From: Flavobacterium sp. 102
Lineage (GTDB): Bacteria; Bacteroidota; Bacteroidia; Flavobacteriales; Flavobacteriaceae
Reading direction: 5' to 3'
Length of the DNA: 64,000 bases
Assembly (NCBI RefSeq): GCF_003634615.1
Contig: NZ_RBKX01000001.1
Location: 2,232,001 to 2,296,000, forward strand
The notes beneath the pieces were generated by a model. It saw only the letters and a program-made list of their open reading frames with translations, was not told the DNA's origin and did no database searches. A program made the position numbers and the translations under genes. Every line of letters begins with the position of its first letter. The stretch's first letter is position 1. Of this stretch, positions 1-64,000 are shown one piece after another.

Positions 1-342
1 GATGCTGAATTAAACGCTGAAAGCGATAGATTGGCTAAAGAAAAAGCAGATAAATTAAACGAAGCTGACGGTATGATTTTCCAAACAGAAAGTCAATTGA
101 AAGAGTTGGGTGAGAAATTATCTGACGAACATAAAACAGCTATCGAATATGCTTTAACCGAATTGAAAATGGCCTACCAATCACAAGATTTGGAAGCGAT
201 TCAAAAAGGGTTAGACAATGTAAATGCCGCTTGGAAAACAGCTACAGAAGCAATGTATGCTCAAGGTGACGCTGGTCAGGCTCAGGAAGCAGAAGCGCAA
301 GGCGATAATACTCAGGATGTAGAATTCGAAGAGGTAAAATAA
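1..342 (+). CDS. dnaK: Chaperone DnaK (Hsp70), C-terminal end only
   Basis: The reading frame is open from base 1 and ends at TAA 340-342, so only the last 113 residues of an Hsp70 are present. They match the helical lid of the substrate-binding domain (residues AKEKADKLNEAD, then QLKELGEKLS) followed by a Gln/Ala-rich disordered tail that ends in EFEEVK, the acidic tail that DnaK uses with its co-chaperones. DnaK folds cytosolic proteins in an ATP cycle with DnaJ and GrpE. No downstream dnaJ is seen; the next gene is unrelated and separated by a palindrome and a terminator. Confidence 0.93.
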   Translation, partial: DAELNAESDRLAKEKADKLNEADGMIFQTESQLKELGEKLSDEHKTAIEYALTELKMAYQSQDLEAIQKGLDNVNAAWKTATEAMYAQGDAGQAQEAEAQGDNTQDVEFEEVK

Positions 343-352
343 TATAATTCCC

Positions 353-380
353 GTAGAGACGCGATTAATCGCGTCTTTAC
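353..380. repeat. Near-perfect 28-nt palindrome after dnaK
   Basis: AGACGCGATT is followed directly by its own reverse complement (357-376), and GTAG/TTAC extend the pairing on both sides with one G-T wobble. It is not followed by a T run, so it is not itself an intrinsic terminator; a normal terminator follows at 391-421. It looks like a dispersed palindromic repeat. Confidence 0.6.
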
Positions 381-390
381 AATTAAATAA

Positions 391-421
391 AAAAACCGTT
401 CCATTTTTTGGAGCGGTTTTT
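391..421 (+). terminator. Intrinsic terminator of dnaK
   Basis: AACCGTTCC pairs with GGAGCGGTT around a T-rich loop, flanked by A and T runs, so it could act in both directions. Confidence 0.85.
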
Positions 422-490
422 GTTTTTAACACACATCGAATTGATTATTTTGTATATTCGATTCCTGTTTAAACCAAAAAATTGTATCAA

Positions 491-1078
491 ATGAAAAGAA
501 TCGTTTTATTGGCGTTAATCGCTATGTTGAGTGTCAATACTTACAGTCAGAAAAAGAAACCCGTAGCGAAGAAACCAACCACAACGGCTGCTTCAGGATT
601 AGCCAAAGTAGATAACTTGGTAGCCGAAGTGAAGAAAGGAAATTTCCAAGTAACCATTAATGAAAACGGTAAAGAAAAAGACGCTATGATTGTCAAAGCG
701 GTCGATGCTGGTTTTAAGCCAACGAATTGTAAACTATCTTCATTCACCGCAAGCGGAACTAAATTATATTTATTGACTTGGACCGAAATAGTGCAAATCA
801 AAACCAATAAGAAAACAGAAGACATTACAAATGTTTATTCAGTGATTTATGAGATTACCAATAAAAAACAAGTATTTTCAAATACCCAAACGACCAATCA
901 CATTACTGAAATAGTTTCTTTGGGCGGAACAGCCGCTACGGAAACACAGGAAAAAATAAGAAGAGATGGCTTTGAGTTTATCCTGAATCCTGATGGTTCT
1001 GTTACTCAAAAAAGCAAGAAGCAGGAAAATAAGTTGGTTTATGATGCCACTAAAATGGAATTTGTAACCAAGAAATAA
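491..1078 (+). CDS. Secreted protein of unknown function
   Basis: 195 residues. I chose ATG 491 rather than the in-frame TTG at 482 because the protein then begins with a clean Sec signal peptide (MKRIVLLALIAMLSVNTYSQ, cleavage near residue 19). A Lys/Pro/Thr-rich stretch follows, then a probable beta-rich globular part. I recognise no domain or catalytic motif. The basic, low-complexity N-terminus of the mature chain suggests a periplasmic or surface location. It is monocistronic: a terminator precedes it and another follows 4 bp after the stop. Confidence 0.7.
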   Translation: MKRIVLLALIAMLSVNTYSQKKKPVAKKPTTTAASGLAKVDNLVAEVKKGNFQVTINENGKEKDAMIVKAVDAGFKPTNCKLSSFTASGTKLYLLTWTEIVQIKTNKKTEDITNVYSVIYEITNKKQVFSNTQTTNHITEIVSLGGTAATETQEKIRRDGFEFILNPDGSVTQKSKKQENKLVYDATKMEFVTKK

Positions 1079-1082
1079 ATAA

Positions 1083-1114
1083 AAAACCTCTCGATTAAAA
1101 CGAGAGGTTTTTTT
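1083..1114 (+). terminator. Intrinsic terminator, probably bidirectional
   Basis: AACCTCTCG pairs with CGAGAGGTT around a TTAAAA-type loop, with A and T runs. It lies between two convergent genes (491-1078 on + and 1140-2189 on -). Confidence 0.85.
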
Positions 1115-1139
1115 ATAAATGCTTCTGAAATCTGAATTC

Positions 1140-2189
1140 TTATTCCTGCACTCTGATTTCAAAAGCTTTATTCCAATTTTTACCGGTTACGAATATCGTG
1201 TTAGTGGTTTTGCGAAATGCAATTCCGTTTAAAACTTCCGCTTCTTTATTGGTTACTTTCGCTCTCAAAGCTGTCAAATCCAATACTGCTTCCACAGCAC
1301 CGGTTTGCGGATTAATTACAGCAATCGCATCTTTCTGCCAAATATTACCATAAATTTTTCCGTTAATCCATTCTATTTCATTGACACTTTTTATTTTACT
1401 GTCATTGGTATAAACGTTTACATGATCAATAAGCTTTTGGCTTTCCGGATCCATTTTCCAAATTTTTTCTGTACCATCTGATTGGTAAAGATATTTTCCG
1501 TCATTAGTCAAACCCCAACCTTCAATTTTTTTGTCATAGGGGAATGATTTGATTGGCTTTAACGTTTTGGCATCATAAATAAAGCCTTCAGCATTTTGCC
1601 AAGTTAACTGATAAATTTTATCGTTAAGAACCGTAATCCCTTCGCCGAAGTATTGCTGATTTAAATCCGTTTTCTGATATGTTTTTCCGGTCTTATAATC
1701 GGTTTTGGCTACATACGATGTTCCTTCACGTCCTGTGCTTTCCATTAAAGTATCCTTATAGAACTCATAACCTTGCGTAAAGGCATTCACATCATGGTCA
1801 TAAGTATTGACAACGGTATACTTTAATAGTTTGGGAGCAATCGCCGCAGCGACTTCTATTCGGGTTTGGGTCGAAATGGTATCGCCTTCAAAATATACCA
1901 AAGCTTTAATGTTTTGGTAGCCCAATTTTTTTCCGTTCAAATCAAAACTGAATTTACCATTGCCTTTTACCGAAGTAATTCTCTCGTTATTGGCAAAGTA
2001 AATCACACTGTCTATGGTTTTGCTATTATTGTTCAATAAAGTAAAATCTACTTTATCTGTGGCACTGTATATTGGTTTTATAGCGCTTTCATCAAAGCCG
2101 AAAAAGCCTTCTTTGTCTTTTTGTTTATCACCGCAACCAACGATGTTTAAAGCTAAAAAAGTGGTTATGAATAGGTTATGAACTCTCAT
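1140..2189 (-). CDS. Glutaminyl-peptide cyclotransferase-like lipoprotein
   Basis: 349 residues. The N-terminus is a lipoprotein signal with lipobox IVGC (Cys19). Residues about 25-110 look like an Ig-type domain. The rest is the beta-propeller of the plant/bacterial glutaminyl cyclase family (Glu_cyclase_2), recognisable by HDVNAFTQGYEF, ESTGREGTSYV, YGNIWQKDAIAVINP and the C-terminal LNGIAF segment. The family converts N-terminal Gln to pyroglutamate; in Bacteroidota it is exported, so here it would act at the envelope on secreted proteins. Monocistronic, reading away from the SRP RNA. Confidence 0.8.
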   Translation of the reverse strand: MRVHNLFITTFLALNIVGCGDKQKDKEGFFGFDESAIKPIYSATDKVDFTLLNNNSKTIDSVIYFANNERITSVKGNGKFSFDLNGKKLGYQNIKALVYFEGDTISTQTRIEVAAAIAPKLLKYTVVNTYDHDVNAFTQGYEFYKDTLMESTGREGTSYVAKTDYKTGKTYQKTDLNQQYFGEGITVLNDKIYQLTWQNAEGFIYDAKTLKPIKSFPYDKKIEGWGLTNDGKYLYQSDGTEKIWKMDPESQKLIDHVNVYTNDSKIKSVNEIEWINGKIYGNIWQKDAIAVINPQTGAVEAVLDLTALRAKVTNKEAEVLNGIAFRKTTNTIFVTGKNWNKAFEIRVQE

Positions 2190-2241
2190 TTTTTTTAATT
2201 AATTTTTCACTCACAAATATATTTATATTGCTCTTAAATTC

Positions 2242-2271
2242 TTGCAAAAAAATAAAAAGATTGTATATTTG
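2242..2271 (+). promoter_or_regulatory. Promoter of the SRP RNA gene
   Basis: TTG at 2242-2244 and a perfect TATATTTG at 2264-2271 are about 19 bp apart, the Bacteroidota -33/-7 sigma-A promoter. Transcription would start near 2276, exactly at the 5' arm of the RNA. Confidence 0.85.
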
Positions 2272-2275
2272 CACC

Positions 2276-2368
2276 GGCAAGTCCTACACGACCAGCTCCT
2301 GCAAAATCCTCCAGGATGGGAACATAGCAAAGGTATGTGGTTGAGCGGTGCGATGTAGGTCGCTTGCC
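2276..2368 (+). ncRNA. ffs: Signal recognition particle RNA, small bacterial type
   Basis: The 5' arm GGCAAG-TCCTACA pairs with TGTAGG-TCGCTTGCC at the 3' end to close a single long hairpin of about 93 nt. An apical region around 2305-2330 (ATCC/GGAT hairpin, then the asymmetric side AACATAGCAAAGG) corresponds to the Ffh-binding domain IV of the bacterial small SRP RNA. It has its own strong promoter and is followed by a T run and a terminator. With Ffh and FtsY it targets membrane proteins. The identification rests on structure and general sequence look; a covariance model would settle it. Confidence 0.82.
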
Positions 2369-2385
2369 ATTTTTTTCAAAAAGTG

Positions 2386-2408
2386 TCCCGAAAGTATCGG
2401 GATTTTTT
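2386..2408 (+). terminator. Terminator of the SRP RNA
   Basis: TCCCGA-AAGTA-TCGGGA followed by six T. It overlaps the longest possible N-terminus of the next gene, which argues for that gene's start at 2422. Confidence 0.85.
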
Positions 2409-2421
2409 ATTTTTACACCTT

Positions 2422-3420
2422 ATGGTTTTATCCTGGCAAATAGTAAAGTTCAATCTCAAAGAAACCTTTGCCATTGCCTATGGAAATTACACGTTCAGAG
2501 AAGCCTTAATTGTTACGCTTCAAAGTCATGGTGAAAAAGGATATGGCGAATGTACTTCGATAGATTATTACCACATTAACTTAGAGGATTTTCAAACTGC
2601 TTTAGCCAAAGTCAAGTCCCTAATTGAAAGCCAAAAAACAGTTCCTCCATTCGAGTTTTATTCTTTTTTGGTCAGCTTAAATCTTCCAAGTTTTCTACGT
2701 TCAGCACTCGATTGTGCTTATTGGGATTTATTCGGTAAACTCGAGCAGCAAAGTTTTTTAGCACTCAATCAAATCAATTACAACCAACTTCCGGAATCTT
2801 CCATTACCATAAGTGTAGATGCAGTCGAAAACCAAATCCAGAAAATAAAACAATCGGCTTGGACAAAATTCAAAGTCAAGTGTAACCATTTTAGCGAAAG
2901 CGACATCACCAAATTACTGCAACTGGATAAAAATCTGGCTTTAGATTCTAACGGAAGTTTTACCGCAGAAGAATGTCTTTGGTTGGAAAATAATGCGTTA
3001 ATTTCAAGCTTCACTTATTTAGAACAACCCATGAAAACAGGAGTAGAGCAGTATTCAATTTTGCATTCGGATAAACAGGCCAATTGGATGGCTGATGAAG
3101 ATTGTCAGGATATAATGGCTTTAAAAGACTTGGTTCCACATTATAAAAGCATCAATATTAAATTAGTCAAATGTGGCGGATTAACACCGGCGTTGGAAAT
3201 GATTTCAACGGCTCGTGAATTAGGTTTCAAAATCATGATTGGTTGCATGACGGAGTCAACGATAGGTATTTCAGCAGGAGCTGTTTTAGCACCATTGTGT
3301 GACTACGCCGATTTAGACGGCGCCAATTTAATAGCCAATGATATCGCCCAAGGAACTCAGATAGTCAATGGAAAAATTCACTTGAGCGAAAATCACGGAT
3401 TGGGCATCAAAATAAACTAA
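2422..3420 (+). CDS. Dipeptide epimerase (L-Ala-D/L-Glu epimerase type)
   Basis: 332 residues from ATG 2422; the upstream in-frame GTG at 2383 lies in the SRP terminator. It is a member of the enolase superfamily, muconate-lactonizing subgroup. The catalytic KxK is FKVK near residues 151-153. Metal ligands are D175 (ALDSNG), E201 (YLEQP) and the D/E pair in WMADED near 225. The second catalytic lysine lies in NIKLVKCGG near 247. These enzymes epimerise L-Ala-D-Glu or other dipeptides during recycling of murein peptides. Substrate specificity cannot be read from sequence alone. It is followed at 45 bp by an SDR gene and may be co-transcribed with it. Confidence 0.85.
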   Translation: MVLSWQIVKFNLKETFAIAYGNYTFREALIVTLQSHGEKGYGECTSIDYYHINLEDFQTALAKVKSLIESQKTVPPFEFYSFLVSLNLPSFLRSALDCAYWDLFGKLEQQSFLALNQINYNQLPESSITISVDAVENQIQKIKQSAWTKFKVKCNHFSESDITKLLQLDKNLALDSNGSFTAEECLWLENNALISSFTYLEQPMKTGVEQYSILHSDKQANWMADEDCQDIMALKDLVPHYKSINIKLVKCGGLTPALEMISTARELGFKIMIGCMTESTIGISAGAVLAPLCDYADLDGANLIANDIAQGTQIVNGKIHLSENHGLGIKIN

Positions 3421-3465
3421 TTATCTTTATAAGTTTTATATCTAATATTTGAAATTTAATATTTA

Positions 3466-4269
3466 ATGAGCAAAGTAGTACTGATTACAGGAGGTTCCTC
3501 CGGAATAGGCAAAGCCATAGGTGAATTCCTCTTTCACAAAGGGTTTACCGTTTACGGCACCAGCAGAAATCCTGATAAAATCACCAATTCGTTATTTCCC
3601 TTGATTGCTTTAGACGTTCGCAATAGTGAAAGTATCAAACATGCCGTTGAAAAAGTGATTTCAATTTCTAAACGAATTGATGTGGTCATCAACAATGCCG
3701 GCGTTGGCATTACCGGACCATTGGAAGAAATTCCAACTGAGGAAATCAAGAACAATTTCGAAACCAATTTCTTTGGCCCAATCGAGGTTATCAAAGCCGT
3801 TTTGCCGCAAATGCGCGAACAAAAATCGGGTTTAATTATCAATATTACTTCCATTGCAGGCTATATGGGATTGCCTTATCGTGGTGTTTATTCGGCTTCC
3901 AAAGGCGCTTTAGAAATTATTACGGAAGCCATTAGTATGGAAGTAAAACCATTCGGTATCAATGTCGTAAATGTGGCTCCGGGCGATTTTGCTACCAATA
4001 TTGCTTCGGGAAGATATCATGCACCGGTTGTTGCAGGTTCGGCTTATGAAACCACTTATGGCAATACGCTGAAACAAATGGACGACCACGTGGACAGTGG
4101 CAGCAATCCCGACGAAATGGCAATAGCGATATACCAAATTATCAATGCTAAAAACCCGAAATTGCATTATAAAATCGGTGCTTTTATGCAAAAGTTCTCT
4201 ATCGTTTTGAAAAGGATTCTTCCTGATAGAATTTATGAAAGCATGTTGATGAATCATTATAAACTATAA
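3466..4269 (+). CDS. Short-chain dehydrogenase/reductase
   Basis: 267 residues, classical SDR. The Rossmann cofactor loop is TGGSSGIG (residues 8-15), the NNAG motif is at 76-79, the catalytic Ser is near 129 (NITSIAG), and the YSASK motif supplies Tyr142 and Lys146. The C-terminal substrate region (about 185-235) is hydrophilic and gives no substrate clue. The gene starts 45 bp after the epimerase and ends 3 bp before a small membrane-protein gene, so the three are probably one transcript. It is an NAD(P)-dependent cytosolic oxidoreductase of unknown substrate. Confidence 0.85.
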   Translation: MSKVVLITGGSSGIGKAIGEFLFHKGFTVYGTSRNPDKITNSLFPLIALDVRNSESIKHAVEKVISISKRIDVVINNAGVGITGPLEEIPTEEIKNNFETNFFGPIEVIKAVLPQMREQKSGLIINITSIAGYMGLPYRGVYSASKGALEIITEAISMEVKPFGINVVNVAPGDFATNIASGRYHAPVVAGSAYETTYGNTLKQMDDHVDSGSNPDEMAIAIYQIINAKNPKLHYKIGAFMQKFSIVLKRILPDRIYESMLMNHYKL

Positions 4270-4272
4270 ACA

Positions 4273-4479
4273 ATGACAAACTGGACAGAAATTTTAATTA
4301 GCTTATTACCCCTTTTTATTTTTATCGCATTATTGATATTTATAAGGACAATATTTAAGAAAGCGCAAGCGGCTAACAAGGCTATCTATGATGACAAGCA
4401 CAATGAAATGATTGGAACGTTAAAAGAAATACGTGATGAACTGAAAGAATTGAATAAAAACAACTCCCAAAAGATGTAA
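4273..4479 (+). CDS. Small single-pass membrane protein
   Basis: 68 residues. One transmembrane helix at about 7-28 (ILISLLPLFIFIALLIFI) is followed by a charged helix with Lys/Glu heptads (EMIGTLKEIRDELKELNKN) that is probably a short coiled coil. It starts 3 bp after the SDR stop, which supports a real, co-translated gene. Similar short membrane proteins with coiled-coil tails are common in Flavobacteria, but I know no function for this one. Confidence 0.65.
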   Translation: MTNWTEILISLLPLFIFIALLIFIRTIFKKAQAANKAIYDDKHNEMIGTLKEIRDELKELNKNNSQKM

Positions 4480-4722
4480 TATATTTGTACTTTTGCACAG
4501 ATTTTGCGTTAAATTTGAAATTAAAAGGAGGACTGCCAGCGGCAGTCAGGTATTTACTTTAGGAAGTCAGAAAAACCGAATGTCCACCTGACATTTTCCT
4601 CTTAATATCAAATCATGCACCGCGGACAGCCTGACCCGAAGGGACGCGAGGCTGAAAGCCGACTGCCGAGGGAAACGCCCAACATTTGAAAACACAACTT
4701 TTACACACATAAACAGTACACT
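4480..4722 (+). ncRNA. Candidate structured leader or small RNA before the transaldolase gene
   Basis: This 243-bp gap has higher GC than its flanks. It starts with a -7 box (TACTTTTG 4488-4495). A hairpin GACTGCC/GGCAGTC lies at 4531-4547, GTCAGGT 4545-4551 pairs with ACCTGAC 4586-4592, GAGGA 4528-4532 can pair with TCCTC near 4598, and CAGCCT/AGGCTG make a second hairpin at about 4628-4653. GACTGCC recurs at 4661-4667, so the GGCAGTC arm has two possible partners. This resembles a cis-regulatory leader or an independent sRNA. I cannot match it to a named RNA family. Confidence 0.45.
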
Positions 4723-5379
4723 ATGAAATTTTTTATTGACACGGCCAACTTAAACGAAATCAGAGAAGCACAAGGACTTGGCGTTCTTGATGGCGTAACG
4801 ACTAATCCGTCATTGATGGCTAAAGAAGGAATCACCGGAAAAAACAACATCTTAAAACACTACGTTGACATTTGCAACATTGTTGATGGCGATGTAAGTG
4901 CTGAAGTAATCGCGACCGATTATGATGGTATGATCAAAGAAGGAGAAGAATTAGCCGATTTACACGAGCAAATCGTGGTAAAATTGCCAATGACCAAAGA
5001 CGGTGTAAGAGCTTGTAAATATTTCTCAGACAAAGGCGTTAAAACCAATGTAACTTTAGTATTCTCTGCAGGTCAGGCTTTATTGGCTGCCAAAGCCGGA
5101 GCGACTTATGTATCACCATTCTTAGGAAGATTGGATGATATTTCTACAGACGGTTTGGCTTTGATTCAAGAGATTCGTGATATTTATGACAACTACGCTT
5201 TTGAAACACAAATCTTAGCGGCTTCTATTCGTCACACCATGCACGTGGTAAACTGTGCTAAAATTGGTGCCGACGTAATGACCGGACCATTATCATCCAT
5301 CACAGGATTATTAAAACACCCTTTAACCGATTTAGGTTTGGCTCAGTTCTTAGCCGATTACGCTAAAGGAAACCAATAA
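4723..5379 (+). CDS. tal: Transaldolase, Fsa/TalC subfamily
   Basis: 218 residues, a single TIM barrel. The N-terminus [16 protein letters not shown] and the DGVTTNPSL motif are diagnostic, and the Schiff-base lysine is K87 in VVKLPMT. The position that is Tyr in fructose-6-phosphate aldolase (APY...) is Phe133 here (SPFLGRLDD), which fits true transaldolase rather than Fsa activity. It transfers dihydroxyacetone between sedoheptulose-7-P/glyceraldehyde-3-P and erythrose-4-P/fructose-6-P in the non-oxidative pentose phosphate pathway. A structured leader precedes it and a strong terminator follows. Confidence 0.9.
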
Positions 5380-5385
5380 TCAATA

Positions 5386-5420
5386 GTGTTCAGTGTTCAG
5401 TATTCAGTGAGCAGTTGAAC
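5386..5420. repeat. Heptad tandem array (GTGTTCA family), 5 units
   Basis: Five consecutive 7-bp units in exact register (GTGTTCA, GTGTTCA, GTATTCA, GTGAGCA, GTTGAAC) between the tal stop and its terminator. The mirror-image array of the same family lies at 5467-5498. Confidence 0.85.
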
Positions 5421-5430
5421 CATAACCATA

Positions 5431-5466
5431 AAAAAAGCGTCCCGATTTTTTCGGGACGCTTTTTTT
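5431..5466. terminator. Bidirectional intrinsic terminator
   Basis: AAAGCGTCCCGA pairs with TCGGGACGCTTT around TTTTT, with A and T runs on both sides, between convergent genes. Confidence 0.9.
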
Positions 5467-5498
5467 AACTGACCACTGACCACTGCCAACTGACCACT
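5467..5498. repeat. Heptad tandem array (CTGACCA family), inverted partner
   Basis: GACCACT, GACCACT, GCCAACT, GACCACT in register, running up to the stop codon of the minus-strand gene at 5500. It is the inverted counterpart of the array at 5386-5420 on the other side of the terminator. Confidence 0.85.
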
Positions 5499-5499
5499 A

Positions 5500-6909
5500 T
5501 TATTTGAGTTCTTCTTCAAAGTTCAACTCAAATATATTCGTAAAAGCGTTTTTAATCGCTCCGTTATCTCCTAAGATAATAGTTCTGTGAATTTTCGTAA
5601 TAACCCATTTGGCTTTGATGTCTTCAAAATCAACACAGCGCAATTCAGTAATGGTGTCGAACTTATATTTTTTCAATAAGTTTTTCCATTCGTCTTGCGT
5701 ATCATTAATATTGATGCCTATGAACTGATATTCCGGATGGGCTTTTTGAAAGCTTAGTATTTTTTTGTGAACTCCTTCAAGATGCGAAACGGCGTTCGCG
5801 GTCCAAAAGAAAAGCACTGTTTTTTTATTGGTAAAAGTGGTAGAGCTTATTTTATGACCGTTACGATCTATAAGCGTTACTTCCGGGAGTTGGCTTCCGG
5901 CTTTTAACAATTGTATGGCGTTACCTATTTTGGTGATTTCATTTTTCTGACTCTTATCTGTCGATATCTTGTGATAAGTGTCTAAAAAGGTTTGGTTGTT
6001 CACCATATTTTGATCTTCCAACAAATAAGTAAAGGCGATGTTGTTTAAAATCGTGTTTTTAACCTTTTCGTTTTTAATCAAGGTATCGGCGATATTCATT
6101 TTGTTGACATTGGTTTTGAGTGCCAAATCAACTTCGGTAAAATGATTGTGGTAATTGATGGAACCCATATTGTTCAACATGTGCGACAAGTACATCACAA
6201 AAGGCGAATAGGAGGAAAGTGCCACATTATTACAATCAACCTTCTTTCTGAAATTGTAAAAATCAGTTGGAATTTGTTCATACACATCATTTCCGGTTCT
6301 CATTTTATGCACCATCGGATACAACTCTCTACGCGAATAATACGGAAAGTCTAAGGCCGCTTTGGCATACACATCAAAACTCTCATTCCATTTAAGTTCT
6401 TCTTTTTTGTTGGTGTAGAATTTTGTGGCTACTTGATAAGAGGAATCGATGGCTTTGGTAAATTTGTCAATATCATAATCAAAAGCTTCAAAAAGCCTGT
6501 TCTTGTCTTTCTCATTTTTCAAATATTGCTCCATGAGAAAGTTGTTTTTCTGATCGCCACGACCACAAAATACAACCGAATTGTCAAAGTCTCGGGTATT
6601 GACACGCACCATCAAACTGTCATTCTTATCGAAATAGATGTATTGGTATTCCGGTTCGTGCTTAAATGTGTATAAACCCGGCGCTAAAGAATCAAATTGT
6701 ACAAAAAAGCGATTGTTTTTATCCAATTTTATCGAATCAATCACTTCATTGTCTTTGCAGAAAAGCACATACGGACTGTTTGGATTTACAATTTCACCGC
6801 CAAAATAAGCAACATAGTCATTCCCTTTAAATTCGTTTTTACACGAACTCAAAAGCGTAAGTAAAGGGATAAGTAAAGCAAAAACTTTTAAATTTCTGTA
6901 ATTGTGCAT
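5500..6909 (-). CDS. TlpA-like thioredoxin-fold lipoprotein without the CxxC pair
   Basis: 469 residues from ATG 6909; the longer frame from 6930 would start upstream of the -7 box at 6928-6935. Lipobox LLSSC near residue 23. The middle is helical and unassigned. The C-terminal 130 residues have the TlpA/redoxin fold (LPEVTLIDRNGHKISSTTF, KKTVLFFWTANAVSHLEGVHKKI, FIGININD). Where TlpA proteins have WCxxC this one reads WTANAVSH, so it cannot be a classical thiol reductase. It is probably an outer-membrane or periplasmic lipoprotein with a structural or binding role. Confidence 0.72.
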   Translation of the reverse strand: MHNYRNLKVFALLIPLLTLLSSCKNEFKGNDYVAYFGGEIVNPNSPYVLFCKDNEVIDSIKLDKNNRFFVQFDSLAPGLYTFKHEPEYQYIYFDKNDSLMVRVNTRDFDNSVVFCGRGDQKNNFLMEQYLKNEKDKNRLFEAFDYDIDKFTKAIDSSYQVATKFYTNKKEELKWNESFDVYAKAALDFPYYSRRELYPMVHKMRTGNDVYEQIPTDFYNFRKKVDCNNVALSSYSPFVMYLSHMLNNMGSINYHNHFTEVDLALKTNVNKMNIADTLIKNEKVKNTILNNIAFTYLLEDQNMVNNQTFLDTYHKISTDKSQKNEITKIGNAIQLLKAGSQLPEVTLIDRNGHKISSTTFTNKKTVLFFWTANAVSHLEGVHKKILSFQKAHPEYQFIGININDTQDEWKNLLKKYKFDTITELRCVDFEDIKAKWVITKIHRTIILGDNGAIKNAFTNIFELNFEEELK

Positions 6910-6927
6910 TGAATAGAAACTAGTAAA

Positions 6928-6935
6928 CAAAAATA
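6928..6935 (-). promoter_or_regulatory. -7 promoter element of the TlpA-like gene
   Basis: On the minus strand this reads TATTTTTG, a match to TAnnTTTG. No good -33 TTG is seen. It sits between the two possible start codons and favours the downstream one at 6909. Confidence 0.5.
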
Positions 6936-7080
6936 TTCAGATGATTTGGATTATACTGTTAAGCATTAGTTAAATGTAAATCGCCGTAAATATGTGGCTT
7001 TATTATCAATTATCCAATATTTTTTGAGACGTTTTGGCTAATGCTTTTCATTCATCTTGAAAACTAAGTTAGATAAAAAA

Positions 7081-7116
7081 CTGACCACTAATTAACTGAA
7101 CACTGAACACTATTCA
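7081..7116. repeat. Heptad tandem array (CTGAACA family) ending at a promoter
   Basis: CTGACCA, CTAATTAA, CTGAACA, CTGAACA, CTATTCA: heptads with a single 8-mer, followed directly by the -7 box TACTTTTG. Confidence 0.8.
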
Positions 7117-7117
7117 C

Positions 7118-7125
7118 TACTTTTG
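7118..7125 (+). promoter_or_regulatory. -7 promoter element of the ABC-F gene
   Basis: TACTTTTG matches TAnnTTTG, 23 bp before ATG 7149. The -33 region is occupied by the heptad array and has no TTG. Confidence 0.6.
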
Positions 7126-7139
7126 CAAAAATTTTATAA

Positions 7140-8768
<1,629 letters not shown>

Positions 8769-8782
8769 GATGCTAAATGAAG

Positions 8783-8807
8783 AAACCGCCTGATTGGGCG
8801 GTTTTTT
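8783..8807 (+). terminator. Intrinsic terminator of the ABC-F gene
   Basis: AAACCGCC-TGATT-GGCGGTTT followed by a T run. Confidence 0.9.
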
Positions 8808-8860
8808 TATAAGCCTTTCAATTGCTACAAACTGTTGTTAGCAACTGGCTTTTCGTTGTG

Positions 8861-10009
8861 TCAAATTTTGTTTGACTTTAATTCACCACTAATAATTTTA
8901 GCCACTTTTGCAAATCCAGATTCTGAACTATATCCGCTAAAAGTATTTCCAATTTCCCAATCAGTTGTCACTGTATCTGATTTACTCAAAATAGCTTTAA
9001 ATATATCCAGAGAAGAAAGATCGATTTTGTTATTATTTTCAGAAATTACACTTCCCAGTAATCCATTTATCGATTTTGCTCCTAAAGTTTTTTGAATGTA
9101 ATAATTATTTTTATAATGAAATTTTTTTACGTCTAAATCAAAATCGATCTGTTCTTGTGAAATATCAAAACAACTTGGCCATTTTTCAAAAACAATATTC
9201 CATGCTTGCAATAGGAATTCTTCAATTTCACTTGAAGCAGTTTTAGTTTTTTCAATTAATTCCCCATCTTGTAATGAAGATATTCCTTTATTATTTATCA
9301 GATAAGAAGAAACAATTGATTTAATTGATTCACGAAAAGCATTAACGCCAATAATTCCAATTTTTTCATCATCATGAATACCAAATTTAATCGCATTTTC
9401 CCAAACATTTTTCGAGTCTTTATTTTCGTTTAAGTTAAATGCAACTCGAATTGATAGATGCTCATTTATCTCTGAAGAATTTATACTCTTTTCAATTATG
9501 TGATATTCATATCTAGCTAACTCAATTAAATCTACTTTTATTCTTTTACTTTTAGAGTTTATGTTTCCAAATATTTCCATTTCTAATGATTTAGAATTTG
9601 GAGGAGTGCATAAAATATTTACACTCAAAGGTAATTCTTTAAGAGTTGAATTTATTTTAGCTGCTTCTTCTAAACCTCTGAGTCTATGTTGTCCATCTAC
9701 AATTCTAAATATCTTAGATTTTATAGTAGAGAAGTCAATATATGAAATACCGTTCTCTACTATTATGAAGCTTTTTATTAATTCACTATCTACACCTAAT
9801 ATAATTGATGTAGGAAAGAGAAATTTATCATCTTTTAAGATATAATTCTTAATTCTATTAAAATGTAAACCATCTGGTTCTCTTTGATATCCACCTAAGT
9901 TTTTGCCATAAACCAGTGTTTCACTTGATGAATTAATTAAATCAAATGGTAAAACAGTAGAAATAAAATGATAATTATTCTGATTGTATTCTATTATTGG
10001 AAATTTCAT
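8861..10009 (-). CDS. DGQHR-domain protein, DndB-like
   Basis: 382 residues. GYQREPDGLHFNRIKNYIL (about 40-58), VDGQHRLRGLEEA (104-116) and FGNINSKSKRIKVDL (147-161) reproduce in order the motifs of the DndB/DGQHR family, which has a ParB/sulfiredoxin-like core. DndB is the regulator and DNA-binding protein of phosphorothioate modification systems; many DGQHR proteins occur in other defence islands. No dndA, dndC, dndD or dndE is nearby, so this is not a Dnd system. It starts 6 bp after the RelA/SpoT-like gene and is surely co-transcribed. Codons are strongly AT-biased compared with neighbours, which suggests transfer. Confidence 0.8.
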   Translation of the reverse strand: MKFPIIEYNQNNYHFISTVLPFDLINSSSETLVYGKNLGGYQREPDGLHFNRIKNYILKDDKFLFPTSIILGVDSELIKSFIIVENGISYIDFSTIKSKIFRIVDGQHRLRGLEEAAKINSTLKELPLSVNILCTPPNSKSLEMEIFGNINSKSKRIKVDLIELARYEYHIIEKSINSSEINEHLSIRVAFNLNENKDSKNVWENAIKFGIHDDEKIGIIGVNAFRESIKSIVSSYLINNKGISSLQDGELIEKTKTASSEIEEFLLQAWNIVFEKWPSCFDISQEQIDFDLDVKKFHYKNNYYIQKTLGAKSINGLLGSVISENNNKIDLSSLDIFKAILSKSDTVTTDWEIGNTFSGYSSESGFAKVAKIISGELKSNKI

Positions 10010-10015
10010 ATTCTT

Positions 10016-11512
10016 CTAGTTTATTTTTTTTATTAATTCATTTATGATATATAGAAAATTAGGAGTTACTTTTTTCTTGATATCTGGAAAGGAATTCAAT
10101 TCACGATTTATGCTAATTAAAGATTTTTTTAATTCAATATCATTAATTGTATCAGAAATATACTTTTGGTAATTTCCATTATTAAGAAATATAAAAATGA
10201 TCTTACCAATAATTGATATTAAATCATCTTCAAGTTTAGATTCTATAATTGATTTTGTAAATTCCCAGTTTTCTAAAAAAGTTTGAAGTTTTTGAATATT
10301 TATTAAAAAACTCTCGTTGCATTCATATTTCAAACTTATTTCATAAAGCTCAGTAATTAATTCTATCATTTCATCTTCTTCATATCCAGGAAAATATTCA
10401 ATAAGATATATTGAAGTTGCATTAATAATAGTTGCTAGATACTCTTTAAGTTTATTGTCTAAATTACCTTTGTCAATAACTTCATCACTCAATAATAACC
10501 AACTAATTAATATAGATTCTAAAATTTTCAAATCATAGTTATTGTTTCTGATTTTTATATAATGATTAATATTTCCGTCTTCTGATTGTAAATCAAAATG
10601 TTCAATTCTTAAATTTCTAACCTCAAAGTCCTCTTTTAAATTAATTTTTAATAATGTACTAACACGATATAGGATCTCTGAAATAGAATCAAATTTATAT
10701 GTTACGTTTTGAAGTATACTTTTAACTGGAGTTGAATACTTTTCCTCAAACCAGCTTAAAAACAATAATGCATTAGCATTTTCTTTATAATCCTTATTTG
10801 CATTCCTAATGCTTTCAACAAAATCATCAATATCAAATAATAATTTCCCAACATGATTCATTGATTTTTGAGCAGTATGCCTAACAGGAGTTATTGCATA
10901 ATCTTTATAAAAAATGGAATGTTCCATGTCGCCCCAAGCTGATACAAGTTTACTTTTTATTTGTAATTCAAAATTGTATTTGTCGTAAGAGCAACGAATT
11001 TTATATATAGCTAATCCGTTTCTCATTATTTGAGGTTGTTTTGCAAGGTCTGATTTATTAAAAGTAATATCTTCAGTTTCTGCTTGAGATTGAAATTCTG
11101 GTGATTGTATTAATTCACACATGTTTTTACAATCTACATTTAAGTCAGTTAATATTTTAACACCAATTAAATCATCTAAACCAAAAAGTTTTTGTTTGAT
11201 TGCCTTTTTAGAATTTGCATCTAGATTTTCAAAATTAATTTCATTAATGAAATCATTTATTAGATTGTTTCTAATGAGTTTTTCTTTTAAGCTATCAGGT
11301 TCTTTTATTCTACTAATAAAGTTGTAATGTCTAATATCTCTAACACTATTCTTTGAAATAAGGTTATATTTCAGAGCAGATGCATCTATTATTCTTTTCA
11401 GTTTTTGAACAATAATTTCAGCCTGATTTTGATAAACTTTAGAACTTATATCATCTTCAAACTCATTGATGATTATTCCAATATTTTTAATTTCACGTTC
11501 AATAAGATGCAT
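10016..11512 (-). CDS. RelA/SpoT-fold nucleotidyltransferase with a long helical C-terminus
   Basis: 498 residues. The N-terminal 230 residues follow the alarmone synthetase order: SRIKEPDSLKEKL (67-79), DDLIGVKI (113-120, with the metal-binding Asp near 114), NGLAIYKI (165-172) and FELQIKSKLVSAWGDMEHS (181-199, catalytic Glu near 182, then HS-IFYKDY). The usual Arg in DLxGVR is Lys and the stacking Tyr of NGYRS is Leu, so nucleotide use may differ from (p)ppGpp synthetases. Residues 250-498 are helical and unassigned. No hydrolase, TGS or ACT domain. It is the first gene of a two-gene operon with the DGQHR protein; a toxin or defence role is inferred from context only. Confidence 0.75.
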   Translation of the reverse strand: MHLIEREIKNIGIIINEFEDDISSKVYQNQAEIIVQKLKRIIDASALKYNLISKNSVRDIRHYNFISRIKEPDSLKEKLIRNNLINDFINEINFENLDANSKKAIKQKLFGLDDLIGVKILTDLNVDCKNMCELIQSPEFQSQAETEDITFNKSDLAKQPQIMRNGLAIYKIRCSYDKYNFELQIKSKLVSAWGDMEHSIFYKDYAITPVRHTAQKSMNHVGKLLFDIDDFVESIRNANKDYKENANALLFLSWFEEKYSTPVKSILQNVTYKFDSISEILYRVSTLLKINLKEDFEVRNLRIEHFDLQSEDGNINHYIKIRNNNYDLKILESILISWLLLSDEVIDKGNLDNKLKEYLATIINATSIYLIEYFPGYEEDEMIELITELYEISLKYECNESFLINIQKLQTFLENWEFTKSIIESKLEDDLISIIGKIIFIFLNNGNYQKYISDTINDIELKKSLISINRELNSFPDIKKKVTPNFLYIINELIKKIN

Positions 11513-11675
11513 GTTTTTCTTTATTTATTGATGTTGATTAAGCTTGCTACTAATGTTTTGATAAGTATTAAAAATACCCAGCCTATTCCAAATATAAATA
11601 ATCCCCACCAATCCCTTTCATTTCTTGTAAAATAAATCCCCTTATCGGGTTTTTTAGGTTTTTGGTCGGGAGTGA

Positions 11676-11724
11676 GGGAAAAGGGAAAAGGGAAAAGGGA
11701 AGAGGGAAGAGGGATAAGGGAAAA
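11676..11724. repeat. GGGAAAA heptad array, 7 units
   Basis: Seven units in register: GGGAAAA three times, GGGAAGA twice, GGGATAA, GGGAAAA. Confidence 0.9.
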
Positions 11725-11735
11725 GCTTTCTTAGT

Positions 11736-11945
11736 ACTTTGAGTCTTTTTCATCCTCCGTTGAGTCTTCGTTATTATCCGAAGCTTGTTTTTAGTGGTTC
11801 GAAGACCATTTTTTGTTCTCAGAAGTTGGAGGGAAGGCGTCCGAAACTCGTTAGTAATCCTCCGAAGAGTAAAGTAATCCGTCCGAAGCTTGTTCTTGAG
11901 AGTCCGAAGCTCGTTTGCGGGAGTCCGAAGCTCGTTCTCCGGCTG
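11736..11945. repeat. Degenerate 21-bp tandem array, 10 units in exact register
   Basis: Units begin at 11736, 11757, 11778, 11799, 11820, 11841, 11862, 11883, 11904 and 11925, every one 21 bp apart with no indel. The best-kept core is CCGAAGCTCGTT; the remaining 9 bp vary. The first three units are most diverged. 21 bp is three heptads. Read on the minus strand it gives a repeated NELRT-type heptapeptide, probably by chance. Confidence 0.85.
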
Positions 11946-11999
11946 GGAGGGCTTGGAAATGCTGGAAAGTTGGTTTTTTGAGGAAATTGAGAGGAATGA

Positions 12000-12210
12000 G
12001 GGAAAAGGGATATGGGAAAAGGGATAAGGGATAAGGGAAAAGGGATATGGGAAAAGGGAAAAGGGAAAAGGGAAAAGGGATAAGGGATAAGGGATAAGGG
12101 ATAAGGGAAAAGGGAAAAGGGAAAAGGGAAAAGGGAAAAGAGAAAAGGGGAAAAGAGAAAAGGGAAAAGGGAAAAGGGAAAAGGAAAAAGGGAAAAGGAA
12201 AAAGGGATAA
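12000..12210. repeat. GGGAAAA/GGGATAA/GGGATAT heptad array, about 30 units
   Basis: About 211 bp of near-continuous heptads. The three variants are interspersed rather than grouped, and a few 8-mers occur near 12135-12200. This is the longest array in the window. Confidence 0.92.
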
Positions 12211-12215
12211 GTCAA

Positions 12216-12431
12216 CCCCCCCGCTACCGCGCGAAATGAAATTCGACGAAGTCAATCCTTTCGCGTGGTATGTGGTACTTCAATACTACAACTTAAAATA
12301 CCTAAAAACACAATCCCTCATCATTATGAAACTTGTAATTCTTGTTCATCTGTTCTTTTTACCAAACTAGTAAAACTTTTTAGAATCACGTTTAATAGAA
12401 ACACGCGAAGGGATTTGCGCGGTAGCAGGGG
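12216..12431. repeat. Imperfect inverted repeat around about 130 bp, possible element remnant
   Basis: CCCC-GCTACCGCGC (from 12217) and AATCCTTTCGCGTGG (12254-12268) reappear inverted as ACACGCGAAGGGATT (from 12401) and GCGCGGTAGCAGGGG (to 12431). The left arm carries about 21 extra bases. A further copy of the GAGCGGTAGCGGG end lies at 12440-12453. The interior encodes nothing recognisable. Confidence 0.55.
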
Positions 12432-12452
12432 AAGGGATTCGAGCGGTAGCGG

Positions 12453-12775
12453 GCGCAATGAACGCAAAGGTTTCTGTTATCAACCAAACCAACTGACCAC
12501 TGACTACTGAACACTAAAAACTTAACCGCAAAGCACGCAAAGAAGGCGCAATGAACGCAAAGGTTTCTGTTATCAACCAAACTAACTGACCACTGACTAC
12601 TGATCACTAAAAACTTAACCGCAAAGCACGCAAAGAAGGCGCAATGAACGCAAAGGTTTCTGTTATCAACCAAACTAACTGACCACTGACCACTAAAAAC
12701 TTAACCGCAAAGCACGCAAAGAAGGCGCAATGAACGCAAAGGTTTCTGTTATCAACCAAACTAACTGACCACTAA
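12453..12775. repeat. 93-bp tandem repeat, about 3.5 copies
   Basis: GCGCAATGAACGCAAAGG recurs at 12453, 12546, 12639 and 12725, giving periods of 93, 93 and 86. The short copy lacks exactly one 7-bp CTGACTA-type unit. Each copy contains a heptad stretch (CTGACCA, CTGACTA, CTGAACA) and a CGCAAAG-rich stretch. A diverged copy of the same text lies at 15219-15315. Confidence 0.9.
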
Positions 12776-12791
12776 ACACAATCCACCCCAA

Positions 12792-15014
12792 TCAATCCTT
12801 TCGTATAAACTCTAAAGCTTTCTCAAGTACTTCATCTTTCCCTTTAGTAAAACCTTCAATAGTGGGTTTGACCACTATATCAGGAACTATCCCAATGCGC
12901 TGGGTTTCTTTGCCGTCAGGATAATACACCCCAATACCGCTAATCATGGTCATAATACCACCCGGAAGTTTGATAGTAGATACATTTCCGTCTGCACCGG
13001 CTGTGGTAGAACCCATAACGGTGGCGTTTGGTGCAGTTCGGTACGCCATGGCGTGGTATTCGGCTGAACTTTGCGTGGTTTCATCAACCAGTATAATTAC
13101 TTTTCCTTTAAAATAATCGCTGTTGTTGGAGCCTACGTAAGTACCTTCACCGAAATAGGTAAACAAGCCCGGGGTTTTCAAACTGCTATTGGAGAACTTG
13201 ACAAAGAGATTCCTTTGAGGAAGTAAAAGTTTGCTCAATTCAAAAATAGGAAAATCCGAAGGGTAATTTCGGTCATCAATAATCACTGCTTTGGCCTTTT
13301 GCATTTGTTTTCCAATATCGGCTAACTCCTTTTTCTTTAAATCGCCGTGGTGAATGTACAGGATGTCTTGGTCCAACCATTTATAACTTGGCTCAGTACT
13401 TTCGTCCGGATTGTAAAAGTTGATTTTGTTCGTCGGATAGGTTTTAATGGTATGCGTCAGGATTTCGTTGTTGCGTTGATAAGTCACAGTAACCAAGCTG
13501 TCATTGCTGCGCAAAAGTTTGGAACCAATGTCTCTCAACTGTGTCGGATAATTGGACGCCGGAGTTCTTTTTAAAAGGTCTTTGACTATTTGGGTGACTT
13601 CTTTGTCATTCACTTTCAGAATAACATCTCCTTTTTGCAGTGGGTTTTCTTTCGCCAAAATCTCATCATAGTAATCAATTACGACAGCTTGCTCTTCAAT
13701 AAATTTAACTTCATACGCCGGATAATTTTTGCCCCAAAAGTCACTCAGGGTTTTGTTGCCGCCCCAAATATTAGCATGGGTATCATGAATGCGGGCAATC
13801 AATTCCAACATCGTCAGCGTGTATTCGGTTTTGTCTTTGGCGGCGATTGCTTTCGGAATAAACTCTTGCAAAACACCTTTCCAATCTTCTTCGATTAGGT
13901 TCTTATATGGAAAATAATATTGTATCATGTTCCAATAACGGTACAACGACAATAAGCGATAACCGGCATCAGGATGTACCATATCAGCATAAGCATTTTC
14001 GTTTTGGAAATTAGGATTTTTAACACCGGCATGAAAATCAATATAATAATGCTTATTATTTCTATCCGCATTCTTGATTTTCAACAGTTGGTTTTGCAGT
14101 TCCGCCGAAAAGCCGCTTTGGGTTAACCAATCTAAATCGGGTTTTATTTTGACTTCCTCCGGCTTAAAGGTTTCGGGTTTTCCTTCTTTTACCTCGCCCA
14201 ATTTTTTAATCCATTCCAACAAAGCCAAATCTCTTTCTGTAGCGGTTTTGGCAGCCAGTATTTTAGGCGTGATTCTAAACAACTCAAAATCCCAGTTATA
14301 ATCTCCTTTAGCAATTGCCGGATGATGGTATTTTAAGAAACCCCAAATCAGACCAAGCGTTTTTAGATTCTCCAATTGTATGGCATTCGGCGTAAAATCG
14401 GCAATGGTAGAACCTTGGGCAAACTCAGTATCCAAATCGGCGGGTAATTTTTCCTTTTCAAAGATTTTGGCATTCTTCAATTCTTTTCGGTCAATGTGCA
14501 CTTCCAAATCATCAATCCAAATTTTTCCTTTGCCCACCAATAAACCGCCTAATACGATTTGTGTAGTTTCTTGCGGATTCATTTGAAGTATTATTTCAAA
14601 TTTCTGCCAATCGTTGGTGCCTTTAATGCCTTTATTTTTCATGTTGTCAAAACCTATCGATGGATCAATTCGCATCCACAAACCGGCAAACCCGGTAGTA
14701 ACATTCTCTGTTTTTAGATAACCGCTGAGTTTTATTCTGTTGCCTTCATAATTAGCAGGCAAAGTAAAGTTCCAAGCCCTAAAATTGGCCACATCACTGT
14801 CATTGCTAATCGATAAAGAATATTTGCCGCCATGCACTATGGTCGAGTCAACAACGGCAGTGAATTTTTCATTGCCAAATAGCGTCCAGCCAACCGCTTT
14901 ACCATCGACGACCATTTCAATGTCTAAATTTAATATCGTGTTTTTGGGTTGTGCTTGCGCGTTAATCGCTAAGGTGAGGCAACAAGTAAACAGTAAAGAG
15001 AAAAAATGTTTCAT
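12792..15014 (-). CDS. S41-family peptidase with N-terminal carbohydrate-binding-like domain
   Basis: 740 residues with a Sec signal peptide (MKHFFSLLFTCCLTLAINAQA). Residues about 25-175 form a beta-sandwich like a carbohydrate-binding module (GGKYSLSISND, IWIDDLEVHID). A PDZ-like stretch follows at about 450-510 (LQKGDVILKVNDKEV). The C-terminal tail-specific protease domain contains IIDDRNYPSDF, then DETTQSSAEYHAMAYR with the nucleophile Ser in QSSAEY, then GSTTAGADGNVS. It is probably periplasmic or surface-exposed. No type IX sorting domain is seen. Monocistronic; the 93-bp repeat array abuts its stop codon. Confidence 0.85.
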   Translation of the reverse strand: MKHFFSLLFTCCLTLAINAQAQPKNTILNLDIEMVVDGKAVGWTLFGNEKFTAVVDSTIVHGGKYSLSISNDSDVANFRAWNFTLPANYEGNRIKLSGYLKTENVTTGFAGLWMRIDPSIGFDNMKNKGIKGTNDWQKFEIILQMNPQETTQIVLGGLLVGKGKIWIDDLEVHIDRKELKNAKIFEKEKLPADLDTEFAQGSTIADFTPNAIQLENLKTLGLIWGFLKYHHPAIAKGDYNWDFELFRITPKILAAKTATERDLALLEWIKKLGEVKEGKPETFKPEEVKIKPDLDWLTQSGFSAELQNQLLKIKNADRNNKHYYIDFHAGVKNPNFQNENAYADMVHPDAGYRLLSLYRYWNMIQYYFPYKNLIEEDWKGVLQEFIPKAIAAKDKTEYTLTMLELIARIHDTHANIWGGNKTLSDFWGKNYPAYEVKFIEEQAVVIDYYDEILAKENPLQKGDVILKVNDKEVTQIVKDLLKRTPASNYPTQLRDIGSKLLRSNDSLVTVTYQRNNEILTHTIKTYPTNKINFYNPDESTEPSYKWLDQDILYIHHGDLKKKELADIGKQMQKAKAVIIDDRNYPSDFPIFELSKLLLPQRNLFVKFSNSSLKTPGLFTYFGEGTYVGSNNSDYFKGKVIILVDETTQSSAEYHAMAYRTAPNATVMGSTTAGADGNVSTIKLPGGIMTMISGIGVYYPDGKETQRIGIVPDIVVKPTIEGFTKGKDEVLEKALEFIRKD

Positions 15015-15218
15015 GTATGGAAGTGGGTTTAAATGGATTGTATTTCAGGTTTTAAAATTGGGAGTTTCCTCGGTAAGTTGTTTTCCCTTTAACAAAAAAA
15101 TAGGAAAGATTTTAATTTATGGTATCATTTTGCACAGTACCTAATTAATGCAAAAGTCTTAGAATGTGGATAAAGCATCAAAGATACTTGCAAGCTTACA
15201 ACTCCCAACTGTCATCCA

Positions 15219-15350
15219 ACAAAGCTTCTCGGTTTAAACTAAACCAACTGACCACTGGCCACTAAAAATTTAACCACAAAGAACGCAAAGAAGGCGCAAA
15301 GAACACAAAGTTTCTGTTGTCCGTTGTCCGTTGTCTGTTGTCTGTTGTCA
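15219..15350. repeat. Diverged 93-bp repeat copy followed by five GTTGTCC heptads
   Basis: 15238-15310 repeats the AAACCAACTGACC...CGCAAAGAAGGCGCAAAG text of 12453-12775. Then GTTGTCC, GTTGTCC, GTTGTCT, GTTGTCT, GTTGTCA run in exact register from 15316 to 15350. Confidence 0.85.
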
Positions 15351-15565
15351 GAAAATCTGAATATCAGAAAATCTCTGTGAAGCTCAATAATCTCTGTGAA
15401 TCTCTGTGTAACATATTTAACAGCAAAGCATCTCGGTTATAAACCAAACCAACCGACTACTGACAAACGGCTCTCGATTAGCTGCGCTCAATTTGGCTAA
15501 AGCCTCGGGTCATTTTTTGTTCCGTTGCACTCCACAAAGAACACTCGAACTGACGAACCTTGTAA

Positions 15566-15600
15566 CTTACAACCGACAACCGACAACCCACAACTTACAA
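15566..15600. repeat. CCGACAA heptad array, 5 units, before pyrR
   Basis: CTTACAA, CCGACAA, CCGACAA, CCCACAA, CTTACAA in exact register, directly followed by CTAATTTG at the pyrR promoter. Confidence 0.88.
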
Positions 15601-15604
15601 CTAA

Positions 15605-15636
15605 TTTGCCTTGCTTAAAAAAAAACGCTACTTTTA
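15605..15636 (+). promoter_or_regulatory. Candidate pyrR promoter
   Basis: TTTG at 15605-15608 and TACTTTTA at 15629-15636 (one mismatch to TAnnTTTG) with a 20-bp spacer, 20 bp before the ATG at 15656. Confidence 0.55.
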
Positions 15637-15655
15637 CCACCCAAACAACACTACC

Positions 15656-16189
15656 ATGAGTCAAAAAGTATTGCTCACTTCCAAAGAAGTCAATATCATA
15701 CTCCATCGTTTGGCTTGTCAGTTAATCGAAAACCACCTCGATTTTTCCAATACCGTTTTAATAGGCATACAACCGCGAGGCACTTATTTGGCCAACCGTG
15801 TCAAGGCTTTGTTGGAGCATGATTACCAAATCAAAGACGTTCAATTAGGTTTCTTAGACATCACTTTTTTTCGCGATGATTTTCGTCGGGGCGAAAAACA
15901 ATTGGAAGCCAACAAAACCCAAATCGATTTTTTGGTAGAAGATAAAAAAGTGGTTTTTATTGACGATGTGCTATTCACCGGAAGAAGTATCAATGCGGCT
16001 TTAACCGCCGTTCAATCCTTTGGAAGACCCTCAGAAGTAGAACTTTTGGTACTGATCGACAGAAGATTCAGCCGCCATTTGCCCATACAACCCGATTACC
16101 GCGGACGTCAGGTAGATGTCATTAATGATGAAAAAGTAATCGTGTCTTGGAAGGAAAAGGATGGAGAAGATGCGGTTTATTTAGTATAA
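15656..16189 (+). CDS. pyrR: PyrR: pyr operon regulator / uracil phosphoribosyltransferase
   Basis: 177 residues from ATG 15656; the in-frame ATG-less extension to 15611 overlaps the promoter. A type I PRTase: PRPP-binding loop VVFIDDVLFTGRS (99-111), IQPRGTYLA near 38-46 and the flexible RRDDFRRGEKQ-like region near 72-82. In Gram-positives PyrR binds pyr mRNA with UMP/PRPP; in Bacteroidota the regulatory role is less certain, so it may act mainly in uracil salvage. It precedes pyrB, separated by a heptad array, and likely shares its transcript. Confidence 0.9.
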   Translation: MSQKVLLTSKEVNIILHRLACQLIENHLDFSNTVLIGIQPRGTYLANRVKALLEHDYQIKDVQLGFLDITFFRDDFRRGEKQLEANKTQIDFLVEDKKVVFIDDVLFTGRSINAALTAVQSFGRPSEVELLVLIDRRFSRHLPIQPDYRGRQVDVINDEKVIVSWKEKDGEDAVYLV

Positions 16190-16252
16190 GGGAAAAGGGA
16201 AAAGGGATAAGGGAAAAGGGATAAGGGAAAAGGGATAAGGGATAAGGAATAA
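16190..16252. repeat. GGGAAAA/GGGATAA heptad array, 9 units, starting at the pyrR stop
   Basis: Nine 7-bp units in register begin at the base after the pyrR TAA (which itself reads as the end of a preceding ATAA). Less regular ACAAC-type heptads continue to about 16300. Confidence 0.9.
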
Positions 16253-16370
16253 GAGAATTACGAATTTTAGCAGAGACAACAACATATAACTTACAACATA
16301 CAACACCCGAGGCATTTGATATTAAGAAAAATTAATAATCGGAGCGCAGCGAAATAATACAACAAAAAAA

Positions 16371-17300
16371 ATGTCCGAACTGTCAGTCAACCATTTACTA
16401 GGAATAAAATACCTGCAAAAGCAAGACATCGACTTGATTTTTGAAACGGCAGATCATTTCAAAGAAGTGATTAACCGCCCGATTAAGAAAGTGCCTTCAT
16501 TGCGCGACATTACCATTGCCAATATTTTTTTTGAGAACAGTACACGTACGAAACTCTCATTCGAATTGGCGCAAAAAAGACTGTCAGCCGATGTAATTAG
16601 TTTCTCAGCAGCGCAATCTTCGGTTAAAAAAGGCGAAACGCTGATTGATACCGTAAATAACATTCTGTCAATGAAAGTCGATATGGTCGTGATGCGTCAT
16701 GCCAATCCGGGTGCCGCTTACTTCTTATCACAAAATGTAAAAGCCAGCATCATCAACGCCGGAGACGGTGCCCACGAACACCCAACGCAAGGTTTACTCG
16801 ACAGTTACTCCATCAGAGAAAGACTGGGCGAGGTAGGAGGAAAGAAGGTGGTAATCGTAGGCGATATTTTGCACTCGAGAGTGGCTTTGTCTAACATCTA
16901 CGCTTTGCAAATGCAAGGTGCCGAAGTCAAAGTATGTGGCCCAAAAACACTCATCCCGAAATACATCGAAAGCCTGGGCGTAACCGTTGAACCCAACTTA
17001 AGAAAAGCTTTAGAATGGTGTGATGTAGCCAACATGCTTCGCGTGCAAAATGAAAGAATGGATGTGAATTATTTCCCATCGACCAGAGAATACGCACAGC
17101 AATACGGATTAGACAAAGCATTATTGGATTCACTCCAGAAAGAAATCATCATCATGCATCCCGGACCAATCAACCGTGGTGTTGAAATCACTTCGGATGT
17201 AGCCGATTCTCATCAATCGGTTATCTTGGAGCAAGTGGAGAATGGCGTTGCCATAAGAATGGCAGTGATTTATCTCTTAGCTTCTAAAATACAGCAATAA
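16371..17300 (+). CDS. pyrB: Aspartate carbamoyltransferase catalytic chain
   Basis: 309 residues, full length. The carbamoyl-phosphate site FFENSTRTKLSFE is at 53-65, and HPTQGLLDSYSIRE and the C-terminal HPGPINRGVEI are the other family signatures. It catalyses carbamoyl phosphate + L-aspartate to N-carbamoyl-aspartate, the committed step of pyrimidine synthesis, in the cytosol. No pyrI is adjacent, so the enzyme may be a catalytic trimer or work with another partner. Downstream of pyrR and ended by a strong terminator. Confidence 0.95.
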   Translation: MSELSVNHLLGIKYLQKQDIDLIFETADHFKEVINRPIKKVPSLRDITIANIFFENSTRTKLSFELAQKRLSADVISFSAAQSSVKKGETLIDTVNNILSMKVDMVVMRHANPGAAYFLSQNVKASIINAGDGAHEHPTQGLLDSYSIRERLGEVGGKKVVIVGDILHSRVALSNIYALQMQGAEVKVCGPKTLIPKYIESLGVTVEPNLRKALEWCDVANMLRVQNERMDVNYFPSTREYAQQYGLDKALLDSLQKEIIIMHPGPINRGVEITSDVADSHQSVILEQVENGVAIRMAVIYLLASKIQQ

Positions 17301-17330
17301 AAAAAGCCTCGATATTTCGAGGCTTTTTTG
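17300..17330. terminator. Bidirectional intrinsic terminator
   Basis: AAAAGCCTCGA-TAT-TTCGAGGCTTTT between the convergent pyrB and DUF349 genes. Confidence 0.9.
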
Positions 17331-19562
17331 TTATTCTATTTTCAAATTTCTAAGTTGTTTCAACTTGTCTTTCAACGTGGCCAACTCTTCTTTTTTGAAG
17401 TCGATGTTTTTCATTACTTCTTTCACCATCGGATTATCTGCTTTCGCTTTGGCAAAGAATTGGATGTTATTCTCCAACTGGAAAATTTCTCCTTGTACTT
17501 CGTCAATTTTACGCATCATGAATACTTTTTCGTTGTCCAGTTTACGAGTGTCTGAATTGGCTAAATGGTCTAACTTGTTGGCATAACGCGCCATTTCGTT
17601 GTCTTTTTTGCTCAAGCTTAATTTCTCGAATAAAGCATCCAGGATTTTGTTGAATTTCCCTTCAATATGACGACGGGCAAAAGGTACTTTTCCAAAGCTT
17701 TTCCATGTTTCGATATGTGCTTTGATGGCATCTAAATCGGTTTTGTGTTCCCCAACCAATTCAAAAGCTCTCAAGGTTTCTAGGTAGGCTTTTTTCTTTT
17801 CAAAAGCTTCTACTTCTTCTTCATTCACCTCAGATTTCTGCTCTTTCAATTTCTCGAAATACTCATTACAAGCGGCTCTGAATTCTGTCCAAAGTTTGTC
17901 CGAGAACTTTCTCGGTACATGACCAATGGTTTTCCACTCTTCCTGAATTTGTTTCATTAATGGCGTTGTTGCAGCAAAATCAGTACTTTCTTTTAGCTCA
18001 TTGGCTTTGGCCACTAACGCTTGTTTTTTAGAAAGGTTATCGTTTTGGTCTTTTTTAATGTCTTTGTAGAAAGAGTTTTTCAATACATTAAAACTTCTTA
18101 CTGCATTTTTGAAAGCGGTCCAAGTGTCTTCATTGACTTCAGAAGGCACTTTTCCGGCCGCGAAGAATTGATTTCTCAAAGCTTCTACTTTTTCAATTTG
18201 GCCTAACCAAGCCGCATGAGAGTTTACTTTTTCTTGCGCCAACACTTCAATTTGTGCGATGATTTCTTTCTTCTTCTCTAAATTGGCCGTTTCACCTTCG
18301 CGTAGTTTTTCGTATAAACTTTCGCGTTTGTCGTGCATTTGTTTGGTCAATTCACTAAAGCGATTCCAAATTTCCTCACGTTGCTCGCGAGAAACCGGAC
18401 CGATATCTTCTTTCCAAATGCGGTGTAAATCTTGTAGTTCACGGAAGGCTTTGTTGATGTCTTCTTCGTGAACCAATTCTTCTACACGCGCTATGATTTT
18501 TAGTTTTTGTTCTAAATTGTGTTTGAAATCTAAGTCACGTGCCTCACGGTCTAAGTGCAGAATGTCATAGAAATTCTCCAAGTGAAAGTGGTAATTGTTC
18601 CAAACGTGGTTGTACTTGTCTTTCGGAATAGCTCCGGCTACTTTCCAACGATCGCGGATGTCGTTAAATTTCTTCAACGTTACCGGGATACTTTCCTGAC
18701 TGTGGATTAAGTTTTTAAGTTCCTCTACAATGGCCATTCTGTTTTCTAAATTGGCTTGTAGGTTGTTTTGTAAACTTTTAAAATGCGTATTTTTCTTGTC
18801 TCGGTATTGCGAGTACAATTGGTCAAATTTAACTTTTAAAGGAAAATGATAATGGAAATCTTCTGTAGTATCCGGATTTTCAGCGTGGAATTCGTCTTTT
18901 TTCTCTTCTATAAAATGGTGGTATTTTGACAAGAAAGATTTTTTCAATTCTTCCACATGGTCTTTAACCGACATCACTTTTTCTACTACGACTAGATTAC
19001 CCAATTCATCCACCAATTGCTCCATGGATAAAGTTTCATAATCCAGCATTGGAATATCGTGACGTTCTTTTAACGATTCGTCTTCACCTTCTTCAGCATT
19101 CACTTCCTGAATAGCATTCATGGCAACATCACTAGCAGTTTGCACCGCCTGTTCGCTTACGCTCGAGTCATCGGCTACTTCTTCAGCAGTCAATTCAACA
19201 ACAGTATTTGGAGTTTCTTCTGAAACCACTTCTACAGTTTCTTCAACCAATGCTTCTTTTTCAGCGGCAACTTCAATTTCGTCTTCAGTAAGTTCTTCGG
19301 TTAAAACCGCAGCTTCAGTCGCAGTTTCTTCTGTCACTTCCTCAGTAATATCACTTCCGGCTTCAACAGTTTGCACCGCTTCAGCTTCTTCTGCTTGGAT
19401 TTCCTCAGTTGTTTCAGCTTCAACAGTATTACTGCTAACTTCCAACTCCGGACTTTCATCTTGAGCTGTAGTTTCCTGATTTTCAGTAGTGGTCACTTCC
19501 GGTGATTCGTTTACTACATTTCCATCTGCATCTTGCAGGTTATCATTCTTTTCTTCTAACAT
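17331..19562 (-). CDS. DUF349-repeat protein with acidic N-terminus
   Basis: 743 residues. The first about 170 are extremely Glu/Thr/Val-rich and probably disordered (many TTE and EEV runs). From about 175 on, the chain is all helical with repeated DUF349 units, each with a conserved Trp and a W(K)xxGxVP-type turn (RWKVAGAIPKDK, WKEDIGPVSRE, FFAAGKVPSEV, WKTIGHVPRKF, WKSFGKVPFAR). Cytosolic, no catalytic residues evident. DUF349 proteins are widespread in Bacteroidota with no settled function; some have been linked to nucleic-acid or ribosome biology. Confidence 0.85.
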   Translation of the reverse strand: MLEEKNDNLQDADGNVVNESPEVTTTENQETTAQDESPELEVSSNTVEAETTEEIQAEEAEAVQTVEAGSDITEEVTEETATEAAVLTEELTEDEIEVAAEKEALVEETVEVVSEETPNTVVELTAEEVADDSSVSEQAVQTASDVAMNAIQEVNAEEGEDESLKERHDIPMLDYETLSMEQLVDELGNLVVVEKVMSVKDHVEELKKSFLSKYHHFIEEKKDEFHAENPDTTEDFHYHFPLKVKFDQLYSQYRDKKNTHFKSLQNNLQANLENRMAIVEELKNLIHSQESIPVTLKKFNDIRDRWKVAGAIPKDKYNHVWNNYHFHLENFYDILHLDREARDLDFKHNLEQKLKIIARVEELVHEEDINKAFRELQDLHRIWKEDIGPVSREQREEIWNRFSELTKQMHDKRESLYEKLREGETANLEKKKEIIAQIEVLAQEKVNSHAAWLGQIEKVEALRNQFFAAGKVPSEVNEDTWTAFKNAVRSFNVLKNSFYKDIKKDQNDNLSKKQALVAKANELKESTDFAATTPLMKQIQEEWKTIGHVPRKFSDKLWTEFRAACNEYFEKLKEQKSEVNEEEVEAFEKKKAYLETLRAFELVGEHKTDLDAIKAHIETWKSFGKVPFARRHIEGKFNKILDALFEKLSLSKKDNEMARYANKLDHLANSDTRKLDNEKVFMMRKIDEVQGEIFQLENNIQFFAKAKADNPMVKEVMKNIDFKKEELATLKDKLKQLRNLKIE

Positions 19563-19690
19563 TTGTATAAATGTTTAAGGGTTACACATTATGAGGGCGA
19601 AAGATAGTAAAGATGCGTTAAAGTTCAAAGAAAATCGGCTTTTTCTATGCTTTATTGTGTTGATTATTTTTAGTAGGCAAAGCCTAGAAC

Positions 19691-19722
19691 AAAAAAAAAC
19701 GCTGTTGAATACAACAGCGTTT
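19691..19722 (-). terminator. Terminator of the endonuclease gene
   Basis: AACGCTGTTG-TATT-CAACAGCGTT followed on the minus strand by nine T. Confidence 0.88.
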
Positions 19723-19745
19723 CTCTCTATAATTTATTTTTGAAT

Positions 19746-20873
19746 TTAGTTGACTAAAACTTTTTTGGTCACTGAATCATTGTTGCTTGACAGTTTTATG
19801 AAGTAAAAACCTTTAGGCAAATTACCGATGGTATAGGTATTGTTTTCTAAAGTTGGTCTTTTAATTTGTTGTAAAATTTGACCGTTAATGGTGATGATTT
19901 CAATATCATCAAGCGCAATTTCAGTTGAAATAGTTACAATGCCATTGTTTGATGGATTCGGATAAAGGGAAACGGCATTTAAGCTTTCAAATGTGGAAGT
20001 TCCCAAAGGCAATCCCCAAACGGTAGTCACATAAGTGTTGTTGTCAATGTATGGATTTCTGTTGCTTTGACGAACATAGATAGCATTGTTTCTGTCGATT
20101 TCTCTTTGGCTTACAGGATCTTGCTGATTCCATGTCAATAAAATGTTTAGGAATGTTGGCGAGAATGATTGTCCGGTTGAACCATCAAACATAACCTTAG
20201 ATAATGAATTGGAAGTTGAATAAAAACTAGCCAATTGGTCTTCATATCTTGTAACAAAGTAAAGTAACATTCTGGCAATATCACCTTTGAATTCGTCTAT
20301 TGGTTCAAATACTGTTGAAGTAAATCCGGCAGAATAACCTGAGTTTAGATTCAAGCCTCTTTTAGAGCCATTAGAATAGGTATTGGTCGCATTGTTAACT
20401 CTTCCAAACGGAAAATCACCTCTTTGAGCATTCACGTGTTTATCCGAAGGAATAACAAAATGGGCGTCAGAATACATTGGGGTAACACCGTTTCCAAAAT
20501 AGGATTGCGGTACCAAGTGCTCTCTGTTATAACGTTCACATTCATTATTTCCTAATGTACCATCGTCTTGTAAACCGCCACCGTACACAAACTCACATTC
20601 GCTTCCGGTTGGGTTTTCAGTATACATGTCTAACATTGTATCATTGTTCTCATAATACATATCAATGTCAGAAGTTAAATAGGTTGTATATAAACCCGAG
20701 TAAGTTCTGTCGTTGTGGCCATTGATGATATTGAACAATTGCGTTTTAAGCGTGTAACCTGTTCCGGTAGCCGTATTGTAATATCCCGGTGGAATGGCAT
20801 TAACCGATTGGGTTTGTTGCGCAAAACCAACAAGTGTAAGACTAAAAAATAAAAGGGTAAAGATTTTCTTCAT
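19746..20873 (-). CDS. Secreted endonuclease I with type IX sorting domain
   Basis: 375 residues with signal peptide (MKKIFTLLFFSLTLVGFAQ). The catalytic region is the EndA/NucM endonuclease I domain: CERYNREHLVPQSYF with the His general base, then MYSDAHFVIPSDKHVNAQRGDFPFG. The last about 75 residues are a Por/type IX secretion sorting domain (LYPNPSNNGIVTIS ... GNLPKGFYFIKLSS ... KKVLVN). It should be exported across both membranes and degrade extracellular DNA, for nutrition or biofilm remodelling. It is separated by 8 bp from the upstream methyltransferase gene. Confidence 0.92.
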   Translation of the reverse strand: MKKIFTLLFFSLTLVGFAQQTQSVNAIPPGYYNTATGTGYTLKTQLFNIINGHNDRTYSGLYTTYLTSDIDMYYENNDTMLDMYTENPTGSECEFVYGGGLQDDGTLGNNECERYNREHLVPQSYFGNGVTPMYSDAHFVIPSDKHVNAQRGDFPFGRVNNATNTYSNGSKRGLNLNSGYSAGFTSTVFEPIDEFKGDIARMLLYFVTRYEDQLASFYSTSNSLSKVMFDGSTGQSFSPTFLNILLTWNQQDPVSQREIDRNNAIYVRQSNRNPYIDNNTYVTTVWGLPLGTSTFESLNAVSLYPNPSNNGIVTISTEIALDDIEIITINGQILQQIKRPTLENNTYTIGNLPKGFYFIKLSSNNDSVTKKVLVN

Positions 20874-20881
20874 TTGTTTTT

Positions 20882-22099
20882 TTATATTTCTTTTCGTTCT
20901 AATAAGGCCATGTAAAAACCATCGAATCCGGTTTCTTGTGCCAAAATCTTAGTATCTTTTACAAAGGTAAATGATTTCCCAATCTCGGTAGTTAAGAAAT
21001 GTTTAATTTGTTCCTGATTTTCAGACGGTAGGACTGAGCAAGTAGCATAAACCAATTTGCCGCCGGGTTTCACAATTTTAGAATAATTTTCTAAAACTTC
21101 AGCTTGTACTTTTCTGATGTTATCGATGAATTCAGGTTGGAGCTTCCATTTGGCATCAGGATTTCTTTTTAAAACACCCAATCCACTACAAGGTGCGTCA
21201 ATCAAAACTCTGTCTGCTTTCTCGTGAAGTTTTTTAATCACTTTAGTCGAATCGATAATTCGGTATTCTATATTGAAAGCGCCGTTTCTTTTGGCTCTTA
21301 ATTTTAATTGCTTGAGTTTACTTTCATACAAGTCCATGGCAATTAATTGCCCTTTGTTTTGCATTAAAGAAGCCATGTGCAGTGTTTTTCCGCCAGCGCC
21401 GGCACAAGTATCAACAACTCTCATTCCCGGTTGTACGTCAAGGAAAGCAGCGACCAATTGCGAAGAAGCGTCTTGTACTTCGAAGAAACCTTCTTTGAAA
21501 GCATCCGTTAAAAATACGTTGGCTCTTTCTTTTAGGACTAAAGCATCGGGTTGGTCTTTTAGGAATTCCGTTTCGATGTTTAAATCCATTAAAATGGCCC
21601 GAAGTTTTTCTTTGGTTGTTTTTAGAGTATTTACCCTAAGTATAACTTGGGCTTGCTTGTTTTGAGCTGCAATTTCTTTGGTCCAAATGTCTTCGCCTAA
21701 TTCTTTTACACCGAGTTCATCCATCCAATCCGGAATAGATTCGCGCATTTTTCTGATTTTGGATAACTCGTCAAAGCGACCTTTAATTTTGCGTTCCGGC
21801 GTACCTTCTAATTGTCTCCAATCGGGAATTGGGTAACCGCGTAAAACCGCCCAAACGGCAAATAATCGCCATAATTGGTCACGGTCAAAAGGTTCTTTTA
21901 CGTCGGCAATTTCCATGTAGAGTCTTTTCCAACGTACGATTTCGTAGATGGTTTCGGCCACAAATTTACGGTCGGAACTTCCCCAACGTTTGTCTTTTTT
22001 TAAGGCACGAGCCACCACTTTATCGGCATATTCCCCTTCGTTGAAAATGGCATTTAAAGAGTCAATCGTGGTATAAACTAAATTTCGATGTAATCGCAT
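20882..22099 (-). CDS. RsmB/NOP-family RNA cytosine-5 methyltransferase
   Basis: 405 residues. An N-terminal NusB-like helical part (about 1-130) is followed by the SAM-dependent domain: motif I VDTCAGAGGKTLHMAS, DLYESKLKQL, the motif IV Pro-Cys in DAPCSGLGVLKRNPD, and the catalytic Cys in YATCSVLPSENQEQ. It methylates C5 of a cytosine in rRNA, probably 16S. The target base cannot be fixed from sequence. TATCTTTG at 22120-22127 on the minus strand is its likely -7 box. Confidence 0.88.
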   Translation of the reverse strand: MRLHRNLVYTTIDSLNAIFNEGEYADKVVARALKKDKRWGSSDRKFVAETIYEIVRWKRLYMEIADVKEPFDRDQLWRLFAVWAVLRGYPIPDWRQLEGTPERKIKGRFDELSKIRKMRESIPDWMDELGVKELGEDIWTKEIAAQNKQAQVILRVNTLKTTKEKLRAILMDLNIETEFLKDQPDALVLKERANVFLTDAFKEGFFEVQDASSQLVAAFLDVQPGMRVVDTCAGAGGKTLHMASLMQNKGQLIAMDLYESKLKQLKLRAKRNGAFNIEYRIIDSTKVIKKLHEKADRVLIDAPCSGLGVLKRNPDAKWKLQPEFIDNIRKVQAEVLENYSKIVKPGGKLVYATCSVLPSENQEQIKHFLTTEIGKSFTFVKDTKILAQETGFDGFYMALLERKEI

Positions 22100-22119
22100 G
22101 TTGTAAAAAAATAAGCGTG

Positions 22120-22127
22120 CAAAGATA
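22120..22127 (-). promoter_or_regulatory. -7 promoter element of the RsmB-like gene
   Basis: Reads TATCTTTG on the minus strand, a full match to TAnnTTTG, 20 bp before the start codon; no clear -33. Confidence 0.55.
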
Positions 22128-22222
22128 TTCCTTTTTTGTTATGTAATGTTAAAATTAACAGGTTTAAAAAGGAATACGTTTGTTAAAATACAACAAGTAG
22201 GTGATGCGTCTAATAGTATTGG

Positions 22223-24208
22223 CTACAATTCAGGGCAATCTCTTTCAATTCTGCGCATTTCAATTTTTTCCGGCGCATGAATTACCAGTGGGAATTGTTC
22301 AATTTTCACCGAACTACTGTCTAAACCAAATCCTTTTTCTTCAGACAAACTGAGTTTTTTCATAAGGAAATAGGTATTCATAACTATTTTTTCGAAGAAA
22401 GTTAAATCGCTGTCGTTGGATAAGAATTTTTCAGAAAGCACAAACTTGAAATCACCTATGATGTTGTTTTTGTTCAAAGATTCATATCTACTGGTGATAT
22501 CTACTTCGCCACGTACCACCATTTCTTTGATAACCTGTTTGAACATTAAATTAATCTTAGTTGGTTCACGGAAACCAAGGTAGAAATCAATTCTGTAGAT
22601 GTCATCTTTGATAATTTCGGTAACTTTGTATTCTTTTTTGTAGGGTTCGCTTAAGATATTAACGTGAATAAACCAATACAAATCGGCTCTTTTAGGACGT
22701 TTTTGAAGTATGGAGTACATCACTTTTTCTTCAATTTCATCACTTCGGTTCGAATTGGTCATGTAAACCAAATGCGTAGCATATTTTGGAATCGAAAGAT
22801 CAACACTCAATTCAGCTAAAACCTTTTTGTAGTTTTCAATTTTAACGATTTTAGTGTAGTTTTTACTAATTTGTTTTGCCAAATACCAAGTCGCCATAAC
22901 ACCAATTAAAGCAGAAGCAATTATTAAGGTTACAAATCCACCATGGATGAATTTTGGAAGAATGGCGGCCAAGAAACTGAATTCAATTATGAGATAAGCT
23001 GTAATAATGGCACCAATGATGTACCATTTTACCCTTTTCATAATTAAATAAAAATTCAATAAAATGGTGGTCATGATCATGCAAAGTACGATAGCTAGAC
23101 CATAGGCATGTTCCATTGCGCTTGATTTTTCAAAGTACCAAACGATGCCAATACAACCTAAAAGCAATAACCAATTGATGGAAGGAATGTACAATTGTCC
23201 TTTTAATTCCGTAGGATATTTGATTTTTACTTTTGGCCAGAAATTCAATCTCATGGCTTCATTAATTAAGGTAAATGAACCACTGATTAAAGCTTGAGAA
23301 GCAATAACTGCAGCTAGTGTCGCAATTACTACCCCGATAGGTTGGAACCAATCAGCCATAATGAGATAAAATGGATTTCCGTCTTTTCCGCCTAATTGTT
23401 CTAATGTTTGGCCTTCATGGCTAATTAAATAGGCACCTTGGCCAAAATAATTCAGCAATAACATAGTTTTTACAAAAATCCAACTGATGCGAATGTTTTT
23501 TCGTCCGCAATGTCCCATATCCGAATACAATGCCTCAGCTCCTGTAGTACAAAGGAATACAGCTCCCAAAACAAAAAAGCCTTCAGGATGAATTTGAAGT
23601 AATTCATAAGCATAATAAGGGTTTATTGCATTGAAAACAGAAAAGTCATTCATGATTTGTAATGCTCCTAAAATGCCCAACATCGAAAACCAAATCAGCA
23701 TCATTGGGGCAAAAAACTTCCCTACTAATTTGGAACCAAATTGTTGTATGGTAAACAACACAAACAAAATACAAATTACAATAATTTGAATGGTTTGGGT
23801 TTCCATTTCATAAAAAGTATTGATACCTTCTACTGCAGCCGAAACAGAAATTGGCGGCGTAATGATACCGTCAGCCAATAGCGCACTACCACCAATAATC
23901 GCCGGAACAATAAGCCATTTAATTTTGGTTCTCTTAACCAACGCAAACAAAGCAAAAATCCCACCTTCACCATGGTTATCGGCACTTAGGGTTATGATTA
24001 CGTATTTAATGGTGGTTTGTAGTGTTAGCGTCCAAAATACACAAGATATTCCACCGAGAACAATGTCTCTTGAAATTTCATGAACGCCAAGGATAGCTTT
24101 CATTACATAGAGCGGCGAAGTACCGATGTCTCCATAAATTATTCCTAATGCTACTAATAATCCGCCAACGGATAATTTGCTATGAAGACTACTATTATGC
24201 GAACTCAT
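22223..24208 (-). CDS. kup: Kup potassium uptake protein
   Basis: 661 residues. About twelve transmembrane helices occupy residues 10-450, starting with the Kup signature ALGIIYGDIGTSPLYVMKAI. GGEGGIFALF (here HGEGGIFALF) and GSFTLINEAMRLNFWPK are further hallmarks. The C-terminal 200 residues are a soluble regulatory domain. Kup is a K+/H+ symporter of the inner membrane. In many Gammaproteobacteria Kup is close to 620 residues, so the tail here is slightly longer. Confidence 0.93.
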   Translation of the reverse strand: MSSHNSSLHSKLSVGGLLVALGIIYGDIGTSPLYVMKAILGVHEISRDIVLGGISCVFWTLTLQTTIKYVIITLSADNHGEGGIFALFALVKRTKIKWLIVPAIIGGSALLADGIITPPISVSAAVEGINTFYEMETQTIQIIVICILFVLFTIQQFGSKLVGKFFAPMMLIWFSMLGILGALQIMNDFSVFNAINPYYAYELLQIHPEGFFVLGAVFLCTTGAEALYSDMGHCGRKNIRISWIFVKTMLLLNYFGQGAYLISHEGQTLEQLGGKDGNPFYLIMADWFQPIGVVIATLAAVIASQALISGSFTLINEAMRLNFWPKVKIKYPTELKGQLYIPSINWLLLLGCIGIVWYFEKSSAMEHAYGLAIVLCMIMTTILLNFYLIMKRVKWYIIGAIITAYLIIEFSFLAAILPKFIHGGFVTLIIASALIGVMATWYLAKQISKNYTKIVKIENYKKVLAELSVDLSIPKYATHLVYMTNSNRSDEIEEKVMYSILQKRPKRADLYWFIHVNILSEPYKKEYKVTEIIKDDIYRIDFYLGFREPTKINLMFKQVIKEMVVRGEVDITSRYESLNKNNIIGDFKFVLSEKFLSNDSDLTFFEKIVMNTYFLMKKLSLSEEKGFGLDSSSVKIEQFPLVIHAPEKIEMRRIERDCPEL

Positions 24209-24227
24209 AATGAAAAGTTAAAGACTG

Positions 24228-24235
24228 CAAATTTA
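24228..24235 (-). promoter_or_regulatory. -7 promoter element of kup
   Basis: TAAATTTG on the minus strand, 20 bp before the start codon; no TTG at the right distance. Confidence 0.5.
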
Positions 24236-24285
24236 TATTTTTTTGAATTACCTGATTGAGGAATACCCAATTATTTTTAAAAACA

Positions 24286-24314
24286 AAAGACATCGCCTAA
24301 ACGATGTCTTTTTT
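24286..24314 (-). terminator. Intrinsic terminator of the 24339-25619 gene
   Basis: AAAAGACATCG pairs with CGATGTCTTTT around a 6-nt loop, with T runs on both strands. Confidence 0.88.
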
Positions 24315-24338
24315 CAACAACAAAACTATATATAAAAC

Positions 24339-25619
24339 TTAACTTCTTCTGTTTCCTTTTGAACCGCTGTCACTTCTTTGTGAATTGCTTCTTTGACCAG
24401 ACATTTCTCTTTGTCCGCCTGAGTTTCCTCTCGGGCTCGACATTTGTCTTTGGCTACCGGAATTAGCTCTTTGGCTTGACATTTCTCTTGGAGCACTGCT
24501 TCTAGGCGATTCATAACTCCTGTTATTTCCGTTTGAAGTCACTGCTCTTGGTGATTCGGAACTTCTGCTGCTACCATTTGAACTTACCGCTCTTGGAGAC
24601 TCACTTCTTTGATTTGAATTTACTCTCGGTGAAGCTTCTTGTATTCTAACCGTTCTTGGCGACTCATTGCTTCTAGTGTTGCCATTAGAAGTTACGACTC
24701 TTGGAGATTCATTTCTTTGATTTGAATTTACTCTAGGCGAAGCTTCTTGCGTCCTAACCGTTCTGGGAGATTCACTCCTTGTATTAGCATTTTCTCTTGG
24801 TGAAACTCCTGTATTAGCGTTGTTTCGTGTATTGTTATTAGCCAATTCTCTATTGCCAACAGTTCTGGTGTTTCTGTTTTGGTCTAATTCACGACGGTTG
24901 GTATAACCGGTATTTCTAACTTGGAAAGAACGATTTGGATAGCGTACTTCATAACCATTTCCTCTTCTTCCGCCTCTGTAATAACTATTATAAGCCACTT
25001 GACATCTTCTGTTATTTACGTAATTATAGTGGTGGTGTAAGTTGATATGGATACCAATATTACTTCTGTATCTGAATATTGGAAACGGAGTCCAAGCATA
25101 ATAGTAACTTGGATAATAGCCCCAATACCATGAAGAATAATAAGGTCTGTAATTACCAACCCAAAAAGAGGTATAGATTACAGGTGTATAAGAATAAACC
25201 GGTTCGTAAATATAATTTGGGCCATACATATATACGTCCCCAACTACTTGTACTTGAACACGATTATCTCGGTCACGTTGAACTTCAACTGTAGCTACAT
25301 CTTGAAAAGTATCTCGACCTAAAACCGATTGAATTACAATTAAGTGGGCGTTGCCTTCAGCCGTTTCAATGACACGCAAATAATCAACTTGATTGTCTTC
25401 GTTTAAATCCAAATTGGAAATTTGAATTTTTGGGTCATTTAATCTTCTTTCAAAATCGGCTAAATCTCTGGAATCTCCAAAAATAGAAGCTACCGCTTTT
25501 AAATCAAGATTATCACTGATTTCAGAATTATAGGCTGAAACCGTAGTTCTGTCTTGCGCAAAAACCGCAGTGATGCTCAACAAAGACAAAACGGACAAGG
25601 TTATAATTTTAGTTTTCAT
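24339..25619 (-). CDS. Exported protein with Tyr-rich middle and Ser-Pro-Arg repeat tail
   Basis: 426 residues from ATG 25619, chosen because the protein then begins with a Sec signal (MKTKIITLSVLSLLSITAVFAQ). Residues about 25-140 are a soluble domain with DLADFERRLNDPKIQISNLDLNEDNQVDYLRVIE. Then comes a Tyr/Trp-rich membrane-avoiding stretch (SSWYWGYYPSYYYAW). The last 150 residues repeat ESPR- and ASPRVNSNQR-type units and end in Ser/Gly/Arg repeats. Strongly basic, probably disordered, periplasmic or surface. I do not recognise a family with a known function. Confidence 0.72.
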   Translation of the reverse strand: MKTKIITLSVLSLLSITAVFAQDRTTVSAYNSEISDNLDLKAVASIFGDSRDLADFERRLNDPKIQISNLDLNEDNQVDYLRVIETAEGNAHLIVIQSVLGRDTFQDVATVEVQRDRDNRVQVQVVGDVYMYGPNYIYEPVYSYTPVIYTSFWVGNYRPYYSSWYWGYYPSYYYAWTPFPIFRYRSNIGIHINLHHHYNYVNNRRCQVAYNSYYRGGRRGNGYEVRYPNRSFQVRNTGYTNRRELDQNRNTRTVGNRELANNNTRNNANTGVSPRENANTRSESPRTVRTQEASPRVNSNQRNESPRVVTSNGNTRSNESPRTVRIQEASPRVNSNQRSESPRAVSSNGSSRSSESPRAVTSNGNNRSYESPRSSAPREMSSQRANSGSQRQMSSPRGNSGGQREMSGQRSNSQRSDSGSKGNRRS

Positions 25620-25754
25620 AATATAATGTTTTAATATGGAATAGTTTTGAAAGCCAATATCCAATTACTGTGCCATAGAAATTCTTGAAGTTTTTTTAAC
25701 TAATTATTAACTGGCTTAAAATTTGTATATTCGTTTAAAATCCTAGTGTTTACT

Positions 25755-26798
25755 ATGAAAAAGTCATTTTGTATATCGTTATTTTTTTTTCTTTTTATAC
25801 TTTCCAAAGTAAATTCACAAACGTTTCAATCGGTTACTATCGATACTATTTTGAATGATAAAATTAGTATCAGGGCGATAACAATTATTGAGGATAAAGT
25901 ATATTTCTCCGGTGATAAAAGTAGAATTGGTTATGTTCAAACGCCTAAAAGAGAAGGAGAAATTGATAAAACAATTGTTACCGACACTTTGCAATATGAA
26001 TACAGAAGTTTGGCGACTAATGGTAAATATTTCTTTGCTTTGTCTATCGGAAATCCGGCCAAATTGTACAAGTTTTCAAAGAATTTAATGGATAAAACGC
26101 TTGTTTATCAGGAAAAAAACGAAAGAGTTTTCTACGACAGTATGCAATTTTGGAATGAAAATGAAGGTATTGCTATAGGTAATCCAACGGCTGATTGTTT
26201 GTCGGTTATTATCACTCGTGATGGTGGCAATACTTGGAGGAAAACAGATTGTGAAAACTTGCCTTTAATAGTAGATGGTGAAGCAGCATTCGCAGCCAGT
26301 AACACCAATATTGTTCTAAAAGGGAATAACGTTTGGATAGTTTCCGGCGGAAAGAAATCCAGGGTTTTCCATTCTCCTAATAAAGGGAAAACTTGGCAAG
26401 TGTATGAAACACCTATCGTTCAAGGAGAATCTATGACCGGAATTTTCACCGCTGATTTCTATGATGAAAAGATTGGATTTATCGCCGGGGGCAATTATGA
26501 AAAACCAACCCAAAACTTTCAAAACAAAGCAATCACCACAGATGGTGGAAAAACTTGGAGTTTGATAGGGGAAAACATGGGTTTTGGGTATACTTCTTGT
26601 GTGCAATTTGTACCAAAATCAAATGGTAAAGGAATAGTTTCAGTAGGCGCAAGTGGTTTGTATTATTCTGCCGATAGCGGAAATAGTTGGAAACAATTCT
26701 CAACTGATGCAACTTTATACACAATAAGATTTTCGGATGAAGACACTGCTTTTGCAGCCGGAAAGAACAAAATTATCAAAATTGAGTTCAAAAAATAA
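25755..26798 (+). CDS. Secreted BNR/Asp-box propeller protein (YCF48-like)
   Basis: 347 residues from ATG 25755 (the in-frame GTG three codons earlier lacks support). Signal peptide KKSFCISLFFFLFILSKVNS. Repeated Asp-box turns are seen at RDGGNTWRKT, NKGKTWQVYE, TDGGKTWSLIG and DSGNSWKQFS, one per propeller blade, as in YCF48/HCF136-like and sialidase-type propellers. No sialidase catalytic residues are evident. In Bacteroidota such proteins are often labelled oxidoreductases without evidence. Exported, function unknown. Confidence 0.78.
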   Translation: MKKSFCISLFFFLFILSKVNSQTFQSVTIDTILNDKISIRAITIIEDKVYFSGDKSRIGYVQTPKREGEIDKTIVTDTLQYEYRSLATNGKYFFALSIGNPAKLYKFSKNLMDKTLVYQEKNERVFYDSMQFWNENEGIAIGNPTADCLSVIITRDGGNTWRKTDCENLPLIVDGEAAFAASNTNIVLKGNNVWIVSGGKKSRVFHSPNKGKTWQVYETPIVQGESMTGIFTADFYDEKIGFIAGGNYEKPTQNFQNKAITTDGGKTWSLIGENMGFGYTSCVQFVPKSNGKGIVSVGASGLYYSADSGNSWKQFSTDATLYTIRFSDEDTAFAAGKNKIIKIEFKK

Positions 26799-26820
26799 GA
26801 GAGCCATTTTGACTCTCTTT
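26799..26820. terminator. Intrinsic terminator between convergent genes
   Basis: AGAGAG and CTCTCT flank a 9-nt loop. Weaker than most other terminators here. Confidence 0.6.
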
Positions 26821-26824
26821 GCTT

Positions 26825-27286
26825 TTATCTTCTAGGTCTTTTGTCGCGGTATTGTTGTAATAATTTCCGATTAAAACCTTCTTCTGCTTTTTTGAGTTTC
26901 AAAATTTTCACGGAGGAAATTACGCCTTTCAAACTCGCTACAAATTTTTTCTTTGCTTGATGCAATTCCTCTTCAGTGCTTTCCATTTGTCCCAAGAGTG
27001 TTGAAGCTTCTTTTTCAGATAAATTGTCAAATGATTCATCATCAATTCGATCCATATAGCCTTTTAGTTTTTGCTTTCTGATTTCGTGTTGCTTTTCTTC
27101 AAAAGCGTTATATAATGGCCAGAACTTAGCTGCTTCATCCGGTGTTAAAGACAATTCATTGGTGATGTAAGCCACTTTCATGGATTTAATTTGTTCTTTC
27201 TTTTCTTTCAATAAACGACCGCCTTGAGCAAAGGAGTTTATCGAAAAAAGCATAAGTATTGCGATAAGTATTTTGTTGATTTTCAT
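26825..27286 (-). CDS. Spy/CpxP-like periplasmic protein of a sigma-factor operon
   Basis: 153 residues with signal peptide (MKINKILIAILMLFSINSFAQ). The mature chain is all helical, highly charged, with LTPDEAAKFWPLYNAFEEKQ resembling the LTxxQ motif of the Spy/CpxP/zinc-resistance-associated family. It is the third gene of an operon with an ECF sigma factor and a putative anti-sigma factor, 4 bp downstream of the latter. A role as envelope-stress chaperone or sensor is inferred. Confidence 0.72.
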   Translation of the reverse strand: MKINKILIAILMLFSINSFAQGGRLLKEKKEQIKSMKVAYITNELSLTPDEAAKFWPLYNAFEEKQHEIRKQKLKGYMDRIDDESFDNLSEKEASTLLGQMESTEEELHQAKKKFVASLKGVISSVKILKLKKAEEGFNRKLLQQYRDKRPRR

Positions 27287-27290
27287 ATCT

Positions 27291-27704
27291 TTAGTCTATA
27301 AGGTATTGTTCTAAATCGGCGTTGTTTAATAGTATTTCTTCCATAGCTTCATCTTGAAGATTTAACTCTAGCTTCATTTTATCTAAATCTTCTTTGTCCA
27401 AAAAATTCGCAATTTCATCATTAGATATCGTTGTATGATTGTTAAGGTAATCTTCTAAAGCAATGGCATCAATTTCTTCAGGTGAAGTTTTGAAAGTATT
27501 AAAAACAGGTATGGACAACATCATTACTACAACTGCCGCAGCAGCATAATACCAAGTTTTTTTTCTGCTAAAAATTGAAATCACTTTCGGTTTTTCAGAT
27601 GGAAGTTGTCTTAGTATTTTAGCGTTAAACGAATCGAAGTAACCTTCAGGCGTAGTAAATCCTGAGGTGATTTTAGGTTCGTTATCGAGTTTAAATGGTT
27701 TCAT
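27291..27704 (-). CDS. Putative anti-sigma factor, single-pass membrane protein
   Basis: 137 residues: an N-terminal cytoplasmic segment (1-48), one transmembrane helix near 51-66 (TWYYAAAAVVVMMLSIPVF) and an acidic C-terminal domain. It lies 30 bp downstream of an ECF sigma gene and 4 bp upstream of a Spy-like gene, which is the reason for the anti-sigma call. The N-terminal part lacks the zinc-binding HxxxCxxC motif. Confidence 0.65.
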   Translation of the reverse strand: MKPFKLDNEPKITSGFTTPEGYFDSFNAKILRQLPSEKPKVISIFSRKKTWYYAAAAVVVMMLSIPVFNTFKTSPEEIDAIALEDYLNNHTTISNDEIANFLDKEDLDKMKLELNLQDEAMEEILLNNADLEQYLID

Positions 27705-27734
27705 AATCGTTTGACAAAGTTAAGAGGATAAGGT

Positions 27735-28277
27735 TTAATTGGTATTCATAAAATCTTCAATTTTTTTCACAGCATGATGGTAAGATGCTTTCAAAGCACC
27801 AACCGACGTACCTAAAATCTCCGACATTTCTTCGTATTTTATTTCTTCGTAATACCTCATTTTAAAAACCAATTGCTGCTTTTCGGGCAACAAAATGATG
27901 GCTTTTTGAAGCTTGATCTGGATTTCATTTCCATCAAAATAATCATCAGCTTTTAAATTTTCGACTATTTTGGTTTGCATGGCTTCGCTGGTTGTTCCGT
28001 TGCGTTTGGCCTTTAGATTGATGAAAGTAATTGCTTCGTTGGTTGCAATTCGGTACATCCAAGAGAACAATTTACTATCGCCTTTGAAATTTTTGAGATG
28101 CTGAAAAACTTTGACAAAAGTATTTTGCAACACATCATCGGCATCATCATGGTTTAATACAATGTTGCGAATATGACTGTACAAAGGCCTTTGGTAATCC
28201 CGCAAGAGTTTTTGAAACGCAACATTCTGCGTTTTAGGATCTAATAATTCCCGAATAAAATCCTTTTCTTCTTGCAA
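27735..28277 (-). CDS. ECF-type RNA polymerase sigma factor
   Basis: 180 residues. Region 2 is at about 20-90 (YSHIRNIVLNHDDADDVLQNTFVKVFQHLKNFKG, SWMYRIATNEAITFI). Region 4 is at about 115-175 (LPEKQQLVFKMRYYEEIKYEEMSEILGTSVGALKASYHHAVKKIEDFM). No extra domains. First gene of a three-gene operon with an anti-sigma-like and a Spy-like gene, suggesting control of envelope stress. TATCTTTA on the minus strand at 28300-28307 with TTG about 17 bp further out is a possible promoter. Confidence 0.9.
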   Translation of the reverse strand: MQEEKDFIRELLDPKTQNVAFQKLLRDYQRPLYSHIRNIVLNHDDADDVLQNTFVKVFQHLKNFKGDSKLFSWMYRIATNEAITFINLKAKRNGTTSEAMQTKIVENLKADDYFDGNEIQIKLQKAIILLPEKQQLVFKMRYYEEIKYEEMSEILGTSVGALKASYHHAVKKIEDFMNTN

Positions 28278-28335
28278 AGCAATAATTTAACTGTTGGAAT
28301 AAAGATAATCGAAAAGGTTTAATCCAACCCGAAAA

Positions 28336-29442
28336 TTATGGTGTTTCTGTCGGACTAGTTGTTGTTTCTGCTGGTTCTGCAGCCGGAGTTGTGGGCAAAA
28401 CAAAAGTCGGTTCCGCCACCGGAGTTTTCGGAAATACCGGAATGTGAATTTCTGTTACCCATTTCGACGGTTGTTTGATGTCGTCAATAGTTTTGGTGTA
28501 AACCTCCGTATATTTTCCGGCGAAGTTTTCTTGGAAGCCATTGTCTGCAATGTGCTTTCTGGCTTTTGTCCAAGCTTCTTGTGTATGCGAATAATCTCCG
28601 GTCAAAGTCGTTTTCAAACAAGTAAACGGTACAATTTCGCCCGAAGTGACATCGCTTCCCGAAGTCACAAATACTTGTTTTGTGGTTGGTACACAAACAG
28701 AAAAAGTTACGATATCATTTGCCACATCATAGCGTTCATATTGTACAAAAGGTTTTCCGGCCATCGCCAATTGGTTCTTCTTAAAGAAATGTACCATTTT
28801 CGGCATAATGATTTTGATGTTTTTTGATAGGCTTTTAATTTTACAGGAAACGGTTTGCTTTAGGCAAAAACCTGAACTACGTTGTACAATGCCATTGACT
28901 TTGATGGAATAGGTTTTCATTTCGTAATCCAAAGTCTTGTCGAGATTTCTCAAACTCTTTTCAAAAGCATCGGTCAAAATATTAGACATTCCGCCATCGA
29001 AAAACGTATTGATTTTGGTCAACAAATCCATTTTACCTTTACTGTGAATGGTTACTTTGGTACCACCGACAGTGTCTTTAAATTTCATGTGAATGGTTGC
29101 AGTCGTACCGTTGAAATTCCCTTTTTGGACCAAACTGTCATTTTCCTTAACAAAATAAGTTTTGATAAAACCTTCATCGCCGTCTTTTTGCCAAGAAAAA
29201 TTAGCACCTGCGCCCATGGTTTTGGCAGGATAGTTAAAAGTAATGTCATGATTTTTGGTCATCCAAGAACCAAAGGTTTCCCAATTTTTATAATCATTGA
29301 CATAATCAAAAACAATACTTTTCGGACTGTGAATGACCATACTTTTGGATACTTCAAAATCGCCTTTTTGCGTTGCTACATAAACGGTAACGCCTACAAA
29401 AGCTAATAATACTAGTAGGAATATATATTTTAGAATTCTCAT
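28336..29442 (-). CDS. SRPBCC-fold protein with GyrI-like C-terminal domain
   Basis: 368 residues from ATG 29442. A membrane anchor or uncleaved signal at the N-terminus (RILKYIFLLVLLAFVGVTVYV) is followed by a polyketide-cyclase/START-like SRPBCC domain (SKSMVIHSPKSIVFDYVNDYKNWE) and then, from about 210, an effector-binding GyrI-like domain (RYDVANDIVTFSVCVPTT). The tail is Pro/Thr/Glu-rich. A small-ligand-binding protein facing the periplasm is likely; ligand unknown. Monocistronic, divergent from the methyltransferase at 29537. Confidence 0.78.
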   Translation of the reverse strand: MRILKYIFLLVLLAFVGVTVYVATQKGDFEVSKSMVIHSPKSIVFDYVNDYKNWETFGSWMTKNHDITFNYPAKTMGAGANFSWQKDGDEGFIKTYFVKENDSLVQKGNFNGTTATIHMKFKDTVGGTKVTIHSKGKMDLLTKINTFFDGGMSNILTDAFEKSLRNLDKTLDYEMKTYSIKVNGIVQRSSGFCLKQTVSCKIKSLSKNIKIIMPKMVHFFKKNQLAMAGKPFVQYERYDVANDIVTFSVCVPTTKQVFVTSGSDVTSGEIVPFTCLKTTLTGDYSHTQEAWTKARKHIADNGFQENFAGKYTEVYTKTIDDIKQPSKWVTEIHIPVFPKTPVAEPTFVLPTTPAAEPAETTTSPTETP

Positions 29443-29536
29443 CAGTCGATTTTTAGGTGACACAAAGTTAAGATAAAACATTTAACTTTTGATATTTACA
29501 GATTGAGTATATTTGTTAGTAATCAAAGCATCATTT

Positions 29537-31150
29537 ATGAAAACCAAAAGCGAACTTCGAGGCATTTTATTCAGGCATTTAGACGGTATTACAACAGTTC
29601 CGGTTGCCTATTCACTTTATAAAAAAGGAGTACTGGATTATATTTTGCAGGAGCAAAAAGTTTTATTGGAAGAGTTGGTACAAAAATTCAACGCCAATGA
29701 TGGTTATTTGAATGTTGCACTTCGCGTATTGGTTTCACAAGGTTGGTTAAGTCAAAGTTTTGACAATCAAAATAATGAAATCATTTTTAGTGTAAACGAT
29801 AATAGCGAACTGGCTTTTTTATTGGTTTCCAATTATGAAGGTGTTTTCGAGTTACTGCAATTTACAGAACATTTTCATCCGCGAAAATTTGAAGTAGAAC
29901 CGTTTGAAATGCTCAATGATTTGTTCCAAAAATACAAGACGAACTTTGGCATAAAATTGTCAGAAGATGAAAAAGTGCGTTCCATTCAAGAGCAAGTTTT
30001 ATATCATATCGAAGGGAATTTGGTTGGGCCAACCATCGTAATGCTTGGCATGACCGGAATGTTTCATAAGTATTTCATGGAAACCTCTTTCCGTCCGGAA
30101 GAGTTTCACAAGAAGCCGGAATGTTTTGCAGTAATTTTAGATTTTCTAACGCATTTGGATTGGTTTATCAAAAAAGGCGATCACTACCAATTCACTGAAA
30201 CAGGTTTGTTTTATGCCAAAAGAGCCGCAGCTTATGGTGTAACGGTTTCTTATATTCCGACGTTGCGCAAAATGGACGAACTGCTTTTTGGGAACGCTTC
30301 GATTTTGCGAAATGTAGGCGAACACGAAGCTGAGTTGCATGTTGATCGTGAAATGAATGTTTGGGGAAGTGGCGGTGCGCATGCTGAATATTTTAAAATT
30401 GTAGACGAAATCATCATCGAATTATTCAACCGACCGATAGCTGAGCAACCTCAAGGCATTCTTGATATGGGTTGTGGCAACGGCGCTTTTTTGGAACATA
30501 TTTTTGATGTGATTGAACGCCAAACGAAAAGAGGCAAAATGCTCGATGACCATCCGCTGTTTTTGGTTGGTGTCGATTATAATGAAGCCGCTTTGAAAGT
30601 CACTCGTGCCAATTTAATCAAAGCCGATATTTGGGCTAAAGTGATTTGGGGTGATATTGGTCGCCCACAATTATTAGCCGATACTTTAACAGAAGATTAC
30701 AACATCGATTTAAAAGAATTGCTCAACGTGAGAACTTTTCTCGATCATAACCGCATTTGGGAAGAGCCAAAAAGCAAAACACCTAACCGAGTTAGCACAT
30801 CAACCGGAGCGTTTGCCCATCGAGGAAAAAGAATCAGTAATAATGATGTCGAAGATAATTTATTGGAACACTTATTAAAATGGTCGCCGTTTGTGCATAA
30901 GTTTGGTTTACTAATAATCGAATTACATACGATTCCGCCTGAATTGACTGCAGAAAATATCGGAAGAACTGCCGCAACGGCTTACGATGCGACACATGGT
31001 TTTTCAGATCAATATATTGTAGAGATTGACGTTTTGCACAAAATTGCAGCTGAAGCCGGATTGTTTTCGGATGATAAAGTATTTACCCGATTCCCGAATT
31101 CTGATTTGGCAACGGTTAGTGTGAATCTTTTTAAAGGAAAAATTGCTTAA
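29537..31150 (+). CDS. Class I SAM-dependent methyltransferase (large, PKS-like type)
   Basis: 537 residues from ATG 29537. The N-terminal 250 residues resemble winged-helix dimerisation regions (MKTKSELRGILFRHLDGITT, YQFTETGLFYAKRA). The SAM motif I is ILDMGCGNGAFLEHIFD near residue 310, with acidic motif II VGVDYNEAALKVTRANL. The size and order recall AprA/PKS-associated methyltransferases, but it stands alone with no biosynthetic genes around it. Substrate unknown. Its stop overlaps by 4 bp the stop of a convergent small gene. Confidence 0.78.
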   Translation: MKTKSELRGILFRHLDGITTVPVAYSLYKKGVLDYILQEQKVLLEELVQKFNANDGYLNVALRVLVSQGWLSQSFDNQNNEIIFSVNDNSELAFLLVSNYEGVFELLQFTEHFHPRKFEVEPFEMLNDLFQKYKTNFGIKLSEDEKVRSIQEQVLYHIEGNLVGPTIVMLGMTGMFHKYFMETSFRPEEFHKKPECFAVILDFLTHLDWFIKKGDHYQFTETGLFYAKRAAAYGVTVSYIPTLRKMDELLFGNASILRNVGEHEAELHVDREMNVWGSGGAHAEYFKIVDEIIIELFNRPIAEQPQGILDMGCGNGAFLEHIFDVIERQTKRGKMLDDHPLFLVGVDYNEAALKVTRANLIKADIWAKVIWGDIGRPQLLADTLTEDYNIDLKELLNVRTFLDHNRIWEEPKSKTPNRVSTSTGAFAHRGKRISNNDVEDNLLEHLLKWSPFVHKFGLLIIELHTIPPELTAENIGRTAATAYDATHGFSDQYIVEIDVLHKIAAEAGLFSDDKVFTRFPNSDLATVSVNLFKGKIA

Positions 31151-31335
31151 TGTTTCATAAACATTTTTATCACAAACAACATAGCGATAAAAAGTAAAAA
31201 TGCGATGAGGATTTTATAACTTCCTTTATAGACCTTGCTGTGTAATGCTTTGTCTTTGCCATAAGCATAAAAAGCGGCGATTACAAAAGCAACAAAAAAC
31301 AGAGCGGCGAAAATCCATTGACCAGTTGTGAACAT
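31147..31335 (-). CDS. Small two-helix membrane protein
   Basis: 62 residues with two transmembrane segments (about 6-25 and 42-58) and a Lys-rich loop between. Short, no known motif. It overlaps the convergent methyltransferase stop by 4 bp and has no terminator of its own visible. Real-gene status rests on membrane topology and length typical of conserved short Flavobacteria proteins. Confidence 0.6.
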   Translation of the reverse strand: MFTTGQWIFAALFFVAFVIAAFYAYGKDKALHSKVYKGSYKILIAFLLFIAMLFVIKMFMKH

Positions 31336-31412
31336 TTATTTCAAATTTTCAACAAAAATACTCAAATGTATTGTAATGTTATAACTTGCAGTATCAATTA
31401 ATTTAGTTAAAA

Positions 31413-31796
31413 ATGCAAAAACAAATCAACGCAGTAAAAGAATTTCATACCGCCTTCGGATTGGGTGTAAGCCACGAAATGAAAGGCCATTTGGGCGAAC
31501 AAAAGAACATGTTGCGCTTCAATTTGATGAAAGAAGAAAACGAAGAATACCTCGAAGCGGTTCAAAATAATGATTTAACTGAAATTGCGGATGCTTTAGG
31601 CGATATGCTTTACATTTTGTGCGGAACCATTTTAGAACACGGCCTGCAACACAAAATAGAAGAGGTCTTTGACGAAATCCAACGCAGTAATATGAGCAAA
31701 TTAGGAGAAGATGGTAAACCAATTTATCGTGAAGACGGCAAAGTGATGAAAGGTCCGAATTATTTCAAACCGAGTTTTGAGGAAATATTGAGGTAG
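31413..31796 (+). CDS. MazG-like all-alpha NTP pyrophosphohydrolase
   Basis: 127 residues. The EExxE...D..D pattern of the MazG/HisE superfamily is seen as KEENEEYLEAV (about 40-50) and DALGDMLYILCGT (about 61-73), which supply the Mg-binding acids. KGPNYFKP near the end is a substrate-loop motif of this subfamily. These small enzymes hydrolyse non-canonical NTPs or related nucleotides to NMP and PPi; the substrate cannot be read here. Monocistronic with a strong terminator. Confidence 0.85.
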   Translation: MQKQINAVKEFHTAFGLGVSHEMKGHLGEQKNMLRFNLMKEENEEYLEAVQNNDLTEIADALGDMLYILCGTILEHGLQHKIEEVFDEIQRSNMSKLGEDGKPIYREDGKVMKGPNYFKPSFEEILR

Positions 31797-31831
31797 TTTT
31801 TTAAATTATTCGATGTAAAATTTATTTCATA

Positions 31832-31866
31832 AAAAAAACCATTCGCTTTAGCAAATGGTTTTTTTA
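31832..31866. terminator. Bidirectional intrinsic terminator
   Basis: AAACCATTCGC-TTTA-GCAAATGGTTT with A and T runs, between convergent genes. Confidence 0.88.
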
Positions 31867-31881
31867 TTTAAGGATTTATAG

Positions 31882-34800
31882 TTAATTATGAACCGCATCA
31901 CAACAATGATGTTCCATAAAACTTTCGGTTTCTTCGTGCCAAGGGAAAGCGGCGTTGTATTTGTTGTTTTCCCAATAGAACGCTTTGCGGGTTTTGGGTT
32001 CGTTGCCTTCTTCGTTCATCGTTTCTGAATTGTACATTCTGCCGTTGGCGATCGTATAACGTAACGTAGCCGAGTTTTGAATATCGTCTAAAGGATTTTT
32101 GTCTAAGACTAGAATATCCGCCAATTTGCCGTTTTCAATGGAACCAATGTCTTTTCCGGCACCGATATAATTGGCCGCATTGATGGTAGCGGTTTTCAAA
32201 GTTTCCAGATTGCTCATGCCACCTTGGTTAATGCTCCACAATTCCCAATGTGCGCCTAAACCTTGTAATTGTCCGTGAGCGCCCATATTTACTTTTACAC
32301 CGCTATCCGCTAGTTTTTTAGCTGTTTTTGAAGTTAGGATATGGTCGTTTTCATATTCTTCATCCGGCGCCATCGTGCGGAAACGAGAGCGTGAATCAAT
32401 GATACTTCTTGGCGTAAATTGCAATAGTTTTTTGTTTTCATACACATTGGTTTTTTGGTACCAATAATATTCAGCATTCAATCCGCCATAGTTGACAATC
32501 AGCGTAGGCGTATAACCAACACTACTTTTGCCCCATAGTTCCAAAACATCTTTATAGACCGGTGTTACCGGAATATTGTGCTCCACGCCGGTATGTCCGT
32601 CAATCACCATCGTCATGTTGTGAAAGAAATTAGAACCGCCTTCAGGAACTACGTTAATCCCTTCTTCACGAGCCGCTTGCAACACTTGTTGGCGTTGGTC
32701 ACGACGCGGTTGGTTGTAACTTTTTACAGATAACGCACCAAAAGCTTTCGTGCGTTTGATAGACGAACGAGCATCATCAAGATTATTGACTAAGGCTTTA
32801 AAATCGCCATCAGCACCATAAAGGATAAAACCGGTGGAGTAAATTCGAGGACCAACCATCGCACCACTTTTTACCATTTCTGAAAGTGTAAATATCGACT
32901 CTGTATTCGATGATGGATCATGAGAAGTCGTTACACCAAAAGCCAAATTAGCATAAAACTGCCAGTTTTGTTGGGTTGTCAATCCGTATCTGAAAGCGCC
33001 AACGTGTGCGTGTGCATCGACCATTCCGGGCATTAAGGTTTTTCCGCTTAAGTCATATACACGAGCATCGGCAGGAACGGAAACGTCATTAGCATTTCCT
33101 ACGGATTCTATACGGTTTTGGTTAATGATTATCGTACCTTTTTCAATTACTTTATCGCCATCCATCGTAATGATTCGAGCATTGGTTAAGGCAATTTTAC
33201 CTTTTGGTTTGTCTACTTTAGAAGTTAAACCAATTTTGATTGCGTTATCCGTTGGTTTCTCCACTTTTTCAGGCGAACCAGGCAAGAAAGTAAATCGGTC
33301 TTTTAATTCGTTTACAAAATAACTGTCGCCTAAGGTCCACATTATTTTTTGACTGTTGGTGGCCCAATGCAAATTGATTCCCGCATCTTTCGTCAATTCT
33401 GAAACAGGAACAACAGTGGATTTATTGTCCAAATCAATTTCTTGACCGTTCATGTTTAAAGGTGCCACATAGGCTTTGTGCAAATGCATAAAAGCAATCC
33501 ATTGGTTATCCGGACTCGGAACCAAACGATTAGCATATTTTGATTTGATGTGTGTTCTTTCGTCATTTCCGGTCAAATCCACGCTTTTCAATTCTTTGGT
33601 CAAACTACCAAAAAATACACCGCCGGTTTGGTAAAAAATACGATTCCCATCTTTCGTAAATAAAGGATACTGACCGTTTTCGGTAATAAATTTAGTTGTT
33701 CCACCTGTGACGCTAATGGTATAAATTCCCGATTTTTTAGAAAAAGCCATTCCTTGGTCGAGGTTGCCCGCTTCTTTTCTGTAAACAATAGTTTTTCCGT
33801 CAGGCGATAGGGAAGGTGTTCTGAAAATGCCTTTCTCCGAGCTTAACTTCACCGAATTTTTCCCATCTAAACCTACTTTTCGAATGCTACCCAATTCGGT
33901 ATCATTCCAAGTCACATAAATAACATTTTTGCTGTCTGCAGTGAAAGTTGGTTCGGCTTCAAAGTCGGCGCCGTTGGTTAATCGTTTTGGCGTTCCGTTG
34001 GGTAATGTTTTTGTCCAAATGTACCCCAAAGCTCTAAAGGCCATGGTCTTTCCATCAGGCGAAGTTACCGCATCGCGTATCATTTTTACGGTAAAATCAT
34101 TGTCTGAAATCAGCGTATTGAAATGCAGGCGGTCTGCCACGTCAATAGCTACATCTGCTGTAAACGGAATATTAGTAGCGGTTGATGTTTTGGTGTTGAT
34201 TTTATTGATTTTTCCGCCAAACCAAATCACGATATCTTCATTATTTGGTAACCAGTTAAAGTTAGGATAAACCCCAAACAATGCCCAAGCGGTTTGTTGG
34301 TCTTTGTCGAGTTTGTCAAAAACCGGCCATTCTTCACCTGTTTCTAAATCGTGTAAATATAAAACCGTACTCGTTCCGACTCTTTTGATATAAGCCAATT
34401 TTTTTCCGTCAGGAGACACTTGCGGACGAGCTGCGCCACCCGGTCCGCCGGTGATGGTTTCGAGTTTTCCGGTTTCAAATTCGTAACGTTTGATGACATA
34501 GATTTCATTGTGCGGATCTTTGTTGTATTGGAAAAAACCGCCGGGATACATGTCTTCGCTGAAGTATAAGTACTTTCCATCTCTTGAAATATTGGGTTCG
34601 TTTACGTCTTGTTGGTCATTTTTGCGTTTGGTTAATTGTACACCGCTTCCGCCACTGATATGGTATTGCCACATTTCTCCGGCACCGGCAGAGCGTTGTG
34701 AAGTAAAATTCTTTCTGCCCACAATATAATTCCCGTCAGGCATCCAAGCCGGATTGCTCATTAATCGGAAATCTTCTTTAGAAACCTGTTGGGCATTGGT

Positions 34801-35178
34801 ACCATCGGCATTCATCACCCAAAGGTTATCGCCGCCACCGGCATCGCTGGTAAAAGCAATTTTTTTTCCGTCCGGACTAAAACGCGGTTGGATTTCGAAA
34901 GGAATTCCGGAGCGCAACACTTTGGCTTTGCCACCTGAAATTGGTAGGCTATAAATATCACCTAGCATATCGAAAACAATAGTCGTTCCGTCAGGGCTGA
35001 CATCTAAGTTCATCCACGTGCCTTCGGAAGTAGTGAAGTTTTGGGTTTTATAGTTAAAACTGTCACCGGGTTTGGCAACATCCCATTTGGGTGTTTCTTT
35101 ATCTGTTTTTGCTGTTTCTTGAGCGTTGGTAATATTGAAAGTTAGGGCAACGAGTAAAAAAGAGAGTTTTTTATACAT
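31882..35178 (-). CDS. Large secreted amidohydrolase fused to a TolB-like propeller
   Basis: 1098 residues from ATG 35178; the longer frame to 35340 runs into repeat DNA. Signal peptide MYKKLSFLLVALTFNITNAQ. Residues about 45-640 are repeated TolB/PD40 propeller units (SPDGTTIVFDMLGDIYSLP, SPDGKKIAFTSD, SPDGKKLAYIKR). The C-terminal amidohydrolase barrel starts near 670 (ALTNARIITMDG) and carries the metal HxH in MVDAHAHVG and the closing GSIENGKLADILVLDKNPL. Periplasmic hydrolase; substrate unknown. This fusion is common in Bacteroidota. Confidence 0.87.
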   Translation of the reverse strand: MYKKLSFLLVALTFNITNAQETAKTDKETPKWDVAKPGDSFNYKTQNFTTSEGTWMNLDVSPDGTTIVFDMLGDIYSLPISGGKAKVLRSGIPFEIQPRFSPDGKKIAFTSDAGGGDNLWVMNADGTNAQQVSKEDFRLMSNPAWMPDGNYIVGRKNFTSQRSAGAGEMWQYHISGGSGVQLTKRKNDQQDVNEPNISRDGKYLYFSEDMYPGGFFQYNKDPHNEIYVIKRYEFETGKLETITGGPGGAARPQVSPDGKKLAYIKRVGTSTVLYLHDLETGEEWPVFDKLDKDQQTAWALFGVYPNFNWLPNNEDIVIWFGGKINKINTKTSTATNIPFTADVAIDVADRLHFNTLISDNDFTVKMIRDAVTSPDGKTMAFRALGYIWTKTLPNGTPKRLTNGADFEAEPTFTADSKNVIYVTWNDTELGSIRKVGLDGKNSVKLSSEKGIFRTPSLSPDGKTIVYRKEAGNLDQGMAFSKKSGIYTISVTGGTTKFITENGQYPLFTKDGNRIFYQTGGVFFGSLTKELKSVDLTGNDERTHIKSKYANRLVPSPDNQWIAFMHLHKAYVAPLNMNGQEIDLDNKSTVVPVSELTKDAGINLHWATNSQKIMWTLGDSYFVNELKDRFTFLPGSPEKVEKPTDNAIKIGLTSKVDKPKGKIALTNARIITMDGDKVIEKGTIIINQNRIESVGNANDVSVPADARVYDLSGKTLMPGMVDAHAHVGAFRYGLTTQQNWQFYANLAFGVTTSHDPSSNTESIFTLSEMVKSGAMVGPRIYSTGFILYGADGDFKALVNNLDDARSSIKRTKAFGALSVKSYNQPRRDQRQQVLQAAREEGINVVPEGGSNFFHNMTMVIDGHTGVEHNIPVTPVYKDVLELWGKSSVGYTPTLIVNYGGLNAEYYWYQKTNVYENKKLLQFTPRSIIDSRSRFRTMAPDEEYENDHILTSKTAKKLADSGVKVNMGAHGQLQGLGAHWELWSINQGGMSNLETLKTATINAANYIGAGKDIGSIENGKLADILVLDKNPLDDIQNSATLRYTIANGRMYNSETMNEEGNEPKTRKAFYWENNKYNAAFPWHEETESFMEHHCCDAVHN

Positions 35179-35226
35179 TGTAAAAAGTTTGAATGTTATA
35201 GTGTTGATAAAAGTAGCAAAAAAAGA

Positions 35227-35254
35227 GGGATAAGTTAAAAGGGAAAAGGGATAA
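35227..35254. repeat. GGGATAA/GGGAAAA heptads, 4 units
   Basis: GGGATAA, GTTAAAA, GGGAAAA, GGGATAA in register, upstream of the amidohydrolase gene. Confidence 0.8.
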
Positions 35255-35478
35255 GTTTTGTGATTTGGAATTGCATGCGGACATTGAGCTTTTACAATTT
35301 TAAGAATTGGAGTTTCTAACAATGCTACATATGAATACAAATAATAATTTACTCTTGCGAACTTATATTCTCAATTTTAACCAAATTTACCAAATCTCAC
35401 AGCATAAAACAATCCCCACTAATAGCTAATTTTACGCTGTCTTCATGGTTTTTTTACTTAGAGGAAGATGTTAAGGGT

Positions 35479-35600
35479 TGTGGCAAATTTTTTATTTAAA
35501 ATAAAATAGTCACAAATCTGTGACAGAAAATTAAAATTAAATCAAATGGTCACAAAAACTGTGGCAAAATTTTTGTGTAGGTAAAAATGGTCACACAAAA
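35479..35600. promoter_or_regulatory. Phased array of TGTGRC/GTCACA half-sites upstream of an XRE regulator
   Basis: TGTGGC 35479-35484; GTCACA 35509-35514 with TGTGAC 35519-35524 (palindrome with 4-bp spacer); GTCACA 35549-35554 with TGTGGC 35560-35565; GTCACA 35590-35595. Equivalent half-sites are 40-41 bp apart, about four helical turns. This is the expected layout for cooperative autoregulation by the adjacent XRE protein; iterons are an alternative. Confidence 0.65.
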
Positions 35601-35605
35601 TTGCA

Positions 35606-36127
35606 ATGATGAAAAAAAAATCAGGCATCAGTAAGATACTAGGCGTTACCCACAATGACATGGCTATGTTATTAAAAATCAGTCGCAGTCAATGGTCTAT
35701 GTATGAATCAGGAAAAAGAGATTTGCCGCTATCAAGCAAGTTGCTACTGACGGAAATACTGACTTATGTCAAAACGCCTTCAGCCAAGTCCCAAAATCAA
35801 ATGCTTCATATAACCAAACAAGACTCACTAATGAAAGCGTCAATACAACGCCAGTTGCAGGAAAACGAATTCCAACAATTGCTTGCTGCCAGACAAACAG
35901 TTATTTTGGAACAAAAACAGGAAAAAAGTGTAAGGAAGTTGCTTTTGGTTTCCTATTTATCCAATAATGACCATAAGAACAATGACTTACTCAAAGTGAT
36001 GGAAGCTAAAGCGATTAAGCAATTAGAAAATAGCAGTCAGCTTCTTATTCTGCAACACAAAATCAAACAGGCTACACTGCAACTCGAACATGAAATGTTG
36101 TTGAAGGCTTTAAAAGAAGAACAATGA
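35606..36127 (+). CDS. XRE-family helix-turn-helix regulator with coiled-coil tail
   Basis: 173 residues. A Cro/C1-type HTH lies at about 8-52 (ISKILGVTHNDMAMLLKISRSQWSMYESGKRDLPLSSKLLL), with recognition helix SRSQWSMYESG. The remainder is helical and Gln/Leu/Lys-rich, likely a dimerising coiled coil. No partner gene or prophage is adjacent. It starts directly after a phased array of GTCACA sites, suggesting autoregulation. ATG 35606 is followed by a second ATG at 35609; either could be used. Confidence 0.8.
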   Translation: MMKKKSGISKILGVTHNDMAMLLKISRSQWSMYESGKRDLPLSSKLLLTEILTYVKTPSAKSQNQMLHITKQDSLMKASIQRQLQENEFQQLLAARQTVILEQKQEKSVRKLLLVSYLSNNDHKNNDLLKVMEAKAIKQLENSSQLLILQHKIKQATLQLEHEMLLKALKEEQ

Positions 36128-36169
36128 CGACAAGAGGTTAAATAATTCAGTTTCCTTATCTCTTTTTAC

Positions 36170-37846
36170 TTATGCTTTCTTATTCAACTTACTATTCTTA
36201 TACCCATAAATAAAATAAAAGACCAGTCCGATAAGCAACCAAATCCCGAACCATTGCCAGTTCGAAACTGCCATTCCTGTTAGTAAATAACAACAAGAGA
36301 TAAGTCCGAGTAACGGAATTAGAGACAAATTTTTAAGGAATGCCAATACCGCCATAACGACACACAATATTACAAAGACAACCATTGGGGCATTTTTAGC
36401 AAAAAAGTTGTCAGAATAACTAAAAGTACTTGGGAAGAAAGTAGGCAAGAAGTATTGAACCGCTCCAAAAGCACCCAAACAGATTAATGGAAATAGGTAC
36501 TTAGAATTGATATACGGAATTCGGAATTTGCCTTTAGTCGCACGTTCGGCTAATTCGGCTTCGCTTTGCGGAGACAACATCAGTACACCACCACAAACTA
36601 AGACGAAAGCGAATAAAGTTCCGATACTGGTAAAATCTAATACAAAGTTTTCATCTGTGAAGAATATCGGAATTCCAACGACTAATCCGGTTACTATAGT
36701 AGCAAATCCGGGTGTTTTATGTTTGGGATGAATTTCGGCAAATTTCTTTGGCATTAATCCGTCACGACTCATCGTCATCCAAATACGCGGTTGTCCCATT
36801 TGGAATACCAGTAATACACTGGTCATCGCTACGACAGCTGCAATAGACACTATGAACAACATCCATTTTACCCCTTTTAAAGCAAAGATTTCAGCCAATG
36901 GATCGCTTACGCCAAGTAAGTCGTATTTCACCATTCCGGTTAAAACTAAAGCTAAAATAATATAGACAATAGTACAAATCACTAAAGAATAAATCATACC
37001 GCGAGGTAAATCGCGTTGCGGGTTTTTGCTTTCTTCCGCTAAAGTTGACACCGCATCAAATCCTATATAAGCAAAGAAAACAGCAGAAACGCCGGCCATT
37101 ACACCGCCAAAACCATTCGGCATAAATGGTGTCCAATTGTCTATATCAACATAGGTAGCTCCAACAATAATCACTAAAACAATAATCGCTAATTTGATGT
37201 AAACCATTATGTTACTAAAGTTTCTGGATTCTTTAGTGCCTTTGTAAACCAAATAAGTAATTAAAACATTAATCAGAACAGCCGGTAAATCAAAGATGAT
37301 TCTTAATCCGCCAATAATAGGTGCGTTATTCCAAGCATTCAATCCTTCTCCGGTTTTGCTAGCCTCAAAAGCAGCGTGTGCCGATTTGTAGTTGATGGTC
37401 AACCATTCTGGTAAATGAAGGTGAAAACTTTCGAGTAAATTGGTAAAATAACCACTCCAAGAAAACGCTATATAGATGTTCCCAATGGAATATTCCATAA
37501 TCAAAGCCCAACCGATTATCCAAGCAAATAATTCCCCAAAGGAAACATAAGCATAAGTATAAGCACTACCCGAAACCGGAACGCGAGAAGCAAATTCGGC
37601 ATAACACATGGCAGTAAAACCACAAGCGATAGCACAAATGATGTAAAGAAAAACAACACCCGGACCGCCTGAAAAACAAGCGTTTCCTATAGCGCTAAAT
37701 GTTCCGCCACCAATGATGGCTGCTATTCCGAAGAACGTTAAATCTTTTACAGTGAGTACTCTATTTAAGCCGGAATGCTCTCCGTCACCACCTTCTTTAA
37801 GAATTACAGAAGTTGATTTTTTTCGGAACAGATTGGATAATAACAT
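36170..37846 (-). CDS. APC-family amino acid permease
   Basis: 558 residues from ATG 37846; the -7 box at 37878-37885 lies inside the longer frame from 37906. Twelve or more transmembrane helices. GGGTFSAIGNACFSGGPG near residue 45 is the substrate-binding GxG-type loop of helix 1, and FAYIGFDAVSTLAEESKNPQRDLPRG near 260 is the helix 6/7 signature of the cationic amino acid transporter-type APC group. A proton-coupled amino acid importer of the inner membrane; substrate probably a basic or neutral amino acid. Confidence 0.86.
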   Translation of the reverse strand: MLLSNLFRKKSTSVILKEGGDGEHSGLNRVLTVKDLTFFGIAAIIGGGTFSAIGNACFSGGPGVVFLYIICAIACGFTAMCYAEFASRVPVSGSAYTYAYVSFGELFAWIIGWALIMEYSIGNIYIAFSWSGYFTNLLESFHLHLPEWLTINYKSAHAAFEASKTGEGLNAWNNAPIIGGLRIIFDLPAVLINVLITYLVYKGTKESRNFSNIMVYIKLAIIVLVIIVGATYVDIDNWTPFMPNGFGGVMAGVSAVFFAYIGFDAVSTLAEESKNPQRDLPRGMIYSLVICTIVYIILALVLTGMVKYDLLGVSDPLAEIFALKGVKWMLFIVSIAAVVAMTSVLLVFQMGQPRIWMTMSRDGLMPKKFAEIHPKHKTPGFATIVTGLVVGIPIFFTDENFVLDFTSIGTLFAFVLVCGGVLMLSPQSEAELAERATKGKFRIPYINSKYLFPLICLGAFGAVQYFLPTFFPSTFSYSDNFFAKNAPMVVFVILCVVMAVLAFLKNLSLIPLLGLISCCYLLTGMAVSNWQWFGIWLLIGLVFYFIYGYKNSKLNKKA

Positions 37847-37877
37847 GGTTTTCTGGTTGGTTATGTTAACAAAAAAA

Positions 37878-37885
37878 CAAATATA
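37878..37885 (-). promoter_or_regulatory. -7 promoter element of the permease gene
   Basis: TATATTTG on the minus strand, full match; it decides the start at 37846. Confidence 0.55.
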
Positions 37886-38019
37886 AGATAAGATAACAAA
37901 AATCATGTTTTTAATCTTATTTTTTAAATAAGTTTGGTTAAGATTTGGTCAAAGCCAAAAACTATAATCCAATAGGAAAATACAATTAGAAGGTGCTTTT
38001 TTTAAACCAATTAACGAAG

Positions 38020-38027
38020 TACTTTTG
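38020..38027 (+). promoter_or_regulatory. -7 promoter element of ahpC
   Basis: TACTTTTG, full match to TAnnTTTG, 35 bp before the ATG; a T-rich rather than TTG -33. Confidence 0.55.
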
Positions 38028-38062
38028 CACCACGAAAAAATAACATTTAAACCATACACATT

Positions 38063-38698
38063 ATGTCATTAGTAGGAAAAAAATTCCCAAGTATTACAGT
38101 AGATGCCATCTCTCACATGGGAGACAATTTAAGAATCAATGTGCTTGAAGAAGCTACAAAAAACAACAAGAAAGTACTTTTATTTTGGTACCCAAAAGAT
38201 TTTACTTTCGTTTGTCCAACAGAATTACACGCTTTTCAAAATGCTTTGAGTGATTTTGAGAGCAGAAACACTATCGTAATCGGTGCTTCTTGTGATACCA
38301 ATGAAGTGCACTTCGCTTGGTTGAATACACCAAAAAACAACGGTGGAATTGAAGGTGTAACTTATCCTTTAATTGCTGATACAACCAGAAATTTATCGGC
38401 TGCTTTAGATATTTTAGATGCTGAATGGGTTTATGACGCAGAATTGAATGACGAAATTTTAGAAGGTTCCAACGTGACTTTCAGAGCGACTTATTTAATT
38501 GACGAAACCGGTAAAATTTTCCACGAAAGTGTAAATGATATGCCATTAGGAAGAAACGTAAATGAGTATTTGAGATTGATCGATGCTTACACGCACGTAC
38601 AAACTAAAGGTGAAGTTTGTCCGGCCAACTGGGAAGAAGGTAAAGAAGCAATGAACGCTGATAGATTAAGCACTGCTGCTTATTTAGCACAAAACTAA
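38063..38698 (+). CDS. ahpC: 2-Cys peroxiredoxin (AhpC/Prx1 type)
   Basis: 211 residues. The peroxidatic Cys51 is in DFTFVCPTE and the resolving Cys186 in GEVCPANW near the C-terminus, as in typical 2-Cys Prx1/AhpC enzymes. It reduces H2O2, peroxynitrite and organic peroxides in the cytosol. No AhpF gene follows; instead a thioredoxin-like gene begins 6 bp downstream and is the probable electron donor. Both are probably one transcript. Confidence 0.92.
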   Translation: MSLVGKKFPSITVDAISHMGDNLRINVLEEATKNNKKVLLFWYPKDFTFVCPTELHAFQNALSDFESRNTIVIGASCDTNEVHFAWLNTPKNNGGIEGVTYPLIADTTRNLSAALDILDAEWVYDAELNDEILEGSNVTFRATYLIDETGKIFHESVNDMPLGRNVNEYLRLIDAYTHVQTKGEVCPANWEEGKEAMNADRLSTAAYLAQN

Positions 38699-38704
38699 TA
38701 AGCC

Positions 38705-39013
38705 ATGTTAATCGAATTAAACGAAGATACTTTGCAAAATTTGGTCGACACCAATGAGAAAGTAGTGGTTCAATATTCGGCTTCTTGGTGTGGGAACTGT
38801 CGTATCATGAAACCAAAATTCAAACTATTGGCTTCACAAAATGAAGGAATGACTTTTGTTTTGGTCGATGCAGAGAATTCTCCTGAATCCAGAAAATTAG
38901 CTAATGTGTCTAACTTGCCAACCTTTGCCACTTTCGTAAATGGTAAATTGGTCAACCAAACACAAACCAATAAAGCGGAAGTTTTAGCCGAATTAGTAAC
39001 CGAAATTGTATAA
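38705..39013 (+). CDS. Thioredoxin-family protein, partner of the peroxiredoxin
   Basis: 102 residues, a single thioredoxin domain with redox motif SASWCGNC (Cys29, Cys32) and cis-Pro in VSNLPTF. The WCGNC sequence departs from WCGPC and gives a changed redox potential. It starts 6 bp after ahpC, so it is probably the dedicated reductant of that peroxidase. Cytosolic, no signal. Confidence 0.88.
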   Translation: MLIELNEDTLQNLVDTNEKVVVQYSASWCGNCRIMKPKFKLLASQNEGMTFVLVDAENSPESRKLANVSNLPTFATFVNGKLVNQTQTNKAEVLAELVTEIV

Positions 39014-39053
39014 TAGATTTTAGACTGACTTAGACAATTTAGAGGTTGACCAT

Positions 39054-39099
39054 CTAAGATGTCTAATAATCTAAGATGTCTAATAATCTAACAATCTAA
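39054..39099. repeat. CTAATAAT / CTAAGATGT tandem repeats (8-9 bp)
   Basis: CTAAGATGT, CTAATAAT, CTAAGATGT, CTAATAAT, CTAACAAT, CTAA between the thioredoxin stop and the next start codon. It belongs to the 8-bp class also seen at 55877-55916. Confidence 0.8.
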
Positions 39100-39104
39100 A
39101 AAAA

Positions 39105-39362
39105 ATGAAACTACCTGTTATCAAACATTTGACTCAATTTATAGAGGACAATGATCAAGATTATTTGATAGAAACTATTGAAGTATTAGAAGCCTTAACC
39201 GAAGTTCCTTCATTGAAAGATGAAGAATTGGATGTGATTGGCGAATTAATCTCCAATATGTATGGTGCGCTTGAAGTGCATAAAATGGTCAAAGACGGCA
39301 AAGACAAAAAAGAAGCCCTCAATGATTTTATGAAACGCGTCTTAGGCTCCATTGATAAATAA
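39105..39362 (+). CDS. Small acidic helical protein, conserved hypothetical
   Basis: 85 residues, predicted all-helical and acidic (MKLPVIKHLTQFIEDNDQDYLIETIEVLEALTEVPSLKDEELDVIGELI). No signal peptide, membrane segment or metal site. It follows ahpC and the thioredoxin gene across a 91-bp gap of repeats, so the three may share regulation. I cannot assign a function. Confidence 0.75.
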   Translation: MKLPVIKHLTQFIEDNDQDYLIETIEVLEALTEVPSLKDEELDVIGELISNMYGALEVHKMVKDGKDKKEALNDFMKRVLGSIDK

Positions 39363-39363
39363 C

Positions 39364-39394
39364 AAAAACGTCCCGATAATCGGGACGTTTTTTT
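39364..39394. terminator. Bidirectional intrinsic terminator
   Basis: AAAACGTCCCGA-TAA-TCGGGACGTTTT; its T run touches the stop codon of the convergent DoxX gene. Confidence 0.9.
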
Positions 39395-39767
39395 ATGGTG
39401 TGAAAACTGATTTGTAATTGTTCCAATAGCGATAAATTAAAAATAGATTGCCTAAGAAAAGTAAGGCCGCAATCCATAAAGTTTCCGGTGACATAAAATA
39501 ATTGATTAGTAAAATATTCAAGGTTACCGGTAAAATAACAATATTGGCTAAGGTAACATACCGACCTATAACATACGAAATGCCACATAACAATTCAACC
39601 GCTTTGGCCAAAGGGATTAAATAGGTAGAAGCCACTAAACCGGTATTAAATGCTTTGAAATTTCCGGTGGCTTCTGTTTCGGGAGCTAATTTCAGGAAGA
39701 AACTAATTGAGGCAAACAGTAAAAATAATCCAATAAGGATTCGAATAATAATGGTAGCGATTTTCAT
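39393..39767 (-). CDS. DoxX-like four-helix membrane protein
   Basis: 124 residues with four predicted transmembrane helices (about 4-22, 45-65, 70-90, 97-118). The sequence ATIIIRILIGLFLLFASISFF and the conserved GLVASTYLIPLAKAVELLCG region fit the DoxX family of small integral membrane proteins of mostly unknown role. Monocistronic, divergent from pabB. Confidence 0.75.
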   Translation of the reverse strand: MKIATIIIRILIGLFLLFASISFFLKLAPETEATGNFKAFNTGLVASTYLIPLAKAVELLCGISYVIGRYVTLANIVILPVTLNILLINYFMSPETLWIAALLFLGNLFLIYRYWNNYKSVFTP

Positions 39768-39932
39768 GATGATTGAATTTAATTGATTGTTCTATCAAAG
39801 TTAAACAAAAAAAGTAAAGATTTTTATGAAAGCTACTTATTTCATTATCAGATGTTTTACGTTGGTTTTGTCTGAGTTTTTTGAAGTTACTCAGATTGCC
39901 GGTTTTTATAAACGAAACATTATTTTTTGTTG

Positions 39933-39940
39933 TAATTTTG
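39933..39940 (+). promoter_or_regulatory. -7 promoter element of pabB
   Basis: TAATTTTG, full match, 20 bp before the TTG start at 39961. It lies inside the longer possible frame from 39826 and rules that frame's start out. Confidence 0.55.
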
Positions 39941-39960
39941 ATTTCTTTAAAAAGCACTCC

Positions 39961-41247
39961 TTGAGAACCATAATTTCTAAAAAAAATGTCCCAACCGATA
40001 CTTTCAAAAACCAATTATTGGCTTGGTCGCAACAATTCAGTCAAGTAGTTTTTTTGGATTCCAATGCCTATCAACAAAAGTATTCTAGTTATGACTGTGT
40101 TGTAGCTCTTGATGCTTTTACATCCATAAAAACAGACTATCACAATGCTTTTGAAGATTTAAAACAGTACCAACAACAAACCAAAGATTGGCTTTTCGGC
40201 TATTTGTCTTATGACCTGAAAAATGATACTGAAGTCTTAGAATCTAACAATTTTGACGGTTTAGATTTTCCCGATTTGTTTTTCTTCCAACCTAAGAAAT
40301 TATTTTTGCTCAAAGGAGATCAATTGGAGATTCATTATCTGCGAATGTGTGATGATGAAATAGATTCTGATTTAGAAGAAATCGAGACTTACAGACAACC
40401 GACAACCGACAACCGGCAACCCAAAATAGAACAGCGGATTTCAAAGGAAAACTACCTCGTCAAAGTCACTGAAATTCTCAACCACATTCACCGCGGTGAT
40501 ATTTATGAAGCGAATTTTTGCATGGAGTTTTATGCCGAAAAAGCCAAAATTAACCCTTTAGAAATTTACCAAAAACTCAACAGTATTTCAAAACCGCCAT
40601 TTGCTGCTTATTTTAAAAACAACCATCAGTATTTGCTTTGCGCTTCGCCTGAACGCTATTTGAGAAAAGAAAGAAACAAAGTTATTTCCCAGCCGATAAA
40701 AGGTACGGCCAAGCGTTATACCGACGAAGTTTCAGACCAAAAAGCAAAAACCGATTTAGCCGAAAATCCAAAGGAACGATCGGAAAATATCATGATTGTC
40801 GATTTAGTCCGAAACGATTTGTCGCATACGGCTACTAAAGGTTCTGTTGAAGTAGAAGAACTTTGCGGGATTTATTCTTTTGAGCAAGTCCATCAAATGA
40901 TTTCAACAGTAGTTTCGACCGTGGAGGATTCGATTTCGCCTGTAGAAATTCTGCGAACAACTTTCCCTATGGGAAGCATGACCGGCGCACCCAAAATTTC
41001 CGCTATGAAAATCATTGAAGATTTGGAAGATACCAAACGAGGTTTGTACAGCGGCGCCGTTGGTTATTTTACACCAAACAATGATTTCGATTTCAATGTT
41101 GTCATTCGAAGTATTTTATACAATACCCAAAACGAGTATTTGTCTTTTTCTGTTGGAAGCGCTATTACGTCACAAGCTATTCCTGAGTTAGAATATGAAG
41201 AGTGTTTGTTGAAAGCGAAAGCCATGTTCGAAGTGTTGAAATATTAG
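39961..41247 (+). CDS. pabB: Aminodeoxychorismate synthase component I (PabB/TrpE family)
   Basis: 428 residues from TTG 39961. The frame could start at ATG 39826, but the first 45 residues (IIRCFTLVLSEF...) look non-coding and contain a -7 box. From LRTIISKKN the chorismate-binding enzyme is intact: FAAYFKNNHQYLLCASPERYL, PIKGTAKR, ENIMIVDLVRNDLSH, TTFPMGSMTGAPK and YSGAVGYF. It makes aminodeoxychorismate (folate pathway) from chorismate and glutamine-derived ammonia. A GACAACC heptad array interrupts the inter-domain linker (40394-40421) without breaking the frame. Ends inside the left inverted repeat of the next cassette. Confidence 0.82.
   Translation: MRTIISKKNVPTDTFKNQLLAWSQQFSQVVFLDSNAYQQKYSSYDCVVALDAFTSIKTDYHNAFEDLKQYQQQTKDWLFGYLSYDLKNDTEVLESNNFDGLDFPDLFFFQPKKLFLLKGDQLEIHYLRMCDDEIDSDLEEIETYRQPTTDNRQPKIEQRISKENYLVKVTEILNHIHRGDIYEANFCMEFYAEKAKINPLEIYQKLNSISKPPFAAYFKNNHQYLLCASPERYLRKERNKVISQPIKGTAKRYTDEVSDQKAKTDLAENPKERSENIMIVDLVRNDLSHTATKGSVEVEELCGIYSFEQVHQMISTVVSTVEDSISPVEILRTTFPMGSMTGAPKISAMKIIEDLEDTKRGLYSGAVGYFTPNNDFDFNVVIRSILYNTQNEYLSFSVGSAITSQAIPELEYEECLLKAKAMFEVLKY
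40394..40421. repeat. GACAACC heptad array inside pabB, 4 units
   Basis: GACAACC, GACAACC, GACAACC, GGCAACC in register, encoding a TTDNRQP-like linker. It is the same family as the intergenic CCGACAA array at 15566-15600. Confidence 0.88.
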
Positions 41248-41271
41248 GGATTAGCGAAAAGGGATAAGTTA
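41246..41271. repeat. Left inverted repeat of the four-helix-bundle cassette
   Basis: 26 bp of GGGATTAG/GAAAAGGGATAAGTTA type. It matches the reverse complement of 41643-41668 in 25 of 26 positions (mismatch at 41255) and contains the pabB stop codon. Confidence 0.9.
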
Positions 41272-41291
41272 AAAGTTTTAAATGTAGAGAT

Positions 41292-41645
41292 ATGACAAGT
41301 TATAGAGATTTGATTGTTTGGCAAAAATCAATGAGTTTGGTAACGCTGATTTATAAATTAGTTCTTCAGTTACCTGAAAATGAAAAATACGGATTGACCT
41401 CTCAAATAAAAAGAAGTGCTATTTCGATTCCTTCCAATATTGCGGAAGGTTATGGAAGGAATTATAGAAAAGATTATTCGAGATTTTTACAAATTGCCCG
41501 AGGTTCATTATTTGAAAATCAAACTCAGTTGGAAATTGCAGTTAATTTAGATTTTATAAAAGCTGATGATTTAGAAGAAATTAAAGAGCTATCAATTGAA
41601 GGCGAAAAAATGTTAAATTCGTTAATTAAAAAGCTAGAGGAATAA
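41292..41645 (+). CDS. Four-helix-bundle protein (23S rRNA intervening-sequence / Avd family)
   Basis: 117 residues, the S23/IVP family with its diagnostic motifs: YRDLIVWQKSMSLV at the start, LTSQIKRSAISIPSNIAEGYGR in the middle and FLQIARGSLFENQTQLEIA towards the end. Relatives sit in intervening sequences of 23S rRNA genes and as the accessory protein Avd of diversity-generating retroelements, where they bind nucleic acid as pentamers. No rRNA or reverse transcriptase is nearby. The gene is flanked by 26-bp inverted repeats, and its TAA lies in the right one. Biochemical role unknown. Confidence 0.9.
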   Translation: MTSYRDLIVWQKSMSLVTLIYKLVLQLPENEKYGLTSQIKRSAISIPSNIAEGYGRNYRKDYSRFLQIARGSLFENQTQLEIAVNLDFIKADDLEEIKELSIEGEKMLNSLIKKLEE

Positions 41646-41668
41646 CTTATCCCTTTTCCCTAATCCCT
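41643..41668. repeat. Right inverted repeat of the four-helix-bundle cassette
   Basis: Inverted match to 41246-41271. The 25 bp from 41647 to 41671 are identical to 55612-55636. Confidence 0.9.
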
Positions 41669-41681
41669 TTTGACTTAAAAT

Positions 41682-42992
41682 ATGTTTGAGCAATTCCAAA
41701 ACCACATCAATACGAATCTTCCGTTTCTTAATGGGAAGAAATTGCTATTAGCCACTAGCGGCGGCATTGATAGCATGGTTTTGGTAAATCTTTGTCATCA
41801 ATCTAAACTTGATTTTGCGGTAGCGCATTGTAATTTTCAATTGCGTGGCGAAGAAAGCGATGAGGATGAAAACTTCGTCAAAAATCAAATAGAAAAATTA
41901 CAATTTCCAATATTCATTCAAAGATTCGACACCAAGGCTTTTGCCGAACAAAATAAACTTTCGATTCAAGTTGTCGCGCGAAACCTTCGTTATGAGTGGT
42001 TTTATACGCTTTTGGCCAACCATAATTTCGATTATATCCTAACAGCACATCATCTCGATGACAGTTTGGAAACCTTTTTAATCAACTTTACGCGTGGTTC
42101 AGGTTTAGACGGTTTGACCGGCATTCCGGAACAAAATGATAAGATTGTTCGACCTTTATTAGCCTTTTCCAGAAAGGAAATTGAAGCTTTCGCCAAAGAA
42201 AATCAAATCGCTTGGCGTGAAGACAGCAGCAATGCTTCGGATAAATATTTGCGAAACAAATTGCGTCACGACGTGATTCCGATACTGAAAGAACTGAACC
42301 CGAGTTTGCTGTCGTCTTTTGAAAATACGATTAGTCATTTGAAACAAAGTCAATCTTTGGCACAAGACGCAGCTAAGAATTTGTACCAAAAAGTTGTCAG
42401 TGAAGAAGAACATCATACGGTTATCGACTTACTCAAGTTGCTCAAATACCGAAATTACAAAGCCTATTTGTTCGATTGGTTGCAACCTTTTGGCTTTGCC
42501 GATTGGACTTCGGTTTATGAGTTAATCAATACACAATCCGGAAAGCAAGTCTTGTCCGAAACCCATATACTATTGAAAAACAGAGATTCCTTATTGTTAT
42601 TTCCAAAACAAAATATTGTAAGTGATGAAGTGTTTTGGGTGCAGAAAGAACAATCCGAAGTTAAAATTCCCTTAAAACTTGACTTTTGTAACGTAAGTGA
42701 CATTTCACTTCAATCAACTAATACTATCTTTGTCGATGAAGATTTGTTGCAGTTTCCTTTGACCATTCGCCGTTGGCAAGAAGGTGATTTTTTTCAACCT
42801 TTTGGGATGACCGGGAAAAAGAAATTGAGCAAGTATTTCAAAGATGAAAAGTTCTCTTTATTGGAAAAAAGCAATGTTTGGCTACTCTGTTCCGATGATA
42901 AAATTGTTTGGATAGTAGGGAAAAGACAAGATGAACGGTTCAAGGTAACAGCAACAACAACTAAAATTTTAAAAATCAATTACACCAACTAA
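41682..42992 (+). CDS. tilS: tRNA(Ile)-lysidine synthetase
   Basis: 436 residues. N-type ATP pyrophosphatase loop TSGGIDS at 25-31, followed by HCNFQLRGEESDEDE and the conserved TAHHLDDSLETFLINFTRGSGLDGLTGI. The C-terminal TilS domains are present (TIRRWQEGDFFQPFGMTGKKKLSKYFKDEKFS). It lysidinylates C34 of tRNA-Ile(CAU), giving AUA decoding, and is essential in most bacteria. Its stop and the dsbD start overlap by one base (TAATG), showing translational coupling. Starts just after the right inverted repeat. Confidence 0.95.
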   Translation: MFEQFQNHINTNLPFLNGKKLLLATSGGIDSMVLVNLCHQSKLDFAVAHCNFQLRGEESDEDENFVKNQIEKLQFPIFIQRFDTKAFAEQNKLSIQVVARNLRYEWFYTLLANHNFDYILTAHHLDDSLETFLINFTRGSGLDGLTGIPEQNDKIVRPLLAFSRKEIEAFAKENQIAWREDSSNASDKYLRNKLRHDVIPILKELNPSLLSSFENTISHLKQSQSLAQDAAKNLYQKVVSEEEHHTVIDLLKLLKYRNYKAYLFDWLQPFGFADWTSVYELINTQSGKQVLSETHILLKNRDSLLLFPKQNIVSDEVFWVQKEQSEVKIPLKLDFCNVSDISLQSTNTIFVDEDLLQFPLTIRRWQEGDFFQPFGMTGKKKLSKYFKDEKFSLLEKSNVWLLCSDDKIVWIVGKRQDERFKVTATTTKILKINYTN

Positions 42993-44977
42993 TGAAGAAA
43001 GCACTATTTTTTCTTTTCAGTTTTTTGGCTTTCGCCAATATAAATGCCCAAATCGTTAATCCGGTAAAGTGGACGACTAAAGTCGAAAAAATCAGCGACA
43101 CCGAATTCAATTTGGTGATGGAAGGAAAAATCGAAGACAACTGGCATGTTTATTCTCAATTTACGCCTGAAAACGGACCATTAGCGGCCGAATTCAAATT
43201 CAAAGAAGTTAAAGGAAACTATGAGTTGGTGGGCAAAGTCAAAGAAAGTCCCTATAAAAAGCAATACAACGATGTTTTTGAAGTTGACGAATATTATTTT
43301 GAAAAGAACGTAACTTTTACCCAAAAAGTAAAGATAACCAATCCGAATCTGAAGACTATAAGAGCCACGATTGATTACCAAGTGTGTAAAGAGGTTTGTA
43401 TCAATCAGGATAATACTTTTACATTTCCATTACCAAAGATTTCCATAACCAATCCGAAAGTGGTTGTTACAGTTGACACTATAAAAGCTGATACAGTTCA
43501 AGCAGTAAAAGAAGCCGATAAACCAACTGCTGTGGCAAAAGTGGCTGAACCAAAAAAAGAAGAAGATAGAGGTTTGTTGACGATTTTTTTCTTGGCCTTT
43601 TTAGGCGGATTTGCGGCTTTATTAACACCATGTGTTTTTCCAATGATTCCAATGACGGTGAGCTTTTTTACCAAGCAAAGTAAAAATCCCGGGCAAGGCA
43701 AACGCAACGCCATTTTATATGGACTTTCCATTATCGCCATTTATGTGGTTTTAGGATTAGCGATAACGGCTATTTTTGGTGCCGATGCTTTGAATGCTTT
43801 GTCTACGAATCCTTGGTTTAACTTGTTTTTCTTTTTATTGTTAGTGGTTTTTGCGGCGTCATTTTTAGGTGCTTTTGAAATCATGTTGCCGAATTCTTGG
43901 GCCAATAAGGTGGATAAACAAGCTGATAGAGGTGGTATTATCGGGATATTATTCATGGCTTTGGCCTTAGCTATCGTTTCCTTTTCTTGTACCGGACCAA
44001 TTGTTGGAACGCTATTGGTAGAATCAGCGTCCAAAGGTGGCATTGCGCCAATTGTCGGAATGCTTGGTTTTTCGTCGGCATTAGCCTTGCCGTTTATGTT
44101 GTTTGCGATGTTCCCGAGTTGGTTAAATTCATTGCCAAAATCAGGTGGTTGGTTGAATACCGTTAAAGTTTCACTAGGTTTTTTAGAATTGGCTTTAGCC
44201 TTTAAATTTTTATCCAATGCGGATTTAGTATTACAATTGCATTTATTAGAAAGAGAAGTTTTCTTGGCCATTTGGATTGCCGTATTTGGCGTTTGGGCTT
44301 TGTATTTGTTAGGTAAAATTACCACGCCACATGACAGTCCGTTATCACACATTTCGGTAGGAAGATTGTCTTTAGGGTTATTGGTTTTAGCATTTACCGT
44401 TTATATGATTCCGGGATTGTTTGGCGCACCGTTAAAATTAATTAGTGCTTTTCCGCCACCACAAACGTATAGCGAAAGTCCGCGAGGATTTTTTGGTAAC
44501 ACATCAACCTCAAAAGAAACTTTACCCGATGGCGCCAAATTAGGAGAACACGACATAATTACCTTTACCGATTATGAAAAAGGGTTGGCCTACGCCAAAG
44601 AAGTCAATAAACCTGTCATGATTGATTTTACAGGTCATGCTTGCGTCAATTGTCGTAAGATGGAAATCAATGTCTGGTCAGACGAAAAGGTGTTGAATAT
44701 TTTGAAAAATGACGTAGTGTTAATTTCTTTGTATGTAGATGAAAATATCGATTTGCCTAAAAATGAGCAGTTCATCTCTAAATCAACCGGTTCAGAAATT
44801 GTAACTGTTGGTGACAAATGGACTGATTTTATGATAACTAAATATAAAACCAACACGCAGCCGCTCTATGTTTTAATCGATTTAGAAGAACAAAACTTAA
44901 ACAATCCGATTAGTTATACTCCAAATATCAACGAATATCTGGCTTGGCTTAAAGATGGTGTTTCTAAATTTAAATAG
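42992..44977 (+). CDS. dsbD: DsbD-type thiol:disulfide interchange protein
   Basis: 661 residues with signal peptide. An N-terminal periplasmic domain (about 20-165, with the Cys pair in VCKEVCINQ), eight or so transmembrane helices (about 195-475, with the intramembrane Cys in LTPCVFPMIP and FSCTGPIVG) and a C-terminal thioredoxin-like domain (DFTGHACVNCRKMEINVW near 545-562). This is the complete three-domain architecture that carries electrons from cytosolic thioredoxin to the periplasm. Coupled to tilS by a one-base overlap and ended by a terminator. Confidence 0.92.
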   Translation: MKKALFFLFSFLAFANINAQIVNPVKWTTKVEKISDTEFNLVMEGKIEDNWHVYSQFTPENGPLAAEFKFKEVKGNYELVGKVKESPYKKQYNDVFEVDEYYFEKNVTFTQKVKITNPNLKTIRATIDYQVCKEVCINQDNTFTFPLPKISITNPKVVVTVDTIKADTVQAVKEADKPTAVAKVAEPKKEEDRGLLTIFFLAFLGGFAALLTPCVFPMIPMTVSFFTKQSKNPGQGKRNAILYGLSIIAIYVVLGLAITAIFGADALNALSTNPWFNLFFFLLLVVFAASFLGAFEIMLPNSWANKVDKQADRGGIIGILFMALALAIVSFSCTGPIVGTLLVESASKGGIAPIVGMLGFSSALALPFMLFAMFPSWLNSLPKSGGWLNTVKVSLGFLELALAFKFLSNADLVLQLHLLEREVFLAIWIAVFGVWALYLLGKITTPHDSPLSHISVGRLSLGLLVLAFTVYMIPGLFGAPLKLISAFPPPQTYSESPRGFFGNTSTSKETLPDGAKLGEHDIITFTDYEKGLAYAKEVNKPVMIDFTGHACVNCRKMEINVWSDEKVLNILKNDVVLISLYVDENIDLPKNEQFISKSTGSEIVTVGDKWTDFMITKYKTNTQPLYVLIDLEEQNLNNPISYTPNINEYLAWLKDGVSKFK

Positions 44978-44984
44978 TATAATG

Positions 44985-45012
44985 AATCCTGATGAAAATC
45001 AGGATTTTTTTA
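44985..45012 (+). terminator. Intrinsic terminator of the tilS-dsbD operon
   Basis: AATCCTGAT-GAAA-ATCAGGATT followed by a T run. Confidence 0.88.
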
Positions 45013-45081
45013 TTTCCTTATTTTTCTGACGCAACCAAACTAGATTTTTTATATCTTCATTGTAAACAAAACCTATCCTTT

Positions 45082-46857
45082 ATGAAAAAAATCCATTCCC
45101 TACTGTGTTTACTGCTTTTTGTAGTGGTGTTTTCAAGTTGTGAGTCTAATGATGATAACAACAATTCAAGTCCGAATGATGAGACTTTCACTCAAAACTT
45201 TGGCAACTCAGTCAATCGAGATTTTATAGGACAAGTAGTCGATAGTGATAATAATCCAATACAAGGCGTAACCATCAAAATTGGTTCTTCAACGACACAG
45301 ACCGATGTTAACGGTGTTTTCATAATCAATGGTGCTGAGGTCTATCAGCGTTTTGCTTACATCACCGCTAAAAAAACCGGCTACCTTGACGGTTCACGTT
45401 CTATGGTTCCTACAAGCGGTAAAAACAATGTGAAAATTATGTTGTTGCCCTTTGCGCCTCTCGAAACTATCCAATCAGGACAGACTAGCGAAGTGTCTAT
45501 ATATTCGGGAACCAAAGTGGTATTTGATGGTGCTTTTCAAGACGAAAACGGTGCAGATTACAATGGTCCGGTTAGCGTATCGATGTTTCATTTAACACCC
45601 TCTGATGAAAACATCAGTAAGTTGATGCCGGGTATGTTATACGCACAAACCGAAACCAATGAGCAAGCCATTTTAGAAACTTTTGGAATGATTAATGTAG
45701 AATTGCGTGGCAGTGCCGGACAAAAATTAAACATTAAAGAAGGTCACACGGCTGAAATTACTTTACGAATCGATGACAGTCAAATTGCAATTGCGCCGAA
45801 TACCATTCCGTTATGGCATTTTGATGAAACAAAAGGTTATTGGAAACAAGACGGTGAAGCCACAAAAGTCGGCAACAAATACGTCGGCGAAGTATCTCAT
45901 TTCTCTTGGTGGAATTGTGATGCCCAATTTCCAACAGTTACTTTAACACTCACTTTAGTTGATGGCAATGGCAACGGAATTTCAAATGTTGGCGTTGGAT
46001 TAATTGCCAATGGCAATACATGGCCGGTAATGGGTTATACAGATATTGATGGTCAAGTTTCAGGATTAATTCCTGCGAATCAAACTTTAGTTTTAAATGT
46101 TTATCCGGATTATTTCAGTTGTAATTCTAGTAATATTATTTACACCACTTCCATCGGTCCATTTACTGCCAATACTACTTTACCGAATATTGTTATTAAC
46201 AATTCGCCTACTAATTTGAGTTCAACGGTAGTAGGTAATTTATTGAAATGTAATAATACCAATGTAACTAATGGTTATGTAATATTAAGCAGAGCAGGAG
46301 GATATTCAGTATCGCCGGTGACCAATGGCGCTTTTAGTTTCAATGAAATTTATTGTCCAAGTAATACACAATTTACCTTGAAAGGATTTGATATGGATAA
46401 CTTGCAAGTAACAGATTCTATTGCTTATAATTTTACGGCGCCAATCACTAACATTGGTAATCTTCAGGCTTGTACCGCAGTGGATGAATTTATTTCTTAT
46501 CAAATTGATGGTGGTACTTCGGTTTTTTTAATCCAGCAAGTAAACGGTGGATCTGAAGGCAATATCACAAATCCTAATGGTTTATATCTTAACGCTTCCA
46601 ATGGTAACGGAAGTTTATACATTTGGGGGAATACCGATATTCCAGGTGTGTATACAACAGCTCAGTTTTCAATAGAAGGAAATGGCGTTGGGTACATTGG
46701 TTCTGGTACTACAAACACCGTTCAATTCAATCTCAATCAGGCAGGCCCTATTGGTCAATATATTGATTTGACTTTTAGCGGAACCTATCAAGATAGTCAA
46801 GTCGCAGGTGTAACACACACTATAACCGGGGTTGCCCACGTAATAAGAGATAACTAA
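45082..46857 (+). CDS. Surface lipoprotein with carboxypeptidase-regulatory-like domains
   Basis: 591 residues from ATG 45082; the longer frame starts inside the preceding terminator. Lipobox FSSC near residue 19, then an acidic Ser/Asn/Asp-rich stretch (ESNDDNNNSSPNDE) like the surface-export signal of Bacteroidota lipoproteins. Residues about 45-115 form a CarboxypepD-regulatory-like beta domain (FIGQVVDSDNNPIQGVTIKIGSSTTQTDVNGVF), and another similar one follows near 300. The rest is beta-rich without a catalytic motif. Function unknown, probably on the cell surface. Confidence 0.75.
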   Translation: MKKIHSLLCLLLFVVVFSSCESNDDNNNSSPNDETFTQNFGNSVNRDFIGQVVDSDNNPIQGVTIKIGSSTTQTDVNGVFIINGAEVYQRFAYITAKKTGYLDGSRSMVPTSGKNNVKIMLLPFAPLETIQSGQTSEVSIYSGTKVVFDGAFQDENGADYNGPVSVSMFHLTPSDENISKLMPGMLYAQTETNEQAILETFGMINVELRGSAGQKLNIKEGHTAEITLRIDDSQIAIAPNTIPLWHFDETKGYWKQDGEATKVGNKYVGEVSHFSWWNCDAQFPTVTLTLTLVDGNGNGISNVGVGLIANGNTWPVMGYTDIDGQVSGLIPANQTLVLNVYPDYFSCNSSNIIYTTSIGPFTANTTLPNIVINNSPTNLSSTVVGNLLKCNNTNVTNGYVILSRAGGYSVSPVTNGAFSFNEIYCPSNTQFTLKGFDMDNLQVTDSIAYNFTAPITNIGNLQACTAVDEFISYQIDGGTSVFLIQQVNGGSEGNITNPNGLYLNASNGNGSLYIWGNTDIPGVYTTAQFSIEGNGVGYIGSGTTNTVQFNLNQAGPIGQYIDLTFSGTYQDSQVAGVTHTITGVAHVIRDN

Positions 46858-46876
46858 TGAAAAATATTAGTCTATA

Positions 46877-46911
46877 AAAAAAGCCTTCTCAATTGAGAAG
46901 GCTTTTTTTGT
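46877..46911. terminator. Bidirectional intrinsic terminator
   Basis: AAAAGCCTTCTC-AATT-GAGAAGGCTTTT with flanking A and T runs. Confidence 0.9.
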
Positions 46912-47435
46912 TATCCTAAAACTTGACTGACTTCACTTTTCAGAAACGCCAAGGCTACATTGGTAGCGACTTCATCTTGAAGCAAGTTACTCAGTATTTT
47001 TTCTCTTAATTTGTCTGCATCTGTAACCGAAGTATCAGCGGTTGTTTTTCTGATGTTTTGAATGATGGTATTTTTGGCGGTCATGACCATGGTCCAACAT
47101 TCATCGGTAATGTAAATTTGTTGGGTTAAATTGTGCTCAAATTCTTGTTCGATATGGTGTATCAACAAATTTTGATAAGCGGCTTTATCATCATTCATCG
47201 GCGCAACTCTAATCAACAACTTCGCCGGATTGATGCGTTCTAAAAACAAAGCCATTCGCTCATAAGCTTGCAAACGCAAAGGCAAAGCTTGTTTCTGATT
47301 CTCTTTTTGGGCTAACCAACGACGCGTATGCTGTTGGTCTTTGAAATAACTGTTAAATAAATAATAAGCCACACCGCCCGTAATTAGGGATGGAATGGCG
47401 TACATCATCAATTCTAAAATTTTATCTGCATTCAT
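46911..47435 (-). CDS. Conserved membrane-anchored protein of unknown function
   Basis: 174 residues. One N-terminal transmembrane helix (about 9-29, ELMMYAIPSLITGGVAYYLF), then a long helical cytoplasmic part with KENQKQALPLRLQAYERMALFLERINP, which is a feature of a conserved Flavobacteria family without a function. Monocistronic and divergent from the helicase gene. Confidence 0.72.
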   Translation of the reverse strand: MNADKILELMMYAIPSLITGGVAYYLFNSYFKDQQHTRRWLAQKENQKQALPLRLQAYERMALFLERINPAKLLIRVAPMNDDKAAYQNLLIHHIEQEFEHNLTQQIYITDECWTMVMTAKNTIIQNIRKTTADTSVTDADKLREKILSNLLQDEVATNVALAFLKSEVSQVLG

Positions 47436-47492
47436 AAGTTATATCGACTAAAAATTGTTGACAAATATAATAGAAATACCCTTAAATCTTTA

Positions 47493-47523
47493 TTGCAATT
47501 CAGGTTTAGTAACGCTAAATTTG
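47493..47523 (+). promoter_or_regulatory. Promoter of the helicase gene
   Basis: TTG at 47493-47495, a 20-bp spacer, then a perfect TAAATTTG at 47516-47523. Transcription would start near 47529, so the 8-bp repeat array forms the whole 5' UTR. Confidence 0.8.
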
Positions 47524-47540
47524 TCCATTACAATTTTTTA

Positions 47541-47580
47541 CCTTAGTGCCTCAGAACCTTAGCAACTTAGTTTCTTAAAA
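47541..47580. repeat. CCTTAGCA octad array, 5 units, running into the helicase start codon
   Basis: CCTTAGTG, CCTCAGAA, CCTTAGCA, ACTTAGTT, TCTTAAAA in exact 8-bp register. The last A is the first base of the ATG. Confidence 0.85.
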
Positions 47581-49910
47581 TGCAACAATACATTTCCCAA
47601 CTCAACGAAGCCCAACAAGCTCCGGTTTTCCAAAAGGATGGACCAATGATTATCATTGCCGGCGCCGGTTCTGGAAAAACGCGTGTGTTGACCGTTCGTA
47701 TTTCGTATCTGATGAGTTTGGGTGTCGATGCGTTTAATATTTTGGCATTAACGTTTACCAACAAAGCCGCACGCGAAATGAAAAAGCGTATTTCGGATAT
47801 TGTGGGAACCAATGAAGCTAAGAATCTTTGGATGGGAACTTTTCACTCGGTATTTGCTAAGATTTTGCGAATAGAAGCGGAGAAGTTAGGTTATCCGTCG
47901 AACTTTACGATTTATGATACACAAGATAGTGTTCGATTGATTTCGGCGATTATCAAGGAAAACCAACTGGACAAAGACATCTACAAACCCAAACAAGTTT
48001 ACAGTAGAATTTCTTCCTATAAAAATTCGCTGATAACTGTAAAAGCTTATTTCAACAATCCCGAATTAATGGAAGCCGATGCCATGAGCAAAAAGCCACG
48101 CATGGGTGAGATTTATCAACAATATGTAGAGCGTTGTTACAAAAGTGGCGCGATGGATTTTGATGATTTGTTGTTAAAAACCAATGAACTCTTAAATCGA
48201 TTTCCGGATGTTTTGGCCAAATACCAAGACAGATTCCGTTACATTTTGGTCGATGAGTATCAAGATACCAACCATTCGCAGTATTTGATTGTTCGTGCAT
48301 TATCAGATAGATTTCAGAATATTTGTGTCGTTGGCGATGATGCCCAAAGTATTTATGCGTTTCGTGGTGCCAATATCAATAACATTCTCAACTTCCAAAA
48401 GGATTATGAGAACGTGCAAACCTATCGTTTGGAGCAAAATTATCGTTCGACCAAGAACATTGTGGAAGCCGCCAATTCGATTATTGATAAGAATAAAACC
48501 AAGTTGGATAAAATTGTTTGGACAGCGAACGATTTTGGTCCCAAAATAAAAGTCCATCGAAGTATCACTGATGGTGAAGAAGGCCGTTTTGTAGCAGGAG
48601 AAATCTTCGAGCAAAAAATGCGCAACCAAATGATGAACGGACAGTTTGCCATTTTATACAGAACCAATGCCCAATCTCGAGCGATGGAAGATGCGTTGCG
48701 CAAGCGCGATATTCCGTACCGAATTTATGGCGGTTTGTCTTTCTACCAAAGAAAAGAAATCAAAGACGTCTTGTGTTATTTGAGATTGGTTATCAATCCG
48801 AAAGACGAAGAAGCTTTGGTACGCGTTATCAATTATCCGGCAAGAGGTATTGGTGATACGACTGTAGAAAAACTGACTGTAGCTGCCAATCATTACAAAC
48901 GTTCCATATTTGAAGTGATGGAACACATTGATAAAATTGATTTAAAACTCAATTCAGGAACCAAACAAAAAATTGAGGACTTTGTCACGATGATTAAAAG
49001 TTTTCAAGTGATTAACGAACAGCAAGACGCTTTTGTGTTGACCGAACATGTGGCCAAAAAAACCGGTTTGGTGCAAGAACTCAAAAAAGACGCTACACCG
49101 GAAGGAATTGCTCGTATCGAAAACATCGAAACTTTAATGGGCGGTATCAAAGATTTTATCGAAGGGCAAAGAGAAATTGACGGCGCTCGTGGTGCTTTAT
49201 CTGAATTTTTAGAAGATGTAGCTTTGGCTACTGATTTAGACAATGACACCGGCGATGACGACCGAGTAGCTTTGATGACGATTCACTTGGCAAAAGGTTT
49301 GGAGTTTCCGTATGTATTTGTCGTAGGCATGGAAGAGGATTTATTTCCAAGCGCAATGAGTATGAATACACGCAGCGAACTCGAAGAAGAACGCCGTTTG
49401 TTTTATGTAGCGTTAACGCGTGCCGAACATCAAGCGTATCTGACTTATGCCCAATCGCGTTACCGTTGGGGAAAACTTACCGATGCCGAACCTTCGCGTT
49501 TTATTGAAGAAATCAAAGATGAATATATAGAATACATCAATCCGATGGAAACCGGCGGTTATCGTTACAAACCAACGATTGATTTGGATATTTTTGGCGA
49601 TATAGATAAATCGAAATTGCGTTTGGCAAAACCGGTAACCGGAACGCCACCAAAAACTTATGGAGAAGAAACTTCTTCTTCAGTAAATATTCGTAAATTG
49701 AAACCTGTATCAAGCAATGCACCAAGCAATCCCAATTTATTCGACAGCAAATTGACCATTGGCAACAAAGTAATGCACGAACGTTTTGGTAAAGGTGAAA
49801 TTGTAAACTTAGAAGGTATTGGTGCCGACAGAAAAGCGGAAATCAAGTTTGAAGTGGGCGGCATTAAGAAGTTGTTGCTGCGGTTTGCGAAACTAGATGT
49901 GATTGGATAG
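47580..49910 (+). CDS. UvrD/PcrA-family superfamily 1 DNA helicase
   Basis: 776 residues. Walker A AGAGSGKTR (about 26-34), NKAAREMKKRI, Walker B ILVDEYQDTNHSQY near 220, GDDAQSIYAFRGANINNIL, EQNYRSTKNIVEAAN near 280, and motifs V-VI with DRVALMTIHLAKGLEFPYVFVVG and ERRLFYVALTRAEH. The C-terminal region ends with the UvrD/PcrA Tudor-like tail (GNKVMHERFGKGEIVNLEG). It unwinds DNA 3'-5' in nucleotide-excision and mismatch repair and removes RNA polymerase or RecA filaments. Monocistronic. Confidence 0.92.
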   Translation: MQQYISQLNEAQQAPVFQKDGPMIIIAGAGSGKTRVLTVRISYLMSLGVDAFNILALTFTNKAAREMKKRISDIVGTNEAKNLWMGTFHSVFAKILRIEAEKLGYPSNFTIYDTQDSVRLISAIIKENQLDKDIYKPKQVYSRISSYKNSLITVKAYFNNPELMEADAMSKKPRMGEIYQQYVERCYKSGAMDFDDLLLKTNELLNRFPDVLAKYQDRFRYILVDEYQDTNHSQYLIVRALSDRFQNICVVGDDAQSIYAFRGANINNILNFQKDYENVQTYRLEQNYRSTKNIVEAANSIIDKNKTKLDKIVWTANDFGPKIKVHRSITDGEEGRFVAGEIFEQKMRNQMMNGQFAILYRTNAQSRAMEDALRKRDIPYRIYGGLSFYQRKEIKDVLCYLRLVINPKDEEALVRVINYPARGIGDTTVEKLTVAANHYKRSIFEVMEHIDKIDLKLNSGTKQKIEDFVTMIKSFQVINEQQDAFVLTEHVAKKTGLVQELKKDATPEGIARIENIETLMGGIKDFIEGQREIDGARGALSEFLEDVALATDLDNDTGDDDRVALMTIHLAKGLEFPYVFVVGMEEDLFPSAMSMNTRSELEEERRLFYVALTRAEHQAYLTYAQSRYRWGKLTDAEPSRFIEEIKDEYIEYINPMETGGYRYKPTIDLDIFGDIDKSKLRLAKPVTGTPPKTYGEETSSSVNIRKLKPVSSNAPSNPNLFDSKLTIGNKVMHERFGKGEIVNLEGIGADRKAEIKFEVGGIKKLLLRFAKLDVIG

Positions 49911-49911
49911 C

Positions 49912-49992
49912 AGTAAGCTTTAGGCAATAAGCCATAAGCAATTAGTGTAAATAATTTAATGCCTATAGCATAAAGCTTAAGGCTTAAAGCAT
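49912..49992. repeat. TAAGCAA heptads between helicase and Sua5-type genes
   Basis: From the helicase stop TAG: ATAGCAG, TAAGCTT, TAGGCAA, TAAGCCA, TAAGCAA (49907-49941). Then after 30 bp GCATAAA, GCTTAAG, GCTTAAA, GCATAAA run up to the next start codon. Confidence 0.8.
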
Positions 49993-49998
49993 AAAAAA

Positions 49999-50619
49999 AT
50001 GGCCGAATTCATTAAAATTTACGAAGACAAACCCAACGAAGCCGCTATCAAAAAAGTGGTTGAGGTTTTGCGCAATGGAGGTTTAGTGATTTATCCAACT
50101 GATACCGTTTATGGTTTGGGTTGTGATATTACCAATACAAAAGCTTTGGAACGCATTGCCAAAATAAAAGGGATTAAATTGGAGAAAGCCAATTTCTCTT
50201 TCGTTTGCAGTGATTTAAGCAATTTATCAGATTATGTAAAGCAGATTGATACTTCGACTTTTAAAATCCTTAAAAGAGCACTTCCCGGACCTTATACCTT
50301 TATTTTACCGGGAAATAATGATTTACCCAGAGAATTTCGAAAAAAGAAAACTGTTGGTATTCGTGTTCCCGACAATAATATCGCTTTAGAGATTGTAAAA
50401 ATGCTGGGCAATCCAATTGTTTCGACCTCGATTCATGATGATGATGAAGTATTAGAATATTCTACTGATCCGGAACTGATTTTTGAGAAATGGCAAAACA
50501 GAGTAGATATGGTTATTGATGGTGGTTATGGAGATAACGTTGGTTCTACCATAATTGATTTGTCAGGATATGAACCGGTTGTACTTCGTGAAGGCAAAGG
50601 TAATCCTGATATCTTTTAG
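49999..50619 (+). CDS. Sua5/YciO/YrdC-family protein (threonylcarbamoyl-AMP synthase type)
   Basis: 206 residues, a single YrdC domain. GGLVIYPTDTVYGLGCD (28-44) and LPGPYTFILPGNNDLP with the KKTVGIRVPDN motif mark the nucleotide/carbonate pocket. It forms threonylcarbamoyl-AMP for the t6A tRNA modification at A37. The absence of the Sua5 C-terminal domain and some features (NFSFVCSDLS) fit the YciO branch, whose catalysis is weaker, so the assignment to t6A synthesis is not certain. Confidence 0.82.
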   Translation: MAEFIKIYEDKPNEAAIKKVVEVLRNGGLVIYPTDTVYGLGCDITNTKALERIAKIKGIKLEKANFSFVCSDLSNLSDYVKQIDTSTFKILKRALPGPYTFILPGNNDLPREFRKKKTVGIRVPDNNIALEIVKMLGNPIVSTSIHDDDEVLEYSTDPELIFEKWQNRVDMVIDGGYGDNVGSTIIDLSGYEPVVLREGKGNPDIF

Positions 50620-50645
50620 TATTCAGTCTCAGTTTTCAGTAACCC
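50619..50645. repeat. GTTTTCA heptad array at the stop codon, left partner
   Basis: GTATTCA, GTCTCA (6 bp), GTTTTCA, GTAACCC. The first unit starts with the last base of the stop codon TAG. Confidence 0.75.
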
Positions 50646-50653
50646 TATAAATA

Positions 50654-50686
50654 AAAAACGTCTCGATTTCTCGGGACGTTTTTTTA
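50654..50686. terminator. Bidirectional intrinsic terminator
   Basis: AAAACGTCTCGA-TTTC-TCGGGACGTTTT with A and T runs, flanked by inverted heptad arrays. Confidence 0.9.
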
Positions 50687-50687
50687 T

Positions 50688-50715
50688 CTGAACACTGTTC
50701 ACTGAATACGGAACA
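50688..50715. repeat. CTGAACA heptad array, inverted partner
   Basis: CTGAACA, CTGTTCA, CTGAATA, CGGAACA in exact register, abutting the stop codon of the OmpA gene at 50716. Inverted relative to 50619-50645. Confidence 0.85.
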
Positions 50716-51552
50716 CTATTTTTTCTGATTCTTCATTTCTTTCTCAATCATATCATAGAACTCATCAATTTTAGGAAGTACTACAATACGCGTTCTTCTG
50801 TTTTTAGAACGATTGTCAGCCGAAGTATTGTCTACCAACGGAATGTATTCTCCACGACCGGCAGCAATTAACTGAGAAGGTTTTACACCCAATTCTTTAG
50901 TTAAAACTCTGATGATGGCGGTTGAACGTTTCACACTCAAATCCCAGTTGTCAAGCAAAACGGCATTTCCTGTAAACGGAACGTTATCGGTGTGACCTTC
51001 AACCATACATTCGAACGTTGGCTTGTCATTGATTACTTTAGCTACTTTGGCTAAGACTTCTTTAGCTCTGTCGCTTACTACATAGCTTCCGCTTTTGAAT
51101 AATAATTTGTCTGCGATAGAAATGAAAACCACTCCTTTTTCTACGTTTACTTCAATATCCGGATCAGAAATACCTACCGAACTTTTCAAGCTGGTAACCA
51201 ATGCCAAGGTAACGCTGTCTTTTCTGGTCAATGCGTCTTGTAAACGGGTAATTTTAAGGTCTTTTTCTCTTAAACTTTCAAGCGATTTCTCTAGGTTTTG
51301 TGCACCTTTTGAAGTCAACATGGTCAACTCTTTTGAATTATTGATTAAATCTGAGTTGTTTTGTTTCAGATAATCATTTTGTTTTGACAAAGCGTCTTTT
51401 TCAGAAAGACACATGTTCAATTTAACGGTTGTTGAATTTAATAAGTCTTGACATTCCTTATTTTGTGCTTCTAGTGCAGCAATTTTTTTCTTAGTTCCAC
51501 ACGAAGTCAACGTTAAGGCAGCTAATGAAAGGGCAAAAATTACTTTTTTCAT
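50716..51552 (-). CDS. OmpA-family lipoprotein with coiled coil
   Basis: 278 residues. Lipobox LTLTSC near residue 18. Residues about 25-115 are a Leu/Gln/Asn-rich coiled coil (KKKIAALEAQNKECQDLL, KDALSKQNDYLKQNN). The C-terminal OmpA peptidoglycan-binding domain shows FKSGSYVVSDRAKEVLAKVAKVI, VEGHTDNVPFTG, NWDLSVKRSTAIIRVL and NRRTRIVVLP. It anchors the outer membrane to the cell wall from the periplasmic side. Terminator shared with the Sua5-type gene. Confidence 0.9.
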   Translation of the reverse strand: MKKVIFALSLAALTLTSCGTKKKIAALEAQNKECQDLLNSTTVKLNMCLSEKDALSKQNDYLKQNNSDLINNSKELTMLTSKGAQNLEKSLESLREKDLKITRLQDALTRKDSVTLALVTSLKSSVGISDPDIEVNVEKGVVFISIADKLLFKSGSYVVSDRAKEVLAKVAKVINDKPTFECMVEGHTDNVPFTGNAVLLDNWDLSVKRSTAIIRVLTKELGVKPSQLIAAGRGEYIPLVDNTSADNRSKNRRTRIVVLPKIDEFYDMIEKEMKNQKK

Positions 51553-51634
51553 AGGTGTTTTGATTAAAATTTTAACAAAAATACGATTATTTTAAATGTG
51601 AAGAGTTTTAGGGAATGATAAACTCTTGTTAAAA

Positions 51635-52630
51635 TCATTTCTCAAAAACGGTGCCGCTCTTGATAAAATACTTGTAAACAATACTCTTGGTTTGATAGTA
51701 GTTTTCGGAATTTGTTTTACTGCGCTTTTTTAAGTTTCTGTTTATCAAATGATAAAATTCAAAATGTGCTTTGATGATGGCCCAACAATGAATAAATTTT
51801 CCTTTTAAAATAAATTGGATTCCGGCCAAACCATCCAAACAAAGCCGGGTGAAAATGATGGAAAACAGTTTGTTTTGAGGTAAATTTTTGGTCAACATCA
51901 TTAAGGAGTTTCTGAAGTTCAAGAATGTTTTTCTCGGATTGCTTTCGTTTAAAGTCGCGCCACCAACATGATAAACCACAGACTTCGAAGTGTATTTGGC
52001 TTTAAAACCCAAATTGAAAGCGCGCCAACACAAATCAATTTCTTCCTGATGCGCAAAGAAATCACCGTCAAAACCGTTTAAGGTTCGGTAAATGTCTTTT
52101 CGAATAAACAAACATGCACCGCTAGCCCAAAAAATGTCTCTTTCGTCATCGTATTGACCGTTGTCTTTTTCGATGGTTTCAAAAATACGACCACGGCAAT
52201 AAGGATAACCAAATTGGTCTACAAAACCTCCGGCAGCTCCCGCATATTCAAAATATGCTTTGTTTTTGTAATCTAAAATTTTAGGCTGAATGATGCCGGT
52301 ATTAGGTTCATTATCAAAGATAGTTAAAATAGGAGCGAGCCAATTTTCAGTGACTTCGATATCTGAATTGACTAAGGCATAATAGTCTTCTTCTACTTGT
52401 TCTAAAGCCACATTATAGCCATTGGCAAAGCCAAAATTATCTTCGTTTTGAATGATAGAAACTTGAGGAAATTGTGTTTTAATCACTTCAATTGAATTAT
52501 CAGTTGAAGCATTGTCGGCGACATATATTTTGGCTTCATTAGAAAAAGCTACTATTGAAGGCAAGAATTGCTCCAGCAATTGGGCTCCATTCCAGTTCAA
52601 TATGACTACAGCTATTCTTTTGTCTTTCAT
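51635..52630 (-). CDS. Family 2 glycosyltransferase
   Basis: 331 residues. A GT-A fold N-terminus: VAVVILNWNGAQLLEQFLPS, VADNASTDNSIEVIKT, NFGFANGYNVALE, then the metal-binding Asp region LVNSDIEVTENWL and FASGACLFIRKDIYRTLNGFDGDFFAHQEEIDLCWRAFNLGF. It transfers a sugar from an NDP donor, most likely rhamnosyl-type as in similar enzymes of polysaccharide or protein glycosylation; the acceptor is unknown. Lies 18 bp downstream of the HsdR-N gene, same strand. Confidence 0.87.
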   Translation of the reverse strand: MKDKRIAVVILNWNGAQLLEQFLPSIVAFSNEAKIYVADNASTDNSIEVIKTQFPQVSIIQNEDNFGFANGYNVALEQVEEDYYALVNSDIEVTENWLAPILTIFDNEPNTGIIQPKILDYKNKAYFEYAGAAGGFVDQFGYPYCRGRIFETIEKDNGQYDDERDIFWASGACLFIRKDIYRTLNGFDGDFFAHQEEIDLCWRAFNLGFKAKYTSKSVVYHVGGATLNESNPRKTFLNFRNSLMMLTKNLPQNKLFSIIFTRLCLDGLAGIQFILKGKFIHCWAIIKAHFEFYHLINRNLKKRSKTNSENYYQTKSIVYKYFIKSGTVFEK

Positions 52631-52648
52631 CTCTGGTCTATTCGTCTC

Positions 52649-53092
52649 TTATTTAAAATCAGGCAACTCTTTCAAAAAAACATATTGCTCTTTCTCAAAG
52701 TCCATTTGACAAAAGTAATGATTTAGTCCGTTGGTTACCATCAAGTATTTTGCATTGAGTTTGAGGTTGTAACGCGCAATTTGATCAAAGGTATTTTGAG
52801 TGATGTTAACCTCTGGTGCTTTGCATTCAATTAGTAAAAAAATTTCACCATTAGGTTGAAAAACAACTATATCATAGCGTTTGTTTATATCATTGATTTT
52901 GATTAATTTTTCAACGTTGAGGTATGATTTCGGATAATTTTTCTCTTGTAATAAAAACTGAACGGTGTGCTGGCGAACCCATTCTTCGGGTGTGAGGATG
53001 ATAAACTTTTTCCTGATATCATCAAAAATGGACACTTTATTTTCACTATTTTTGAAGCGAAACGAATAAGCAGGAAAGTTGAGGTTTTGCAT
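52649..53092 (-). CDS. Small PD-(D/E)XK protein, HsdR N-terminal type
   Basis: 147 residues. YDIVVFQPNGEIFLLIECKAP at about 73-93 is the D-(x)n-ExK motif of the type I restriction enzyme R-subunit N-terminal domain family (HSDR_N_2). The remaining part is short, with no helicase. Such stand-alone proteins are common in Flavobacteria near housekeeping genes, and it lies directly upstream of a glycosyltransferase. Nuclease activity is possible but unproven; not evidence of a restriction system. Confidence 0.8.
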   Translation of the reverse strand: MQNLNFPAYSFRFKNSENKVSIFDDIRKKFIILTPEEWVRQHTVQFLLQEKNYPKSYLNVEKLIKINDINKRYDIVVFQPNGEIFLLIECKAPEVNITQNTFDQIARYNLKLNAKYLMVTNGLNHYFCQMDFEKEQYVFLKELPDFK

Positions 53093-53103
53093 ATAGCAAA
53101 TAT

Positions 53104-53142
53104 ATAAATTTAGACAATAGACAAAGAGACCAAAGACGATAG
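53104..53142. repeat. AGACAAT-type heptads upstream of holA
   Basis: AGACAAT, AGACAAAG, AGACCAA, AGACGAT, AGACTAG-like units, 7-8 bp each. A partly inverted stretch with TATC/GTC words follows to 53200. Confidence 0.6.
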
Positions 53143-53208
53143 ACTAGCCAAACAGTCTTTTATCTATCCGTCAATTATCTGTTGGTCATCTTTTATCAAA
53201 ATAACACA

Positions 53209-54213
53209 ATGGACGAAGTACTAAAAATTATCAACGATATAAAAGCCGGAAAAGTAAAACCTATCTATTTTTTGATGGGAGAAGAGCCTTATTATATCGA
53301 TAGAATTACCGAATATTTGGAGCACAATCTTTTAACCGAAGAGGAGAAAGGCTTTAACCAAATGGTATTATACGGTCGTGATACAACCATTGATGATATT
53401 GTTTCCAATGCCAAACGCTATCCGATGATGGCGGAACGTCAAGTCGTGATTGTAAAGGAAGCACAAGATTTGGCCAAAACCATTGACAAACTAGAATCTT
53501 ATGCTGAAAATCCACAACCTACGACGGTTTTGGTAATGGCTTATAAATACAAAACTCTCGACAAACGCAAAAAAATCACCAAGACTTTAGACAAACACGG
53601 CTTAGTTTATGAGAGCAAAAAAATGTATGAAAACCAAGTAGGTCAATGGATTACACGTGTTTTACAAGGTAAAGGTTATACCATTGAACCCAAAGCGAAT
53701 GCGATGTTGGTCGCGTTTTTAGGCAATGATTTAAGCAGAATTGCTAATGAATTAACCAAGCTTGAAATTATTTTGCCAAAAGGCAGTGCGATTACACCAC
53801 ATCATATTGAAGAAAATATTGGCTTTAGCAAAGATTTCAATGTATTCGAATTTCGAAAAGCTATTGGGGAAGGTAATCAATTAAAAGCGTATCAGATAGC
53901 CCATTATTTTGCCCAAAACCAAAAGGATAATCCTATGGTTGTTGTAAATGCTCAGGTGTTTTCTTTTTTCTCTTCTTTATTACAATACCACGGTTTAAAA
54001 GATAAATCACCTTCTAATGTAGCAAAAATATTGAAAGTCAATCCCTATTTTGTTAATGATTACATTGGTGCTGCCAAGAATTATCCTATGCGAAAAGTAA
54101 GCGGCATTGTGGCTACTTTACGCGATATTGATGTCAAGGGAAAAGGCGTTGGCGCTGCCAATCTTGAGGATGCTGATTTGTATAAAGAAATGCTCACCAG
54201 TATATTCAGGTAG
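53209..54213 (+). CDS. holA: DNA polymerase III delta subunit
   Basis: 334 residues from ATG 53209; the longer frame from 53182 adds a poor N-terminus. The N-terminal AAA+-like fold starts with KPIYFLMGEEPYYIDRITEYL (about 17-37), and LSRIANELTKLEI and FSFFSSLLQYHGLKD are typical of the HolA collar region. It is the clamp-loader subunit that opens the beta sliding clamp. Gene monocistronic or with the following amidohydrolase. Confidence 0.88.
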   Translation: MDEVLKIINDIKAGKVKPIYFLMGEEPYYIDRITEYLEHNLLTEEEKGFNQMVLYGRDTTIDDIVSNAKRYPMMAERQVVIVKEAQDLAKTIDKLESYAENPQPTTVLVMAYKYKTLDKRKKITKTLDKHGLVYESKKMYENQVGQWITRVLQGKGYTIEPKANAMLVAFLGNDLSRIANELTKLEIILPKGSAITPHHIEENIGFSKDFNVFEFRKAIGEGNQLKAYQIAHYFAQNQKDNPMVVVNAQVFSFFSSLLQYHGLKDKSPSNVAKILKVNPYFVNDYIGAAKNYPMRKVSGIVATLRDIDVKGKGVGAANLEDADLYKEMLTSIFR

Positions 54214-54261
54214 ATTGCATCTTTTAAAAATTACTATCTTTATCAGTCTAATATTATTCTG

Positions 54262-55542
54262 ATGAAAAAATTATTACTCTTTGCGTCATTTTTAATTACT
54301 CCCATTTTATTTTCCCAAGAAACTTATATCCATTGTGGCAAACTTATCGATACTCGAAACGGTAAGGTGTTAACGAATAAAACGATTGTCGTTTCAGGAA
54401 AAAGTATTAAAAGTATTGATGATGGTTTTTTGAATACAACAGATTCAACTATAAAAGTTATCGATTTGAAAAGTAAAACGGTAATGCCGGGATGGATTGA
54501 TATGCATGTGCATTTAGAAAGCGAAACCAGTCCAACGGCTTATTTGGAAGAATTCACTCTTAATGAGGCCGATGTAGCTTACAATGCTGAAGTGCTTGCT
54601 AAAATTACACTAATGGCTGGATTCACAACGGTTAGGGATTTAGGCGGAAGCGGTGTCAATGTGTCTTTGAGAAATGCAATCAGAAGCGGTAAAATAGTTG
54701 GGCCAAGAGTATTTACTGCCGAAAAATCTTTGGCTTCAACCGGTGGACATGCTGATCCAACCAGTGGCTACCGAAAAGATTTGATGGGCAATCCCGGTCC
54801 AAAAGAAGGTGTGGTGAATAGTGTTGAAGATGCCAAGCAAGCCGTTCGTCAACGTTATAAAAATGGTGCCGATTGGATTAAAATTACAGCTACAGGAGGT
54901 GTTTTAAGTATGGCCAAGAGCGGTTCGAATCCGCAATTTACTGAAGAAGAAATTGCTGCAATAGTCAGTACAGCCAAAGACTATAATATGAAAGTAGCGG
55001 CTCATGCCCATGGTGATGAAGGAATGCAACGTGCAGTAAGAGCCGGTGTAAAAACTATAGAGCATGGTACGGAAATGAGCGAAGTCACTATGGATTTAAT
55101 GATAAAAAACAACGCCTATTTAGTACCAACTATAACAGCAGGAAAAACAGTAGCTGAAAATGCTTTGAAAGCTGATTATTATCCGGCTATTATAGTTCCT
55201 AAAGCTTTAGCCATTGGACCAAAAATCCAAGCAACCTTTGGTAAGGCATATAAAAGAGGCGTGCCCATCGCTTTTGGTACCGATGCAGGTGTTTTTGAAC
55301 ACGGGCTAAATGCCAAAGAATTTATTTACATGGTTGAAGCCGGAATGCCAATAATGAAAGCCATTCAATCGGCAACGATTACCAATGCATTTTTATTGGA
55401 TATGGACAAGCAAATCGGTAGTATAGAACCGGGTTTTCTAGCCGATATTATTGCAACTGAACTTGACCCAACACAAGATGTCAATACGGTGTTGAAGGTG
55501 ATTTTTGTAATGAAAGAAGGTGTAATTTACAAAGGTAATTAG
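54262..55542 (+). CDS. Secreted metal-dependent amidohydrolase (imidazolonepropionase-like)
   Basis: 426 residues with signal peptide (MKKLLLFASFLITPILFSQ). TIM-barrel metal site HxH in WIDMHVHLE, then the carboxylated Lys region WIKITATGGVLS, His in KVAAHAHGDEG and KTIEHGTEMS, and the Asp of IAFGTDAGVFEHG. It matches the Xaa-Pro dipeptidase/Sgx9260-like amidohydrolases (carboxypeptidase-like). Periplasmic. Its stop lies 3 bp before a heptad hairpin at 55545. Confidence 0.87.
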   Translation: MKKLLLFASFLITPILFSQETYIHCGKLIDTRNGKVLTNKTIVVSGKSIKSIDDGFLNTTDSTIKVIDLKSKTVMPGWIDMHVHLESETSPTAYLEEFTLNEADVAYNAEVLAKITLMAGFTTVRDLGGSGVNVSLRNAIRSGKIVGPRVFTAEKSLASTGGHADPTSGYRKDLMGNPGPKEGVVNSVEDAKQAVRQRYKNGADWIKITATGGVLSMAKSGSNPQFTEEEIAAIVSTAKDYNMKVAAHAHGDEGMQRAVRAGVKTIEHGTEMSEVTMDLMIKNNAYLVPTITAGKTVAENALKADYYPAIIVPKALAIGPKIQATFGKAYKRGVPIAFGTDAGVFEHGLNAKEFIYMVEAGMPIMKAIQSATITNAFLLDMDKQIGSIEPGFLADIIATELDPTQDVNTVLKVIFVMKEGVIYKGN

Positions 55543-55544
55543 TC

Positions 55545-55636
55545 AAAAGGAAAAAGGGATAAGGGAAAAGCATGATTTGCTATTATAAAGTAATTTTGCG
55601 GTTTACTTTTCTTATCCCTTTTCCCTAATCCCTTTT
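55545..55636. repeat. Gene-less inverted GGGAAAA/GGGATAA pair (hairpin with ~35-nt loop)
   Basis: The left arm 55545-55570 and the right arm 55606-55636 are inverted copies of the GGGATAA family with a loop of 35 nt and no gene. Positions 55612-55636 are identical to 41647-41671, the right end of the four-helix-bundle cassette. Confidence 0.85.
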
Positions 55637-55660
55637 AACTGATAATTCATAACTTTTCAC

Positions 55661-55668
55661 TAAATTTG
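55661..55668 (+). promoter_or_regulatory. -7 promoter element of the small membrane protein gene
   Basis: TAAATTTG, full match, 26 bp before ATG 55695. The heptad array ends about 20 bp upstream. Confidence 0.55.
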
Positions 55669-55694
55669 CTCTCCTAAAAATAAACACCACAGAT

Positions 55695-55877
55695 ATGGCA
55701 ATGAATAAAAATACAGTCTTAGGCTGGGCCACTTTTATAATGATAATTATGGGATTGTTACTAATTGCTTTAGGCGCATTTCGTTATGATGATACAGCCG
55801 GTTGGGGATTTGGGGCTGTAGGTGTTGGTTTTTTAGCCAATGCTTGGGTATTCAGTTCACTCAAAGGAAGAGTATAA
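55695..55877 (+). CDS. Small two-helix membrane protein
   Basis: 60 residues; a second ATG at 55701 is also possible. Two transmembrane helices (about 9-28 and 36-54) with a tight aromatic/Gly loop (FRYDDTAGWGFGAVGVGF). I believe it belongs to a conserved short membrane-protein family of Flavobacteria (CAL67264-like), function unknown, recalled from memory. It precedes ettA and may share its transcript. Confidence 0.7.
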   Translation: MAMNKNTVLGWATFIMIIMGLLLIALGAFRYDDTAGWGFGAVGVGFLANAWVFSSLKGRV

Positions 55878-55916
55878 ATCTAATAATCCAAAAATCTAAT
55901 ATTCTAACAATCTAAT
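55877..55916. repeat. AATCTAAT octad array, 5 units
   Basis: AATCTAAT, AATCCAAA, AATCTAAT, ATTCTAAC, AATCTAAT in exact 8-bp register. It begins at the last base of the preceding stop codon and ends 10 bp before the ettA start. Confidence 0.88.
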
Positions 55917-55926
55917 TAATAAAAAT

Positions 55927-57621
55927 ATGTCAGATGATAAGAAAGTGATTTTCTCAATGCAACGTTTGAGTAAATCATATCAAGGAAGTGATAAACAAGT
56001 ATTAAAAAACATCTATTTGAGTTTTTTCTATGGTGCCAAAATCGGTATTCTAGGTCTTAATGGTTCGGGAAAATCTTCGTTGTTAAAAATCATTGCCGGA
56101 GTAGATAAAAACTACCAAGGGGATGTTGTCTTTCAACCGGGTTATACCGTAGGTTATTTAGAGCAAGAACCACAATTAGACGATACCAAAACCGTTATCG
56201 AAGTCGTTCGCGAAGGCGTAGCTGAAACGATGGCAATCTTAGACGAATTCAACAAAATCAACGATATGTTTGGTTTGCCGGAAGTGTATGAAGATGCCGA
56301 TAAGATGCAAAAACTGATGGACAGACAAGCGGATCTTCAGGACAAAATTGACGCTGCCGGTGCTTGGGAAATCGACAACAAATTAGAAGTTGCTATGGAT
56401 GCGTTACGCACTCCTGAAAGTGATACACCAATCAAACATTTATCAGGCGGGGAGAAACGCCGTGTGGCTTTATGTCGTTTATTATTGCAACAACCTGACG
56501 TGTTATTATTAGATGAGCCAACCAACCACTTGGATGCAGAAAGCGTTCTTTGGTTAGAGCAACATTTAGCACAATATGCCGGAACTGTAATCGCAGTAAC
56601 GCACGACAGGTATTTCTTAGATAATGTAGCCGGCTGGATTTTGGAACTGGATAGAGGTGAAGGTATTCCTTGGAAAGGAAACTATTCTTCTTGGTTAGAT
56701 CAAAAATCTAAACGTATGGAACAAGAAGAAAAAGTAGCTTCCAAACGCAGAAAAACACTTGAGCGTGAGTTGGATTGGGTTCGTCAAGGTGCTAAAGGTC
56801 GTCAGACCAAACAAAAAGCGCGTTTGCAGAACTATGACAAACTTTTAAACGAAGACCAAAAAGAACTCGACGAGAAATTAGAAATCTACATTCCAAATGG
56901 TCCGAGGTTAGGAACCAACGTGATTGAAGCGAAAGGTGTAGCCAAAGCTTTTGGAGACAAATTATTATACGATAATTTGAACTTTACTTTGCCACAAGCC
57001 GGAATTGTTGGAATTATTGGGCCAAATGGTGCCGGTAAATCAACTATCTTCCGTATGATTATGGGCGAAGAAAAAGTGGATTCAGGAGAGTTTTTAGTCG
57101 GCGATACCGTTAAGATAGCTTACGTTGATCAAGCGCATTCGAATATTGATGTGAATAAATCAATTTGGGAAAACTTCTGTGACGGACAAGAATTAATCAT
57201 GATGGGCGGAAGACAAGTAAATTCGAGAGCTTATTTATCTCGTTTCAACTTTGGCGGAAGCGATCAAAATAAGAAAGTAGCCGCCTTATCAGGTGGTGAA
57301 CGTAACCGTTTGCATTTGGCCATGACCTTAAAAGAAGAGGGAAACGTGTTGCTATTAGATGAGCCAACGAATGATTTGGACATCAATACGCTTCGGGCGC
57401 TGGAAGAAGGTTTGGAGAATTTTGCCGGTTGCGCTGTAGTAATCAGTCACGACAGATGGTTCTTGGACAGAATTTGTACACACATCTTAGCTTTTGAAGG
57501 AGATTCAGAAGTATATTATTTTGAAGGTGGTTTCTCAGAATATGAAGAGAACAAAAAGAAGCGTTTAGGTACTGATGTTACACCAAAACGAATCAAATAT
57601 AGAAAGTTGATTAGAAATTAA
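55927..57621 (+). CDS. ettA: Energy-dependent translational throttle protein EttA (ABC-F)
   Basis: 564 residues, two ABC domains, no membrane segments. Walker A GLNGSGKSS and GPNGAGKST, signatures LSGGEKRRVALCRLL and LSGGERNRLHLAMTL, Walker [12 protein letters not shown] and [11 protein letters not shown]. The full-length linker (KRRKTLERELDWVRQGAKGRQTKQKARL) with the basic WVRQGAKGRQTKQKAR is typical for EttA. Both catalytic sites are intact. It binds the ribosomal E site and gates the first peptide bond by ATP/ADP level. A second ABC-F (7149) with a broken second site is nearby. Confidence 0.93.
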   Translation: MSDDKKVIFSMQRLSKSYQGSDKQVLKNIYLSFFYGAKIGILGLNGSGKSSLLKIIAGVDKNYQGDVVFQPGYTVGYLEQEPQLDDTKTVIEVVREGVAETMAILDEFNKINDMFGLPEVYEDADKMQKLMDRQADLQDKIDAAGAWEIDNKLEVAMDALRTPESDTPIKHLSGGEKRRVALCRLLLQQPDVLLLDEPTNHLDAESVLWLEQHLAQYAGTVIAVTHDRYFLDNVAGWILELDRGEGIPWKGNYSSWLDQKSKRMEQEEKVASKRRKTLERELDWVRQGAKGRQTKQKARLQNYDKLLNEDQKELDEKLEIYIPNGPRLGTNVIEAKGVAKAFGDKLLYDNLNFTLPQAGIVGIIGPNGAGKSTIFRMIMGEEKVDSGEFLVGDTVKIAYVDQAHSNIDVNKSIWENFCDGQELIMMGGRQVNSRAYLSRFNFGGSDQNKKVAALSGGERNRLHLAMTLKEEGNVLLLDEPTNDLDINTLRALEEGLENFAGCAVVISHDRWFLDRICTHILAFEGDSEVYYFEGGFSEYEENKKKRLGTDVTPKRIKYRKLIRN

Positions 57622-57633
57622 CGATAAACCTAG

Positions 57634-57660
57634 AAAATCCTGAGCAATCAGGATTTTTTT
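57634..57660 (+). terminator. Intrinsic terminator of ettA
   Basis: AAATCCTGA-GCA-ATCAGGATTT followed by a T run. Confidence 0.88.
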
Positions 57661-57673
57661 TTGAAAAAAACTT

Positions 57674-57681
57674 TATATTTG
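57674..57681 (+). promoter_or_regulatory. -7 promoter element of the hybrid kinase gene
   Basis: TATATTTG, full match, 19 bp before ATG 57700. It rules out the upstream TTG start at 57661. Confidence 0.6.
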
Positions 57682-57699
57682 ACTCTTCTAACTAACCCA

Positions 57700-59910
57700 A
57701 TGAATAAGATTAAACTCAATAGTTTACTTTTATTTTTACTTCTTACTTTAACCAACGTTTATTCGCATGATAATAATGCGGAGAAAGAAGTAATAAAAAA
57801 ACACCTCAATCAAGCGGTTGTTGATTTTAGTGATGCGAATTATGACAAAGCACTCGAATTTTCAAAACTAGCTTTGGTTAAGGCCTTTGCAATTAATGAT
57901 GATTTGTTAATTGCACAATCCTACAATACCATTGGTGCTATCTTTAATGAATGTTCAGAAACTGCGAAAGCTATTGAGTTCTACAATAAAGCTTTAGTGT
58001 ATGCCAAGAAACTGAACAACGATAAGCTCTTCAATTGGATTTACGGTAATTTAGGAAGTGTGTATTACTTCAGTAATATTGATGTTAACAAAGGTATTAA
58101 TTACTACAAAAAATCACTTTATTATGCTGTTAAAATTAAAGATACAGATCAAATTGAGTACACCAAACTAAATTTAGCCAGCGCTTATTTTGCTATTAAA
58201 AAATATGATTTAGGAAATGAGCAAATTAATAGCATTAAGGCACAAATTCTTAGTAAAGACAATGAAGAAGCCAAAATGTCATTGCATTTGCTACTAGGGA
58301 TTTATGCCAGTAATAACAATGAAAAGGAAAGAGGAGAACAACATTTTTTTACAGCGAAATCCATAGCAGAAAAAAATAAATTCGACGCTTTTTTGATTAA
58401 TATTTACGAAAATCTGGTTCGCCACTATAAACTTTATAAAGACGATGCCAATGTTCAGTTGTATCAAACGAAACTAAATTCACTCAATAATATAGTCTAT
58501 TCCAAAGATAAATTGGACAACCTGAAAAAGGCTGCTGCTCAAATTGAATTACAGGAATACAAGATTCATCTTGGGAAAATTGAAAAAGAAAATGAGCAAC
58601 AACAGAAAACGCTGAAAGACTCTAAGCTTATCGTTATTCTTTTTATTGTAATTCTTATCATTTTATTATTGCTGTTATTGACTTTGTATAAAAATATTAA
58701 GCTTAGAGAGCAAGCCAATTTAGAATTAACTCAAGCCAATGAAGCTTTAAAATCTGCCAAAGAAAAAGCCGAAGAAGCTTCCCAACTCAAATCACAATTT
58801 GTATCAACAATTACTCATGAATTGAGAACACCGTTGTATGGCGTCATTGGTATTACCAATATTATTACCGACGAACATAAGGAATTGGCCAATAGTCCAC
58901 ATCTTAAATCGCTAAAATTTTCTGCCAAATATTTATTATCGTTGGTGAATGACATTCTTCAAATTAATAAAATTGAAGAGAAAAGAGTGGTTTTAGAAAG
59001 TTTGATTTTCAATCTCACAGATGAAATTACAACCATTAAAAATTCAGTGGAATATATAGCGGATAAAAATAATAATAAGTTAAGCGTTGAAATTGACACC
59101 GCTATTCCTGAGTTTTTAATTGGTGATAAACTTCGACTTTCTCAAATCATCATGAATCTGCTAAGCAACGCTTTGAAATTTACTAAAAACGGAGAAGTTA
59201 CACTTATTGCTGATTTAAAGGAAGTGGTTGATAAAAAGTATTTTATCGAATTCAAAGTTAAGGATACCGGAATCGGAATTGCCAAAGAACACCAAGACAA
59301 AATCTTTGATAAGTTTGTCCAAATAGAACGCAAAGAAGAAGATTACCAAGGCACCGGACTAGGATTGTCAATTGTTTCTCGATTGGTGCAACTTTTTGAT
59401 AGTGAAATTCATTTGGAAAGCGAGGAAAATGTTGGGACTACTTTTTTCTTTACCATTGGCTTAGTCTATGACGAAGAAAAATCAAGAGAGATTATCAACA
59501 ACATAGAAGTTGATTTGTCTGATACGCATTTGTATAATATTTTGGTTGTAGAAGACAATAAAATCAACCAGATGGTAACCAAAAAAATTATCCAAAATAG
59601 TAATATGAGTTGTACTATCGTGGATGATGGTTACGCGGCAATAGTGGCATTGGAACGAGAAAGATTCGATTTAATTTTGATGGATATCAATATGCCTTTG
59701 ATTAATGGCTTTGAAACGACTCGAAAAATCAGAGAAAAAGGGATTACTATACCGGTAATAGCTTTGACAGCTTTCGATAAACAAGAAGTTACCGAAGAAG
59801 CTATTTCAGCCGGAATGAATGATATTATGGTCAAACCATTTGAACCTTCAAAGTTGTTCCAGGTGATTTCCAATAACATTAAGAGTAGAGAAAAAGAAAG
59901 CGTTGATTAA
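57700..59910 (+). CDS. Hybrid sensor histidine kinase with TPR-like sensor
   Basis: 736 residues. Signal peptide; residues about 35-290 are TPR-type repeats (YDKALEFSKLALVKA, IAQSYNTIGAIFNE, KAIEFYNKALVYAKKL). A membrane helix at about 318-340 (IVILFIVILIILLLLLLTLYK) and a coiled coil lead to HisKA (FVSTITHELRTPLYGVIGI, phospho-His about 373), HATPase (NLLSNALKFTKNGEV, GTGLGLSIVSRLV) and a C-terminal receiver (ILVVEDNKINQMV, MDINMPLINGFETT, phospho-Asp in LILMDIN). A periplasmic sensor of unknown ligand. It ends overlapping the convergent helicase gene by 4 bp. Confidence 0.88.
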   Translation: MNKIKLNSLLLFLLLTLTNVYSHDNNAEKEVIKKHLNQAVVDFSDANYDKALEFSKLALVKAFAINDDLLIAQSYNTIGAIFNECSETAKAIEFYNKALVYAKKLNNDKLFNWIYGNLGSVYYFSNIDVNKGINYYKKSLYYAVKIKDTDQIEYTKLNLASAYFAIKKYDLGNEQINSIKAQILSKDNEEAKMSLHLLLGIYASNNNEKERGEQHFFTAKSIAEKNKFDAFLINIYENLVRHYKLYKDDANVQLYQTKLNSLNNIVYSKDKLDNLKKAAAQIELQEYKIHLGKIEKENEQQQKTLKDSKLIVILFIVILIILLLLLLTLYKNIKLREQANLELTQANEALKSAKEKAEEASQLKSQFVSTITHELRTPLYGVIGITNIITDEHKELANSPHLKSLKFSAKYLLSLVNDILQINKIEEKRVVLESLIFNLTDEITTIKNSVEYIADKNNNKLSVEIDTAIPEFLIGDKLRLSQIIMNLLSNALKFTKNGEVTLIADLKEVVDKKYFIEFKVKDTGIGIAKEHQDKIFDKFVQIERKEEDYQGTGLGLSIVSRLVQLFDSEIHLESEENVGTTFFFTIGLVYDEEKSREIINNIEVDLSDTHLYNILVVEDNKINQMVTKKIIQNSNMSCTIVDDGYAAIVALERERFDLILMDINMPLINGFETTRKIREKGITIPVIALTAFDKQEVTEEAISAGMNDIMVKPFEPSKLFQVISNNIKSREKESVD

Positions 59911-61163
59911 TACCAACGCTTTTTATTTTTCTTAGAAGCTTCCGATTTTCTGGAATTATTATTGGTTCCTTCGGGTTTCTTTTTATTTCGTAAATCAGGT
60001 TTCGCATCCGGATTTGGTTCTTCATCTTTCCATGGAAACGGATGGTCTTTTATGGTTTTAACATTGACTTTAATCAATTTCAAAATATCTTTCCAATACG
60101 GTTCTTCGTCTTTTCCGCAGAATGAGATTGAGATTCCGCCATTTCCGGCACGACCGGTTCTACCAATTCGGTGAACGTAAGTTTCCGGAATGTTTGGCAA
60201 ATCAAAGTTGATTACATACGGTAAACTTTCAATATCAATACCACGAGCCGCAATATCAGTAGCGACCAAAACGGTAATTTCTTTGTTTTTAAAATTGTCC
60301 AAAACCCTTTGACGAGCGGTTTGCGATTTGTCTCCGTGTATTGCCTCAGCATTTACGCCGTGCTTCTTTAAAGCCTTAACCACATTGTCAGCGCCGTGTT
60401 TGGTACGAACAAAAACCAGCACATTGCTCAAATTTTCATTGCGTATCAAATGGTAAAGTAAACCACGTTTGTCTGATTTGTCAACATAATAAATCTGCTG
60501 CTCAATAATTTCCGCCGTAGAAGAAACAGGAGTCACCGAAACATATTCGGGTTTGTTTAAAAAAGTATCCGCCAATTCACGAATCGCCATGGGCATCGTT
60601 GCCGAAAACAATAAAGTTTGTCTGTTGGTTGGAACTAATTTCACAATCTTTCTAACATCATTGATAAAGCCCATGTCCAACATTAAATCGGATTCATCTA
60701 AAACCAAATAATGCAAATGATCAAAATCAATAAAACCTTGTTTGTGTAAGTCCAATAATCTTCCCGGAGTAGCAATTAAAATATCAACGCCTTTTTTCAA
60801 TTGGTCCACTTGCGGTACTTGAGAAACACCACCAAAAATGGTTAGTTGTCTCAAATTGGTGTATTTTCCATAAGTATCAAAACTTTCGCCGATTTGTACG
60901 GCTAATTCACGTGTTGGCGTCACAACCAGGCAACGAATTTGTTTTGTTTTTTTGGACGAACCTACCATTCTGTGTAGGTTGTGTATAATTGGAATCGCAA
61001 AAGCAGCTGTTTTCCCTGTGCCGGTTTGGGCACAACCTACCAAATCTTTTCCCGCTAAAATAAAAGGAATTGCTTTTTCTTGAATAGGCGTAGGGCTTGT
61101 ATATCCTTCTTCAAAGACTGCTCTTTGGATACTATTGGATAATGATAAATCTTCGAATAACAT
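59907..61163 (-). CDS. DEAD-box RNA helicase, RhlE-like
   Basis: 418 residues, cytosolic. Motif Q FEDLSLSNSIQRAVFEEGYTSPTPIQ, motif I AQTGTGKT, motif Ia TPTRELAVQI, motif II reads DESD instead of DEAD (VLDESDLMLDMGF), motif III SAT in LLFSATMP, motif V VLVATDIAARGIDI and motif VI YVHRIGRTGRAG. The tail (370-418) is Lys/Asn/Pro-rich, as in RhlE. It remodels ribosomal or mRNA duplexes. TATCTTTG on the minus strand at 61196-61203 is the likely -7 box. Confidence 0.9.
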   Translation of the reverse strand: MLFEDLSLSNSIQRAVFEEGYTSPTPIQEKAIPFILAGKDLVGCAQTGTGKTAAFAIPIIHNLHRMVGSSKKTKQIRCLVVTPTRELAVQIGESFDTYGKYTNLRQLTIFGGVSQVPQVDQLKKGVDILIATPGRLLDLHKQGFIDFDHLHYLVLDESDLMLDMGFINDVRKIVKLVPTNRQTLLFSATMPMAIRELADTFLNKPEYVSVTPVSSTAEIIEQQIYYVDKSDKRGLLYHLIRNENLSNVLVFVRTKHGADNVVKALKKHGVNAEAIHGDKSQTARQRVLDNFKNKEITVLVATDIAARGIDIESLPYVINFDLPNIPETYVHRIGRTGRAGNGGISISFCGKDEEPYWKDILKLIKVNVKTIKDHPFPWKDEEPNPDAKPDLRNKKKPEGTNNNSRKSEASKKNKKRWY

Positions 61164-61195
61164 AAATTAGGATTACGATTAAGTGTAAACCGCCG

Positions 61196-61203
61196 CAAAG
61201 ATA
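61196..61203 (-). promoter_or_regulatory. -7 promoter element of the RhlE-like gene
   Basis: TATCTTTG on the minus strand, a full match, about 33 bp before the start codon. Confidence 0.55.
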
Positions 61204-61213
61204 GCATTTTATA

Positions 61214-61288
61214 AGTTATGAGTTATGAGTTATGAGTTAGGAGTTGTTTTCTGAATTCATAACTCATAATTTATAATTCATTAACTCA
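61214..61288. repeat. AGTTATG heptads with inverted AATTCAT partner (hairpin)
   Basis: AGTTATG three times, AGTTAGG, AGTTG (61214-61246), a short loop, then AATTCAT, AACTCAT, AATTTAT, AATTCAT, TAACTCA (61254-61288). The two halves are inverted. The hutG stop codon lies in the last unit. Confidence 0.82.
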
Positions 61289-62323
61289 AATAAGTTCTTT
61301 TCTCGACTTAATAAAATCAGTTACCAAATAACCAATCAATTTCCCGATAAGATGGTTGTTTTTTTCTTCGCCCAAATCTGGTGCACCTTCGCAAATATGG
61401 ATATAACTCGCATTTTTGTTTTTTCCAAAGAAAGAAACAAATTGGCGTAATTCTTCAATCGAAAAACCGCTCATGGTCATAGCGCTACTGGCAATATTGG
61501 GTAAAGAGTCTAAATCAATTTCAATGCCGTAAGCATCGTTTTTGATGAAATCATACGCCGTGTTTAACTCTTGTTGGAAGTTTTTTAGTTGGCGTACTTT
61601 GATCTCGTCATAAGTATTGTAGTTCACGCGGTCTTCCATTTTTTTTAAAATATCAATCACGTTTTTTGAAGTGTAATTTTCGTGCAAACCAAAGATGAAG
61701 TATTTCTTCAAAAAGCCTTCTTCATACGCATAAGAAAAGCCGTTGCCGCTGTGTCTTCCTTCTAAAATTCTGAAATCGGAATGGGCATCAAAATTGATAG
61801 CATTGATGGGTTTGCCCAATCCTAATGCAGTTCCTTTAATATTTCCGTAAGCATTGTTGTGTCCGCCACCAATGATAATTGGCGTTTTACCACATTTGAT
61901 AATGGTAGTTACAAGATGCACCACTTCTTTATCAATTCTTTCAACGAGTGTACTTAGTAATTTTCTATCGGCGGTTATATGAAAGTCAAGATCTTTAGCT
62001 TCTTCCATTTCTGCTGATGCATCTAGTTTGCCCAATACTACAATTTGGCTTCCTTTGCAAAAACGATTGTGCTGAATGTTAGCAATACTGCTAATCGCGC
62101 TTTGCCAAGCCGAAGCCGCTCCGGGACGACCAAAATTGGCACGAACGCCAACATCTTCGGGAATTCCCAACAAAACGTATTTGGCTTCGCATCTTTTTAA
62201 AAAGTCGACATAATTCTCACCTTTTGGAATAGTCAGCATTTTTTCGCCAAATTTTACTTCGCCACTTCTGTGGTTGGTAACCTTAGCCAAATCGGTAATT
62301 GTGAAAGGAATCAATCTTTCCAT
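61286..62323 (-). CDS. hutG: Formimidoylglutamase-type ureohydrolase (arginase family)
   Basis: 345 residues. Arginase-fold metal ligands: His in GGGHNNAYGN (about 155), DAHSD (NFDAHSDFR, about 182) and the two Asp of EIDLDSLPN (about 270). Size and the LERLIPFTITDLAKVTNHRSGEVKFGEK start fit the HutG group of Bacteroidota. It hydrolyses N-formimidoyl-L-glutamate to glutamate and formamide in histidine degradation, and hutI lies 1 kb away on the same strand, which supports this over arginase or agmatinase. Confidence 0.83.
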   Translation of the reverse strand: MERLIPFTITDLAKVTNHRSGEVKFGEKMLTIPKGENYVDFLKRCEAKYVLLGIPEDVGVRANFGRPGAASAWQSAISSIANIQHNRFCKGSQIVVLGKLDASAEMEEAKDLDFHITADRKLLSTLVERIDKEVVHLVTTIIKCGKTPIIIGGGHNNAYGNIKGTALGLGKPINAINFDAHSDFRILEGRHSGNGFSYAYEEGFLKKYFIFGLHENYTSKNVIDILKKMEDRVNYNTYDEIKVRQLKNFQQELNTAYDFIKNDAYGIEIDLDSLPNIASSAMTMSGFSIEELRQFVSFFGKNKNASYIHICEGAPDLGEEKNNHLIGKLIGYLVTDFIKSRKELI

Positions 62324-62401
62324 TTGAAGAATATTTGCTCAAAAATATAATTTAATTGCTTATTTAACGTTACTATAATAATTATTATTACTTTATATTA
62401 T

Positions 62402-62409
62402 TACTTTTG
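62402..62409 (+). promoter_or_regulatory. -7 promoter element of the coiled-coil protein gene
   Basis: TACTTTTG, full match, 22 bp before ATG 62431. It makes the upstream TTG/ATG frame extension unlikely. Confidence 0.6.
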
Positions 62410-62430
62410 TTAAAATTAAAACTACAATTT

Positions 62431-63315
62431 ATGGAAAATCAAAACGGTAATTCAAAACTTAAGGCAATCGTAGCAATCTTAGCTATATTATTAGTGGGCA
62501 GTTTGGTTTATATTTTCAAATTGACTTCAGATGCGAAGGCATTGGAAACAACAGTCGTTGAAACAAAATCTGAAAAAGAAGATGTTTTAAAAGATTTGGC
62601 TGAACTAAAAGCTACTTATGATACTGCTATAGCTGAAAACACTTCTATGTCTGATGAATTAATTGCTGAAAGAGATAAAGTGGTTAAACTAATGACCGAA
62701 TTAAAATCTGCCAAAGGTGATAATGCTTCTTTGAGAAAGTACAGAGACCAATTCAAACAAATGGAGCAAAAGATGAAGAATCTGATGCAAGAAGTAGAAG
62801 TTTTGAAAGCTCAAAACCAAGAATTGACAACTGATTTAGACAGTACGAAAGTTATTTTGGAAGATTCTAAAAAATACAATCAAGTATTGGTAGGACAAAA
62901 TGAAGAATTAGCAAAAACGGTTGAAAAAGGTTCAAAATTGACTGTTACTAATTTGAAAACAGCGGCTTACAAACAAAGAAGTTCAGGAAAACAAATTGAA
63001 ACAGATAAAGCCAGCAGAGCTGACTTGTTGCAAGTTGCCTTTACCATCGCTGAGAACAAAATTGCTAAATCAGGAGATAAAGTTTACTATGTTCAGGTGA
63101 TTGATGCTAAAAACAATGTTTTAGGAGATAAAGCAACGATTTCGTTTGGTGAAGTTTCTTTGACATACAGTTTCACAACTACTGTGAAATACGAAAACAA
63201 AACGGTAGATGTAAAAGAGCAATTACCGGGTAAAGATTTTGCTAAAGGGACTTACTTTGTAAATGTATTTGACAAAGGTGAATTGGTTTCAAAAAGCAGT
63301 TTCTCTTTAAGATAA
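62431..63315 (+). CDS. Membrane-anchored coiled-coil protein
   Basis: 294 residues from ATG 62431. One N-terminal transmembrane helix (about 11-33, AIVAILAILLVGSLVYIFKL), a long Leu/Glu/Lys coiled coil (about 40-165), and a C-terminal beta-rich domain (about 175-294, TVTNLKTAAYKQRSSGKQIETDKASRADLLQVAFTI). No recognised catalytic or binding motif. The layout fits a periplasmic scaffold or gliding/cell-wall protein but no role can be claimed. Located between hutG and hutI but on the opposite strand. Confidence 0.75.
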   Translation: MENQNGNSKLKAIVAILAILLVGSLVYIFKLTSDAKALETTVVETKSEKEDVLKDLAELKATYDTAIAENTSMSDELIAERDKVVKLMTELKSAKGDNASLRKYRDQFKQMEQKMKNLMQEVEVLKAQNQELTTDLDSTKVILEDSKKYNQVLVGQNEELAKTVEKGSKLTVTNLKTAAYKQRSSGKQIETDKASRADLLQVAFTIAENKIAKSGDKVYYVQVIDAKNNVLGDKATISFGEVSLTYSFTTTVKYENKTVDVKEQLPGKDFAKGTYFVNVFDKGELVSKSSFSLR

Positions 63316-63338
63316 ACGATAATTAATTAATAGAAATG

Positions 63339-63367
63339 AAAGTCCTGAGTAATCGGGACTTTTTTTA
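63339..63367. terminator. Intrinsic terminator between convergent genes
   Basis: AAAGTCCTGA-GTAA-TCGGGACTTT with one G-T wobble, followed by a T run that overlaps the hutI stop codon. Confidence 0.85.
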
Positions 63368-64000
63368 TACCATTACTTTTCCGTTGAGGATGACTTGTTC
63401 AATTAGATTGCTGCCAAAGGCATACGGCAATTCATAATACGAATTAAGTGGTTTTGTGATAATCAAATTGGCCGATTTACCAACGGTAATACTTCCATGA
63501 GTTGATGACAATCCCATAGCGTAAGCACCATTGATAGTTGCTGCATTAATAGCTTCTTCCGGAGTCATTTTCATTTTGATACATGCCGTTGCAACTACAA
63601 AATTCATATTCCCCGAAGGTGTTGTTCCCGGATTAAAATCGGAAGCTAAAGCCAAAGGCAAACCTGCCGAAATCATTTTTCTTGCAGGAGTATAAGGAAT
63701 ACTGATGAAATAGGAACAGCTCGGTAAAGCAACGGCTATCGTTTCTGTGCCTTTTAAAGCTTCAATGTCTTCATCAGTTACAATTTCGAGATGATCTACC
63801 GAAAGTGCGTTATGCTTTACGCAAGCGGCAATGCCATTGATGGCGGTGAATTGGTTCACATGTATTTTTGAACGCAACCCGAATTTTTTTCCGGCTTCCA
63901 TAATTCTTTCCGTTTCTTCGACGGAGAAATAACCCGTTTCCAAAAAGGCATCGATGTAATCGGCTAGTTTTTCTTCAGCAATTTTGGGTAACATTTCGTT
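63365..64000 (-). CDS. hutI: Imidazolonepropionase, C-terminal half (cut by the window edge)
   Basis: The frame is open to the edge at 64000, so this is the last about 211 residues. Hallmarks: VNQFTAINGIAACVKHNALSVDHLEIV with the metal-site His, LPSCSYFI, ALASDFNPGTTPSGNMNFV with the Asp of the amidohydrolase motif, and the closing GSITVGKSANLIITK. It hydrolyses imidazolone-5-propionate to N-formimino-glutamate, the step before HutG. The proximity to hutG (61286) makes a histidine utilisation cluster likely. Confidence 0.9.
   Translation of the reverse strand, partial: NEMLPKIAEEKLADYIDAFLETGYFSVEETERIMEAGKKFGLRSKIHVNQFTAINGIAACVKHNALSVDHLEIVTDEDIEALKGTETIAVALPSCSYFISIPYTPARKMISAGLPLALASDFNPGTTPSGNMNFVVATACIKMKMTPEEAINAATINGAYAMGLSSTHGSITVGKSANLIITKPLNSYYELPYAFGSNLIEQVILNGKVMV

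Follow-up and report, generated by a model that had tools for sequence, protein, structure and literature searches.

The 64-kb window analysed here, a stretch of 64,000 nucleotides from the single-contig, 3.8-Mb genome of Flavobacterium sp. 102, carries a small gene (41292–41645) between the reading frames of pabB (39826–41247) and tilS (41682–42992), both of which are named as given or from recognised motifs, without a family model. Its product matches the S23 intervening sequence protein family well above the cut-offs of two models (PF05635, 135.5 bits versus 33.8; TIGR02436, 133.2 bits versus 24), and we refer to it as an S23 gene. Two inverted arms of 26 nucleotides enclose it (41246–41271 and 41643–41668), with 371 nucleotides between them and 25/26 identity (96% complementary). 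A first-pass annotation, made from the sequence alone, had described these arms and had placed a stop codon in each; both points were confirmed, since the left arm takes in the final two bases of the pabB stop codon and the right arm opens with the TAA stop of the S23 gene (Table 1). In the predicted RNA fold of 41230–41690, both arms pair as one terminal stem with the gene in the loop, as had been proposed, and the fold energy of −102.2 kcal/mol was equalled by none of 100 shuffles (−84.6 ± 5.1 kcal/mol; z = −3.4). Assignment of the arms to a heptad repeat family also holds: with up to three mismatches, a 21-mer core of the arm occurs 29 times in the window and not once in 100 shuffles. A chance origin of the bracket is rejected by these two sets of shuffles and by the comparison with control ORFs described below.

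The annotation had further placed the protein in an S23/Avd family. The S23 part of this assignment stands, while the relation to Avd of diversity-generating retroelements is one of remote homology (bAvd, 24.1 bits, E = 5e-5; PHROG Avd, E = 1.3e-7), with scores below both curated cut-offs (24.1 versus 40 bits; 22.7 versus 80 bits). A likeness of the S23 family to Avd is noted in passages of PMC10053308.

Table 1 Features of the pabB–tilS cassette, arm units of resident S23 genes and gene-less arrays in the window
Feature	Position	Strand	Remarks
Left (upstream) arm, G-rich inverted heptad-type repeat	41246..41271	+	Start inside the pabB stop codon
S23/IVP four-helix-bundle gene, 117 aa	41292..41645	+	PF05635, TIGR02436; homologous solved chains 2gsc, 2rld
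Right (downstream) arm, C-rich TTATCCC-type units	41643..41671	+	26-nt core 41643–41668; opens with the TAA stop of the gene
TTATCCC, arm unit of the 41292 gene			Flanks read in own genome
TAACTCA, arm unit of own S23 locus L016			Flanks read
ACTGAAC, arm unit of own S23 locus L014			Flanks read
ATTATCC, arm unit of own S23 locus L015			Flanks read
TTCAACA, arm unit of own S23 locus L018			Flanks read
Gene-less inverted ACTGAAC/ACTGACC heptads around a terminator-like hairpin	5385..5492	.	Unit matches own L014 arms
Gene-less heptad array, AGGGAAA units	11675..11725	.	Best match among the ten own S23 genes is the 41292 arms
Gene-less heptad array, ~30 copies, AGGGAAA/AGGGATA	11999..12205	.	Family of the 41292 arms
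Gene-less inverted GTTGTCC/ACAACCG heptads	15316..15602	.	219-nt loop, no listed ORF of at least 100 aa; unit matches own L017 arms
Gene-less heptad array, ATAAGGG/AGGGAAA	16188..16253	.	Family of the 41292 arms
GACAACC heptads within the pabB reading frame	40394..40421	+	Unit matches own L017 arms
Gene-less inverted TTATCCC-type hairpin	55552..55636	.	Arms 55552–55570, 55618–55636
Gene-less inverted TTATGAG/AACTCAT heptads	61209..61287	.	Unit matches own L016 arms

Ten PF05635 genes are present in the own genome, most of them flanked by inverted arrays of 7–8-nt units that are usually specific to the locus, with weak brackets at two loci (L010 and L012, scores 15 and 14). The two arms of one locus match, although the unit changes between genes: across 39 loci, the own arm pair scored 23.6 on average versus 13.2 for mispaired arms, and the own partner was strictly the best in 18, while in several of the remaining cases, judged by eye, the unit was common to a locus of another species. 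Because the arm unit is a repeat family of its own genome, the proper null is the frequency of such repeats around random genes. We therefore scored 126 S23 ORFs and 705 other ORFs from same-genus loci (124 and 671 scorable), and an inverted-repeat score of at least 20 was reached by 86/124 S23 genes versus 32/671 other ORFs of the same loci. A stricter test used composition-matched shuffles and control ORFs whose nearest S23 gene is over 400 nt away (n = 449), with a bracket called at the 1-in-100 level (own score reached in at most 1 of 100 shuffles); here the threshold was reached by 100/124 S23 genes versus 19/449 controls. A repeat found around any gene is thereby rejected as an explanation, and the equal abundance around random genes that the annotation had named as evidence against its own reading was looked for and was absent.

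The bracket is more general than that annotation supposed, since the layout crosses phyla. In a wider sample of 108 loci (107 scorable), made up of 28 loci from the same phylum and 80 named loci that are the best 80 of at least 586 confirmed in a scan requiring the motif S[IV][PS][ST]NIAEG, the same threshold was reached by 79/107 S23 genes, and own arms scored 20.9 versus 11.2 for mispaired ones. The named loci come from KSB1, Nitrospirae, Acidobacteria, Planctomycetes, Clostridia, Campylobacteraceae and others, including many Flavobacteriia. Family members without flanking repeats, the other result that the annotation had named as evidence against its reading, do occur but form a minority, with 24/124 same-genus and 28/107 wider-sample genes missing the threshold. 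Most arms have a period of 7, 8 or 14–15. PF05635 was present in 60/61 genus genomes searched, at 1–16 copies per genome among those 60, and in 116/148 genomes of the phylum.

Arm polarity is fixed, with the G-rich arm upstream and the C-rich arm downstream of the S23 gene: C exceeded G in the downstream arm in 82 cases versus 7 (6 ties of 95) in the same genus and in 66 versus 3 (3 ties of 72) in the wider sample. Gene-less hairpins had the same polarity in 14/14 cases, these being a selected set rather than the result of a blind scan. Among control ORFs scoring at least 18, the lean was reversed (C exceeded G downstream in 16 and G exceeded C in 35), which probably reflects the many that neighbour an S23 gene and have one of its arms in common. 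We dropped the idea that the asymmetry indicates transcription sense, as such a hairpin reads alike on both strands. Where both neighbours lie within 600 nt, S23 genes are flanked on both sides by same-strand genes in 104/111 cases versus 234/390 for controls, a placement compatible with a transcript-level role.

The alternative that survives best, although we consider it unlikely, is an RNA-level intervening sequence that is transcribed in the operon, folded into a stem and excised by RNase III as in 23S rRNA. Both the stable predicted terminal stem of 41230–41690 and the same-strand seat accord with it, as does a Coxiella element in which an S23 ORF goes with a stem of 28 bp and with excision by RNase III (excerpts of PMC4990558). 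The annotation had likened the locus to S23-encoding intervening sequences of 23S rRNA, and in anatomy the analogy is sound: the S23/IVP protein family is the same, the element is ~400 nt long, and the inverted ends form a long stem, predicted here, with the gene in the loop. The cassette differs in its seat between two protein genes, as had been recognised, rather than in a 23S rRNA helix, and in ends that are tandem short-repeat arrays with gene-less relatives; such arrays, where they have no partner arm, could not form a stem of this kind. Arms held similar by RNA pairing should also carry more G.U-type than A.C-type mismatches, and no such excess was found (48 versus 58; 44 versus 44). Arm likeness therefore looks copied rather than maintained via RNA pairing, and the test lends no support to RNase III excision of the 41292 cassette.

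Orthologous junctions speak to mobility. Thirty pabB–tilS loci were fetched, including the own one (28 with a readable pabB end), and the S23 gene with TTATCCC-type arms was found in 4/30 (own genome, G023, G009 and G032), so that pabB–tilS junctions without it, proposed earlier as something to look for, do exist; at least 10/30 have a spacer of only 7–49 nt. Unrelated longer inserts, with spacers of 510–920 nt, occupy the junction in L062 and L070–L072. The arms are kept in both copies whose S23 gene has decayed, by an inner stop in G009 and by a frameshift (by eye) in G032. Concerted evolution was not apparent among the four copies at this junction, where the own-arm match was not clearly above the cross-species match. 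At gmk–nadD, read by eye in 30 loci (L278–L307), 7 contain an S23 cassette, 6 a gene-less heptad hairpin (the own genome among them) and 6 a gene-less 9–10-mer hairpin, with short or unrelated spacers in the others. Empty orthologous junctions, variable copy number, decayed copies and gene-less relatives of the arms indirectly support mobility; for the S23 cassette, neither a transposition event nor an intermediate or target-site duplication was observed. The earlier suggestion of a mobile or RNA-processed cassette is accordingly divided, with a recurrent element whose mobility is indirectly indicated by its absence from orthologous junctions on one side and RNA processing, to which the G.U test lends no support, on the other. 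In Arthrospira, two four helix bundle genes occur as a strain-specific pair, and the best match of one of them is in Chloroflexi (excerpts of PMC8700078), which fits horizontal arrival.

Gene-less arrays related to the arms of several resident S23 genes occur throughout the window (Table 1). The array at 11999–12205 is far longer than the 26-nt arms of the 41292 cassette. The hairpin inside 5385–5492, identified by eye, consists of GCGTCCCG/CGGGACGC and a T run and lies downstream of the ORF 4723–5379. A 93-bp tandem repeat of 3.5 copies at 12452–12773 combines CGCAAAGAA-type units with ACTGACC heptads, which gives the impression of a joint arrival of both repeat systems followed by amplification. 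Heptads may also enter coding linkers, as in the pabB cases; TTTTCCC heptads lie inside the pabB match coordinates in G009 and G011.

To compare genomes, one detector for period 7–8 arrays was applied to all samples. The own genome gave 18 arrays in 400 kb, to which the 64-kb window added 9, and 20 S23-rich genomes gave 17 in 371 kb; no array was detected in the 784 kb sampled from 20 genomes that lack a PF05635 match. The sum is 44 arrays in 835 kb of S23-bearing DNA, unevenly spread, versus 0 in 784 kb. One same-genus genome (180 kb) and two same-family genomes (280 kb) are in the S23-less set, the rest being of differing lineage. The difference has p = 2e-13 if arrays are counted as independent; they cluster, however, with 9/17 S23-rich arrays in one stretch and 14/20 such stretches without any. 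Counted by stretch, at least one array was present in 11/20 from the own genome, 6/20 from S23-rich genomes and 0/20 from S23-less genomes (6/20 versus 0/20, p = 0.02).

The arrays are also tied to the particular S23 genes resident with them. Arms of the ten own genes matched 0.622 of the length of the 27 own arrays, compared with 0.424 when ten S23 genes were drawn at random from other genomes (0/2000 such sets reached 0.622); individually, 24/27 arrays exceeded the typical random set and 3/27 did not. The complete S23 set of another genome (G036) matched the own arrays at 0.546, own arms being better for 19 and worse for 7 (p = 0.002), and the ACTGAAC and TAACTCA unit families are common to both genomes (G000, the own genome, and G036). 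An inverted partner within 300 nt was detected for only 8/27 own gene-less arrays at p ≤ 0.02. For other genomes, whose S23 sets are incomplete, the array–arm match was weak (p = 0.056 for the 30 testable among 39 distal arrays, 4 of them individually at p ≤ 0.05). Exact counts of TTWTCCCTTWTCCC in the four genomes with a pabB–tilS cassette were 59 (G000), 40 (G009), 3 (G023) and 0 (G032), the last having a decayed cassette yet no copy, versus no more than 5 in each of 57 other genomes (p = 4.5e-4), in which S23 loci outside our sample could carry such arms. Read backwards, TTWTCCCTTWTCCC occurs 23 times in G000 and 20 times in G009, which gives no independent null there because a long TTTTCCC array contains it too. 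A comparison of S23 protein similarity with arm similarity gave no clear sign of overall coevolution (Mantel rho = 0.04, reached by 51/300 permutations), and reciprocal arm BLAST, with at most 40 candidates scored per genome, was weak or led nowhere.

Bracketing is not exclusive to S23 genes, since loci of PF13366 (PDDEXK_3), which we take to be the GxxExxY family, likewise lie between short repeats in inverted orientation, whose units are mostly 9–10 nt long (CTTTGYG, ATCYGYG). Among 30 such loci (L308–L337), 29 were scorable, averaging 24.5 versus 14.3 for mispaired arms, and 20/29 scored at least 20. Several protein–repeat pairs of like logic may exist.

This second family is one of the observations behind a further reading, which we regard as quite improbable: S23 genes would be passive passengers that land or persist between arrays generated by slippage or another agent and paired in inverted orientation. 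Many arrays do stand without a gene, and heptamers have been attributed to polymerase slippage, as reported in parts of PMC4679880. Set against this are the 784 kb of S23-less sequence, partly from one genome of the same genus, in which no period 7–8 array was detected, the rarity of brackets around control genes and the match of array units to resident S23 genes. Least probable of the three is a host regulator, in which an oligomeric RNA-binding S23 protein would read 7–8-nt repeats in its own operon mRNA and gene-less repeats would be regulatory targets rather than parasites: the unit length, the same-strand seat, the five chains in both solved relatives (one unit per subunit being conceivable) and the gene-less gmk–nadD hairpins in several species are compatible with it, but the repeat type varies between species at one junction and is absent in others, S23 genes have decayed in G009 and G032, and both the long array at 11999–12205 and the in-frame arrays look non-regulatory.

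On balance, we lean towards a selfish cassette of wide distribution, of which the 41292 unit would be one copy: an S23 gene ended by inverted arrays of 7–8-nt units that drives the spread of itself and of gene-less arms. Under this selfish-cassette model, the arms of a cassette, as hairpins of DNA or RNA, would be recognised by its own S23 oligomer, which would promote copying or insertion of the cassette through host enzymes; it would do the same in trans for gene-less arms, a role also proposed for RAYT transposases towards REPs. Drift of the unit would then be accompanied by slippage and template switching in the hairpin, which would preserve the likeness of the two arms. Catalysis is the least supported step, as family scans of the 41292–41645 protein named no nuclease or transposase domain and its Pfam matches were PF05635 and a weak bAvd match. 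The solved relatives, 2gsc (XCC0516, presumably a Xanthomonas locus tag) and 2rld, each have five chains per entry, and by a conjecture of our own, one repeat unit might be read by each S23 subunit.

By analogy, the cassette and its gene-less arrays resemble a RAYT/REPIN master–satellite system. RAYTs and REPs are described, in passages of PMC2817692, as a gene between inverted repeats with dispersed gene-less copies and an abundance correlated with the cognate gene. Like this IS200/IS605-related system, S23 genes lie between two inverted repeat copies, gene-less copies are dispersed in the genome and repeat abundance goes with presence of the cognate gene, although for S23 the last relation is partly weak or uneven. 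Unlike RAYTs, the S23 protein belongs to PF05635 and is not a Y1/HUH tyrosine transposase, so the cassette is not a RAYT; its ends are tandem arrays of 7–8-nt units rather than single palindromes, and the units vary from locus to locus. For overall gene–repeat coevolution, the comparison of S23 proteins and arms gave no clear signal. A selfish character also has a precedent within the family, since excerpts of PMC4990558 call S23-bearing rRNA intervening sequences selfish and already hypothesise mobility with a role for the ORF.

Short tandem repeats of comparable form have been described before. In Xanthomonas, GGGAATC heptads form inverted pairs with convergent arrays in 70 (Xcc) and 75 (Xac) cases (parts of PMC4692102); these share with S23 cassettes the heptad arrays and a convergent orientation like the arm polarity, but were studied as G-quadruplex-forming repeats, and the terms S23, four helix and transposase are absent from the main text of that article. 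TAACTGA heptamers of Beggiatoaceae, Cyanobacteria and Bacteroidetes are likewise 7-nt tandem units and mostly intergenic, with a gene-rearrangement role suggested in Bacteroidetes (parts of PMC4679880); they differ in being described as direct repeats of unknown origin, and the term S23 is absent from the main text. Excerpts of PMC4990558 name the S23p of X. campestris. In the portions of the literature on S23/GxxExxY genes and on heptamer repeats that we consulted, no description of an S23–array association was recognised. Inverted heptad pairs are already known from Xanthomonas, and the tie to the S23 gene family may be the new part. Because Xanthomonas has an S23 protein (XCC0516), the model predicts that this gene is bracketed by GGGAATC heptads. 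The clustering of arrays weakens, and the Xanthomonas heptad report strengthens, the same step of the model.

A broader version is more speculative, and we hold it only tentatively. S23/IVP proteins would be drivers of an unrecognised class of mobile elements without a conventional transposase, in which a pentamer would read one 7–8-nt unit per subunit in its own hairpin arms, act on the transcript or its single-stranded DNA and spread both cassettes and gene-less satellites. Such elements would be the source of heptanucleotide repeats across phyla, including the Xanthomonas GGGAATC pairs, with GxxExxY genes as a parallel 9–10-mer version and rRNA intervening sequences as the S23 branch that survives in 23S rRNA.

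The family models matched by the S23 gene give only 'intervening sequence protein', 'four helix bundle' or 'hypothetical' as its function, and the link to inverted heptad arrays gives PF05635 a context. Two questions become testable, namely the role of stand-alone S23 proteins and the origin of heptanucleotide repeats, which a 2015 paper still called a class without detailed literature (parts of PMC4692102). Should S23 proteins move or amplify these repeats, they would form a mobile system in which no transposase is recognised, one that connects the Avd fold with rRNA intervening sequences and with cassettes seated between protein genes. The recurrence of this layout around most of the relatives examined, in very different bacteria, suggests an overlooked hopping DNA unit and a possible source of scattered seven-letter repeats.
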